A DNA stretch of 37,622 nucleotides from IMG/VR virus record IMGVR_UViG_3300036846_000276, positions 1 through 37,622 of that record. The stretch is one strand, 5' to 3'. This DNA comes from a virus. The translations under genes and the position numbers were made by a program. This document shows, one piece after another, positions 1 through 37,622 of this stretch (position 1 is its first letter; the number at the start of each line of letters is the position of its first letter). A model generated the notes under the pieces. The model did not search any database, was not told the origin of the DNA, and saw nothing but the letters and a program-made list of their open reading frames with translations.

Positions 1-208
1 GCCGAGACGACAGAGCAGACCGGGGGTGTCGCTCCTAACGTTAGGAGCGTTAGGTTCTGCCGTCAGCCAAGCCCACGCTTCGCTGTCGATGTCCTTCTCG
101 GCGCGGAGACGACCGACTGGCTTCACAGCGTCCTCATGCGAGAGGCCGATAGCTTCGACCTTCTCCGGGCCGTCGTCCGTCTCGCGTGAGAGAACGCGGT
201 AAGCGTCA
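1..208. repeat. Terminal direct repeat, left copy
   Basis: Bases 1-208 match 37311-37518 with a single difference (G at 119, A at 37429). It is a direct repeat at the two ends of the window, as expected when an assembler reads round a circular or terminally redundant molecule. The unique circle would be about 37,310 bp. Confidence 0.9.
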
Positions 209-243
209 TCGCGCTCACACTTCTCACTGTTAGGAGCGTTCAT
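1..243 (-). CDS. Small zinc-ribbon protein, N-terminal part (cut by contig edge)
   Basis: ATG at 243 overlaps the stop of the Dam-like gene by ATGA. The frame is open to base 1 and continues without a break at the right end of the contig (37310 down to 37224), giving about 109 residues when circularised. The N-terminus contains the recurring motif (ERDDAYRVLS). The C-terminal third has CRLGLHCW followed by LCDRCG, a paired CxxG/CxxC arrangement typical of small phage zinc ribbons. Function is unknown. The left copy codes Pro where the right copy codes Leu (base 119 versus 37429). Confidence 0.7.
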   Translation of the reverse strand, partial: MNAPNSEKCERDDAYRVLSRETDDGPEKVEAIGLSHEDAVKPVGRLRAEKDIDSEAWAWLTAEPNAPNVRSDTPGLLCRLG

Positions 244-689
244 GCTGCGACCTCCTCACACTTGAACCGCTCGAATACGAGCAGCACGCAGTCGATCGGC
301 GAGCTGTGCCCGCGCTGATCATCTGGCCCACTTTCGAAGGATGGACGGCCGAGAAAGAACCGAACCGACGCGCCCAGCTCGAGCGCCCGATGGAACCAGC
401 GAGCGTTAGTCCGCGCCGGGACGAGCAGGACGGCGAGATCCGCAGTCGCCGCCAGTTCTACGAATGGCGCGATGTTCGACCACGGCGGGTTGCAGAACAC
501 ACGCTCCCCATCCCATGCCAGCAGCGCATGTGCCGTGGACGCCTTGGCGAGCAGGCCGTTACCCGGCTCGCTCGCGCCGTCGAGCGTGAAGTCGAACTCC
601 TCGTGGAGCGGCTCGAAGATCGAGCGCGGCGTCGTCCAGTTCTGCTTTCGACCACGCCCGTACCAGGCCACGTAAGGATCGGTGCTCAC
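240..689 (-). CDS. Phage Dam-type DNA N6-adenine methyltransferase
   Basis: A 149-residue protein matching the phage Dam family (Pfam DNA N-6-adenine-methyltransferase). The N-terminal WTTPRSIFEPLHEEFDFTLD (about 18-37) is the family's characteristic opening. FCNPPWS (about 65-71) is the catalytic DPPY/NPPW motif, and FFLGRPSF follows near residue 115. The enzyme transfers methyl groups from SAM to adenine and probably protects phage DNA from host restriction. GTG start at 689 overlaps the preceding stop (GTGA). Its stop overlaps the next start (ATGA). It is one of three DNA methyltransferases clustered across the circular junction. Length is normal for the family. Confidence 0.88.
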   Translation of the reverse strand: MSTDPYVAWYGRGRKQNWTTPRSIFEPLHEEFDFTLDGASEPGNGLLAKASTAHALLAWDGERVFCNPPWSNIAPFVELAATADLAVLLVPARTNARWFHRALELGASVRFFLGRPSFESGPDDQRGHSSPIDCVLLVFERFKCEEVAA

Positions 690-817
690 CGCAACGCCTC
701 TCTTGCGATCCGTGCGGTGTCACGGGGCGGTCGGTTGCGAATCTCAGCGAACGACTCCTCGATCTTGGCGATCTCGCGGAGCGCGTCCTCCAACCGCCGC
801 ACGTAAGCGTCACTCAT
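686..817 (-). CDS. Small helical protein, 43 aa, unknown function
   Basis: ATG at 817 is preceded by GGAGGG and overlaps the upstream stop (ATGA), while its own stop overlaps the next start (GTGA). The protein begins MSDAYVRRLEDALREI, carrying the repeated start-proximal motif. The remainder is a charged, probably fully helical segment. No family recognised. A longer ORF in the same frame extends upstream, but the RBS and overlap support this start. Confidence 0.6.
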   Translation of the reverse strand: MSDAYVRRLEDALREIAKIEESFAEIRNRPPRDTARIAREALR

Positions 818-1014
818 GCCTTTGCCCTCCGTCCCATCTCGTACAGGGCGCGTCCGAGAAGCCACGCGCCGCACCACACAACGGCCCAGACCCACCCGAG
901 GAAGTGGCCGAACAGCCAGCCCTCCCAGAAGGTGAACCACGTCCAGGCCAGCGCCGTGAAGCTGCTCGCCTTGTAGGACTTGTCGCGTGCGGAAGCGTCA
1001 TCGCGGGCGTTCAC
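814..1014 (-). CDS. Small membrane protein, 66 aa
   Basis: GTG at 1014 overlaps the upstream stop by GTGA. The first residues, MNARDDASARDKSY, contain the shared DDA motif. Residues about 19-57 are strongly hydrophobic and Trp-rich (FTFWEGWLFGHFLGWVW), enough for two membrane helices with a short turn, and the end is basic (GRRAKA). It could be a membrane-acting accessory protein such as a superinfection-exclusion factor, but nothing in the sequence proves this. Confidence 0.6.
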   Translation of the reverse strand: MNARDDASARDKSYKASSFTALAWTWFTFWEGWLFGHFLGWVWAVVWCGAWLLGRALYEMGRRAKA

Positions 1015-1244
1015 TCGGGCCACCACCAGGACTCGCCGGTCGCGTTCTTCCCGCACAGCGTCGTGTCTCCGTAGCTCGCCACGATGTGCGCGATGCCCGA
1101 CGGACTGAGAACGCCGTCGCCGTAGACCTCCTGTCCGCGCAGACAGACCTTGCAGTCACGCTCGACCGTGCGCGTTTCACCCGTCTCGATGAACGTCGCC
1201 GTGCGGCAGTCCATGATCTCCGAAACGCGAGCGTCATCAGCCAC
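1011..1244 (-). CDS. Conserved small Cys-containing protein (paralogue of 34409-34639)
   Basis: A 77-residue protein. GTG at 1244 lies inside the stop of the previous gene. The start reads MADDARVSEIMDCRTATF, so the DDA motif sits at the very N-terminus. It contains ERDCKVC and ends TLCGKNATGESWWWPE. It is clearly homologous to the protein at 34409-34639, sharing YGDGVLSPSGIAHIVA and the GESWWWP end. Four cysteines could bind a metal. Function unknown. Two diverged copies in one 37-kb genome point to an old duplication or separate acquisition. Confidence 0.65.
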   Translation of the reverse strand: MADDARVSEIMDCRTATFIETGETRTVERDCKVCLRGQEVYGDGVLSPSGIAHIVASYGDTTLCGKNATGESWWWPE

Positions 1245-1512
1245 GGTCGTCACGCTCCCAAGGTGCGGGCCAGCACTCGCGGTCGAGGCCGGTGATCTCG
1301 CGGGCGTTGTCGTAGCCGTTCCGCAACCACAGCGGCGGCTCGTCGCCGTCGATGAACTCGATCTCGATGGCATGCCGGACGGCGCGAGCGAACGTCAGAA
1401 GCTCCTGCCGCGTGCCATAGCCGTCCTTCGCCTTGCGCGTAGTCGGCGGCGCGTAGACGTAAGCGTCATCGTTGTCGTGAGAGCGAACCGGCTTGTTCAG
1501 ATGTTCCGTCAT
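1237..1512 (-). CDS. Hypothetical protein, 91 aa
   Basis: ATG at 1512 overlaps the upstream stop (ATGA). The N-terminal 20 residues contain SHDNDDAYVYAPP, again the repeated motif, here displaced about 15 codons into the gene. The rest (TRQELLTFARAVRHAIEIEF, then PPLWLRNGYDNAREITG) looks globular and mildly acidic. No family recognised. Confidence 0.55.
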   Translation of the reverse strand: MTEHLNKPVRSHDNDDAYVYAPPTTRKAKDGYGTRQELLTFARAVRHAIEIEFIDGDEPPLWLRNGYDNAREITGLDRECWPAPWERDDRG

Positions 1513-1862
1513 GGCGCCACGAAGAGATCGCCGCGGCTGCCGAGCATCGAGTACTCGGGGAAGAGCACGACATCAGCCGGGTGCTTCTGGTTCCCCTTCG
1601 CCTCGAGTGGTGCCCGCGTGCCCTGCAGGTCGCGCAGGATCGTGTCCGGCGACGAGATCGAGAGGATCTTCGCCTCGTGCTCGTCGGCCCACTCGATCAC
1701 CAGATCCATCGGGCGCCTGTCGAAGATCGTCGTACGCGGATAGGTGTGGCGGCGTTCACGCACGACAGACGAGAAGTGCTGCACCTCGGTCGATCCGTCG
1801 GGCATCAGGAAGGTGACGATACATCCGTCCTTCGCCCGCGTATAGCCCCCGTACGACTTCAT
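1509..1862 (-). CDS. Hypothetical protein, 117 aa
   Basis: ATG at 1862 follows a chain of overlapping genes. The protein starts MKSYGGYTRAKDGCIVTF and lacks the DDA motif of its downstream neighbours. It is mixed alpha/beta with no membrane segment or recognisable motif. Kept as a gene because of its length, its tight overlaps on both sides and its codon use. Confidence 0.55.
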   Translation of the reverse strand: MKSYGGYTRAKDGCIVTFLMPDGSTEVQHFSSVVRERRHTYPRTTIFDRRPMDLVIEWADEHEAKILSISSPDTILRDLQGTRAPLEAKGNQKHPADVVLFPEYSMLGSRGDLFVAP

Positions 1863-2329
1863 ACGCGCCTCAACTCCCTCTCCAGTCTCTCTTCGATTCG
1901 CGCCTGCGCGAGCCGGGCCTCCACGAAGCGCTCGCTCAGCCCGTTGCGCCTGTCGTACTCTCGCTTCTCCGAGAGCGCGACCAGGATCCTCTGCGCGGTC
2001 CCCTTCTGTACGCCGCGACGCTTCGTCTTTAGCGCGATCTGGCGCAGCACCCGCTCGCCGACGCCACTCTCCCGCTCGGCCTGCTTGTAGCCGCCGCAGC
2101 GCTCAATCAGCTCTAGGGTGAACCGCTGAATCTTCGTGACGGGGATCAGCTGGTGAGGGTGCTCGATTCCACGACAGCGGATGCATTTGGAGATCGGCTT
2201 ACCGACCATCCCCTTCTCGCGCGCCCAGGCCGAGTCGCCGTAGAAGTACCAGTACTCGGGCAAGATCGGCAGCAGCACGGGGCCCGCGTGCGCCGGCCCG
2301 GCGCAGACTTTGGTCGGGATGGTCACCAC
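1859..2329 (-). CDS. Putative DNA-binding protein with zinc and helix-turn-helix regions
   Basis: A 156-residue protein. The N-terminus has a Cys/His pattern, KVCAGPAHAGPVLLPILPE..., then KCIRCRG, similar to small HNH-like or zinc-binding actinophage proteins. The middle (LIERCGGYKQAERESGVG, then ERVLRQIALKTKRRGVQKG) resembles a helix-turn-helix. The C-terminus is a charged helix. Two tandem GTG codons (2329 and 2326) can start the protein; the second gives the usual GTGA overlap. A regulatory role is possible but inferred only from the fold pattern. Confidence 0.55.
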   Translation of the reverse strand: MVTIPTKVCAGPAHAGPVLLPILPEYWYFYGDSAWAREKGMVGKPISKCIRCRGIEHPHQLIPVTKIQRFTLELIERCGGYKQAERESGVGERVLRQIALKTKRRGVQKGTAQRILVALSEKREYDRRNGLSERFVEARLAQARIEERLERELRRV

Positions 2330-2529
2330 TTCTCGATCACTTCGAGCGAGATGTTCGGCGCGATGACGATCACTTTGTTTCCGCCGACGGCTTCCTTCAC
2401 CGTCTCGCCCAGCCAGGTGCAGCGCTCCGGGTCGAGATTGACCGCGCTACGGACGACGACGATGTCGTCAGGGCCGAGCTCGAGGCGCGCGATCGTGGCG
2501 GGCGTGAGGACGAGCTTCGTCTCCTCCAT
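2323..2529 (-). CDS. Hypothetical protein, 68 aa
   Basis: ATG at 2529 is coupled to the stop of the small membrane protein upstream (TGATG). The sequence starts MEETKLVLTPATIARLELGP and has alternating beta-like hydrophobic stretches (VIVIAPNISLEV). A longer in-frame ORF extends to 2799 but is arginine-rich nonsense. No family recognised. Confidence 0.5.
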   Translation of the reverse strand: MEETKLVLTPATIARLELGPDDIVVVRSAVNLDPERCTWLGETVKEAVGGNKVIVIAPNISLEVIEKW

Positions 2530-2675
2530 CAGAACGCTCCGATCAGATGCCAGATGGCGAGCGCGAGAGCGAGCGTGACCGCGACGATGAAAAGGACGAG
2601 CCAGAACGCGATCACGAGCGTCCAGACGGATGTGCGGACGGCCGCGGTGGCGTCGTCCCGGTTCGGCAGGGTCAT
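2529..2675 (-). CDS. Single-pass membrane protein, 48 aa
   Basis: ATG at 2675 is preceded by GGAGGAG at ideal spacing and overlaps the upstream stop (ATGA); its stop overlaps the next start (TGATG). Residues 1-15 are polar, including RDDA, and residues 16-45 form one long membrane helix (TLVIAFWLVLFIVAVTLALA). It is downstream of the second wall-lytic gene, so a lysis role is conceivable but unproven. Confidence 0.6.
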   Translation of the reverse strand: MTLPNRDDATAAVRTSVWTLVIAFWLVLFIVAVTLALALAIWHLIGAF

Positions 2676-2953
2676 GCGCTCCTCCGGTGCTCGTCGGCTT
2701 GCGGACAGGTCGCGAAGTGCGAGCGGTAGTGCGGGTCGGTCTTCCAGTCGAGCCCCCAGGCGGCGATGGCGAGCGGCCCTTCGGTGCTCGAGCGGTCACG
2801 CAGCACGAACAGGCCGCGCATGTCCTGCGGGTGTCCGATCGGTTCGGCGTCGAGTGGCATCTTCGAACCCCGCTCGGTACGGGCCCAGATGATCTCGGCG
2901 CTACAGGAGCGGCAGGCGCTCACCAGACCCTCATGCTTCCGCCGGCGAGCCAC
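2672..2953 (-). CDS. Small zinc-binding actinophage protein, 93 aa
   Basis: Starts MARRRKHEGLVSACRSCSAE. CRSC followed by IIWARTERGSKMPLDAEP is a pattern found in many small actinophage proteins of unknown function. It ends with FATCPQADEHRR, a second Cys/His cluster, so one zinc site built from both ends is likely. The stop overlaps the next start by ATGA. Confidence 0.65.
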   Translation of the reverse strand: MARRRKHEGLVSACRSCSAEIIWARTERGSKMPLDAEPIGHPQDMRGLFVLRDRSSTEGPLAIAAWGLDWKTDPHYRSHFATCPQADEHRRSA

Positions 2954-2972
2954 CAGCGCAGCGAGGTCTTAC

Positions 2973-3044
2973 TGGGACGGCACGGACCCTGAGGTGCGGC
3001 CTCAGGATCCGAGACGGCGCCCGCCGCCTGTGGTTGCCGTCCCA
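2973..3044. other. Nested inverted repeats in the gap after the lysozyme-like gene
   Basis: TGGGACGGCA (2973-2982) pairs with TGCCGTCCCA (3035-3044). Between them CCTGAGG (2988-2994) pairs with CCTCAGG (3000-3006) around a 5-base loop. Both pairings are perfect. No T-run follows on the minus strand, so a factor-independent terminator is not certain. An RNA-processing or protein-binding site is also possible. Confidence 0.5.
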
Positions 3045-3050
3045 GATCTC

Positions 3051-3596
3051 TCAGGCGCAGGACCAGGGACCCCAGCCTGCCGCCTCGTAGTAGTTGTGCG
3101 CCGCGACGATCTGCTCGTACGCCGTGCTGTACCCGATCGTCGCGTACGTCGCTCGCTCGTGCGATCCCATCTGGAAGATCCCGAGGTACTGGCCGTTTAC
3201 TGCCGTCAGTCGATACCGCGATTCGCAGTAGGCCACTCGGAGTGCTTCCGAGCACCCTGAGCCGAACACGCGACAGATCAGTGACGTCACCGATCCAGTA
3301 GGGCGCGACGACCTCAGTGTGCGGCTTGCCTGTATCTGCCGGCGCTGCCAGCGGTGGTTGACCCAGGTCAGGAACGGCACCGAGGTCGTTCTCCGTTCGA
3401 CGTAGCGCGTCGGCAATCTGCTCAGGCCAGCCCGTAAGCGAAGGGTCTGCGTACGCGAGCGATGCCAGCGGATCGAGCCGCGCAGGTGCACGACGCGAGC
3501 CTGAGTGGTTGTCCGTGTGGTCGCCGCCGCCAGCGCTCTCGTGTGAAGCGCGTGGTGGGACGAGATTGAGATGACGATCGCTATGAGCCACTGCAG
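3051..3596 (-). CDS. Secreted lysozyme/transglycosylase-like wall-lytic protein, start uncertain
   Basis: The C-terminal domain (ALRVAYCESRYRLTAVNGQY, then LGIFQMGSHERATY, ending GWGPWSCA) matches the lysozyme-like domains of actinobacterial Rpf/SLT proteins. The Glu in CES is the probable catalytic residue. The same frame is open upstream through an Arg-rich linker to a hydrophobic stretch (LQWLIAIVISISS, then ALAAATT) that looks like a signal peptide. No ATG, GTG or TTG precedes that stretch in frame after the stop near 3640. CTG at 3596 or ATC at 3599, 8-11 bases after AGGA, would be the start. A GTG at 3491 gives a shorter protein without the signal. Acts on peptidoglycan, probably at lysis or entry. 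Confidence 0.6.
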   Translation of the reverse strand: MQWLIAIVISISSHHALHTRALAAATTRTTTQARVVHLRGSIRWHRSRTQTLRLRAGLSRLPTRYVERRTTSVPFLTWVNHRWQRRQIQASRTLRSSRPTGSVTSLICRVFGSGCSEALRVAYCESRYRLTAVNGQYLGIFQMGSHERATYATIGYSTAYEQIVAAHNYYEAAGWGPWSCA

Positions 3597-3757
3597 GATG
3601 CTCTCTTTCCTTTCGTCGCTTCCATGTCCTCGGGGCTACGGCCCCGGCTTGCGACCCAGATGCTCACGCGATGCCACCAGCCCCGGTGACGTCGCGGTGA
3701 ACCATGCACCGGGCAATCGGTACGGATGAAGTAGCGCTGACAACCTGTGCACTTCAC
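3581..3757 (-). CDS. Small Cys/His protein, 58 aa
   Basis: GTG at 3757 overlaps the upstream stop (GTGA). It begins MKCTGCQRYFIRTDCPVHGS, a compact CxxC...CxxH zinc-finger-like motif, followed by a basic Trp/Arg-rich stretch (RRHRGWWHRVSIW). Its 3' end, purine-rich and containing AGGAAAGAG, supplies the ribosome-binding region for the lysozyme-like gene. Function unknown. Confidence 0.55.
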   Translation of the reverse strand: MKCTGCQRYFIRTDCPVHGSPRRHRGWWHRVSIWVASRGRSPEDMEATKGKRASCSGS

Positions 3758-3984
3758 GCTGACTCCGAGAGATCATCGTCGTCGTCCCAGAGCCTGTCGA
3801 GTTCGCGCAGACGGGCAACCTCATCAGCGTCCTCCCGCAGCCAGCGAGAGATCGCCGGCCAGAACAGGATGAACACGAGGCAGAACGAGATCGTCAGCCA
3901 GTCGTGATTCCAGAGCCCGATCGCGAGGAAGCACACGGCCGAGAGCAGGAACAGCAGGCGCAGGCAGGCGTTGATGGCGATCAC
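3754..3984 (-). CDS. Two-helix membrane protein with acidic tail, holin candidate
   Basis: GTG at 3984 overlaps the upstream stop (GTGA). The 76-residue protein has two hydrophobic segments (about 5-22 and 28-46: LLFLLSAVCFLAIGLW and LTISFCLVFILFWPAI) and a charged C-terminus ending WDDDDDLSESA. Small size, two helices and the position two genes upstream of a wall-lytic protein fit a holin. The more obvious lysis cassette at 6.6-8.2 kb has competing candidates. Confidence 0.55.
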   Translation of the reverse strand: MIAINACLRLLFLLSAVCFLAIGLWNHDWLTISFCLVFILFWPAISRWLREDADEVARLRELDRLWDDDDDLSESA

Positions 3985-5249
3985 GCTGCGCCCTTCGTCT
4001 CTTCGTAGCGCCCCTTGAGGCGTGCGAGCTGCCGTGTCAGCCATTCCTCTTCGTCACGGTGGGTCGCGATCGCGGCTGCAACCTGGTGGCCCATGTCGAG
4101 CGAGTTGCCGTAGTCCATCAACTGGCCGCGTAACTCCTCGAGCGGGTCTGTCGGAGTGCCGAGGTCGATGTCATCCTTCGCCTCGTCGGCCTCCTGCACG
4201 AGTTCGAGGATCGCCGGGCCGAGTTCTAGCGCCCTCAGGAGCGCATCGACCTTGCTCTTCGGCACCTTCTTGACGCTCGTGATGCCGTCGCCGCAGATGC
4301 GCTCGGTGATCGTGTAGCGATCCTTGTCGTTCCAGCCGTGCTCGCGCGCCCGGGCCATGATCAGCCTCTGCTGGTCGGCGCTCGCGACGCTCTGGTCGGC
4401 GTCTTCCATGAACGTCTGCATCTCCTCGTCCGCCGTGAGTTCGGCGTCGCCTTCGATGTCGACGTCGTCGGAGATCGGCTCGGCCGAACGGCCTGTGCGC
4501 TGCGCTGGTTCGGCCTGCGCCGCGGCACCCGCGAGTCCCGCCTCTAGCGTCGTGCCGCCCGCAGACAGTTCCGCAACGGGCCTGTAGCCATCGGGAAGAG
4601 GTGCAACCTCACCCTCGTGCGCAGCCTGAGTGATGGCCTGCATCTCAAGCGGGCGCACGTCGATGTCGAGCGTCGGGACCGGGAAGCGACGAGTCTGCCC
4701 GTTGCGTAGCACGGCGCGCTGGTCGATCCTGAGGCGCGCGGGAAGCAAAACGCCGCGCATGGTCGCGATCTCGAGCAGGTCTACGGTGCCCGCGAGCTCG
4801 GTCGCGGCGTAGTAGCCCTGCGTGTCGAGCCGCCAACACCCGATGCCGGCGACGTCTGGCAGCAGCACGTTGAGACGGGTGTGCGGCTTGCACTCGCGAG
4901 CGTCAGGGTCGCACATGCAGGCACCGTCCGAGAGCTGCTCGTTCTCGCCGTCGCAGCGGCGCTTGCAACCGCCGCCCGACCACAGCTCGTAATGCTGCGA
5001 GATCGCCTGTCCGGGCATGAGCAAGATCGGCAGGCTGTCCACTTCGGTATGCAGCTCGTACTGTCCTGCGTGCCCTTCCCACTCGCGCACGTCGCCGCCG
5101 AAGACCTTGGCTGCGGCCGTGAGGCGCAGCTGGTCGCGGCTGGTGAGCTTCCAGTTCTCGAGGCGCTTCGGGTTGCCGCGCTCACCCTTCTCGCCCATGC
5201 GGATGCGACCCACTTCTACCAAGCGGCGCTGTAAGCCAATAATGGTCAT
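3981..5249 (-). CDS. phiC31 Gp3-like protein (recombination directionality factor family)
   Basis: A 422-residue protein. MTIIGLQRRLVEVGRIRMGE and GNPKRLENWKLTSRDQ open a family that includes phiC31 Gp3 and proteins annotated as hydrolase or metal-binding in Streptomyces. A Cys-rich middle (GGGCKRRCDGE, then ACMCDPDARECKP) probably binds zinc. VLLPDVAGIGCWRLDTQGYY and the AELAG region are also conserved. The last 200 residues are acidic and helical. In phiC31 Gp3 controls the direction of a serine integrase, yet no integrase is seen here. The exonuclease neighbour suggests a DNA-recombination or annealing role. ATG at 5249 follows GAGGAGG; an upstream in-frame extension is not needed. Confidence 0.75.
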   Translation of the reverse strand: MTIIGLQRRLVEVGRIRMGEKGERGNPKRLENWKLTSRDQLRLTAAAKVFGGDVREWEGHAGQYELHTEVDSLPILLMPGQAISQHYELWSGGGCKRRCDGENEQLSDGACMCDPDARECKPHTRLNVLLPDVAGIGCWRLDTQGYYAATELAGTVDLLEIATMRGVLLPARLRIDQRAVLRNGQTRRFPVPTLDIDVRPLEMQAITQAAHEGEVAPLPDGYRPVAELSAGGTTLEAGLAGAAAQAEPAQRTGRSAEPISDDVDIEGDAELTADEEMQTFMEDADQSVASADQQRLIMARAREHGWNDKDRYTITERICGDGITSVKKVPKSKVDALLRALELGPAILELVQEADEAKDDIDLGTPTDPLEELRGQLMDYGNSLDMGHQVAAAIATHRDEEEWLTRQLARLKGRYEETKGAA

Positions 5250-5398
5250 TCGTCCTCCTCGCAGTACGGGCACTCAGCAGCCGAGCCGCCCTCGGGATAG
5301 AAGATCCCGCCACACTCGTCGCAGCGGAACGGAGTCTTGTGCGGCCACGGATGCCACGCGGGCAGCATGGGAGCGTCGGGCGCAGCACTGACGCTCAC
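5246..5398 (-). CDS. Zinc-ribbon protein, 50 aa
   Basis: GTG at 5398 overlaps the exonuclease stop (GTGA) and the stop overlaps the next start (ATGA). FRCDECGGIFYP and AECPYCEEDE form a clean CxxC...CxxC zinc ribbon. The N-terminus, MSVSAAPDAPMLPAWHPWPH, is flexible. It lies between the exonuclease and the Gp3-like protein, so it may be an adaptor in the same recombination unit (inference). Too short for most ORF callers. Confidence 0.65.
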   Translation of the reverse strand: MSVSAAPDAPMLPAWHPWPHKTPFRCDECGGIFYPEGGSAAECPYCEEDE

Positions 5399-6213
5399 GC
5401 GACCTGCCTCGAGCCCACCGTGATCTCAGGGCCGAACACGCGCTTCGCCACATCGACGTTGAACCGGGCGCAACGCCTCGCCGCCAGGAAGCAGCGAAAC
5501 ACCTCATCGTCCGTGCGGACCGGGATGACGCGGTAGTCGGCGGGGCTCAGCATGATCGCGAGCGCGCCGTCCGTCTCCGGCATCGGCTCGAAGTGCTTCG
5601 TCGGATCGTAGACGTAGTAGCGGCCGTAGTAGTTCTCGACACGCTCCGCCATCAGGCCGACCTTCTCCGCGCGGCGGTACGCGGCCATCTGCAGCGCGAC
5701 CTCCTCGTATGGGCCACGGTGCTTCGGCTTGCCGGACGCGTTGAGTTCCCCGGGCATCACCTTCGTCGTCTTGATGTCGAAGAGGAGGCGCTTGCCCTGG
5801 ATCAGGAAGATGCCGTCCGTCGTGCCGGCGTAGGCGTACGTCTCGTTGTAGACGGGCGCCTCGGCCATCAGGAACTCGGGCTGGAACTCGGAGAGGAAGA
5901 GGCGGTACTGGTCGACGTAGGGGACGATCGCCTCGTCGACCTCGGGTGAGACGCCGAGCGCGAGCTTCTCGGCGGCGACGTGGATCTCGGAGCCGCGCGC
6001 CTTCGCTGCGCCGCTCTCGGCGAACCGGGAGTCCATCAGCCACTTGACCGCTCCCGCCCGGTCGCCGTCCGCGACAAACGAGCTGAGCGTGTTGAAGCGG
6101 TCGAACGCCGTCTCGGCCGGCATCCGTGCGTTCCACTCGACGAGCGCACGGCCGGTGCCCATCCCTAGTTTCGTGATGCTCGTGACACCGTAGAAGCGCT
6201 TCGTCTCGGTCAT
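5395..6213 (-). CDS. Cas4/RecB-like exonuclease (PD-(D/E)XK)
   Basis: A 272-residue nuclease. The core is visible as GSEIH (about 75-79), TTDGIF with Asp133, LLFDIKTTK with Asp146 and Lys148, and LQMAAYRRAE with Gln175 and Tyr179. These are the GxxH, D, DxK and QxxxY motifs of RecB/Cas4 nucleases. No four-cysteine iron-sulphur cluster is evident. It probably resects DNA ends for phage recombination, in partnership with the Gp3-like protein two genes downstream. ATG at 6213 is preceded by GAAGG. An upstream in-frame extension to 6318 overlaps the zinc-finger gene and is rejected. Confidence 0.85.
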   Translation of the reverse strand: MTETKRFYGVTSITKLGMGTGRALVEWNARMPAETAFDRFNTLSSFVADGDRAGAVKWLMDSRFAESGAAKARGSEIHVAAEKLALGVSPEVDEAIVPYVDQYRLFLSEFQPEFLMAEAPVYNETYAYAGTTDGIFLIQGKRLLFDIKTTKVMPGELNASGKPKHRGPYEEVALQMAAYRRAEKVGLMAERVENYYGRYYVYDPTKHFEPMPETDGALAIMLSPADYRVIPVRTDDEVFRCFLAARRCARFNVDVAKRVFGPEITVGSRQVA

Positions 6214-6232
6214 AGGGCAACCTTCACCATCG

Positions 6233-6394
6233 TCATGACCGACACATCTCGTAGTTGAGATGGATTTGAAGGTTGTGGATAGCTGCGTCCTTCTTGGACT
6301 TGACGCTTTTCCAGCCACACTTCGGGCATGTAGCCGTGTACCGCTTGGTCACCTTGTCGTGCTCGACGAGCGAAGCGCCTACCAAGAGTGTCAC
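6233..6394 (-). CDS. C2H2/C2HC-type zinc-finger protein, 53 aa
   Basis: GTG at 6394 has an excellent RBS (AGGAGG, 8 bases upstream). The protein contains TCPKCGWKSVKSKKDAAIHN, then LQIHLNYEMC: Cys-x2-Cys followed by His-x4-His, the order of a zinc finger. It is the first gene after the promoter at 6440-6468, so it and the nuclease genes form an operon. A DNA-binding role is likely; regulation of the operon is a guess. Confidence 0.65.
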   Translation of the reverse strand: MTLLVGASLVEHDKVTKRYTATCPKCGWKSVKSKKDAAIHNLQIHLNYEMCRS

Positions 6395-6439
6395 TTCCGG
6401 CCTCCTAGTTCCGGGCGCCCGGTATTAGGCGCGACGCGG

Positions 6440-6468
6440 ACGTTACACCTGCCGTCAGACGGCGTCAA
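6440..6468 (-). promoter_or_regulatory. Putative sigma70-type promoter for the recombination operon
   Basis: On the minus strand TTGACG (6468-6463) and TAACGT (6445-6440) are separated by exactly 17 bases. Predicted transcription starts near 6433, about 39 bases before the GTG at 6394. The same architecture (TTGACG-17-TAGTGT) occurs at 28829-28857. Confidence 0.5.
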
Positions 6469-6472
6469 GTAG

Positions 6473-6564
6473 ATACGCGCGGGAGGCGGGCAGGACATGT
6501 CCATACCCGCCCGCCGGCACGGCCTCACAAGCGTGTCCGGCGTCTAGGAGGCTCCCGCGCGTAT
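6473..6564. other. Structured three-way-junction element in the gap between lysis and recombination genes
   Basis: A 13-base perfect inverted repeat (ATACGCGCGGGAG at 6473-6485, complement at 6552-6564) encloses two further hairpins. One is GCGGGC 6486-6491 with GCCCGC 6509-6514, containing GGACATGTCC. The other is CCGGCACG 6514-6521 with CGTG-T-CCGG 6532-6540. The fold is the same on either strand. It may be a terminator/insulator, a structured RNA or a protein-binding cruciform. The rest of 6395-6598 holds only the promoter. Confidence 0.6.
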
Positions 6565-6598
6565 TCGCCGCGCAGCCTACAGACTCAGGCGGCTGCTC

Positions 6599-6832
6599 CT
6601 ACTTGGCCGCTGGCGTCCGTGGCGGCGCCTTGACCTCGATCGTGGGAGCGGTCGGGACCTTGAGCGCGACCGCGGCCGTGGCCGAGCCGCCGACCAGGGC
6701 GATCGCCGAGGTGAACAGAGCGATCGCCGTCGATTCCGTGAGGTCGCCCAGCGCGAGGAGCGTGGTGGCTGCCGCCACGACCACGATCCCCATGATCGCG
6801 TGGGTGACGACTGCGAGTGTGGTGCCGGACAT
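6599..6832 (-). CDS. Holin-like membrane protein, 77 aa
   Basis: ATG at 6832 follows GAGAGGG. Residues about 8-29 and 35-58 are two membrane helices (IMGIVVVAAATTLLAL and STAIALFTSAIALVGG) joined by a short acidic turn (GDLTES). The C-terminal tail is Pro/Lys-rich (VKAPPRTPAAK). This is a classic class II holin layout, and the gene ends the cassette that begins with the endolysin at 8190. It is the last gene before the structured intergenic element. Confidence 0.65.
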   Translation of the reverse strand: MSGTTLAVVTHAIMGIVVVAAATTLLALGDLTESTAIALFTSAIALVGGSATAAVALKVPTAPTIEVKAPPRTPAAK

Positions 6833-6849
6833 TTGCCCTCTCTTTCCGG

Positions 6850-7320
6850 TCAGTGTCGCGCCTTGAGCTTCGCCCTTAGCGCCTTGCATTTCGCCATCGT
6901 CGGCACCGGGAACCTGACGTGCCGGACAGCCTCCGTGTCCTGCTTCAGCTTCTGGATGTTCTTGATCTGCGCCTTGTAGATCGGGCTGCCGGGCGGAGTC
7001 ACTGCGTGAGTGCGGCGAGAGTTCTGCAGCAGGGTCAGATGTACGTCCTCGACCGCATGCAGGAAGCGGTTGACCCGGACGAGGGTCGGGATGCTCTTCA
7101 CGCACTGCTGGTACTGCGACTCGGCGTTGGCCGTGATGTCGGCCCGGCGCTCGGACAGGAGCAGGTTGTTCTTCTGGGCGGTCGCGTTCGTCTTCTGGTT
7201 GTCGTGCCAGAGTGCGAGGCCGAACCCGCAGAGGCCGATGTACGCGATCAGCATCCAGAAGCGCCAGTTGTCCAGGCGGCGCACGAGATTCCACGAGATC
7301 ATCCGCTCAGCGAGTTTCAC
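6850..7320 (-). CDS. N-terminally anchored coiled protein, possible lysis accessory
   Basis: GTG at 7320 overlaps the stop of the mini membrane gene (GTGA); GGAGG lies 9 bases upstream. After a basic N-terminus (LVRRLDNWRF) there is one membrane helix (WMLIAYIGLCGFGLALW, about 22-39). A long helical region follows with two Cys (YQQCVKSI and MAKCKAL) and a basic end. A periplasmic or extracellular coiled domain tethered to the membrane resembles a spanin or LysB-type accessory in shape only. No family recognised. Confidence 0.55.
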   Translation of the reverse strand: MKLAERMISWNLVRRLDNWRFWMLIAYIGLCGFGLALWHDNQKTNATAQKNNLLLSERRADITANAESQYQQCVKSIPTLVRVNRFLHAVEDVHLTLLQNSRRTHAVTPPGSPIYKAQIKNIQKLKQDTEAVRHVRFPVPTMAKCKALRAKLKARH

Positions 7321-7415
7321 CAATGTGGGCCTCCAGCTGCAAGCACGATGATGATCACGAACCAGAGCATGAACCAGGCTGCGCTGACGGGGTGGCGTTC
7401 AACGCTGCGCTTCAC
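7317..7415 (-). CDS. Mini membrane protein, 32 aa
   Basis: GTG at 7415 overlaps the upstream stop (GTGA) and the stop overlaps the next GTG start. An alternative ATG at 7430 would give 37 residues. It encodes MKRSVERHPVSAAW, then FMLWFVIIIVLAAGG, a basic tip and one membrane helix. The coupling on both sides argues for a real microgene in the lysis cassette. Confidence 0.5.
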   Translation of the reverse strand: MKRSVERHPVSAAWFMLWFVIIIVLAAGGPHW

Positions 7416-7648
7416 GGAAGGTGGGACCATTTGTCGTCGTCCTCCCCGGACGACTGCCGCTTGTCACCCCAGCGATTGTCGAGCCGTAACGCCGCCGGCG
7501 CTCCGAGCAGGGCGAGCCCGGCCCCGATGAGCTCGATGCTCGGCATGGCCGCGAACACCGTCTCGAAGACCATGATGAACGTCCCGACCAGCACGATGAG
7601 GACATCGCGAGTAACGCGTACCCACGCCTCCCAGTCGACCGGATCCAT
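7412..7648 (-). CDS. Small membrane protein in lysis cassette, holin candidate
   Basis: A 78-residue protein beginning MDPVDWEAWVRVTRDVLIVL. One clear helix (about 15-34, VLIVLVGTFIMVFETVFAAM) and a second weaker one (IELIGAGLALLGAPAAL) are followed by a hydrophilic acidic tail (SSGEDDDKWSHLP). It comes directly after the endolysin gene, where a holin is expected. Start at 7648 has GAGG almost touching the ATG, which is poor spacing. Confidence 0.6.
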   Translation of the reverse strand: MDPVDWEAWVRVTRDVLIVLVGTFIMVFETVFAAMPSIELIGAGLALLGAPAALRLDNRWGDKRQSSGEDDDKWSHLP

Positions 7649-7698
7649 CCTCTATTAGTCGTCCCGCTCACGGGAGACGCCAGTCCCGACCCCTCGGG

Positions 7699-8190
7699 CT
7701 ATAGGTGGGCGATGCTGAGGTATCGCACCCCACCTCCGATGCTTGCCGCGATGACCGAGACGCGCAGCCTGTCGAGCCCCGCGTGGCCGTGCGAGTCGAC
7801 GATCGGGTCACCGTTCTTGTGGTCCGCAGTGTGGACGATCGCCTCGTGCTTGCCTTCTCCCTCGCCGAAGATGACAAGGGCGCCGGGATCCGCATTCCGG
7901 CCGTCGGTGTAGTGGTGCGGGAGGAGCGTGAGGTGAGAGCCCGTCCAGCCGGGTGAACTCCAGTGCCACAGTCCAGCGCACTTGAGGACGTAGGAGCCGA
8001 ACTCCGAGCAGTCGCCCTGCCAGATGTGGCCCGCCTCAAGCAGCGTCTTCATGTGCCCCTCGGTGAGGTGCCAGCTGATGTTGTCCCTGCTCGTCCGCTC
8101 ATCACCGGGCGGGTAGGCGAGGTGTGAGCGATGCTCGTGCATGAAGTTCATGATCTCGACCGCGTGCGCTCTCTGTGCCTTGGTTGCCAT
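7699..8190 (-). CDS. NlpC/P60-like endolysin (cysteine peptidase/amidase)
   Basis: A 163-residue protein with GDCSEFGSYVLKCAGL (catalytic Cys about 61), GWTGSHL, then PGALVIFGEGEGKHEAIVH (catalytic His about 115-120) and VDSHGH. This is the Cys-His order and spacing of NlpC/P60/CHAP peptidases used by actinophage endolysins to cut peptidoglycan stems. ATG at 8190 follows GGAGGAG. It has no signal peptide, so it depends on a holin; several membrane proteins follow at once. A small hairpin (7662-7675) sits in the 50-base gap to the next gene. Confidence 0.8.
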   Translation of the reverse strand: MATKAQRAHAVEIMNFMHEHRSHLAYPPGDERTSRDNISWHLTEGHMKTLLEAGHIWQGDCSEFGSYVLKCAGLWHWSSPGWTGSHLTLLPHHYTDGRNADPGALVIFGEGEGKHEAIVHTADHKNGDPIVDSHGHAGLDRLRVSVIAASIGGGVRYLSIAHL

Positions 8191-8228
8191 CTTCTCCTCC
8201 TACGCTACGACATCTGTCCCGGGAGTCC

Positions 8229-8963
8229 TTACAGCGTCTGGGGCGGGTTGGGATCGGCTGCGTACTCAACGACGATCAAGGGCGAGCTCGAGGACGGAGC
8301 CGTCTCCCTGATCGCGAGGGTGGCTGTCACGCCCTTGGAGCCCGACGGGGATGCCGAGCCGACGAAGGGAATCGGCCCCGTGTTCCCTTCGATACTCACG
8401 GTCGCGTCGGCGATGGCAGCTTGAGCCGTGCGGGCGTGGGATGTTCGTAGCGTGTAGCCAGTGGGGGCGCTCGGCGATCCTGTGAGTGTCTCGGCCATGC
8501 ACACAACGACGACCTCGTCGACGTAGGCGTATACGGACGGGGCGGAGGGATCGTCGCCGGTCACCTGAGCGCTCGTGGCGGCTCTGACCGCTCCATCGTT
8601 GATGGAGTTGCTGGGCGCGTACACGTTCTTGTACAAAGCCTGAATGCTGTTCCATCCGAAGGTGGTGGTGAGCTGCGCGAACGAGGTGCCGACGACGGTC
8701 GCGCTGATCGCGGCCCACACCTCGAACCCTGTCCCGGATGCTGATGGCCCTTGAACGGCGCATCGCTTCCATCCGGTAGACGGCCCGATATAGCTGCTTG
8801 GCAGAGATCCGGTGTTCGGGACGACCCACGGCCCTGCTGAGGAGATGCTGTCGATGGCGATGACGAGGACGATGAGGTCGTCGACGGTGCCGCCACGGGG
8901 GATAGAAACGGTGTCCGAGAGTCCGTTCGCGGGCGTGGCGGCTGTGTCGAAAACGATCGCCAT
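8229..8963 (-). CDS. Tail tip/fibre-associated structural protein
   Basis: A 244-residue protein starting MAIVFDTAATPANGLSDTVS, rich in Ser, Thr, Ala, Gly and short beta-strand patterns (VSIEGNTGPIPFVGSASPSG). It lacks membrane helices. The style is that of actinophage minor tail proteins carrying a jelly-roll or immunoglobulin-like fold. It lies last in the tail operon, just before the endolysin, where receptor-binding proteins often sit. No catalytic motif seen. Confidence 0.6.
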   Translation of the reverse strand: MAIVFDTAATPANGLSDTVSIPRGGTVDDLIVLVIAIDSISSAGPWVVPNTGSLPSSYIGPSTGWKRCAVQGPSASGTGFEVWAAISATVVGTSFAQLTTTFGWNSIQALYKNVYAPSNSINDGAVRAATSAQVTGDDPSAPSVYAYVDEVVVVCMAETLTGSPSAPTGYTLRTSHARTAQAAIADATVSIEGNTGPIPFVGSASPSGSKGVTATLAIRETAPSSSSPLIVVEYAADPNPPQTL

Positions 8964-8964
8964 A

Positions 8965-9888
8965 TCAGCGGCCGTAGATGTAGATCGCGGTTCCGGCCTT
9001 TAGGTTCGCTCCGCCGCTGACGGCGATCTCGACCTGGTTGATCGCCGCGCCGCTGCTGGCCCAGGAGCCGCCGCCGACCGTGCTCGCCTGGTTGGCCGCA
9101 GTCGAGTCGGGCCGGATCGTGTGAATCGTGGCCGTCTTCTGGGCGCTGCTTCCTGCGTAAGCCTCTATGACGACGGCGGCGGTGCCGTAGGCGCCGGCGA
9201 GACCAGTGTTTCCGTGCGTGTCGAGGGCGATGGCGGACTGCCCGATGACGCTACTCCCGGTGACGGTGGCGTTGACGACCTGGATCAGGTTGCGGGTGTA
9301 GCCGCCGGTGCTGCCGTTGAAGGTGAGAAGGAGCGTGCCACCCGCGGCCGCGTCAGCGGTGCGGGAGAAGATGAAGATCTCGAGGACGTTGTAGCTGCCA
9401 GAAAGGGCGCTGGCGCCGGTGTCGATGCTCGCCGCGTCGGCTCCGAGGACGCTCGAGAAGAGGAGCGCTGATCCGGCCGAGTGGGCGTCTACATAGGCCT
9501 TGGTCGCCGCGTCCTGGGCTGACGCCGGATCGGTGACGTTCTTGATCTTGTGGCTGTTCGCATCGAGGTCACGGGTGGAGTAGCCGACGCCGTCCGTCTG
9601 TGCCGAGTCAGCGACGAGGATGCGACCGTCAGCGCCGACCGCGAGGTTCGTGGGCGTGCCGGAGGCGGTGGCGATGATGATGTCGCCCTTCGCGGCTAGG
9701 AGCGACTTCGGGATGTCGCCGCCCGTTGCGAGGTAGCCGAGGCTGTTCCAGGCCGTCGTGCCGTCGCCGATCTTGACCTTCTTCGTGTCGGTTTCCCAGC
9801 CGGGCTCGCCGGCGGCGAGCGTCGGGTTCGCGCTCGTCCAGTTGGCGGCGGTGTCGCGGCGGAACGCGATCAGTGCTTTGCGGCTCAC
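8965..9888 (-). CDS. Tail fibre with Mtd-like N-terminal domain
   Basis: A 307-residue protein. [20 protein letters not shown], then [20 protein letters not shown] (about 9-48), is the short beta motif seen at the N-termini of many fibres (Mtd N-terminal-like). The [20 protein letters not shown] segment (about 115-134) is a common collar before the fibre's distal domain. Residues about 62-100 repeat a module ([20 protein letters not shown]) found also in the next gene upstream. The distal 170 residues are beta-rich, probably the trimeric receptor-binding head. ATG overlaps the upstream stop (ATGA). Confidence 0.75.
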
Positions 9889-10799
9889 GCTGATCCTCCG
9901 TCTACTGTGGCGACCTTCAAGTCGGTGGTCGGGCCGGTGGGGGTGGTGACGGTCAGGCTGCTATCCGATGAGGTGACGTCAGTTACGCCGCTGCCGCCTG
10001 TCGCCGCAGCCCATTTGACTCCGGCGATCTGGGCGGCGTCCGCCGTCAGGACGTAACCGTCGAGCCCGACGGGAAGATTCGTGGGCGTCGCAGATGCGGT
10101 GGCGACGATGATGTCGCCCTTCGCCGTCAGGATCGACTTCGCAATCTTCGCAGCCAAGTCAGTGACAAGCCCGGTGACCGCGGACTCGGCAATCGCGATT
10201 GCCGTTGAGACGGCCGTCGTGATCCGGCCCTTCGCGTTCACCGTGACCACTGAGACATGGCTAGCGTCGCCGTAGGTCCCAGCCGACACTCCGGAGTCAG
10301 AAAGCTTCGCGTCGGTGACAGACCCATCGGCGAGCTGGGCTGTTCCCACCTGGCCGTCACCGACGACAGCGCTCGCGTCGGGCACTCCTACGACCGTGAC
10401 CTCTCCGGTGGAGGCACTGACACTGACGGTCATCACCCGAGAGCCATCCGTCGAGGCGACCAGCGCGACGTGATCCGTGAGCGGCCAGTACGCGGCGGGC
10501 AGCGTCACGCAGACGCTCCCCAGGGCACCACCGTCGATCGCCCCCTCAATACGCACCCGTCCTGCGGCGTTGAGCCGCCAGCGAAGCGGCGACCACGATC
10601 CATCGGGCAGAGCGATGTTCCCCCAGGGGTTCTCGAACGCCTCTCCCTCGGTTGATCCGTCGATGTCGTCCGGGTCTGGTGCTGGCGCAAGCGGGGTCGC
10701 ATACTGCCACGGCCCTGGCGGGGTCGGGTCACTGCCGCGAGCCCCGTGACGATTCCCATGCTGCCCGTAGACGCGGGACTGTCTGCCGGCAACACTCAC
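9885..10799 (-). CDS. Tail fibre/minor tail protein sharing a module with 8965-9888
   Basis: A 304-residue protein; GTG at 10799 overlaps the upstream stop (GTGA). A Pro-rich N-terminus is followed by [20 protein letters not shown] and beta-rich sequence, then [20 protein letters not shown], a typical fibre stalk repeat. Near the end [20 protein letters not shown] mirrors the module of the downstream fibre. It has no enzyme motif. Probably part of the fibre or tail tip that holds the downstream fibre. Confidence 0.65.
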
Positions 10800-12223
10800 G
10801 ACGGACTCCAGGCCGGGAAGACACTGTGCGGATCCGATGACCATGCTCTGGGGCTGACCTCGAGATCCAACTCGACGTAGTCATACACGTCACGGTCGAG
10901 CGGGCGTACGCGCACCTGTCTGCCTTCGATGAAGTAGTCGTCTGCGGGCGATCCTCCGGTCAGGCCGATCCCGGACGGGTAGCCGACCGCGAGGTTGATG
11001 ACATCGCTCACGTCGGCCTGAGTGAGCAGCGCCCAGACTGCTGTCGCACGCGCGTCCGAGGGATCGACCGTCTTGACCTGCAGCGCCGTGACCGATTCGC
11101 GCGGATCCTTCTGGTTCTTCACGAGGAGCTCGGCGAACTTCTCCGTCTCGGTGTACCGCGTCCACGTCGGATGACCGTTCAGGTTGTCGTTGATCGGCTG
11201 GGCGGTCAGCAGGTCGCTCATCGGCGGCGCCGCGTGCTGGCCGTAGTCCGCGATCGATGTGGTGTCTGCATAAACCTGCGACGGCATCTGGCTCGGGGGC
11301 ATGTTGGCCGGGTAGCAGGTCGCGACGTTTACGACGTTGATGCGGCCCTGGTCGTAGGAGAGGACGCGGATCTGGGCGCGGTCCGAATCGAGCGCTATGT
11401 GCTTGCCGTCGCCGCCCTTCCATGAGTGCCAGTCCCACCTGTCGCTGCCGGCGAAGGCGCTCAGATCCTCCGGGTCGAAGCGGCCGTATCTTCCGTGGAA
11501 GACCACCCTCCCGAAGCGATCGACATAAAGATTGCTGATGAAGGGGAACTCGGCGTCGGCACAGTCGCGAAGCGCGGTGAGAGCGGACTCGTCAGGGTCG
11601 TATTTGACCGTCTGGAGAGCGACGTTCCCGGAAAAGATGACCGACTGGATCCCGTCGTTCGGTGACGGGTAGTTAGCGTCATCGAGGATCTGGAGAATGC
11701 GGACGAACGCCTCATCGGTGGTAGCTGCATACCAGACTCCATCAGCACCACCAGCGGGAGGTCTGTCCCCGGCCAGACCGGGAGTGAGTCCGAACCCCGC
11801 CAGGTAGTCGAAGGCGTCAACACAGTCGAGCTGGATGCTCGCGTTGATCGGGTCTCCATCGGAGTTGACGGCCGATCCGTCGATGTCGTAGGAGGCGTTG
11901 TCGACCGTGCCGCGGAACTGCGGCTCCCAGACCTCACGCACGGGATCCCACAACTGCAGCAGGATCTGTTTGCCGTCGAGCTTCTGGTAGTACGGCGAGC
12001 CCGAGTTGCGAGGATCGAAGAGGCCTTCCTTGTGGTCGTTGATGTAGACCGTTCCGGTGCCCGTTCCCGTCACTGAGAGCAGCGTCTGTCGGCCGTTCTG
12101 GGTGTCGTAGCCGGAGACGAATCCGTCCGGGAAGTCGCTGCTCGGAGAGTCGATCCGAGTCCAGGTGGGCGTCGGCTCGAGCGGCCCGTCGTCGAATGCT
12201 ATGAGGACGCGGCCGTCAGTCAT
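10796..12223 (-). CDS. Minor tail (tail tip) protein
   Basis: A 475-residue protein starting [40 protein letters not shown] resembles the opening of actinophage tail-tip proteins that follow the tape measure. Further on [20 protein letters not shown] and [20 protein letters not shown] are consistent with the beta-sandwich hub proteins of siphophage baseplates. The product probably closes the distal end of the tail tube. It immediately follows the tape-measure gene, the expected position. Confidence 0.7.
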
Positions 12224-12226
12224 GAC

Positions 12227-15112
12227 CTACGAGCTCGGGACGCCCGCGTTGGGTCCGCGCCGCTGCGACGGGTTGCGACGAGAGTTCTTCTGCTGGTTGA
12301 TCGTGACCGTCTTTGTCACCTGCTTGCCGTCGAGCTCGATCTTGATGTTGATCTGCTCGCGGTAGACGGGAGTGCCGCCGCTGCTTGAAGAGGCTGGAGT
12401 CCTGCTCGACCCGTGCGGGTGATGGACGATTTTCACGGGCCGTCCGGTGTCCGGGTCGATGATGTAGCCCGCTGCGCCTACGCCGCTCATGGGAATTGTG
12501 CCGCCTGGGCCGCGCCGGGCCAACCTCGCCTCCAGGGCACGCCGCTGTGCCGGCGTGAGGCCGAGTCCTGCCGTCTCCGCCTTGACGCTCGCCTTCTTGT
12601 AGTCGCCGTAGGCGTTCGAGGTCTGCGACTGAAGCTGCGAGTTGATGCTCGTGATCTGATTGAGGAGATCGACGAGAGCCTGCCCTGCGTACTTCCCGGA
12701 GCGGAGAGCCCTGAGCGCCGCGGCCTTCATCTCCTTCAGAACCTTGGTCGTGTCGCCACCGAACGCCTGCGCCTTCGCAAGGGCGATCTGCAGTTTCGTC
12801 GACTGCGTGAACGTCTTCGCGGCGGTCGTCTGGGCGGCGAGGATCTGCTGGTTCAGCGACGTGATCTGGTTCTCGGCTTCGATCTTCTGCTGGATCGTCA
12901 GCTTCTCCGTGGCTAGCGCCTTCTCGGCTGCAGCTCGCTGCTTCTTCAGCGCCGCAATAATCCCCTTCTGGTCGCCCTTCGCCTGCGCAACCGCGAGCTC
13001 CAGTTGGAGCGAAAGCGGGTTGATGCTGTTCTCGATCTCGGCCAGAATCTTCGCCTTCGCGGCTGCCGCCGCCGCCGCACGCTTCTGCGCTTGCGCCGCC
13101 TCAGCCGACCAGATCGTCTGGTAGGCGCTCGCCTCGAGCGCTAACGCCTGGAAGAGCGCCGGACCATGGATGTTCCCCTCGGCAAGTTGCGTCTTGATCC
13201 GGGCGACGACCTGCCTTGCCGCAGCCACATCGTCGGCAGTGCTCTGTGTGAGCGCGGATTGCGCCTGCGCCATCTGCTCCTTGAAAGTCAGGACGAACTG
13301 CTTCCAGTACTGCGTCATCGGCTGCACGCCACCGAAGTTATGCCGTGACGGGACCGGCCCGAACAGCTGCGAGTTCGTGAGCCCGAACTGCTGCTGGTAG
13401 TAACTCTGGGGATGGAATGGAGGAGTAGGAGTCTGAAACGTGCTCTTGAGGGCATTCTCGAATGGAACCTGCCCATGGAGGACCGCGCCGAAAATCGAAT
13501 GCAGCGGGCCGAACTGCTTGTTGCCGAACAACCCTCCAGTGAAGAAGCCCTCGACCGCGCTCAGACTCTTGTCGTAAGTCGATCCGGCGCCGAGTTTGTC
13601 TCCGGTGACAGTGGCGAGTTTGGTCAGAGCGGCGGTCGCTGCGAAGGCTGCCACGGCGAGGGCTCCAATCCCGGCGGTGGTGAGCGTGGCCCCTGCCGCT
13701 TCCGCCCCGGTATACATGCCGACGCGAGAGACGACTCCGCTGACTTCAGGCGGAGGATTGATCAGCTTGCTACTGAGCCTGCCGAGCAGACCTCCTGCTC
13801 CGAGTCCAGCCAATAGGCCACCCCCGCCGCCAGCTGCTCCTGCTGCCCCTGCGGTCCCGGTCGCCGCGGCAGTCTCGGCGAGCGCCGCCGTCTGAGCAGC
13901 GCCAGCCTCCGTCGCAGCGGTGCCGACCAGCCCCCAGGCGACAGCGATCCCGCGCAGCTTGCTGGCGAGCTCGAGCGCGAGCAGAAGTTCAACCGTATGC
14001 AGGAAACTCCCCGTCACGTCGTCGACGTGCGAGATCACGTCACCGAGCGTGTGGAAGACATACCCCGAGTCGCGGACAACCTCGTTGAAGTCCCGTTGTA
14101 GCCTGCCCGACTGCTCCATCTTCGACAGCCACGCCGAGAAGTGATTGACGAGCCGGTCGAACGTCGGCAAGAGAGCGACGCCGAGATCGGTCTCCAAGTT
14201 CGTGAGGGCGGCACTGAACCTGTCGCTCGCCGTCGTGTTCGCCAACGCCTGACCGCCGAACTTGGCCTGAACCCGGTTGAACTCCTCCTGGAACGTCGTC
14301 CCTTTCGGGATTGTCCCGATGTATCGGGCGAGCGCGGACGTCTGGCCTTGTGTCGCCTTCGCAGCGGCGAGCTCGACGCTGCTGAGGCTGCGCCCTGTCA
14401 CTCGCGAAATCTCGAGTGCCGCCGTGTACGCCTGCCGCGCGGTCGTCGCGTTATGTGTGAACGCGATAAGAGTCGCGAACCCCTTCGTCGCGTCGATCGT
14501 CGACACTCCGAGCCGCTGCTGATCCTGCGCCCACTTCTCAAGCTGCGGATTGAAGGTGCGAACGTTGACGCGCATCTTGGTGAGCGTCGCATCAACAGAC
14601 CGCAGCGACGAGTCGAAAGTCTCGGCGTCCTTGATCGACGTACTGAGTGCGAGTCCGCCAACTGAGAAGCCGATGAACGCGGACGACGCGAACGCGAGCG
14701 ACCGTCCCATGCTGGAGAAGACGCCGGACCCTGCGAGAGCGCCACGCGTGAGTTTGTTGAGGTCGTCCTCGGCGTGCTTCGCGCCGGCGCTCGTCCGGCC
14801 GTACGCAACCGACGACTCGCCCAGCGTGCGATTCAGCCGGCTCTGGGCGGTCGTCTCCGCGATCGTCGCCGCCTCGAGCGTCGCCCCAGACGACTTCGCC
14901 TTCAGCGCCTGGATCGACGCGAGTTGAGCCCGCTGCGCCGTGATCGCCTTCTCAATCGACGCGACCTGCGCAGCCGCCGACTTCTCGAAGTCCGCGCCCA
15001 TCGCAAGCGCCGACCTGCCAACCATCGTGTTCGAGGAGATGACCGCCTCGTTCGACTTGAGCAGGCTGGTCGGGTCGCCGATGACCCTGATGATGAGATC
15101 GTTGACGCCCAT
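12227..15112 (-). CDS. Tape measure protein
   Basis: The longest gene, 961 residues. It has long helical Ala/Gln/Lys-rich stretches, a hydrophobic middle (glycine-rich segments and helices about 400-500) and many short repeats such as AQSALTQSTADD. The C-terminus is basic (KNSRRNPSQRRGPN). This composition, size and place downstream of the tail chaperone identify a siphophage tape measure. By the usual ratio of about 1.5 angstrom per residue the tail would be roughly 140-145 nm. No lysozyme or peptidase motif was noticed inside. Confidence 0.9.
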   Translation of the reverse strand: MGVNDLIIRVIGDPTSLLKSNEAVISSNTMVGRSALAMGADFEKSAAAQVASIEKAITAQRAQLASIQALKAKSSGATLEAATIAETTAQSRLNRTLGESSVAYGRTSAGAKHAEDDLNKLTRGALAGSGVFSSMGRSLAFASSAFIGFSVGGLALSTSIKDAETFDSSLRSVDATLTKMRVNVRTFNPQLEKWAQDQQRLGVSTIDATKGFATLIAFTHNATTARQAYTAALEISRVTGRSLSSVELAAAKATQGQTSALARYIGTIPKGTTFQEEFNRVQAKFGGQALANTTASDRFSAALTNLETDLGVALLPTFDRLVNHFSAWLSKMEQSGRLQRDFNEVVRDSGYVFHTLGDVISHVDDVTGSFLHTVELLLALELASKLRGIAVAWGLVGTAATEAGAAQTAALAETAAATGTAGAAGAAGGGGGLLAGLGAGGLLGRLSSKLINPPPEVSGVVSRVGMYTGAEAAGATLTTAGIGALAVAAFAATAALTKLATVTGDKLGAGSTYDKSLSAVEGFFTGGLFGNKQFGPLHSIFGAVLHGQVPFENALKSTFQTPTPPFHPQSYYQQQFGLTNSQLFGPVPSRHNFGGVQPMTQYWKQFVLTFKEQMAQAQSALTQSTADDVAAARQVVARIKTQLAEGNIHGPALFQALALEASAYQTIWSAEAAQAQKRAAAAAAAKAKILAEIENSINPLSLQLELAVAQAKGDQKGIIAALKKQRAAAEKALATEKLTIQQKIEAENQITSLNQQILAAQTTAAKTFTQSTKLQIALAKAQAFGGDTTKVLKEMKAAALRALRSGKYAGQALVDLLNQITSINSQLQSQTSNAYGDYKKASVKAETAGLGLTPAQRRALEARLARRGPGGTIPMSGVGAAGYIIDPDTGRPVKIVHHPHGSSRTPASSSSGGTPVYREQINIKIELDGKQVTKTVTINQQKNSRRNPSQRRGPNAGVPSS

Positions 15113-15516
15113 CAGATCGTCCTCGTCACCGAGCCCATCCAGTACTCGACGTGCGCGACGACGCGCGCCCGGTTGCGCTCGAGCGCCGGGTTGTACGCCT
15201 TGCCGAGCATGACCGTCGCGAAGTTCGGGCGGCGACGAGGATCATCCGCGTGACCCCTGCCGACACCTTTCTGCGTCGGGACGATGTAGACCTCATGGAT
15301 CGTCTGGCCCTTCTTCTGAATCGACCAGGGCGGCGGCTTCTTCCTCGCCCGCCTCATGCCGCTGAGCGCTGTCTGTGACAGACGGCCCGCGTCCTGACGA
15401 ACAGGCTCAGCGCCCTGGAGCAGGCCGATGTGCATCGCCTTCGCGTACTCCTTGCCGCTCGCGTTGATTGAGCGGTTGATCTCCGCGAGGTTGACGACGA
15501 GGACGGCGTCGGCCAT
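15112..15516 (-). CDS. Small structural protein, possibly HK97 gp10-like
   Basis: A 134-residue protein starting MADAVLVVNLAEINRSINAS. It is basic (MRRARKKPPPWSIQKKG) and has the general shape of HK97 gp10-like head-tail proteins (an N-terminal helix, then ALAEG/EPVRQDAGRLSQ). It sits between the tail chaperone frameshift product and the tape measure, an unusual place for gp10. TAG of the frameshift product is immediately followed by its ATG. Its stop overlaps the tape-measure start. Confidence 0.5.
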   Translation of the reverse strand: MADAVLVVNLAEINRSINASGKEYAKAMHIGLLQGAEPVRQDAGRLSQTALSGMRRARKKPPPWSIQKKGQTIHEVYIVPTQKGVGRGHADDPRRRPNFATVMLGKAYNPALERNRARVVAHVEYWMGSVTRTI

Positions 15517-15777
15517 CTACTCCGCCTCGTACTTCCCGTTGAAGAGGCCGATGGCGCCGAGCAGATCCTCAGGCTTGAGCATTCCTACGTTCCCTGGGTG
15601 GATCGCCGGCAAGATGTGACCTACCCGCCAATCCCAGTAGCTACTGGCTCGTCGTCCGGTGTCTCCGAACTCCTCACTGAATCGCTCGACGAATCCTCGC
15701 TGGAGTCGTCCTCGCTTCTCGTCGATCCGTCTTCGATTGGCGTCGGAGACGCCTGCGTAGGGTCTTCTGCGTCCTCG
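15517..15777 (-). CDS. Tail assembly chaperone, -1 frame C-terminal extension
   Basis: In the -1 frame relative to the preceding chaperone gene, the sequence is open from 15777 to the TAG at 15517 and has no ATG, GTG or TTG in its first 45 codons. It reads like protein: SEEFGDTGRRASSYWDW, then RVGHILPAIHPGNVGMLKPE and GLFNGKYEAE. This is the position and size of the T part of the lambda G/GT-type chaperone, made by ribosomal slippage and needed for tail assembly around the tape measure. No classic heptamer is obvious; GGG codons near 15622-15637 are possible slip points, but the slip could be further upstream. Confidence 0.6.
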   Translation of the reverse strand, partial: RGRRRPYAGVSDANRRRIDEKRGRLQRGFVERFSEEFGDTGRRASSYWDWRVGHILPAIHPGNVGMLKPEDLLGAIGLFNGKYEAE

Positions 15778-16097
15778 TCAGGCGCCATCGACTCAAGCAG
15801 CCCGACCATGCGCGCGGATCCGATCAAATCCTTCGCGTCCTCGGGATCCTCGTCGGGCTTGGCGCGGAGGTAGCCGACAACCGCGAGGCCCTTCAGTGTG
15901 TTCGGGTGGCGAAGCTTCTTGATGCGCTCGCGCTCGAGCTTCTTGTTCTGCTGCGGCGCGACGTCCTCGAGCGCGACGCCTGAGATGTCGTAGACGACCG
16001 CCCACTCGTCCAGGGTCAGGTCGAACGGGTCGGGGTACTCGTATCGTTCTCCTGCGATCTCGAAGTGAACTGTGGTGTCGGGGTTTTCAGCGGCCAC
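15621..16097 (-). CDS. Tail assembly chaperone (zero-frame, G-like)
   Basis: A 158-residue protein. The folded part is FEIAGERYEYPDPFDLTLDE, then WAVVYDISG, KLERERIKKL and LAVVGYLRAKPDEDPEDAKD, typical of actinophage chaperones. The C-terminal 45 residues are Asp/Glu/Ser-rich (SEDDSSEDSSSDSVRSSE) and overlap the -1 frame. It lies between the tail tube and tape measure genes. GTG at 16097 follows AAGGAGA by 8 bases. It presumably coats the tape measure before tail tube polymerisation. Confidence 0.8.
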   Translation of the reverse strand: MAAENPDTTVHFEIAGERYEYPDPFDLTLDEWAVVYDISGVALEDVAPQQNKKLERERIKKLRHPNTLKGLAVVGYLRAKPDEDPEDAKDLIGSARMVGLLESMAPDEDAEDPTQASPTPIEDGSTRSEDDSSEDSSSDSVRSSETPDDEPVATGIGG

Positions 16098-16120
16098 GCG
16101 TGGACTCTCCTTCTGGTTGC

Positions 16121-16155
16121 GAGGCCGACCCTGGTCGCGTCCAAGGATCGGCCTC
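16121..16155 (-). terminator. Strong hairpin after the tail tube gene
   Basis: GAGGCCGA (16121-16128) pairs with TCGGCCTC (16148-16155). The stem extends inward by another six pairs with a wobble and one bulge, and has a 6-base loop. No U-run follows on the minus strand, so it may attenuate or stabilise transcripts rather than stop them fully. A similar hairpin follows the capsid gene. Confidence 0.5.
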
Positions 16156-16168
16156 AGTTCGATTCGCT

Positions 16169-16189
16169 CTCCACCGCTAGGTGGTGGAG
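16169..16189 (-). other. Hairpin overlapping the end of the tail tube gene
   Basis: CTCCACC (16169-16175) pairs with GGTGGAG (16183-16189) around a 7-base loop that includes the stop region of the tail tube gene. Together with the next hairpin it forms a tandem structure at the 3' end of the tail tube coding sequence. Confidence 0.45.
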
Positions 16190-16590
16190 ATGTAGATCCC
16201 GAGTGAATCGGCTGCCGTGAACGTGAGCGGCATGTCGCGAGCGTTGCCCCGCGTCGTGGTCGGGTCGAAACTGCGCAACTGGCAGATGCCCTTCCACTTC
16301 GGCCTCGTATTGTCGATCAGTCCGTCCGGCTGCCACTCGACCTCGAACGACTCGTTCGAGAGGTGCAGGTTCCAGAAGAACTGCTCGTTCTCGCTCGTCT
16401 GGAATGCGGTGCCGGAGAACCCCTGAGCCTTCGGCCCGGACAGCGTCTCGTCGGTGCCGCTGACGGAGAATCCGGACACGTCGACGCTGGTCGCGTCGGA
16501 CGTGAGGCCGAAGCTGCTGAACGCGTTCGACTGGTCGACGCCGTCGATCGTGATCATGTCGTGCAGGGCGACCTGTTTGGTGAACGTCAC
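16177..16590 (-). CDS. Major tail (tube) protein
   Basis: A 137-residue protein starting MTFTKQVALHDMITIDGVDQ, followed by SNAFSSFGLTSDATSVDVSG. The opening 'I-D-G-V-D...S' pattern and a repeated beta topology (FFWNLHLSNESFEVEWQPDG) match siphophage tail tube proteins. Hundreds of copies form the tail tube. It is followed by two hairpins and the chaperone gene, the canonical order. Its likely abundance makes it a candidate target for the glycosylation genes just upstream. Confidence 0.8.
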   Translation of the reverse strand: MTFTKQVALHDMITIDGVDQSNAFSSFGLTSDATSVDVSGFSVSGTDETLSGPKAQGFSGTAFQTSENEQFFWNLHLSNESFEVEWQPDGLIDNTRPKWKGICQLRSFDPTTTRGNARDMPLTFTAADSLGIYISTT

Positions 16591-16814
16591 TTTCCCTCCC
16601 TTGCTGTGCTCGCGAGACTGCTGTCTCTGGTTTCTTCATCTGGCAGGCCGTACCTACCATTCTTTGGGCCGAGGTCGATCACCTCGAGGACGCGGATGTT
16701 GCCTCGCTCGATGGCTCGCCGTTCGGCATCCGGATCGAGCCTGGCCTCGAAGACCGCTCCAGGGTCGTGATTGCGGTAGCGGCGCTTGCCCGTGACGAGG
16801 TAGCGCTTATGCAC
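16587..16814 (-). CDS. Conserved small phage protein, 75 aa
   Basis: GTG at 16814 overlaps the upstream glycosyltransferase stop. MHKRYLVTGKRRYRNHDPGA, VFEARLDPDAERRAIERGNI and RVLEVID are typical of a small protein often found near head-tail connector genes of actinophages. It may be a structural or assembly factor. Its presence here, between the sugar-gene island and the tail tube, suggests the island was inserted into the usual connector-tail order. Confidence 0.6.
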   Translation of the reverse strand: MHKRYLVTGKRRYRNHDPGAVFEARLDPDAERRAIERGNIRVLEVIDLGPKNGRYGLPDEETRDSSLASTAREGK

Positions 16815-17574
16815 GGGCCGGCACCGCCGCTCCGTAGTACTCGGCCATCTCCTCGAGCGCCTCGGCCGGGTAGTACTCGACGAGCGCGCCGAACGGGTCG
16901 GCCTGCGCCTTCGACTGGTGCAGCTGCGCAACGGTGTTGAACGTGTTCAGTTGCTGGTCTTTCGACTTCCAGTCGACGATCTGGCGGTCATGCAGATGCC
17001 AGCCGTCGCGCACCTTCAGGCGGTCGCCGTGATGGCGCCGCAGGTTGACCAGGATGCTCGTGTCGCAGCCGCGCTCGCGATCCTCGTCTGCGGGCCGGTA
17101 GCCAAGGCCGGCCACGAGCTCGCGCGGGATGATCCTGATCCCGGCGCCGCCTTCGTAGTTGAGGAGCGTTGCCGCGATCTTCGTGGCCGTCTCGTTGACG
17201 AAAGACATGCGGCGAAAGCCGAAGATCTCGTTCGCGGCTGGCAGCGGCTCCCTGAAGAGGCGGTGGTCGGCCCAATCGTCCGAGCCGAACGGCACGACGA
17301 AATCTGCGGGCTCCGGGTTGTAGCTCGGGTCGGCCGCGAGCTGGATGCCATCGTTGAAGCGGCGCCCGAGGTAGTCGTTGTCACGCTCGACGAAGCCGAA
17401 GCCCAGTCCGTCCAGTTCAAGCTCCGCGAGCGTCTCGGGGTCGGACACGACGATCGCCGTCGCATGAACGCCCTCTGGCTCGAGCGCGTCACAGGTGCGG
17501 CGCAGCTGCCGCAGGCAGATCTTCGCGAGCTGCAGCCTGCCGTGAACCGGGACAACGAAGGTGAGACGCCTCAC
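16807..17574 (-). CDS. Glycosyltransferase family 2-like
   Basis: A 255-residue protein; GTG at 17574 overlaps the deacetylase stop (GTGA). It opens MRRLTFVVPVHGRLQLAKIC, the GT-A nucleotide-binding start. VVPFGSDDW (about 93-101) carries the Asp-Asp pair expected to bind the metal-sugar nucleotide. A conserved IIPRELVAGLGYRPADEDRE region follows. It would transfer an activated sugar to an acceptor in the cytoplasm. It is one of three glycosyltransferases in the island, all translationally coupled to structural genes. Confidence 0.8.
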   Translation of the reverse strand: MRRLTFVVPVHGRLQLAKICLRQLRRTCDALEPEGVHATAIVVSDPETLAELELDGLGFGFVERDNDYLGRRFNDGIQLAADPSYNPEPADFVVPFGSDDWADHRLFREPLPAANEIFGFRRMSFVNETATKIAATLLNYEGGAGIRIIPRELVAGLGYRPADEDRERGCDTSILVNLRRHHGDRLKVRDGWHLHDRQIVDWKSKDQQLNTFNTVAQLHQSKAQADPFGALVEYYPAEALEEMAEYYGAAVPARA

Positions 17575-18386
17575 CGCGCCACCTCGGCGGTCACGAACGC
17601 TGTCTCCCACCAGTCGGGATGAATCAGCATGTGGAGCTGCCGCGGATGCTCAGTCTCGGACGGGAGGGTCGTGACATCCGTCTGGAGAGCGAACATGTCA
17701 GCAGTCTCCTCGAAGCCTGGATTCAGCCACTGCCCGCCGGAGTCGCTGCAACGCCACGACCACGGGTGGGCGCACCAGAGTGCCTCGTACTCGAGGCCGA
17801 AGTCGGAGAGCGGGCGCGGCCTGAGTTGGATCCTGCTGCTTCCGCGAGCGATGATCCGGTCGACGTCGCCGTGGTCGGGGCGGCGACACTCGGCGAACTG
17901 CTCGTCGTTCGCGAACTTCGCCTCGTCGGAACGGCGCTGGCGGATGCAGAGCGGGCTGCCGTGTCCCACCACCCCGCGGACCGGGAAGTCGAGGTCGCGC
18001 AGTCGCTTGATCGCGCGCTCGAGAATCAGGTCGGGATCCTCGCCCGTCCGGATCGCCTCGGCAAGGGCGTCGGTGTGGATGCCGATCTCGTGCCCGAGCG
18101 ACGCGATCTCTTCGACCGCGGCCGGGAACCAGTCGTAGTGCCAGTACGGCGACGTGTGGAGCAGGAAGTAGGTCGAGCGGTAGCCGCGTTCAGCCTCCCA
18201 ATGGGCCATGTTGAGCGCGGTCGCGAGTGAATGCCATGCGTCGCAGTCGTGGCGCAAGCCGATCACGTTCGGCTCGCGCTGTCCGTCGTGGACATCCTCC
18301 ATCGCAACGACACGCTCCGCCTTGGCGAAGAGGCGCTCGTCAAGTTCGAGGAGATCGTAGTGGCCAAAGGGCCGCGCTTCTCTCAC
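17571..18386 (-). CDS. NodB/CE4-type polysaccharide deacetylase
   Basis: A 271-residue protein. GLRHDCDAWH (HDCD about 46-49) supplies the catalytic Asp region and GHEIGIHTD (about 98-106) the metal-binding His residues, with a further GHGSP motif near 141. This order fits the NodB homology domain that removes acetyl (or related acyl) groups from amino sugars. In this setting it would act on a nucleotide sugar or on a virion glycan, not on cell wall, as no signal peptide is seen. ATG overlaps the upstream stop (ATGA). Confidence 0.8.
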   Translation of the reverse strand: MREARPFGHYDLLELDERLFAKAERVVAMEDVHDGQREPNVIGLRHDCDAWHSLATALNMAHWEAERGYRSTYFLLHTSPYWHYDWFPAAVEEIASLGHEIGIHTDALAEAIRTGEDPDLILERAIKRLRDLDFPVRGVVGHGSPLCIRQRRSDEAKFANDEQFAECRRPDHGDVDRIIARGSSRIQLRPRPLSDFGLEYEALWCAHPWSWRCSDSGGQWLNPGFEETADMFALQTDVTTLPSETEHPRQLHMLIHPDWWETAFVTAEVAR

Positions 18387-18982
18387 GCCGGAACCAGATC
18401 TCTAATCGCGCGGGCCCGCGTGATCGCCTCGCTCTTCAGCGCGACCGCATCTTCCATGTCGGCCATCCGTCCACCCTCATCGCTGCAGGGAAGAGACTCG
18501 AAACGCAGGTCGAGCTGCCTGGTCGGCGCGAGGACACCGATGATGGTGTCCGACCACATACGGAAGAAGTCGTCTTTCGGGTGGTGGGCGAGATAGTCGA
18601 GCGTCGCCTCGGCCCAGAGCGCCCGGTGCGAGATCGAGCCAGAGCCGGGGAATACAAGATCGGAGTACCCGTCCGGGATCCCTTGCCTGTACGCCCCGGC
18701 CGACCACTCCTCCCACATGCAACCCGTGAGGAAACTCTCGTCGTACGCGTCCAGGATCGCGTGCTGGTTCTCGTGGCTGTGGACAATGTCGTCATCCTGG
18801 CTGTAGATCACCGACGTGTCGGCGACCATCGCCGCGCAGAAGCGTCCGTACGTCATCTGGTCTTCGCGCGACTGGCTGTTGTCCCAGACGATGACATCGT
18901 CGAAGATCAGCGATTCGAGCACGGGCTCCAGGTCGACGTTGCCGCGGGTGACGATCACGGCGGTGACCTCGTCCTGGTTCAT
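18383..18982 (-). CDS. Glycosyltransferase-like (GT-A fold)
   Basis: A 199-residue protein; ATG at 18982 overlaps the upstream stop (ATGA). MNQDEVTAVIVTRGNVDLEP opens a GT2 fold and VIYSQDDDIVHSHENQHAIL has the DxD metal site (about 63-65). GSGSISHRALW and the DDFFRMWSDTIIG region resemble acceptor-side elements of glycosyltransferases. It would add a sugar using a nucleotide sugar donor. A longer in-frame ORF to 19312 is arginine-rich and overlaps the preceding gene, so it is rejected. Confidence 0.75.
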   Translation of the reverse strand: MNQDEVTAVIVTRGNVDLEPVLESLIFDDVIVWDNSQSREDQMTYGRFCAAMVADTSVIYSQDDDIVHSHENQHAILDAYDESFLTGCMWEEWSAGAYRQGIPDGYSDLVFPGSGSISHRALWAEATLDYLAHHPKDDFFRMWSDTIIGVLAPTRQLDLRFESLPCSDEGGRMADMEDAVALKSEAITRARAIRDLVPA

Positions 18983-19584
18983 ACGGCCATCTCCGCGAGG
19001 TGACGCTCCCGGTTCTCGGGCGTGAGCTCCAGGTTCGTCCGTGTCTGGTCGTGCTGCGAGTAGAGGTAGTTCACGCGTCCGCTCGTCGCGAAGGTCGCGC
19101 CGGCGGCGGCGAGCCTGCGCCAGAGATCCCAGTCCTGGAAGCCTGCGTCTCGGAAGCCCCCTACGCGCTCGAGGGCCGAGCGCCTGATCGCGCTGCCGGC
19201 GGCGTAGCCGTTGCTGCTCGACGCGAGGTAGGCGTCGTTGCTCATCGGCTCGCTGATGTGGATGACGCCGTCGTCGCGCTCGAACCCGGTCAGCCACACG
19301 TCCGCGTCGCACTCCTCAAGGCCGACCAGGGCGTCGGGGAGAACGAGGTCGTCGAGGTTGACGACCCAGACCCATTCGGTGTGCGCCAGCCGCCACGCGA
19401 TGTTCAGGTACCACGGCTCAGGATGCGTCCACAGTGACGGACCGTGGTCGGCCTCCGTGCTGAGGATCACATGCGCCGGACAGGGGTCAAGTGCCCTGAT
19501 TGCGCGCCACCAGCGGCGGGCGAACTTCTCGAAGCTGTCGCCGTAGAGGCAGGAGATGATCGTCACGTCGATCACGCGACCCAT
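18979..19584 (-). CDS. Glycosyltransferase family 2
   Basis: A 201-residue protein. MGRVIDVTIISCLYGDSFEK starts the GT-A fold and WVVNLDDLVLPDAL (about 73-86) holds the DD pair of the sugar-nucleotide site. SAIRRSALERVGGF, then DAGFQDWDLWRRLAAAGATF, is the strongly conserved GT2 acceptor loop with the catalytic Asp. Two starts are possible (ATG 19584 or GTG 19575); the second gives the 4-base overlap with the upstream stop. The protein lacks a membrane anchor, so it works in the cytoplasm. Confidence 0.85.
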   Translation of the reverse strand: MGRVIDVTIISCLYGDSFEKFARRWWRAIRALDPCPAHVILSTEADHGPSLWTHPEPWYLNIAWRLAHTEWVWVVNLDDLVLPDALVGLEECDADVWLTGFERDDGVIHISEPMSNDAYLASSSNGYAAGSAIRRSALERVGGFRDAGFQDWDLWRRLAAAGATFATSGRVNYLYSQHDQTRTNLELTPENRERHLAEMAV

Positions 19585-20249
19585 TCCACGTCCCCGCAGT
19601 GGAAGCCCACCTTCTCCTTGTAGTAGCGGAGGCCGTCGGTGCCGCTGTCCCAGAGGTTGTAGTAGAGCCAGCCGCCGAGCTCGGCCTGCTGTTCGATCAT
19701 CCCGGCGAAGAGGAGGTACATGATGTCGCTCGCGAGATGGTCGCCGTGGCCGAGGATCATGCTGATGAGCGCGATCTCGTTGATCCGGTAGAGCGTCATG
19801 TACGCAACGAGGTTTAGGCGTGGCGCTAGGACGCCGTACGCCCGGATCGCATGGCGCTCACAGTCGTAGACCGGCAAGCTGCCCTGCTGGCGATGCTCGA
19901 GATACCCGGCGCTCATCGGTCGTCCTTGCCGGGTCGCGAGCGACGTGTTGATCTTAAAGATGTCGTCGCTGTACCGGGCCCGATCGATCTCCGCGAACTG
20001 GTAGCCGAGCCTTTCGCTGTGCCACGCACGCTTCCGCGCCGTTCGATGCTGCGCCTCCCACGCCTCACGGCTCTCAGGCATCTCCATGATCGCGGCGCCG
20101 GAGCGGTACTTCGGCATGTCGACCGTGCCGCGGATCTTCGCCATCAGAGCCACGCACATCGAGTCGGAGCAATCGCCGAGCAGGCTGATCCTCGTCCTTG
20201 TCGGCATCGGCCATTCGTCAAGCGGCTGCACGGCGAAGAGTTCATCCAC
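19572..20249 (-). CDS. GNAT-like acetyltransferase, likely sugar/virion modification
   Basis: A 225-residue protein with GTG at 20249, 9 bases after GGGGAG. The second half has the GNAT shape: LNLVAYMTLYRINEIALISM, a LGHGDHL turn, MYLLFAGMIEQQAELGGWLY and the closing DGLRYYKEKVGFHCGD, where YYKEKVGF is the usual GNAT end motif. Acyl-CoA-dependent N-acetylation of an amino sugar is a sensible role beside a NodB deacetylase and glycosyltransferases, but a FemAB-like or other acyltransferase is possible. Coupled to the genes on both sides. Confidence 0.6.
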   Translation of the reverse strand: MDELFAVQPLDEWPMPTRTRISLLGDCSDSMCVALMAKIRGTVDMPKYRSGAAIMEMPESREAWEAQHRTARKRAWHSERLGYQFAEIDRARYSDDIFKINTSLATRQGRPMSAGYLEHRQQGSLPVYDCERHAIRAYGVLAPRLNLVAYMTLYRINEIALISMILGHGDHLASDIMYLLFAGMIEQQAELGGWLYYNLWDSGTDGLRYYKEKVGFHCGDVEWVA

Positions 20250-20721
20250 GCTGCAGCACTCCCCAGCCGACATCAGGGCCACGGTCGAAGTAGCCGTAAC
20301 TCCAGCCATCGGGGATGTCCAGCTCGGTGTCGAGCCTGACGGTGATGAGCGCCGCCTTAGCGGTGACGCTCAACCAGAGGTCGAGAGAATCCCAGACTCT
20401 TTGCGTGTCGTCGTCGAACCAGCAGTCCACCGTGACGATGTCCCACTTCCGGCCTCCCGCCGCGGCGCGCTCGGCGAAGACCCACGCATCCTCGACGTAG
20501 AACGCCCAGCCGACCGGGTAGATCGTCGACATCTGCAGCAGCTTGTCGGCGTTCGTGTCCACACAGACCGCGGTCAGTCCAGCGCGGGCGAAGTGAATGC
20601 AGTCGTTGATCCCGAAGAACCCGGCGGCGAACAGACCGAGAGCGCTCTCGCAGCCCTCAAGCAGCTGTGCAGGGAAGATCCGCGCCTGGCGGTTGATCCG
20701 CTCATACCGGGTTTCGGCCAT
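20242..20721 (-). CDS. Methyltransferase-like (Rossmann fold) protein
   Basis: A 159-residue protein starting MAETRYERINRQARIFPAQL. FFGINDCIHFARAGLTAVCV, then DTNADKL, looks like a SAM-binding motif I plus the acidic residue at the end of strand 2. KWDIVTVDCWFDDDTQRVWD fits strand 4 with its Asp. The glycine-rich loop is degenerate. It heads the sugar island and may methylate a sugar or simply bind a nucleotide. Its start lies five bases after the tail terminator-like stop, so the island is co-translated with the head-tail genes. Confidence 0.5.
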   Translation of the reverse strand: MAETRYERINRQARIFPAQLLEGCESALGLFAAGFFGINDCIHFARAGLTAVCVDTNADKLLQMSTIYPVGWAFYVEDAWVFAERAAAGGRKWDIVTVDCWFDDDTQRVWDSLDLWLSVTAKAALITVRLDTELDIPDGWSYGYFDRGPDVGWGVLQRG

Positions 20722-20726
20722 GGTGG

Positions 20727-21191
20727 TCAACTCTGCGTCTTGATCACGACGACGGCCATCGTGGATCCGAGCAGGACCCCGTTGCCGTCGCTCATCGGAA
20801 AGTCCTGGTAACCAGTCCAAGGGAAGCCCTCGCCCCAGGTGAGGTAGTCACAGACACCGCCGAGCGTACGGTCGCTGTCCAGGCCAGCGACAATCGACAT
20901 CGGGCCCTCGTCGTCGATCATCGCGAGCAACAGATCCTCGCCGGCAATCACGTCGGCAGTGCCGACCCGGACGCGGAGCGTGATCGGGAACGCCCCGTAA
21001 ATCGTGTGCGAGCCGAAGCCAGCGAGCCCCTGCTCGAGCCCGGTCGGGTTCGCGACCAACATGTCGACCGCGGGTGTTTCAGCGATGGCGAAGGCCCGGG
21101 GTTCGATGTGCAGCACTATCCCGTCAGGCGGCGTGAGCGTGTCCTCGAGCTGCTCCGCCATCGCATCCATGATGGCCGCGATCGTCGACAT
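20727..21191 (-). CDS. Tail terminator/minor connector protein
   Basis: A 154-residue protein starting MSTIAAIMDAMAEQLEDTLT. FPITLRVRVGTADVIAGEDL and LLAMIDDEGPMSIVAGLDSD match the general form of phage tail terminator proteins (gpU-like), which cap the tail tube during assembly. It is directly downstream of the head-tail adaptor gene, the expected order. The sugar island follows immediately. Confidence 0.65.
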   Translation of the reverse strand: MSTIAAIMDAMAEQLEDTLTPPDGIVLHIEPRAFAIAETPAVDMLVANPTGLEQGLAGFGSHTIYGAFPITLRVRVGTADVIAGEDLLLAMIDDEGPMSIVAGLDSDRTLGGVCDYLTWGEGFPWTGYQDFPMSDGNGVLLGSTMAVVVIKTQS

Positions 21192-21192
21192 C

Positions 21193-21819
21193 TCAGGCGA
21201 CGCCCCACTGATCCTTCAGGACAGCGAGACGTGCGACGTAGCGCGCGAACGAGTAGCGGCCAGGCAGGGTCGGGACTCCCTCGTCAACGATCCCAAGGAT
21301 CCCGGGTGCGGACTCGCGGTGGCGCCAGAGGTCTGCGGCCCGGTCGATGCAGACGCCCTTGCAGAGCGCGAGTTGCTCGGTGGTCATCGCGGGATGGTCG
21401 GCACCCCAGTCGATCTCGGCGTTGATTTCGATCGTGGCCGTCTGGAGATCGCCGAGCGCCGCGTCGATCTGCGCCTGTGTCGGGTTGTTCTTGAGCAGGA
21501 CTCGGAAGAGGTCGTCGGTCGTCGCGTACGGGTCGGGCGGCAGGATGTTCTGGAACGGCTCCGTCGGGATGGATGTCGTGAGCGCCGCGTCCCGCCAGAT
21601 GATCCTGTACCACTGGTCGGCTGCGGTGCCGAGCGTCGTAGTGAACGACCGCGTCTCCGGCGTGGCTGGGTCGCTGTCGACCGGGTCTAGCGTGTGCGCG
21701 TCGATCTGCGTCCAGGAGCCCGTCGAGGTCGGCGCCTCCTGGATTAGGGCCACAGTCCACGGAAGGTCGTCGAACCTCGCTGGCGGAACGTAGTTGACGA
21801 AGCTGACGACGACCGTCAT
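21193..21819 (-). CDS. Head-tail adaptor (connector) protein
   Basis: A 208-residue protein with two parts. The first (about 1-90) is a beta domain (LPWTVALIQEAPTSTGSWTQ, then WYRIIWRD), resembling a fibronectin-like decoration. The second (about 97-208) has YATTDDLFRVLLKNNPTQAQ, IDAALGDLQTATIEINAEID, then ALCKGVCIDRAADLWRHRES, the helical pattern of HK97 gp6-like adaptors. The fused N-terminal beta domain is not usual for a connector and may add a surface domain at the neck. Confidence 0.65.
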   Translation of the reverse strand: MTVVVSFVNYVPPARFDDLPWTVALIQEAPTSTGSWTQIDAHTLDPVDSDPATPETRSFTTTLGTAADQWYRIIWRDAALTTSIPTEPFQNILPPDPYATTDDLFRVLLKNNPTQAQIDAALGDLQTATIEINAEIDWGADHPAMTTEQLALCKGVCIDRAADLWRHRESAPGILGIVDEGVPTLPGRYSFARYVARLAVLKDQWGVA

Positions 21820-21860
21820 CTCTGCATCCGAAACAGCTCGCCTGTCGTCGAGTACGCCAT
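21816..21860 (-). CDS. Putative 14-codon linking ORF
   Basis: ATG at 21860 overlaps the upstream stop (TGATG) and its TGA overlaps the next ATG (ATGA). The 14 residues (MAYSTTGELFRMQR) bridge the two genes without a gap. It may serve only to keep ribosomes moving between cistrons; a functional peptide is unproven. Confidence 0.3.
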   Translation of the reverse strand: MAYSTTGELFRMQR

Positions 21861-22426
21861 CAGCCCAACTCGTCGATGATCGTGTAGAGCGCGGTCACTG
21901 TCAGGGTCGAACCCTCGGCTGCGGTGATCGCGGTCGAGGATCCGATGTACGTCGGGAACCCCTCCGTGGAAGAGCCGAGCGCGATACCCACTAGCGTCTC
22001 GTCTACCTTCGCGGGCAGGTACTGGACGCCTGCACCGCCGAAGTCGAACTGCGACCCGTCGAAGTAGAACGGCGAGACGAGGTCGTACTCGGCCGGATCG
22101 TTTAGCAGCCAGATCTTCCCGCCGCCCGAGATTAGGCCCGTAGCGTTCATCCAGCCTGCAAGGCCCATGACGGCGTTGACTTTTCCGGGTCCGGGAGACG
22201 GGATGACTATGAGAGGTGTGTCGGAAAGTCCTTCGAGGTCAGCGGCTGTAAGAACGACAGTGGAAGAGAAGACGGTTGCGACAGCCGCTCCGGCACCGTT
22301 GGACTTGATGGTTCGGAGTTGACCGTCCTCGTCGGCGTAGACGCGGACGCCGCCCTGGTGCGGGTCTGGCTGCGGCGCTGGGCTGCTTCGTAGCTGGAGG
22401 AAGTCGGGGTAGGTGCCGCCGCCCAT
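21860..22426 (-). CDS. Hypothetical virion protein, 188 aa
   Basis: Starts MGGGTYPDFLQLRSSPAPQP and continues with QGGVRVYADEDGQLRTIKSN, then beta-rich Thr/Gly/Ser sequence to the end. Its position between the capsid-associated small genes and the connector suggests a head decoration or neck fibre. VYADEDGQLRTIKSNG has the feel of a fibre-head attachment motif, but no family was recognised. Confidence 0.55.
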   Translation of the reverse strand: MGGGTYPDFLQLRSSPAPQPDPHQGGVRVYADEDGQLRTIKSNGAGAAVATVFSSTVVLTAADLEGLSDTPLIVIPSPGPGKVNAVMGLAGWMNATGLISGGGKIWLLNDPAEYDLVSPFYFDGSQFDFGGAGVQYLPAKVDETLVGIALGSSTEGFPTYIGSSTAITAAEGSTLTVTALYTIIDELG

Positions 22427-22432
22427 TAGTTC

Positions 22433-22636
22433 TCAGTCGTCCGTGTCCAGAACGCTCGAGGGCGGCGGCGACTTGAGGGCCTTGGCGAGACGCAGTGGCA
22501 TCGGCTCCCCGACCGACCCCACGTTCACGATCGGCCGCGGCGACTTTCCGACCTTCGGCCTGACGGTCTGCGGTGATCCCAGCCCGCCTACGGAGACGCT
22601 CGTGGTGGGAGTGACTTCGCTCTCGTATCCGCTCAT
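22433..22636 (-). CDS. Small hypothetical protein, 67 aa
   Basis: ATG at 22636 overlaps the stop of the gene upstream (ATGA). It is low in hydrophobic residues and rich in Pro, Ser and Val (MSGYESEVTPTTSVSVGGLG), so probably disordered. Its segment VGGLGSPQT echoes VGGLGTPKP at the end of the neighbouring 54-residue protein. Confidence 0.5.
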   Translation of the reverse strand: MSGYESEVTPTTSVSVGGLGSPQTVRPKVGKSPRPIVNVGSVGEPMPLRLAKALKSPPPSSVLDTDD

Positions 22637-22797
22637 GACTCCTCCTCCTGCTTCTCGTCAGGCTTCGGCGTTCCGAGGCCACCGACGTCCTTGCTGGTCG
22701 TGCTGTCGTTCCCCTTCGTCTTGCTGTCCGGCGCGTCGTACACGCCCGCAGCACGACGATGGTGGTAACCGAGGTTCTTTCCTGCGTCCTTCGGCAT
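22633..22797 (-). CDS. Small hydrophilic protein downstream of capsid, 54 aa
   Basis: ATG at 22797 is preceded by AAAGGAG at 8 bases. MPKDAGKNLGYHHRRAAGVY, DAPDSKTKGNDSTTSKDVGG and a Lys/Glu-rich end make it a disordered, charged peptide. It follows the capsid hairpin and could be a decoration or minor head protein. No family recognised. Confidence 0.55.
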   Translation of the reverse strand: MPKDAGKNLGYHHRRAAGVYDAPDSKTKGNDSTTSKDVGGLGTPKPDEKQEEES

Positions 22798-22820
22798 TCG
22801 TGCTGCTCCTTTCTGTAGCG

Positions 22821-22854
22821 GGAGGGCTCCGGTGGGATGACGCCGGAACCCTCC
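22821..22854 (-). terminator. Hairpin downstream of the capsid gene
   Basis: GGAGGGCTCCGG (22821-22832) pairs with CCGGAACCCTCC (22843-22854): 12 pairs with one G-U and a 10-base loop. There is no U-run on the minus strand. As with the hairpin after the tail tube gene, it probably tunes expression so that the capsid exceeds the genes after it. Confidence 0.5.
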
Positions 22855-22874
22855 CTTTCCCCTCGAACCTCGAC

Positions 22875-24125
22875 CTACGAGGCGGTCGTGACCTGGGCGA
22901 ATGCGCCGTCGTCCGCAACCTGTGCCTCGAAGCCGCCGATGATGCCGACCTCGAGTCCGCCGATGGCAGGCTCGACGACGCGGAGCTCGACCGGGGCGCC
23001 GGGAGTCTCGGCGCAGAGGAGCGCGTCCGAGTCGCCGACGATGATCAGGCCCGAGTCGAGTCCCCTCGACGGGACGAACCGGAGCGGGCCGACGTTGTCG
23101 CCGCCCACGTTCGTGAACTGCGCGAACGCCGTCGACGTGGTACCGAAGACGTACCAGTACCTGTCGACCGCCATGTACACGGTGTCCGCCGTCCGCTGCG
23201 AGTTCGCGAACACAGCCGCCGCGCCGGCACCGACCGCGGTCATGAAGTCCGCGAACGTCGGCGTCGATCCGATCGTGGTGCCGATGACGTGGCTGAAGGC
23301 CGAGTCGCGCAGGATCGTGGCGGCATCCTGCTCGGTCTTCAGGGCGTAGTCGGCCGCTGCGAGTTGGAACCAGAGATCCAGCGCCGACGGGGTCGACCAG
23401 TTGATGGCCTGCCACGAGAGGTCGCCACCGCCGAGGTACACGGAGGCGGTCGTGGTGACCATGTCGACGTGCATCGCCTGGTTCCCGGCCTCGGTCTTCT
23501 CCGCCGACTGCACGGACACGATGGGCCGCTGGCTGATCTTCGGGTAGGTCAGCGTGCCGCGCTCCAGCGCGACCTTCGTCGCGCTCTCGACGAGCGGGCG
23601 CGAGTCGTTGATGACCTGGAAGATCTGGTCGATGTACTGCGGCGGCGTCAGGCCCGCCACATTCGAGGAGAGCGTGTTCGCCGGCGTCCGCTTGAGCAGG
23701 TTGAGCCGCTCGCGGGCCTTCAGCACCTCGTCGCTGCCCGTCTGGGTCGCGATCTTGGCGCACTCCTCGGATCCGCGGGTGAGGATCATGTCCCGCGCGT
23801 AGGCGGAGAAGGTGCGGTAGACGATGCCATCGCCATCCTCCTCGACCGAGTCCTCCATGCCGACGATCTTCTGCCGCAGGATCTTCGCGTTCTTGATCGA
23901 CTCCCGCGTCTTCTCGATGTCGGACGCGAGGCTGGTCGTCTCGGCGTCGATCTCCTCGACGCGTCCGCGGTACTTCACGATCTGGTCGTTCTCGTGCTCG
24001 TCGAGGGCGGCGCCCTCGCGGGAGTTGACGGCCGCGGTCAGGTCCTCCCACTTCTCCGTGATGACGGAGCGCTCGTCGAGCAGCGTCGCCAGACGGGTTT
24101 CCATCTGGTGCGTCGATGCACTCAT
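22875..24125 (-). CDS. HK97-type major capsid protein
   Basis: A 416-residue protein. Residues about 1-95 are a charged coiled delta domain (METRLATLLDERSVITEKWE, VEEIDAETTSLASDIEKTRE) that should be removed by the prohead protease. The rest follows the HK97 fold, with ERLNLLKRTPANTL, PPQYIDQIFQVINDSRPLVE and SALDLWFQLAAADYALKTEQ. ATG at 24125 is preceded by CGGAGGT. The 125-base gap upstream (24126-24250) holds no convincing gene. Its abundance makes it a likely target of the glycosylation island. Confidence 0.9.
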   Translation of the reverse strand: MSASTHQMETRLATLLDERSVITEKWEDLTAAVNSREGAALDEHENDQIVKYRGRVEEIDAETTSLASDIEKTRESIKNAKILRQKIVGMEDSVEEDGDGIVYRTFSAYARDMILTRGSEECAKIATQTGSDEVLKARERLNLLKRTPANTLSSNVAGLTPPQYIDQIFQVINDSRPLVESATKVALERGTLTYPKISQRPIVSVQSAEKTEAGNQAMHVDMVTTTASVYLGGGDLSWQAINWSTPSALDLWFQLAAADYALKTEQDAATILRDSAFSHVIGTTIGSTPTFADFMTAVGAGAAAVFANSQRTADTVYMAVDRYWYVFGTTSTAFAQFTNVGGDNVGPLRFVPSRGLDSGLIIVGDSDALLCAETPGAPVELRVVEPAIGGLEVGIIGGFEAQVADDGAFAQVTTAS

Positions 24126-24250
24126 GATGCGCGATACCTCCGGTTCGGATTGACACTTGCTTCGCGGCGGGTGTCGATTCCGGGGGTGTCGGCGAGGCCG
24201 GGGTGCCCGTTCGCTCGGGGTGCGCCATGTGCGGGACTGCGTTCACGATC

Positions 24251-25222
24251 TTACTGCGCGGGGGTGCTGTTGTCACTCGATTGGAACGAGGCCAGCAGCT
24301 TCTCCAGCCTCGCCTTAGCGGACGTGCGCTGCGCGTCCGATGCGTCGTTCGGAAATCCCTGACCGATCCGGGACAGCGCGGCCCGGACTCCGTTGACGTT
24401 GATCGTGCCGCTGCCCGGCTCCTTGAATGGAAGGTGGCAGCGGTCCTTGATCTTCTTCGCGCCGGCAGGGTTGAGGTCGATCGCCGCTGCAGAGCAGTAC
24501 TCCTCGGCTGTCGCCCAGCGCGACGCGCTGCCGTCCCACGCCGCCTCCGTGTAGGCGCGGGTGAGCAGGACTGCCATGCCGTCCGGCAGGTCGATGCCGA
24601 GCGCCTGGCAGCGATCGAGCAGATCCTGGTTGACGGGCGGCGGCACGAGCTCCTCATCGACGATCACCTCTTCGCGCAGCGCGAGGATCTCCGCCTTGGA
24701 GTAGGCGGGCCCGATCGCGAGCGCGACCGAGTCCAGGTGCGCCTTCATCCGCTGCATGATCCCCGCCTTCGAGCGCTGCGTCCGGATCGGGACAAACTCG
24801 GCGGAGACACCGTCATAGCCGCCGTCGGCGACGAGCGCGCGAGCGGTGTCGGCCTCGGCCGTGTCGAGGAAGCGGAACTCGGCCTCGTAGCCGCCATTCG
24901 CCTCACGCAGGCTGACCCCGCGGCCGACGATTCCCGTCACTCCCGGCCTCCGCTCCCCGGTCCGGTCGTTGATCGCGTTGTGGTCGGTGCGGAGCCGGAT
25001 CCGGTTCGGCGCCTTCTCGTTCCGGTCGAACACGCCCGGCATGAACTGCTCCTGGTACGGCTTGAAGTCCGGCGGGTCGGCGACCGTCGCGACCTCGTCG
25101 AACGGGACGACCCTGACGTGCAGGTTGCGGCCGTCCAGGGACTGCGACTCGACGGCGAACGTGCGGACCAGAACCTCGCGTCCACTCGTCGCCACGGGGT
25201 TCTCTTCCTGCACTTCCGTCAT
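24251..25222 (-). CDS. HK97-family prohead protease (S78) with C-terminal extension
   Basis: A 323-residue protein. The protease core (about 15-180) shows HVRVVPFDEVATVADPPDFK, PGVFDRNEKAPNRIRLRTDH (His nucleophile partner) and YDGVSAEFVPIR (catalytic Ser). It matures the capsid by cleaving the delta domain. After about 200 a separate domain follows: AWDGSASRWATAEEYCSAAA, IDLNPAGAKKIKDRCHLPFK and GVRAALSRIGQGFPNDASDA. This is a conserved Trp/Asp-rich module seen fused to phage head proteins and may be scaffold-like. The gene is directly coupled to the portal. Confidence 0.85.
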   Translation of the reverse strand: MTEVQEENPVATSGREVLVRTFAVESQSLDGRNLHVRVVPFDEVATVADPPDFKPYQEQFMPGVFDRNEKAPNRIRLRTDHNAINDRTGERRPGVTGIVGRGVSLREANGGYEAEFRFLDTAEADTARALVADGGYDGVSAEFVPIRTQRSKAGIMQRMKAHLDSVALAIGPAYSKAEILALREEVIVDEELVPPPVNQDLLDRCQALGIDLPDGMAVLLTRAYTEAAWDGSASRWATAEEYCSAAAIDLNPAGAKKIKDRCHLPFKEPGSGTINVNGVRAALSRIGQGFPNDASDAQRTSAKARLEKLLASFQSSDNSTPAQ

Positions 25223-26484
25223 CAGTTGCTCCCTCCTATAGCGGTGAGGCGCGGCGCCCCATCCTTCTGTGTCGGCGATGCAGATGCGACCGGCGACGGT
25301 GGTGTAATCGGCGGAGCATCAGCAGCGGCAGCGGCTGTCTGCTCGTCGTCCTTCCCGGTGTCCGCGGGGAAGGCCGTGACATCGGGGTTGATCGGCAGGA
25401 ACGTGTCGGCCGCATCGAGCCACACCCACTGCCCGGACGGGAGCGCCTGGGCGGTCAGGGCGTCGCAGACGCGCTTGCCTGTCGGACGCAGCTCGAAGCG
25501 CCACCACATCTCGCCCAGCATCCCCGGGTTCGTGTAGGTGATCGAGGCCGAGCCGCGCGTGCCGCCGATCGACATGTTGAGCAGCACGGCCGGGATCCCG
25601 AAGGCTGTCGCAAGCGAGAGTGCATTGAACTCCTGCGTCTCGAGCAGCGCCATGTCCTTCGGCGACCAGGACAGCGTCTCGAAATCGAGGCCCGGAGGCA
25701 GCACGGGCGGAGCGCCGCCGCGCGCCATCGTCTTCTCCATCCACTGCGTCTGCAGGCTCGTCGCCTGCTCCGCCGACAGTTTGCGGTTCTCGTCCGTGAC
25801 CTTGAGGACGGCCTTCGGGATCCCGCCCGTGTTCACGTCCATCTCCAGGTTCCCGGCAGCCAGCAGGCCCCAAGCCATCTGCGCATAGGACCTGATGGCG
25901 CTCGAGCCGTGCGCCGAGTTGTAGGCGCCGTAGCCCGGGTTGCGGTCGATCTGGATCACGTCGTCCGGGTTCAGGTTGATGTCGCCGACCTTGTACTGCT
26001 TGATCCCGTCCTCCCAGACGGGCGTGCAGTACTGGGCCGGGACCCGGGTGAAGTTGCGCGGATAGCCGTCCGCGTAGCGGGAGGTGACGTAGAGCAGGCA
26101 GTAGCCCCAGCCGTAGATGTCGGCGATGCAGGCGAAGATCAGGTCGCCGATCCCGTTCGGATAGCCGAGCGGGTCAGGGTTCGACACCCAGGCCGGCTCG
26201 CCGTCGGCCGCGACGTTCGGCGCCTCGAAGCGGACAGGCATCGCCGCGATCTGCTGCGCGTTCATCTGAATGCAGCGATTCGTGATCCAGACGCGATCGG
26301 CGAGCAGGCCGTCTCCGGGCCACCACATCTGCCCCGCCTTGTTGAAGCCGTTCTCCGTCCACCAGCCCGGGATGATCGAGTTCCACAGGGACATGTTCGT
26401 CCCCTCGAGCGGGCCGACATCGCGGCTGAGCAGCGGCCCGGCGAGTCCGCCAGCGGCGCGCGTCACGCGGTCGAGCAACCCCAT
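25222..26484 (-). CDS. Portal protein
   Basis: A 420-residue protein. MGLLDRVTRAAGGLAGPLLS, WITNRCIQMNAQQIAAMPVR, NPDPLGYPNGIGDLIFACIA and PDDVIQIDRNPGYGAYNSAH match HK97-type portals. AFGIPAVLLNMSIGGTRGSA, then ITYTNPGMLGEMWWRFELRP, is the conserved C-terminal core. It forms the dodecameric vertex ring for DNA packaging. Its ATG overlaps the stop of a mini membrane gene (TGATG). The C-terminal 40 residues are Pro/Ala/Ser-rich and probably flexible. Confidence 0.9.
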   Translation of the reverse strand: MGLLDRVTRAAGGLAGPLLSRDVGPLEGTNMSLWNSIIPGWWTENGFNKAGQMWWPGDGLLADRVWITNRCIQMNAQQIAAMPVRFEAPNVAADGEPAWVSNPDPLGYPNGIGDLIFACIADIYGWGYCLLYVTSRYADGYPRNFTRVPAQYCTPVWEDGIKQYKVGDINLNPDDVIQIDRNPGYGAYNSAHGSSAIRSYAQMAWGLLAAGNLEMDVNTGGIPKAVLKVTDENRKLSAEQATSLQTQWMEKTMARGGAPPVLPPGLDFETLSWSPKDMALLETQEFNALSLATAFGIPAVLLNMSIGGTRGSASITYTNPGMLGEMWWRFELRPTGKRVCDALTAQALPSGQWVWLDAADTFLPINPDVTAFPADTGKDDEQTAAAAADAPPITPPSPVASASPTQKDGAPRLTAIGGSN

Positions 26485-26570
26485 CAGCGCCTAGCCACGA
26501 GGTAGCCGAGAACGAAACACACGACGAAGCACACGACGAGCGCCCAGGTTGGAATCGCTGCGGCGAGCAT
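26484..26570 (-). CDS. Mini membrane protein between terminase and portal, 28 aa
   Basis: ATG at 26570 overlaps the terminase stop (TGATG) and the stop overlaps the portal start (TGATG). MLAAAIPTWALVVCFVVCFV, then LGYLVARR, is one membrane helix with a basic end. Such a peptide between two packaging genes is unusual. The double coupling argues it is translated, but its role is unknown. Confidence 0.5.
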   Translation of the reverse strand: MLAAAIPTWALVVCFVVCFVLGYLVARR

Positions 26571-28114
26571 CAGAAGATCTCCAGATCGTCCCGGTTACCG
26601 ATGTCACGATCAACCGCCGACCAGAGCGCAAGCGACGCCGCGATCACCGGGCCCGGATCCGTCCGCGACTTCGAGCGCGACCAGGCGAAACGGTCGACGA
26701 GAGGACGGGTGCACGCACCCTTCACCGAGACGGTCAGTTCCTCCTGGCCGATGTGAACCATGTCGCCCTCTTCGACAGCGTTCGCGAACTGCCCACACGC
26801 ATCCGCGTAATCCCCCGACTTCAACCGCCTGACCGAAAGTCCTGTCCTCTCCTCGACACGCGACGCGACCGTGTTCGCCGGCCCGAACCCGTCACAGACG
26901 AGCTCCACGACATCATGCTTCTCGCACAGGTCGGCCAACCGCGGCGGAACCCAGCCCGTCCCGGCGCCGGAAGTGATCACCTCGACGTGCATCTTCCCGT
27001 TCACGCCCAGGCCGCAGACAACGATCGTCGCGCGGCGGTCAGGGCTGATGTCGAACGCGATGCAGACCGCACCGTCGATCCGAGACTGCGGGTCACAGAC
27101 CAAGGCCCAGCGCTCCATGTCGAACACCGAACTACCCATCAGATCCGTGTCCGGCCAGTCACCCACGCCGAGCAGCTCGACGCAGAAGGCCCGCCTCGGC
27201 ATCGACCGATACTCGAGACGCTCCATGTGGTCGATCGGGACACGGCCGCGCTCGATCGCCCAGTTCACCTTCCGCCACTCGCCGTGATCGGCAGCCACCT
27301 CGTCCGGCACATCGAACGGATGGTCGAAGTCGATCGACCACTCGAAGTAGGCGAGCGCATCGTCACCCTCCAGGCCACGCTCCCGAATCCGGGCCCACAC
27401 AACCGCGTGATCGTGAACCTCCTGGTCGGCCGCGCTACCCGCGTACCACAACTGCGGACCGCGCGGAGCGCTCGAGGCGCGCACCGTCGGCAACATCGTC
27501 CCGTGCGCCCACTCCGAGAAGATCATCGCCTCGTCCAACACCAGCAGACCGACGTCGTCGAACCCTCTCAGCGACGACTTCGTCCGCGTCCTGAACTGGA
27601 GCAGGCTGCCGTCATCGAGCTCGATCTGCTCATCACCGTGCGAGTACTTGAAACCGACCACACGCCGATTCCCGTCCGGGTGCCGGCGCACCCGCTCCAG
27701 CAGATCGTCGTTCTGGCGGATCACCGACTCGCAACGCTGGAAGTGCCGGGCCGACGTCTTGAACTCGTGCGCCGAGTGAACGATGAACCGCTCACCCATC
27801 TCGAACAGGCCGTACAACTCGCGGGCGAGCAACACCTCGCCCTTGCCGTTCTGGCGCGGCGCGTTGAACCCGACCTCCGGCGCAGCCCAGCGACCCGACT
27901 CGTTCAAGCCACCCGACTCCTCGAGCACGAGTTCCTGCTCAGGATCCAGAGTCAGGCCATGCTCGCGCGCCCATTCCACCATCTCCGGGCCGACCGTGTC
28001 GACGCACTCGGGCACCGAGCGGACGCGCGGCGCGACGAGCGCGACCGTGCTCACCAGCGTCTCGAGTTCACGCGCTTCGGGTGCCGCTTCGACGCGCCGG
28101 CCGAGCGATTGCAT
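26570..28114 (-). CDS. Terminase large subunit
   Basis: A 514-residue protein. APRQNGKGE (about 87-95) is the Walker A motif and GLLVLDEAMIFSEWAHG holds Walker B with the catalytic Glu. RTKSSLRGFDD precedes it. The C-terminal half has the RNase H-like nuclease layout with CIAFDISPDRRATIVVCGLG (first Asp) and VVELVCDGFGPANTVASRVE. It packages phage DNA. No separate small terminase is recognisable; the HNH gene that overlaps its start fills that slot. Confidence 0.92.
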   Translation of the reverse strand: MQSLGRRVEAAPEARELETLVSTVALVAPRVRSVPECVDTVGPEMVEWAREHGLTLDPEQELVLEESGGLNESGRWAAPEVGFNAPRQNGKGEVLLARELYGLFEMGERFIVHSAHEFKTSARHFQRCESVIRQNDDLLERVRRHPDGNRRVVGFKYSHGDEQIELDDGSLLQFRTRTKSSLRGFDDVGLLVLDEAMIFSEWAHGTMLPTVRASSAPRGPQLWYAGSAADQEVHDHAVVWARIRERGLEGDDALAYFEWSIDFDHPFDVPDEVAADHGEWRKVNWAIERGRVPIDHMERLEYRSMPRRAFCVELLGVGDWPDTDLMGSSVFDMERWALVCDPQSRIDGAVCIAFDISPDRRATIVVCGLGVNGKMHVEVITSGAGTGWVPPRLADLCEKHDVVELVCDGFGPANTVASRVEERTGLSVRRLKSGDYADACGQFANAVEEGDMVHIGQEELTVSVKGACTRPLVDRFAWSRSKSRTDPGPVIAASLALWSAVDRDIGNRDDLEIF

Positions 28115-28359
28115 GATGCGTGCGCCGGGCCGATGTAGCAGCGCCGGTCATCGGCGTGATCGAGATCCCAGAGCTGGCCGGGAAGGATGCGCTCTCCGCA
28201 GCGGGTACAGGTGCAAAATCCCCCCTGGACGATCGGCCTCCAACGCCGGCGTTCCTGCTGATGGCGAGTTCCATAGCCCCGATTCGTCGTTGATCGTTTG
28301 CGACCGGGCCGAAAAAAGCGTGTCGGGACTAATCTGCCTGGCGGGGTCACGAGTGACAT
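28051..28359 (-). CDS. HNH endonuclease (packaging-associated)
   Basis: CTRCGERILPGQLWDLDHAD, DRRCYIGPAHASCNRSAGA contains the HNH core: CxxC, DLDH (His-Asp) and a later H-x-x-C, as in small HNH enzymes encoded beside the terminase of cos-type phages. The last 64 bases overlap the terminase gene. The start is uncertain: ATG at 28359 is the earliest, with only a weak GGGTG upstream, and a shorter form is possible. In HK97-type phages such HNH proteins act with the terminase in DNA cleavage. Confidence 0.8.
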   Translation of the reverse strand: MSLVTPPGRLVPTRFFRPGRKRSTTNRGYGTRHQQERRRWRPIVQGGFCTCTRCGERILPGQLWDLDHADDRRCYIGPAHASCNRSAGASKRHPKRVNSRRW

Positions 28360-28466
28360 CGCACCCTAAAAAACGCACACCGCGAGACGTGCAAGCGTTC
28401 GAGCGCGCGAGGCGATCTGCAAAGGAGGGATGGTCGCTGCGACAGGTGCAACGGCTCGCAGCATAG
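28353..28466 (+). CDS. Possible plus-strand helix-turn-helix microprotein, 37 aa
   Basis: GTG at 28353 starts VTSHPKKRTPRDVQAFERAR, then RSAKEGWSLRQVQRLAA. The end (EGWSLRQVQRLAA) resembles the recognition half of a resolvase-type helix-turn-helix. It would be the only plus-strand gene. It begins inside the start region of the divergent HNH gene. The codons look reasonable, but an RBS is weak (GGCGGGG) and it may be chance. Confidence 0.35.
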   Translation: MTSHPKKRTPRDVQAFERARRSAKEGWSLRQVQRLAA

Positions 28467-28576
28467 CGCGCGAGCTGCAACGTTCCTAGTGCGGCGCCCT
28501 GGGGCCGGCGAGCTTCGGCCCATACCAGCGCAAAGGAACAGCACGCTTCCGCGGGCTCGGTTCCTTCGGTCTATGT

Positions 28577-28590
28577 CGCTAGGTCTAGCG
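28577..28590. other. Short palindrome at end of microgene
   Basis: CGCTAGGTCTAGCG is a near-palindrome of six pairs around two bases, covering the stop of the 26-residue microgene. The stretch from here to 28466 holds no convincing gene. Confidence 0.3.
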
Positions 28591-28665
28591 CTTCGTCCTC
28601 CCGAGTCTTGAGATGGCCGCGGCGATGACTGCGGTGGCGGTGATGATGTCGGCCGGCGCGCTCAT
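28585..28665 (-). CDS. Microgene, 26 aa hydrophobic peptide
   Basis: ATG at 28665 overlaps the preceding stop (ATGA). MSAPADIITATAVIAAAISR, then LGRTKR, is an Ala/Ile-rich helix with a basic end, possibly membrane-associated. It is third in a run of three microgenes downstream of a promoter. Confidence 0.4.
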   Translation of the reverse strand: MSAPADIITATAVIAAAISRLGRTKR

Positions 28666-28694
28666 GCCTGCGCCACCTTCGCATCGTCGTTCAT
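28662..28694 (-). CDS. Microgene, 10 codons, with start motif
   Basis: ATG at 28694, three bases after the previous stop, reads MNDDAKVAQA and its TGA overlaps the next ATG. The first codons carry the NDDA form of the start-proximal motif. It may be a leader for the next cistron. Confidence 0.3.
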   Translation of the reverse strand: MNDDAKVAQA

Positions 28695-28696
28695 GA

Positions 28697-28792
28697 CTAC
28701 CAGCCCTTCGGCGTCCGCGCGAACCGGACCCAGCAGTAGGCCACGACGCTGAGCGGCGCGGCGAAGATGAGATAGAACGCGATGTGAGACAA
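28697..28792 (-). CDS. Microgene, 31 aa membrane peptide, TTG start
   Basis: TTG at 28792 has GAGGAG at 6 bases upstream. MSHIAFYLIFAAPLSVVAYC, then WVRFARTPKGW, is one membrane helix with a basic C-terminus. It lies 30 bases downstream of the predicted transcription start at about 28822, so it is the first gene of this transcript. Confidence 0.5.
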   Translation of the reverse strand: MSHIAFYLIFAAPLSVVAYCWVRFARTPKGW

Positions 28793-28810
28793 GGTGTCTC
28801 CTCTCGTGTA

Positions 28811-28821
28811 GTGGACTAGAC
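28811..28821. repeat. Inverted repeat, arm 1 (GTGGACTAGAC)
   Basis: GTGGACTAGAC here and GTCTAGTCCAC at 28940-28950 are perfect inverse copies 118 bases apart. Flanking bases are also similar (GAGAG just beyond). Arm 1 lies between the predicted -10 box and the first microgene, so it could be an operator. Confidence 0.6.
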
Positions 28822-28828
28822 GCGAGAG

Positions 28829-28857
28829 ACACTACACCCGGGGGCGGCGCGCGTCAA
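28829..28857 (-). promoter_or_regulatory. Putative sigma70-type promoter
   Basis: TTGACG (28857-28852) and TAGTGT (28834-28829) with exactly 17 bases between them. The first gene downstream is the 31-residue microgene, and the HNH and terminase genes follow, so this may drive the late operon. Confidence 0.5.
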
Positions 28858-28939
28858 GACTTATTTGTGGCCCGGCGACGGCTCGAGCAGCTCGGCGTCC
28901 TGGAGAACGACAACGGCCGGCGCCCTGTCACCTCGAGGT

Positions 28940-28950
28940 GTCTAGTCCAC
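28940..28950. repeat. Inverted repeat, arm 2 (GTCTAGTCCAC)
   Basis: Perfect inverse copy of 28811-28821. It stands in a 300-base stretch (28858-29004) without a gene, in a GC-rich context. Confidence 0.6.
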
Positions 28951-29004
28951 GAGAGGGGGCTTCCGGCCGATGTCGTCTGCGGCGCTTTGTGCACCGGCAA
29001 GCTA

Positions 29005-29082
29005 TCAGAGGACGGCCTAGGTTTCAACCGTCAGAGGCCGGCCTAGGTTTGGCGACTCAGAGCGCGGCCTAGGTTTGGGACG
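29005..29082. repeat. Three 26-bp tandem direct repeats (iteron-like)
   Basis: Units begin TCAGAG at 29005, 29031 and 29057, exactly 26 bases apart, and each contains CGGCCTAGGTTT (29013-29024, 29039-29050, 29065-29076) with the palindrome CCTAGG. The last 7 bases of each unit vary. Evenly spaced units in a non-coding gap of the regulatory region look like an initiator- or repressor-binding array. Confidence 0.75.
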
Positions 29083-29104
29083 AGGTTGACACTCTGCCCT
29101 TTGT

Positions 29105-29134
29105 CCTTGTCCCCTATATATAGGTGGGACAAGG
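29105..29134. promoter_or_regulatory. Palindromic AT-rich element between GGGACAAGG sites
   Basis: CCTTGTCCC (29105-29113) and GGGACAAGG (29126-29134) are perfect inverse copies around CTATATATAGGT. Related TTGTCC/GGGACA copies occur at 29101-29106, 29139-29144, 29169-29177 and 29180-29203. An AT core inside a high-GC genome suggests an origin unwinding site or an operator over a promoter. Confidence 0.6.
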
Positions 29135-29203
29135 TGCAGGGACACAGTGAGCAGGGGTGTGGGACTACCTTGTCCCTGCTTGTCCGAAGATGTCCGGACA
29201 GGC

Positions 29204-29329
29204 TCATGGTCGGGTCTTCTCTCGCGCCTTATCGAGTTGCGCGAGGGTCGCGCGCTCGTCAGGCTTTCCGTCCTTCCAGACGATTTCTGCGGCGTACGCG
29301 TACCTGTCAGCGCAGCGATGACACGCCAC
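29204..29329 (-). CDS. Possible small protein with CxxC motif, 41 aa
   Basis: GTG at 29329 starts MACHRCADRYAYAAEIVWKD and the frame runs to TGA at 29204. The GC-rich third positions favour it over the other frames. It overlaps the GIY-YIG-like ORF by 23 bases. CHRC suggests metal binding. RBS is weak; could be a remnant. Confidence 0.4.
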   Translation of the reverse strand: MACHRCADRYAYAAEIVWKDGKPDERATLAQLDKAREKTRP

Positions 29330-29441
29330 TCCGACGCCGACTGCGTACCTTGAAGCGAGCGCTCGGGTTGCATGTGATCCCGACGTACAGCAGGAGATCG
29401 TCCTTGTCGTACATCCGGTAGAGCGCGTGTGGTTCGTTCAT
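29307..29441 (-). CDS. Truncated GIY-YIG-type protein, 44 aa
   Basis: ATG at 29441 overlaps the ATPase stop (ATGA). MNEPHALYRMYDKDDLLLYV, then GITCNPSARF, contains the N-terminal GIY-YIG core (LYR...LYVGIT..P..R), but the usual 40-50 further residues with the catalytic Glu are absent. It ends in RSRRRSGVSSLR. Two downstream frames do not restore the domain convincingly. Probably a relic, or a frameshifted gene. Confidence 0.5.
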   Translation of the reverse strand: MNEPHALYRMYDKDDLLLYVGITCNPSARFKVRSRRRSGVSSLR

Positions 29442-30682
29442 GGCCATTCGAGATCTCCCTGGATTGACTGTGGTTCAGGCGGCTCGGTATCCGCCTGCGT
29501 CCATTCGTTCAGCCCCCACAGCACGGCGTTCGATCGCGCGCCGAGCGCCTTGACTGCAGGCCCGGTCAGCGAGCAGAAGAGATGACTGCCGTTCTGGAGA
29601 GCCTTGGTGACGTCGACACGACGCGCCTCAAGCGCCTTGGCGATCTCGGTCCCGGTCGCCCAGCCTCGGCCCTTGCGTCCTGCGCCCGTCGCCTTGAGCA
29701 TGGCGAGGTGTTCGTAGATCACGGGCTCGAGGATCGATAGGTCGCCTTCTTCGGCGATCGCTTCATAGCTGGCGGTGTTCCAGATACGGCCGAGAATGAT
29801 CGGGTTGGGCTGCTGTTTCTTGGCCCAACGAAGCTTCGGCCACGCGAGTCTTGCCTGATCTCCTGAGCGTCCGCTGGCGAGGGTGATGAGCGTGTCGAGG
29901 TGCCCGCCCCATGCGCCGCTGATCCGTGCGAGTTCGTCTTCGGTGCGCTCGACTCGTTCCCGGAAGTGGTGAAGGAAGAGAAAGGCTCGCGTAGTGCCAA
30001 GCCCTAGTGGCCTGAGGCTGGCGACGAACTTTCGGGTGTCGTCAGGGGATCCGACGCCGGCTGGCCCGAGTGTGGATAGAGGATCACCAATCACGAGGTC
30101 GATCCTCTGTTCGTCCAGCTCAGCGCGGGCCTTAGCGTGGGCATCCTGGTCGCTGAACGAGAACGCGCCCCAGCGCCAAGTCTGGACGACGATGCATCCT
30201 CCGTCATCGGCACTCGAGCCGATCGTGCCATCGAATAGTTCCAGCTTGTCCTTGATCTTGGCCCGGAACATCTCCTGCGGCCCCTCGTTCTCAATCAGAG
30301 CGATCCTGAGTGGCCGTGGGACGTCGAGTGGCGTCGGCGCCTTGGTATTGTCGGGGTCTATGGGTGGGTAGGCGCGTCCTGTGGCGAGGTGGCAGGCGAG
30401 GTCGACAATCCAAGTCGTCTTGCCACATCCAGGTCGACCGGCGAGGATACAAAGCCCTCCCGCTGGGATTGCCATGATGTCCGGATTTCCCCAGAGCGGC
30501 AGGGGAACCTCCACCTGTTGATCGGCGAAGTCTTGTGCGTCGAGGAAGACCGGAGTGGCGTCGTGTTCAGGCTCGGCACCGTTATGTCCGTTCAGGATCG
30601 ATGCTGCCTCCATCAAGTCGGCGGCGGTATACATCTCCTCGAACTGAATGTCGTCGAACTGGATGTCGTCAGCTGCCATCAT
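29438..30682 (-). CDS. RecA-fold ATPase (DnaB/RepA-like helicase-related)
   Basis: A 414-residue protein. AGRPGCGKTT (about 81-90) is Walker A; LVIGDPLSTLG holds Walker B. IENEGPQEMFRAKIK and FLFLHHFRE follow in the order of RepA/AAA_25 ATPases. The C-terminal 120 residues look like a winged helix (TEIAKALEARRVDVTKALQN). It probably unwinds or loads helicase at the phage origin; the iteron region lies just downstream. The N-terminus has a tiny repeat (DDIQFDDIQF). Start ATG at 30682 or the adjacent ATG at 30679. Confidence 0.8.
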   Translation of the reverse strand: MMAADDIQFDDIQFEEMYTAADLMEAASILNGHNGAEPEHDATPVFLDAQDFADQQVEVPLPLWGNPDIMAIPAGGLCILAGRPGCGKTTWIVDLACHLATGRAYPPIDPDNTKAPTPLDVPRPLRIALIENEGPQEMFRAKIKDKLELFDGTIGSSADDGGCIVVQTWRWGAFSFSDQDAHAKARAELDEQRIDLVIGDPLSTLGPAGVGSPDDTRKFVASLRPLGLGTTRAFLFLHHFRERVERTEDELARISGAWGGHLDTLITLASGRSGDQARLAWPKLRWAKKQQPNPIILGRIWNTASYEAIAEEGDLSILEPVIYEHLAMLKATGAGRKGRGWATGTEIAKALEARRVDVTKALQNGSHLFCSLTGPAVKALGARSNAVLWGLNEWTQADTEPPEPQSIQGDLEWP

Positions 30683-30947
30683 GGATCCTGTGTTGGTAGG
30701 AGATGAGGCGACTGTTGAGCCGCGAGGCGGGCACTGGACGACCCTTGCACAACGCGACGAAGGTGTCTACGTCGGTGGCCGCGTAGCCTGCGGCTTTGAG
30801 CCTACGCAGCTCGCGTAGTTCGCGTCTGGTGAGCGGGTAGTGCTTGTCGACGAATCCGTGTGGCAACTTGCCCAGCGCCTCGAGACTGACGGCGCGCTCT
30901 CGTCCTTCCCGCTCGGCCTCGTCGAAGAGGTCTTCGATCGCGCTCAC
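30669..30947 (-). CDS. Hypothetical protein, 92 aa
   Basis: GTG at 30947 overlaps the resolvase stop (GTGA). MSAIEDLFDEAEREGRERAV begins a charged helical protein with YPLTRRELRELRRLKAAGYA. It overlaps the ATPase start by 14 bases. It may be a replication accessory by position only. Confidence 0.55.
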   Translation of the reverse strand: MSAIEDLFDEAEREGRERAVSLEALGKLPHGFVDKHYPLTRRELRELRRLKAAGYAATDVDTFVALCKGRPVPASRLNSRLISYQHRIHDGS

Positions 30948-31300
30948 TCCGGCGTCTCGGCGGGCTTCAGGTCGAGCGCTTCGCGGATCAGCGCGTACCA
31001 CATCTCCGGCGTCATCACAACGACGTAGCGCCCACCGCGCCGGCGGCAGAACATTGCGCCATGCGCCGAGGCCGCATTCTCCATCTGCCGCTCGAGGTCG
31101 GGAAGCTTCTGGCGGATGCAGCGGTCGAGGTCCGACCAGGCGGCGACGGAGATCGTGGTGTCGGGCACGCCCGTGATGTCACCGACGTCGTCCTTGCGGC
31201 CTGCGCCGAGCGCGCGACGTGCGGGGACGCCGAGGTTCTCGCGCAGCAGACCCTGCACTTCGAGTTCCGCGCTGTCGCCCTTACGTTTCGACGGGTGCAC
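30944..31300 (-). CDS. Holliday-junction resolvase-like protein, catalytic Lys not seen
   Basis: A 118-residue protein from GTG 31300. SKRKGDSAELEVQGLLREN, then GRKDDVGDITGVPDTTISVA and ending FCRRRGGRYVVVMTPEMWYA. This matches an actinophage resolvase-like PD-(D/E)XK family in the D of GDITGVPD. The expected lysine after the strand is replaced (SVAAW), so it may be inactive or use another residue. Probably processes branched phage DNA. Confidence 0.6.
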   Translation of the reverse strand: MHPSKRKGDSAELEVQGLLRENLGVPARRALGAGRKDDVGDITGVPDTTISVAAWSDLDRCIRQKLPDLERQMENAASAHGAMFCRRRGGRYVVVMTPEMWYALIREALDLKPAETPE

Positions 31301-31301
31301 G

Positions 31302-31646
31302 TCAGCTAGCCGTTCCGCGCCTGAGCGCGTGCCCGATACGCCACGAGTCGGAGCCCTTGAACGGCAGCAGCGACCCGATGCCCATCACGAGTACCGAGTC
31401 GGCGCCGACGAGGTAGAAGCCGTGCGACCAGAGCCAGCAGCCGAGCAGGATGGATGCCGCGGGCCCGGCAAGCGCGATCAAGGTGACGTGGCGCACTCCG
31501 ATCGGATGGGCGCGTACGAGCGGGTACGGGAACGGCCGTAGGCGGAGCCGCATGGTGGCCGGGTAGCCGAGCGCGCGAGCTGCCAGGTAGTGGCCTCCCT
31601 CGTGCGCGACGATCGCCGCCACGACTGCGAGCGCGAAGGTGATCAT
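31302..31646 (-). CDS. Minimal site-2 (M50) metalloprotease
   Basis: A 114-residue membrane protein. AIVAHEGGHYLAARALGY has the HExxH zinc-binding motif (HEGGH, 15-19) inside the first helix, and LLPFKGSDSWRIGHALRRG carries a possible third ligand Asp at 100, where M50 proteins have a D in their LDG-type motif. VTLIALAGPAASILLGCWLW adds a membrane helix. At about half the usual size this is a bare catalytic core. ATG at 31646 overlaps the stop of the beta-helix gene (ATGA). It would cut membrane proteins of the host or phage. Confidence 0.7.
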   Translation of the reverse strand: MITFALAVVAAIVAHEGGHYLAARALGYPATMRLRLRPFPYPLVRAHPIGVRHVTLIALAGPAASILLGCWLWSHGFYLVGADSVLVMGIGSLLPFKGSDSWRIGHALRRGTAS

Positions 31647-32719
31647 GAGACGTTCGCGGTGTAGGCGATGCCGGGTGCCGTGCCCCAGGGCGAGCCGAGC
31701 TTCTGGTTCGGGTTCTGGCAGCAGCCGACAGCATGGCCCGCGTCGATCTTGATGCCTGCGAACGTGCCCGACCCGGCCATGACGGCTTTGCCGTGGAGGT
31801 TCTTCGCGCCGATCCAGAGCACGTCGAGCGAACCGACGTAGTCCCAGAGGTTGAGCGCGTTGCCTGCGGTCTGCGTCTTCGCGTCCTGCAGGAGGTTCAT
31901 CGCGTCCAGCCACAGCTTGTTTCCGTACGGCGTCAGCTTCGCGTCGCTGTCTCCGATCTCGAGCAGTGAGCCGCCCAGCGCGGATCCGGTCGTTGACAGT
32001 ACGACCGTGTTGTTGCGGAAGACGTAGCCGGCGTTCGCGTCCGAGGTCAGCATCCCATGTAGTCCGGTTCCCTTCTCGGGGTGGTTGTCTAGGTCGGGGA
32101 CGAGCGACCAGTCTGCGACCGTGCCGCGCATGAAGTTGCCGTCGAAGTGCGCGGTCGTCGGCATCGCAGCTGTTGCGTGGGTGCCGCACTTGGCGACGTT
32201 GAAGCCGTCGTAGACGCCGCCGCTGCCGCCGCTCCAGAGGATGCCGGGACCGTCGAGCGGGTTGGTGATCTCACAGGCGGGGTCGAAGAGGAAGCGGAGG
32301 CGGTCGATGTGCTTGAACCAGATCGCCGGCAGGTACTTGCCTGCGCCACCCTGGAACTTGCAGGCCGCATCGAACGTGACTTCGGCAGCGCCGGACAGCG
32401 ACTTGCTGATCGTCGCCTCGGGCGGTCCGACTACTCCTTGGCACGGCAGCCTGTCTCCGGGGGCGAGCGTCGCCAGGGCCTTCTGCACGTCGGCCCAGGT
32501 CTTGGCGATGGTCAGCACCCTGGTCGGCGTGAATGACGGTAGCTTCGGTTGCGGCGGGGCTAGTACTGCGGGCGCGTAGCCCTCGGCCTCAGCGAGAGAC
32601 ATGGCTGCGTCCTCGAGCCGCGTCGGGTCGGCCGCAGTCTTGACCGCGGGCGCAACGAGTCCCCGCTCGAGCGCGAGCTCCTCGGCGGCGCTGATGAGGC
32701 CAGTCTGTGCGGTCGTCAT
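31643..32719 (-). CDS. Beta-helix (pectate lyase-like) protein
   Basis: A 358-residue protein. After a helical, Ala-rich N-terminus (MTTAQTGLISAAEELALERG), residues about 85-358 show repeated short strands and turns: LWSGGSGGVYDGFNVAKCG, MRGTVADWSLVPDLDNHPEK, YVFRNNTVVLSTTGSALGGS and LWIGAKNLHGKAVMAGSGTF. This pattern is that of a right-handed beta-helix. No signal peptide or clear catalytic pair was seen. RBS GAGGGGAG lies before ATG 32719. It could be a polysaccharide-binding protein, and it is coupled to the site-2 protease. Confidence 0.6.
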   Translation of the reverse strand: MTTAQTGLISAAEELALERGLVAPAVKTAADPTRLEDAAMSLAEAEGYAPAVLAPPQPKLPSFTPTRVLTIAKTWADVQKALATLAPGDRLPCQGVVGPPEATISKSLSGAAEVTFDAACKFQGGAGKYLPAIWFKHIDRLRFLFDPACEITNPLDGPGILWSGGSGGVYDGFNVAKCGTHATAAMPTTAHFDGNFMRGTVADWSLVPDLDNHPEKGTGLHGMLTSDANAGYVFRNNTVVLSTTGSALGGSLLEIGDSDAKLTPYGNKLWLDAMNLLQDAKTQTAGNALNLWDYVGSLDVLWIGAKNLHGKAVMAGSGTFAGIKIDAGHAVGCCQNPNQKLGSPWGTAPGIAYTANVS

Positions 32720-32738
32720 GTTCTCCCCTCAACAGGCA

Positions 32739-32819
32739 TCAGTTGTTCTTCCAGAACAGTCGGGTGATGAGCCACACGACTAGGTAGCGGAAGCCGCGCC
32801 GAGGACTGCTACTTGCCAT
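32739..32819 (-). CDS. Mini protein, 26 aa
   Basis: ATG at 32819 lies inside the end of the zinc-ribbon gene. MASSSPRRGFRYLVVWLITR, then LFWKNN, is a short membrane helix with a basic N-terminus. Translation by coupling is plausible. Confidence 0.4.
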   Translation of the reverse strand: MASSSPRRGFRYLVVWLITRLFWKNN

Positions 32820-32961
32820 TCGCCTCGACCTCCGTTCCGCTGCAGTTCGGGCACTGGAACTTGATCGGGAAGTCCCCGCTGGGATGCTCTAGTTCCTTCG
32901 GGTCGGTGCCCTTCCAGCCGCAGTCAGGGCAGAGATAGAGCGTCCCGTCCGCGGCGCTCAT
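32809..32961 (-). CDS. Zinc-ribbon protein, 50 aa
   Basis: ATG at 32961 overlaps the upstream stop (ATGA). YLCPDCGWKGTDPKELEHPS and FKFQCPNCSGTEVEANGK-type ends (CPDC and CPNC) give a canonical two-knuckle zinc ribbon. It is a typical actinophage small protein. Function unknown. Confidence 0.65.
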   Translation of the reverse strand: MSAADGTLYLCPDCGWKGTDPKELEHPSGDFPIKFQCPNCSGTEVEANGK

Positions 32962-33164
32962 GCGGTCACCATCGGCATGACGTTGAGGTAATCGCCGCGC
33001 TGCACCCAGACCACATCGCCGCGCTCGCGGTACTTCTCTGCCGCCTTGTCGCGTCGAGCCGCAGTCTTGTACGAGTGCCACGAGATGTAACGCCTGTCGT
33101 TCTTGACGTACAAGCGGCGCAGCCAGAACTCCGGCACCATCGCGTCACCGTCTACTTGGCCCAC
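32958..33164 (-). CDS. Hypothetical protein, 68 aa, with start motif
   Basis: GTG at 33164. MGQVDGDAMVPEFWLRRLYV, then KNDRRYISWHSYKTAARRDK. The GGTGACGCG codons (GDA) are the motif variant. The first 6 codons and the upstream sequence recur at the right contig end fused to another gene. Basic, globular, no family. Confidence 0.6.
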   Translation of the reverse strand: MGQVDGDAMVPEFWLRRLYVKNDRRYISWHSYKTAARRDKAAEKYRERGDVVWVQRGDYLNVMPMVTA

Positions 33165-33251
33165 GATGAACCGTCCTCTCGCTTGAGCGTGTTCGGTCCC
33201 CAGCCATAGGGGCGGACGAGGACCGCTTTCGGATCGGGCTTGCGCCGACGC
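33142..33251. repeat. Segment duplicated at the right contig end (source copy)
   Basis: Bases 33142-33251 recur exactly at 37513-37622. The source is the 5' end of the gene at 32958-33164 plus the end of the overlapping upstream gene. The boundary is in the TGACGC motif. Confidence 0.9.
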
Positions 33252-33382
33252 CCTGCACGCTTCGTCAGCGCCACGTCGTGGACGACGGCCCCGTGAAGCA
33301 CGAGCCAGCGGAACGCGAGCAGCGAGACGATGGGGACGTTCGCCCACCACAGCCGCCAGCGCCGTAAACGAGCGTCAGCCAC
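33152..33382 (-). CDS. Small basic membrane protein, 76 aa, with start motif
   Basis: GTG at 33382 begins MADARLRRWRLWWANVPIVS; the first codons, GTGGCTGACGCTCG, are the motif. LLAFRWLVLHGAVV gives one membrane helix, and the rest is basic (KRAGRRRKPDPKAVLV). It overlaps the Ala-rich gene's stop by 8 bases and the next gene's start by 13. Unknown function. Confidence 0.6.
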   Translation of the reverse strand: MADARLRRWRLWWANVPIVSLLAFRWLVLHGAVVHDVALTKRAGRRRKPDPKAVLVRPYGWGPNTLKREDGSSWAK

Positions 33383-34175
33383 GGTTGCTGACCTCGATCA
33401 TTCGGTCGAGCAGCAGCAACGCTGACTGCTGCAAGCCCTTGACCGTAGGCGCGAGAGCGGCCCTGGCTGCGGCCCTGGCTGCGTCCCTGGCTGCGTCCCT
33501 GGCTGCGGCCCAGGCTGCGGCCCAGGCTGCGTCCCAGGCTGCGGCCCTGGCTGCGGCCCCGGCTGCGGCCCCGGCTGCGTCCCAGGCTGCGTCCCAGGCT
33601 GCGTCCCTGGCTGCGTCCCAGGCTGCGGCCCAGGCTGCGGCCCAGGCTGCGGCCCCGGCTGCGGCCCAGGCTGCGTCCCCGGCTGCGTCCCCGGCTGCGG
33701 CCCAGGCTGCGGCCCCGGCTGCGGCCGAATCCTTCCTGGCGGTCGCCAGCGTCGGCTGCGCCTTCTTCGCGCTCGCGCTCGACAAGATCGGAGCAAGCCC
33801 TTCAAGCGCCTCGGCCTGCTCGGTCAGCCCGGCGAGACGCATGAACGCCGGGCCGCACTCGCGGGCGAGCCAGTCGGTCAGCATCCAGGCGCGCTTCTCC
33901 TCGTCCCGTTTGCCGGTGTTGGTGCCGACGACCCGGACAATGTACGGCTTCAACATCTGCCTGTCCGCGTCCGGGAGCGAGTCATTCCACGACCGCAAGA
34001 ACGAGCCTAGGACCAGGCTCGCGCACTCTGGATGGTCGCTGAACGTCTCGCCTGCAACGTAGGCGACGGCCTCCATGACGCACGCCTCCACGAGGCCGTT
34101 ATTCGGTGCGCTGTGCGCTCCGGCGCTAAGTTCCAGCGCCTCGATGTACGGGAGGCGTTCCTCCAAGATCGTCAC
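33375..34175 (-). CDS. Alanine-rich tandem-repeat protein
   Basis: A 266-residue protein; GTG at 34175 follows GAGGAG. The N-terminal 145 residues are a globular helical domain (MTILEERLPYIEALELSAGA, YIVRVVGTNTGKRDEEKRAW, CGPAFMRLAGLTEQAEALEG) of a phage-associated family with no known function. Then come about 21 units of four residues, A-A-(W/R/G)-(A/D), spanning about 90 residues, and a short C-terminal helix (LQQSALLLLDRMIEVSN). The repeat should make a long helix with bulky residues every fourth position. The N-terminal domain may be a conserved partner with the repeat as a variable rod. Confidence 0.75.
   Translation of the reverse strand: MTILEERLPYIEALELSAGAHSAPNNGLVEACVMEAVAYVAGETFSDHPECASLVLGSFLRSWNDSLPDADRQMLKPYIVRVVGTNTGKRDEEKRAWMLTDWLARECGPAFMRLAGLTEQAEALEGLAPILSSASAKKAQPTLATARKDSAAAGAAAWAAAGDAAGDAAWAAAGAAAWAAAWAAAWDAARDAAWDAAWDAAGAAAGAAARAAAWDAAWAAAWAAARDAARDAARAAARAALAPTVKGLQQSALLLLDRMIEVSNRG
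33469..33720. repeat. Tandem 12-bp repeat, 21 units
   Basis: Plus-strand units GCG(G/T)CCC(T/A/C)GGCT repeat without interruption from 33469 to 33720. Only two positions vary. On the coding strand they give A-A-X-Z with X = Trp, Arg or Gly (TGG, AGG, GGG) and Z = Ala or Asp (GCC, GAC). Every observed difference changes the amino acid. Confidence 0.92.
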
Positions 34176-34187
34176 TTCGTGCTCCTC

Positions 34188-34412
34188 TCAAATAGGTAAG
34201 CGCCACTCGACATGGTGGTCTCCAAGCGACACGAAGATGTAGGCGACCTCGCCGGATTCGCCCGTCGAGCGTTCGATTGCCGCGCGTGCTTCCTCGGCCC
34301 TCTCGCGCGTGACGATGGGTTCGTCGTTCCAGTAGGTGACGACGCCGAGACCGAGCTTCACGCCCCACACCGGCTTCTCCGAGAGGGTCGCGTCATGGCC
34401 TTCGGCTCTCAC
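34188..34412 (-). CDS. Hypothetical protein, 74 aa
   Basis: GTG at 34412 overlaps the upstream stop (GTGA). MRAEGHDATLSEKPVWGVKL, GLGVVTYWNDEPIVTRERAE and EARAAIERSTGESGEVAYIF suggest an alpha/beta protein. HDATL near the start is an approximate form of the motif. No family recognised. Confidence 0.5.
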   Translation of the reverse strand: MRAEGHDATLSEKPVWGVKLGLGVVTYWNDEPIVTRERAEEARAAIERSTGESGEVAYIFVSLGDHHVEWRLPI

Positions 34413-34639
34413 AAGGGCCACCACCAGGACTCGCCGGTCGCGTCTTTACCGCAGAGCGTGTGGTCGCCGTAGCCCGCCACAATGTGCGCGATTCCCGACG
34501 GACTCAGCACGCCGTCGCCGTAGACCTCGGGTGCGCTGCGACAGACCTTGCAATCGCGCACCACTTCGCGTGTCTCGCCGGACTCGATGAAGGTCGCCGT
34601 GCGGAAGCCGACGATCTCCGAAACAGGAGCGTCAGACAA
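34409..34639 (-). CDS. Conserved small Cys-containing protein (paralogue of 1011-1244)
   Basis: A 76-residue protein. TTG at 34639 follows AGGAGG by 8 bases and opens MSDAPVSEIVGFRTATFIES. It then shares YGDGVLSPSGIAHIVA and GESWWWP with the copy at 1011-1244 and has CKVC. The duplicates flank the circular junction by about 4 kb. Both begin with the start motif. Confidence 0.65.
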   Translation of the reverse strand: MSDAPVSEIVGFRTATFIESGETREVVRDCKVCRSAPEVYGDGVLSPSGIAHIVAGYGDHTLCGKDATGESWWWPL

Positions 34640-34964
34640 AGTGCGGCCCTCCTGTGAGGACGACGCGGGCGTAGTCACGCGCCGCAAACCACTCCTCGGG
34701 GTTGAGTAGCGGATCGCCCTGGCGGTAACGCTCGGCAACGTCGAGGACGCCGGACAGCGCGACCTGTAGACGTTCGATCTCGTCCAGGGCGAACTGATAG
34801 GCGGAAGCCTTGCCGCCCCACTCGGCGTACTCGCGCAGGCGCTTCATCTCGGCAGAAGCGTCAGGATCGACCGGAACGCTCGGCAAGTCACCGCGTAGCC
34901 GAGGCTCAGGCACCCCATCCCTGCCATGCGGAGCGTCACTGACATAGCGGTTAGCGTCATTCAT
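34632..34964 (-). CDS. Hypothetical protein, 110 aa, with two start-motif copies
   Basis: ATG at 34964 starts MNDANRYVSDAPHGRDG, so the motif occurs twice in the first 12 codons (gcgtca at 34954-34959 and 34933-34938). A third, weaker copy is inside (DPDASAEM). The rest is helical (MKRLREYAEWGGKASAYQFA). Unknown function. Confidence 0.6.
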   Translation of the reverse strand: MNDANRYVSDAPHGRDGVPEPRLRGDLPSVPVDPDASAEMKRLREYAEWGGKASAYQFALDEIERLQVALSGVLDVAERYRQGDPLLNPEEWFAARDYARVVLTGGPHFV

Positions 34965-35112
34965 GCGGGATCTCCTTGAAGCGGCGTCCGAAGTCGAAGA
35001 ACAGGTAGAAGCGGCCGAGCTTCAACAGCACCGAACGACCCGCTGAGGACGACCACCGGCTGTCGCCGTAGCGCTTCGAAACAACGCCGTAAGCGGCATC
35101 GGGCGCTTTCAT
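34957..35112 (-). CDS. Hypothetical protein, 51 aa
   Basis: ATG at 35112 overlaps the methyltransferase stop (ATGA). MKAPDAAYGVVSKRYGDSRW carries a close variant of the motif (GATGCCGCTTACGG). RFYLFFDFGRRF suggests a small aromatic beta protein. Its stop overlaps the next start by 8 bases. Confidence 0.55.
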   Translation of the reverse strand: MKAPDAAYGVVSKRYGDSRWSSSAGRSVLLKLGRFYLFFDFGRRFKEIPHE

Positions 35113-36185
35113 GCGACCTCCTCAGCGAGAAGCGACTGTTGGGCGAGCCTGCGAGCACACAGCTCGGCGTACTCGCGGTTCAGTTCGACGCCGATCGAGC
35201 GGCGCCCGAGGTCCCGTGCAACCTTCGCCGTCGTGCCGCTGCCCATGAACGGATCGAGTACCGTGCCGCCCTCGGGGCAGCCAGCGAGGATGCACGGCTC
35301 GACGAGTTCCTGCGGGAATGTGGCGAAGTGCGCGTCTGGGTAGGGCTTGGTGGCGATCGTCCAGACGCTCCGCTTGTTCGCGCCGAAGAGACGCTGCTCT
35401 TCGCGGCTCATCTGGTCCCAGCGGTCGTTAAAGCCATCGTGGCGACGCCCGTGCCCGCGCTGCTTGTCGCCGCGTACACACGGGCCTGCGCCGAGCCCAA
35501 CACCCTTGCCGGTCTTCGTCGCGCCGTTGTGCTGGCCCGGCGCCCGACGTCGTGCAAGATCAGCTAGCGTCGAATCCGAGAGCGGCTCGCGGATCGCAGC
35601 TGCGTTGTAGGAATACCGAGCGCTCGCCGACAGCAGGAAGACGTACTCGTGCGCCCGCGTGGGCCGGTCCGTCACGCTCTCTGGCATCGGGTTTGGCTTC
35701 GACCAGATGATGTCGCTGCGGAGGAACCACCCGTCGGCCTGCAGCGCGAACGCGACGCGCCACGGAATCCCCACTAGGTTCTTCTCGGGGATGCCAGCGC
35801 GGGCGGTCCCGGTCAGGCTGTTTGCGCGCTGCGCTCGCACGCCCGACGGCGTGAGCGTGCTCTTCTTCTCGTCACCGCTTGCGCCCTTGCCGTGCGAGGA
35901 GTAGCTGTCGCCGAGGTTGAGCCAGAGCGTGCCCGCCGGCGTAAGCACACGGCGCACGTCGCGGAACACGTCGACGAGCGACGCCACATATTCGTCCGGC
36001 GAGCACTCGAACCCTAGTTGACCGTCCACGCCGTAGTCGCGCAAGCCCCAGTACGGCGGGCTCGTCACGCAGCAGTCCACGGAGGCACTCGACAGCGCTC
36101 CAAGCACATCGCGCACGTCGCCGAGGTAGAGCGTGAAATCGGGGTCGTCGACGAACGCCGAGAGATAGACGTTCGCGTCAGACAA
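35109..36185 (-). CDS. N4-cytosine/N6-adenine DNA methyltransferase
   Basis: A 358-residue protein; TTG at 36185 opens MSDANVYLSAFVDDPDFTLY with the motif. TSPPYWGLRDYG (about 41-52) is the catalytic (D/S)PPY-type motif, and LDPFMGSGTTAKVARDLGR (about 320-338) the SAM-binding motif. Between them a variable region about 90-290 would form the target-recognition domain. The Ser-Pro-Pro-Tyr form points to m4C, though m6A is not excluded. Probably protects phage DNA from restriction. An upstream in-frame extension to 36290 is rejected because it overlaps the neighbouring gene. Confidence 0.85.
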   Translation of the reverse strand: MSDANVYLSAFVDDPDFTLYLGDVRDVLGALSSASVDCCVTSPPYWGLRDYGVDGQLGFECSPDEYVASLVDVFRDVRRVLTPAGTLWLNLGDSYSSHGKGASGDEKKSTLTPSGVRAQRANSLTGTARAGIPEKNLVGIPWRVAFALQADGWFLRSDIIWSKPNPMPESVTDRPTRAHEYVFLLSASARYSYNAAAIREPLSDSTLADLARRRAPGQHNGATKTGKGVGLGAGPCVRGDKQRGHGRRHDGFNDRWDQMSREEQRLFGANKRSVWTIATKPYPDAHFATFPQELVEPCILAGCPEGGTVLDPFMGSGTTAKVARDLGRRSIGVELNREYAELCARRLAQQSLLAEEVA

Positions 36186-36336
36186 CGGTTCCGTCCTCGC
36201 GGTACAGGTTGATTCGGTGGATGCTGCTGAACTTCTCTGATGCGCCCCACTCGGGATGCTCGTCCGTCCCGAAAGCCTGCTCGTTCGCATCGTCGTCTGA
36301 GTCAGCCTCGAACTCCACTGTCAGCCGATATTTCAT
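36178..36336 (-). CDS. Small acidic protein, 52 aa
   Basis: ATG at 36336 overlaps the Dcm-type stop (ATGA). MKYRLTVEFEADSDDDANEQ contains DDDAN, an approximate start motif, and EHPEWGASEKFSSIHRINLY. The beta-strand-like opening and acidic middle fit a small DNA-mimic or DUF-type protein; no family confirmed. Its stop overlaps the next TTG by 8 bases. Confidence 0.55.
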   Translation of the reverse strand: MKYRLTVEFEADSDDDANEQAFGTDEHPEWGASEKFSSIHRINLYREDGTVV

Positions 36337-37055
36337 GCTGCAATCTCCTCTCGTAAATAGGCGAGAAGCTGCCTGCCAACGTGCTCTGTGTACGCCGGCG
36401 GGATCGCTTCGTTCAACTCAGCCTTTGTCATCCAGTCGATTCCCATAGCGGCACGGGCTTCATCGGCAGTGCCCTTGTAGGTACGACCTCCCTTGCCGTC
36501 CAGGCGCGGCGCTCGTGTAGGTCCTCCGCCGGATACGTCGATTACCGGGCGCTTGTCGAGGTGGCAACCGCAGCCAGCAGACACAAGCGGCCAGCGCCAG
36601 TTAGTCTCGAACAGGCGGTGTCGGCGTAGCCTGTAGCCGTCTACCCCGAGCCTAAATCTGGCGCCGCAGAACGTCACTGGATCAAGCAGCGGTGCTCCCT
36701 CCACGTTCTCGATGACGTACGGCAGCCCTGTCTCTTCGAGTAGCTCGCGTATCGGCTCGATCAGATCAGGATGCGTGTGGCCGTTCCCGTTACGCTTTGC
36801 CAGATCGCTGTAGCGCTGACAGGGTGGCGAGGCATGGATCGCATCCCAATCCTCGAGTCCGTAGAAGGTCCCATTAGGCCAGCATGCACCTTCTCGAAGC
36901 ACGTCCAGAGCGTCCGCGTGAGCAAACGCAAACGGATACCTGTGCTGCGGCGTAATATCCACGCCGACGACCTCGAACCCTGCGCGGTGATAGCCCATCG
37001 CGGCGCCGCCGGCGCCGCAGAACAGGTCCAGCAAACGTGGCCGGTCAGGCTGCAT
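36333..37055 (-). CDS. dcm: C5-cytosine DNA methyltransferase (Dcm-type)
   Basis: A 240-residue protein. LLDLFCGAGGAAMGYHRAGF is motif I, ASPPCQRYSD holds the catalytic Cys (about 79), PYVIENVEGAP is the ENV motif and YRLRRHRLFE the RxR motif. These are in the correct order for m5C methyltransferases. It is at the small end of the family, with a short target-recognition region before PPAYTEHVGRQLLAYL. It sits beside the N4/N6 methyltransferase. ATG at 37055 falls inside the end of the next upstream gene. Confidence 0.88.
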   Translation of the reverse strand: MQPDRPRLLDLFCGAGGAAMGYHRAGFEVVGVDITPQHRYPFAFAHADALDVLREGACWPNGTFYGLEDWDAIHASPPCQRYSDLAKRNGNGHTHPDLIEPIRELLEETGLPYVIENVEGAPLLDPVTFCGARFRLGVDGYRLRRHRLFETNWRWPLVSAGCGCHLDKRPVIDVSGGGPTRAPRLDGKGGRTYKGTADEARAAMGIDWMTKAELNEAIPPAYTEHVGRQLLAYLREEIAA

Positions 37056-37227
37056 CCGAGCCTCCGTCAAACCGAGCAAGCGCATCCATGAGACGCGAAT
37101 CAGGAAGCGAGCAGTCGGTCACTTCTCGCACCTGACAGAGCAGCGACTCCTGCAAACAGCAGCACGAGCAGCCGTTCTTGGCGCAGTCGTCCTGATGTGG
37201 ACAGCGCGAGCGCCAAGCGTCACTCAT
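37045..37227 (-). CDS. Cys-rich small protein, 60 aa
   Basis: ATG at 37227 starts MSDAWRSRCPHQDDCAKNGC, the start motif followed by seven cysteines in 32 residues (CPHQDDC, NGCSCCCLQ, SLLCQ). A zinc- or disulphide-rich knot is likely. It overlaps the upstream zinc-ribbon gene's stop by 4 bases. Function unknown. Confidence 0.55.
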   Translation of the reverse strand: MSDAWRSRCPHQDDCAKNGCSCCCLQESLLCQVREVTDCSLPDSRLMDALARFDGGSDAA

Positions 37228-37535
37228 GCCTCAACCCCACAGCGGTCGCAGAGCTGGACGGAGCGAATGTCCCGACCTCGGCGATCCCACCGACCGATCC
37301 AGCAATGGAGGCCGAGACGACAGAGCAGACCGGGGGTGTCGCTCCTAACGTTAGGAGCGTTAGGTTCTGCCGTCAGCCAAGCCCACGCTTCGCTGTCGAT
37401 GTCCTTCTCGGCGCGGAGACGACCGACTAGCTTCACAGCGTCCTCATGCGAGAGGCCGATAGCTTCGACCTTCTCCGGGCCGTCGTCCGTCTCGCGTGAG
37501 AGAACGCGGTAAGCGTCACCGTCTACTTGGCCCAC
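37224..37535 (-). CDS. Zinc-ribbon protein with hybrid N-terminus (junction copy)
   Basis: Same protein as 1-243, but the N-terminus here is MGQVDGDAYRVLSRETDDG instead of MNAPNSEKCERDDAYRVLSR. The first eight residues come from the gene at 32958-33164. The fusion is in frame and has a GTG start at 37535. It may be a genuine recombinant or an assembly artefact. The C-terminus, ending LCDRCGVEA, is the true one for the gene. Confidence 0.6.
   Translation of the reverse strand: MGQVDGDAYRVLSRETDDGPEKVEAIGLSHEDAVKLVGRLRAEKDIDSEAWAWLTAEPNAPNVRSDTPGLLCRLGLHCWIGRWDRRGRDIRSVQLCDRCGVEA
37311..37518. repeat. Terminal direct repeat, right copy
   Basis: Matches 1-208 with one mismatch at 37429 (A here, G at 119), which changes Leu to Pro in the encoded protein. 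Confidence 0.9.
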
Positions 37536-37622
37536 GATGAACCGTCCTCTCGCTTGAGCGTGTTCGGTCCCCAGCCATAGGGGCGGACGAGGACCGCTTT
37601 CGGATCGGGCTTGCGCCGACGC
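37513..37622. repeat. Duplicate of 33142-33251 at contig end
   Basis: Exact copy of 33142-33251. It shares only GCGTCA (37513-37518) with the terminal repeat that it follows, so the two sequences are joined at a 6-base microhomology that is the core of the start motif. Confidence 0.9.

Follow-up and report, generated by a model that had tools for sequence, protein, structure and literature searches.

A six-gene sugar-modification cassette in the structural operon of uncultured phages and its probable role in virion glycosylation

We analyzed a window of 37,622 bases, which is the whole of the IMG/VR virus record IMGVR_UViG_3300036846_000276 and carries its structural genes on the minus strand. 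A preliminary description of this DNA placed six sugar-modification genes between the tail terminator and the tail tube. Six overlapping minus-strand open reading frames, here g1 to g6, are indeed found there, at positions 16807-20721. These genes and the structural genes around them are as follows.

22875-24125, minus strand: major capsid protein (26% identity to Corndog-like major capsid proteins, E about 1e-15)
20727-21191, minus strand: tail terminator, the upstream border of the cassette (phrog_17840, E 4.9e-5)
20242-20721, minus strand: g1, predicted class I SAM-dependent methyltransferase, 159 aa (AlphaFold and Foldseek)
19572-20249, minus strand: g2, predicted GNAT/FemAB-like acyltransferase, 225 aa (Pfam matches in homologues)
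18979-19584, minus strand: g3, predicted family-2-like glycosyltransferase, 201 aa (direct PHROG match)
18383-18982, minus strand: g4, predicted family-2-like glycosyltransferase, 199 aa (Pfam matches in homologues)
17571-18386, minus strand: g5, predicted CE4/NodB-fold sugar deacetylase, 271 aa (AlphaFold and Foldseek)
16807-17574, minus strand: g6, predicted family-2-like glycosyltransferase, 255 aa (Pfam matches in homologues)
16587-16814, minus strand: g7, a conserved protein of 75 aa whose gene separates g6 from the tail tube gene and overlaps both
16177-16590, minus strand: putative tail tube, the downstream border of the cassette (by position and conservation; 24% Ser/Thr)

The first cassette gene had been described as coupled to a structural gene, and the terminator gene does end only 5 nt before g1. 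Successive cassette genes overlap by 8 nt (g1/g2), 13 nt (g2/g3) and 4 nt (g3/g4, g4/g5 and g5/g6). The matching claim that g6 is coupled to the tail tube gene does not hold, since g7, absent from the earlier gene list, intervenes with overlaps of 8 nt with g6 and 4 nt with the tail tube gene. The putative tail tube protein found no match in the domain libraries. Elsewhere in the window, an open reading frame at 33375-34175 (minus strand) encodes a long low-complexity run of AAWDAA/AARDAA-like units, and two adjacent frames near the record end (35109-36290 and 36333-37085, minus strand) look DNA-methylase-like by eye from their translations.

Scans of the window's proteins against Pfam, NCBIfam and PHROG recognized little besides g3 and the terminator, five of the six cassette proteins being too diverged for direct domain matches. 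Homologues of the cassette proteins were therefore collected from uncultured viral contigs and aligned, and structures of g1 and g5 were predicted with AlphaFold and compared with the PDB using Foldseek, a structure-based search that the preliminary description had proposed. For g1 (model pLDDT 96.4), 189 structures matched at E<=0.001, and those ranked highest were nearly all SAM methyltransferases, with a best E of 9.6e-8. Residues D55, D99 and G37 are invariant among 44 homologues, and the glycine-rich motif is degenerate. The predicted Rossmann fold together with the conserved acidic residues indicates a class I SAM-methyltransferase fold. The window's g2 has no direct Pfam domain match; 11 of its 50 homologues match Pfam Acetyltransf_6 (best E 1.4e-4), and H133, Y150, H168 and K211 are invariant in all 50, so that g2 is predicted to be GNAT-like through its homologues.

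The three putative glycosyltransferases were recognized in different ways. The g3 protein matches the phage glycosyltransferase family phrog_9549 directly (E 1.9e-9) and Pfam Glyco_tranf_2_3 at E 0.0026, under that model's cut-off, and its residues DD78-79 are invariant in 10 homologues. Pfam Glycos_transf_2 is matched by 12 of 28 homologues of g4 (best E 3.1e-5), all of which retain QDDD62-65, and by 6 of 45 homologues of g6 (best E 1.7e-5), with G97, D99 and W101 invariant in all 45. Profile searches of PDB sequences gave no decisive match; the g6 profile found the glycosyltransferase 3bcv at E 0.0056. The combination of a family-2 profile and an acidic DxD-type motif, seen through relatives for g4 and g6, marks all three as family-2-like by prediction.

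The g5 model (pLDDT 94.6) is predicted to have the NodB-homology fold: its top 28 Foldseek matches were all CE4 deacetylases or CE4 pseudoenzymes, the best being a chitooligosaccharide deacetylase (E 2e-4), and matches to Pfam PF01522 remained under the cut-off. It thus resembles the CE4/NodB deacetylases of chitooligosaccharides and peptidoglycan in predicted fold, and their motif 1 aspartates, first motif 2 histidine and C-terminal histidine have likely equivalents among the residues invariant in 41 g5 homologues (R45, H46, D47, D49, H99, H104, H142 and H256). However, g5 carries RHDxD in place of TFDDG, and its counterpart of the classical HxxxH metal motif is missing the second histidine: Leu, Ile, Val or Ala stands at position 108, and Asn or Asp always at position 106. 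The complete D-H-H metal triad of CE4 enzymes was thus not found, despite the invariant D49 and H104, and we therefore class g5 as an atypical member of the CE4 fold with putative activity only. Two relatives, L092 and L089, in which g5 was not found, carry a canonical NodB deacetylase between g6 and g1 (L092:5105-5602, Pfam E 5e-29; L089:2202-2699, Pfam E 7.9e-32). This replacement supports the view that the deacetylase step is functionally required. Taken together, the six family assignments of the preliminary description are borne out, by fold comparison for g1 and g5, by the PHROG match for g3 and by the Pfam matches of relatives for g2, g4 and g6. Among the invariant positions, the candidate active-site residues are D55 and D99 in g1, DDD in g4, D47, D49, H104, H142 and H256 in g5, and D99 and W101 in g6.

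We then considered how widely the cassette is spread. Homologues with roughly 30-75% protein identity occupy the same slot, on the same strand and in nearly the same order, in dozens of contigs, an arrangement conserved far more than chance would produce. Among 35 contigs carrying the terminator, g7 and tail tube genes, g6 was present in 35, g2 and g5 in 34 each, g1 in 32, g4 in 27 and g3 in 14, with g7 as a rule adjoining g6; most of these contigs were identified from their cassette genes. The counts represent contigs rather than independent events, since the contigs come from metagenomes and several nearly duplicate one another. A comparison of synteny with and without the cassette had also been proposed, and among loci found via the capsid protein alone, 38 of the 39 informative ones carried cassette genes. 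In L162, the single informative locus without them, the terminator gene is directly followed by collagen-like genes, after which the contig ends.

The cassette also occurs in other arrangements, in which its genes remain grouped. In L078 (contig 37070_002929), g2-g1-g4-g5 lie ahead of the portal gene and g6 behind the connector gene. In L041, g6-g2-g1-g5 directly follow a capsid gene whose product shares 46.7% identity with the phiSASD1 head protein; this capsid type is unrelated to that of the window, which places the cassette in two capsid lineages. Relatives of g6 elsewhere adjoin further methyltransferases, a glycosyltransferase-like protein or a WbqC-like protein. One such relative lies beside a canonical methyltransferase (L137:7226-8625) on a contig binned as a Myxococcales MAG, which is probably a phage contig given a weak portal-like match downstream. 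A GDSL-type acylhydrolase (L084:8202-8756, Pfam E 6.7e-27) was seen about 1.4 kb downstream of other g6 relatives. A tblastn search of cultured phages gave no matches with g2, g3, g4, g5 or g6 as queries (g1 was not among them), none with a divergent g6 relative, and one weak, unannotated match with a divergent g5 relative. The metagenome origins in the IMG/VR records suggest that the cassette carriers are uncultured soil phages. One related contig, L136, was binned with an Actinomycetota MAG. In an exploratory comparison of pairwise distances among 13 genomes, in which pairs are non-independent, g6 correlated with the tail-side genes (Spearman 0.50-0.70) and g2 with g5 (Spearman 0.51).

The closest parallel that we found among cultured phages is the Corndog type (cluster O). 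The terminase, portal, protease and capsid protein of the Corndog-type phage Catdawg are distant homologues of those of the window and match profiles of its clade (E 1e-45 to 2e-16). Both the Corndog type and the window carry a methyltransferase and three glycosyltransferases in the structural operon, and those of the Corndog type are reported to modify the capsid and the tail tube (PMC11600133, PMC12363180). The position of the window's glycosyltransferase genes within the structural operon thus conforms to that of Corndog-kind virion glycosylation. The two sets differ, however, in that the O-methyltransferase and glycosyltransferases of Catdawg lie between the portal and protease genes, whereas the window cassette lies between those for the terminator and tube, and in that no deacetylase or GNAT gene is annotated in the Catdawg set. 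Moreover, profiles of the window's clade found no significant match to Catdawg gp34-gp36, and profile comparison detected no homology between the methyltransferases of the window and the Corndog type. We therefore propose the same kind of function rather than the same glycosyltransferase family, and the two groups seem to have gained the trait independently.

Analogous enzyme sets are also known from bacteria. Rhizobial nodA, nodB, nodC and nodS combine a glycosyltransferase, deacetylase, N-acyltransferase and methyltransferase, which is an analogy only, and no export function was seen in the window cassette, unlike in the Nod-factor genes. In glycosylation of the Bacillus exosporium protein BclA, which is a collagen-like surface protein, the attached sugar is methylated and N-acylated, yet that system has dedicated sugar-biosynthesis genes, a class not recognized in the window cassette. 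Gtr-type serotype conversion relies on a membrane flippase and a membrane glycosyltransferase, whereas none of g1 to g6 has a membrane segment (maximum 19-residue hydropathy 1.40).

Our combined findings suggest that the cassette is probably a late-expressed, cytoplasmic pathway for virion glycosylation that produces a trimmed, re-acylated and methylated sugar. This reading has the best support: the cassette lies in the structural operon, it is conserved together with the structural module in different lineages, it lacks membrane components, and there is a precedent reported for Corndog phages, which is the strongest outside support. The glycosyltransferases would draw on nucleotide sugars of the host to attach a short glycan to a structural protein and lengthen it, with a surface protein of the tail or head the most likely acceptor; since no nucleotide-sugar synthesis gene was recognized in the cassette, the donors would need to be supplied by the host. 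The g5 protein would remove the acetyl group from an N-acetylamino sugar, g2 could re-acylate the freed amine, and g1 may cap a hydroxyl or amine. This order of steps is deduced from the enzyme types, and late expression, enzymatic activity, sugar identity and target protein are likewise what we infer. The preliminary description had proposed that the set builds a methylated or N-acylated amino-sugar chain on the capsid or tail; virion glycosylation stands as the best-supported reading, with the deacetylation, acylation and methylation chemistry and the target as its conjectural part. The tail tube and the capsid are the first candidate targets. Counting against this reading are the CE4 pseudoenzymes among the structural matches of g5, its atypical metal motif, the lack of a recognized donor-synthesis gene and the scarcity of collagen-like repeats, which would be obvious substrates for glycosylation.

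A narrower form of this reading limits the target of the cassette to an accessory fibre or a head-decoration protein, to the exclusion of the capsid and tube. Inside the cassette span, L039 and L045 encode collagen-like proteins whose G-x-T repeats are rich in Thr, and L131 encodes one next to the cassette end. The L039 protein (contig 36761_000603, 8338-11616 in merged coordinates) has 1092 aa, lies between g5 and g6 and contains an unbroken run of 198 G-x-y triplets, the majority of which include Thr. In other relatives, S/T-rich repeat proteins lie between the capsid and connector genes. Yet collagen-like proteins occur on just 14 of 80 cassette contigs, and none was found among the window's structural genes; we therefore rejected them as the general target. 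This restricted form, whose probability overlaps that of virion glycosylation at large, is possible but doubtful.

Alternatively, the enzymes may act late in infection to remodel a host surface glycan, such as a receptor or a polymer of the cell wall, thereby blocking readsorption of progeny or superinfection. Phage sugar-modifying enzymes often act in this way, and a deacetylase paired with an acyltransferase would also suit the editing of cell-wall polymers. This role is listed among the possible ones for the glycosyltransferases of Ca. Nanopelagicales phages, and genome protection is among the roles proposed for phage glycosyltransferases (PMC10202952). However, all six proteins look soluble, and domain scans recognized no flippase or polyprenyl-linked glycosyltransferase in the cassette, which favours modification of virion proteins in the cytoplasm over that of host surface glycans. 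Furthermore, in both capsid lineages the cassette stays within the structural operon, and the nearest cultured relatives of the head module reportedly use comparable genes on their virions. We thus regard remodelling of the host surface as unlikely. Glycosyltransferases and acyl-transfer enzymes are known from DNA hypermodification pathways, but modification of phage DNA bases by glycosylation or acylation, as a defence against nucleases, is very improbable here, as the cassette lies in the morphogenesis operon and not the replication region, no base-hydroxymethylation enzyme was found among the scanned proteins (the replication region lies outside the scan), and we know of no CE4 deacetylase with a DNA substrate.

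To our knowledge, reports of virion glycosylation by phages are limited to a few mycobacteriophages. In these phages it affects antibody recognition, and the cassette described here is most likely a more elaborate form of it. Going further, this phage lineage may encode its own amino-sugar tailoring line of deacetylation, re-acylation and methylation, yielding a virion glycan unlike those of the host, acquired independently of the Corndog set and maintained as a core module across capsid types, a proposal that we hold tentatively, at slightly less than an even chance. Such a line would amount to a viral system of protein glycosylation whose chemistry is unusually complex for a phage of ~40 kb. 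That the Corndog set is non-homologous argues that the trait itself is under selection. If soil phages broadly carry this richer, conserved pathway, in which deacetylase and acyltransferase steps are added, glycans on virions would be more general among phages. They would then have an ecological purpose outside animals, in adsorption, protection or camouflage from host defences, and the cassette would offer a compact enzyme set for unusual protein glycans.
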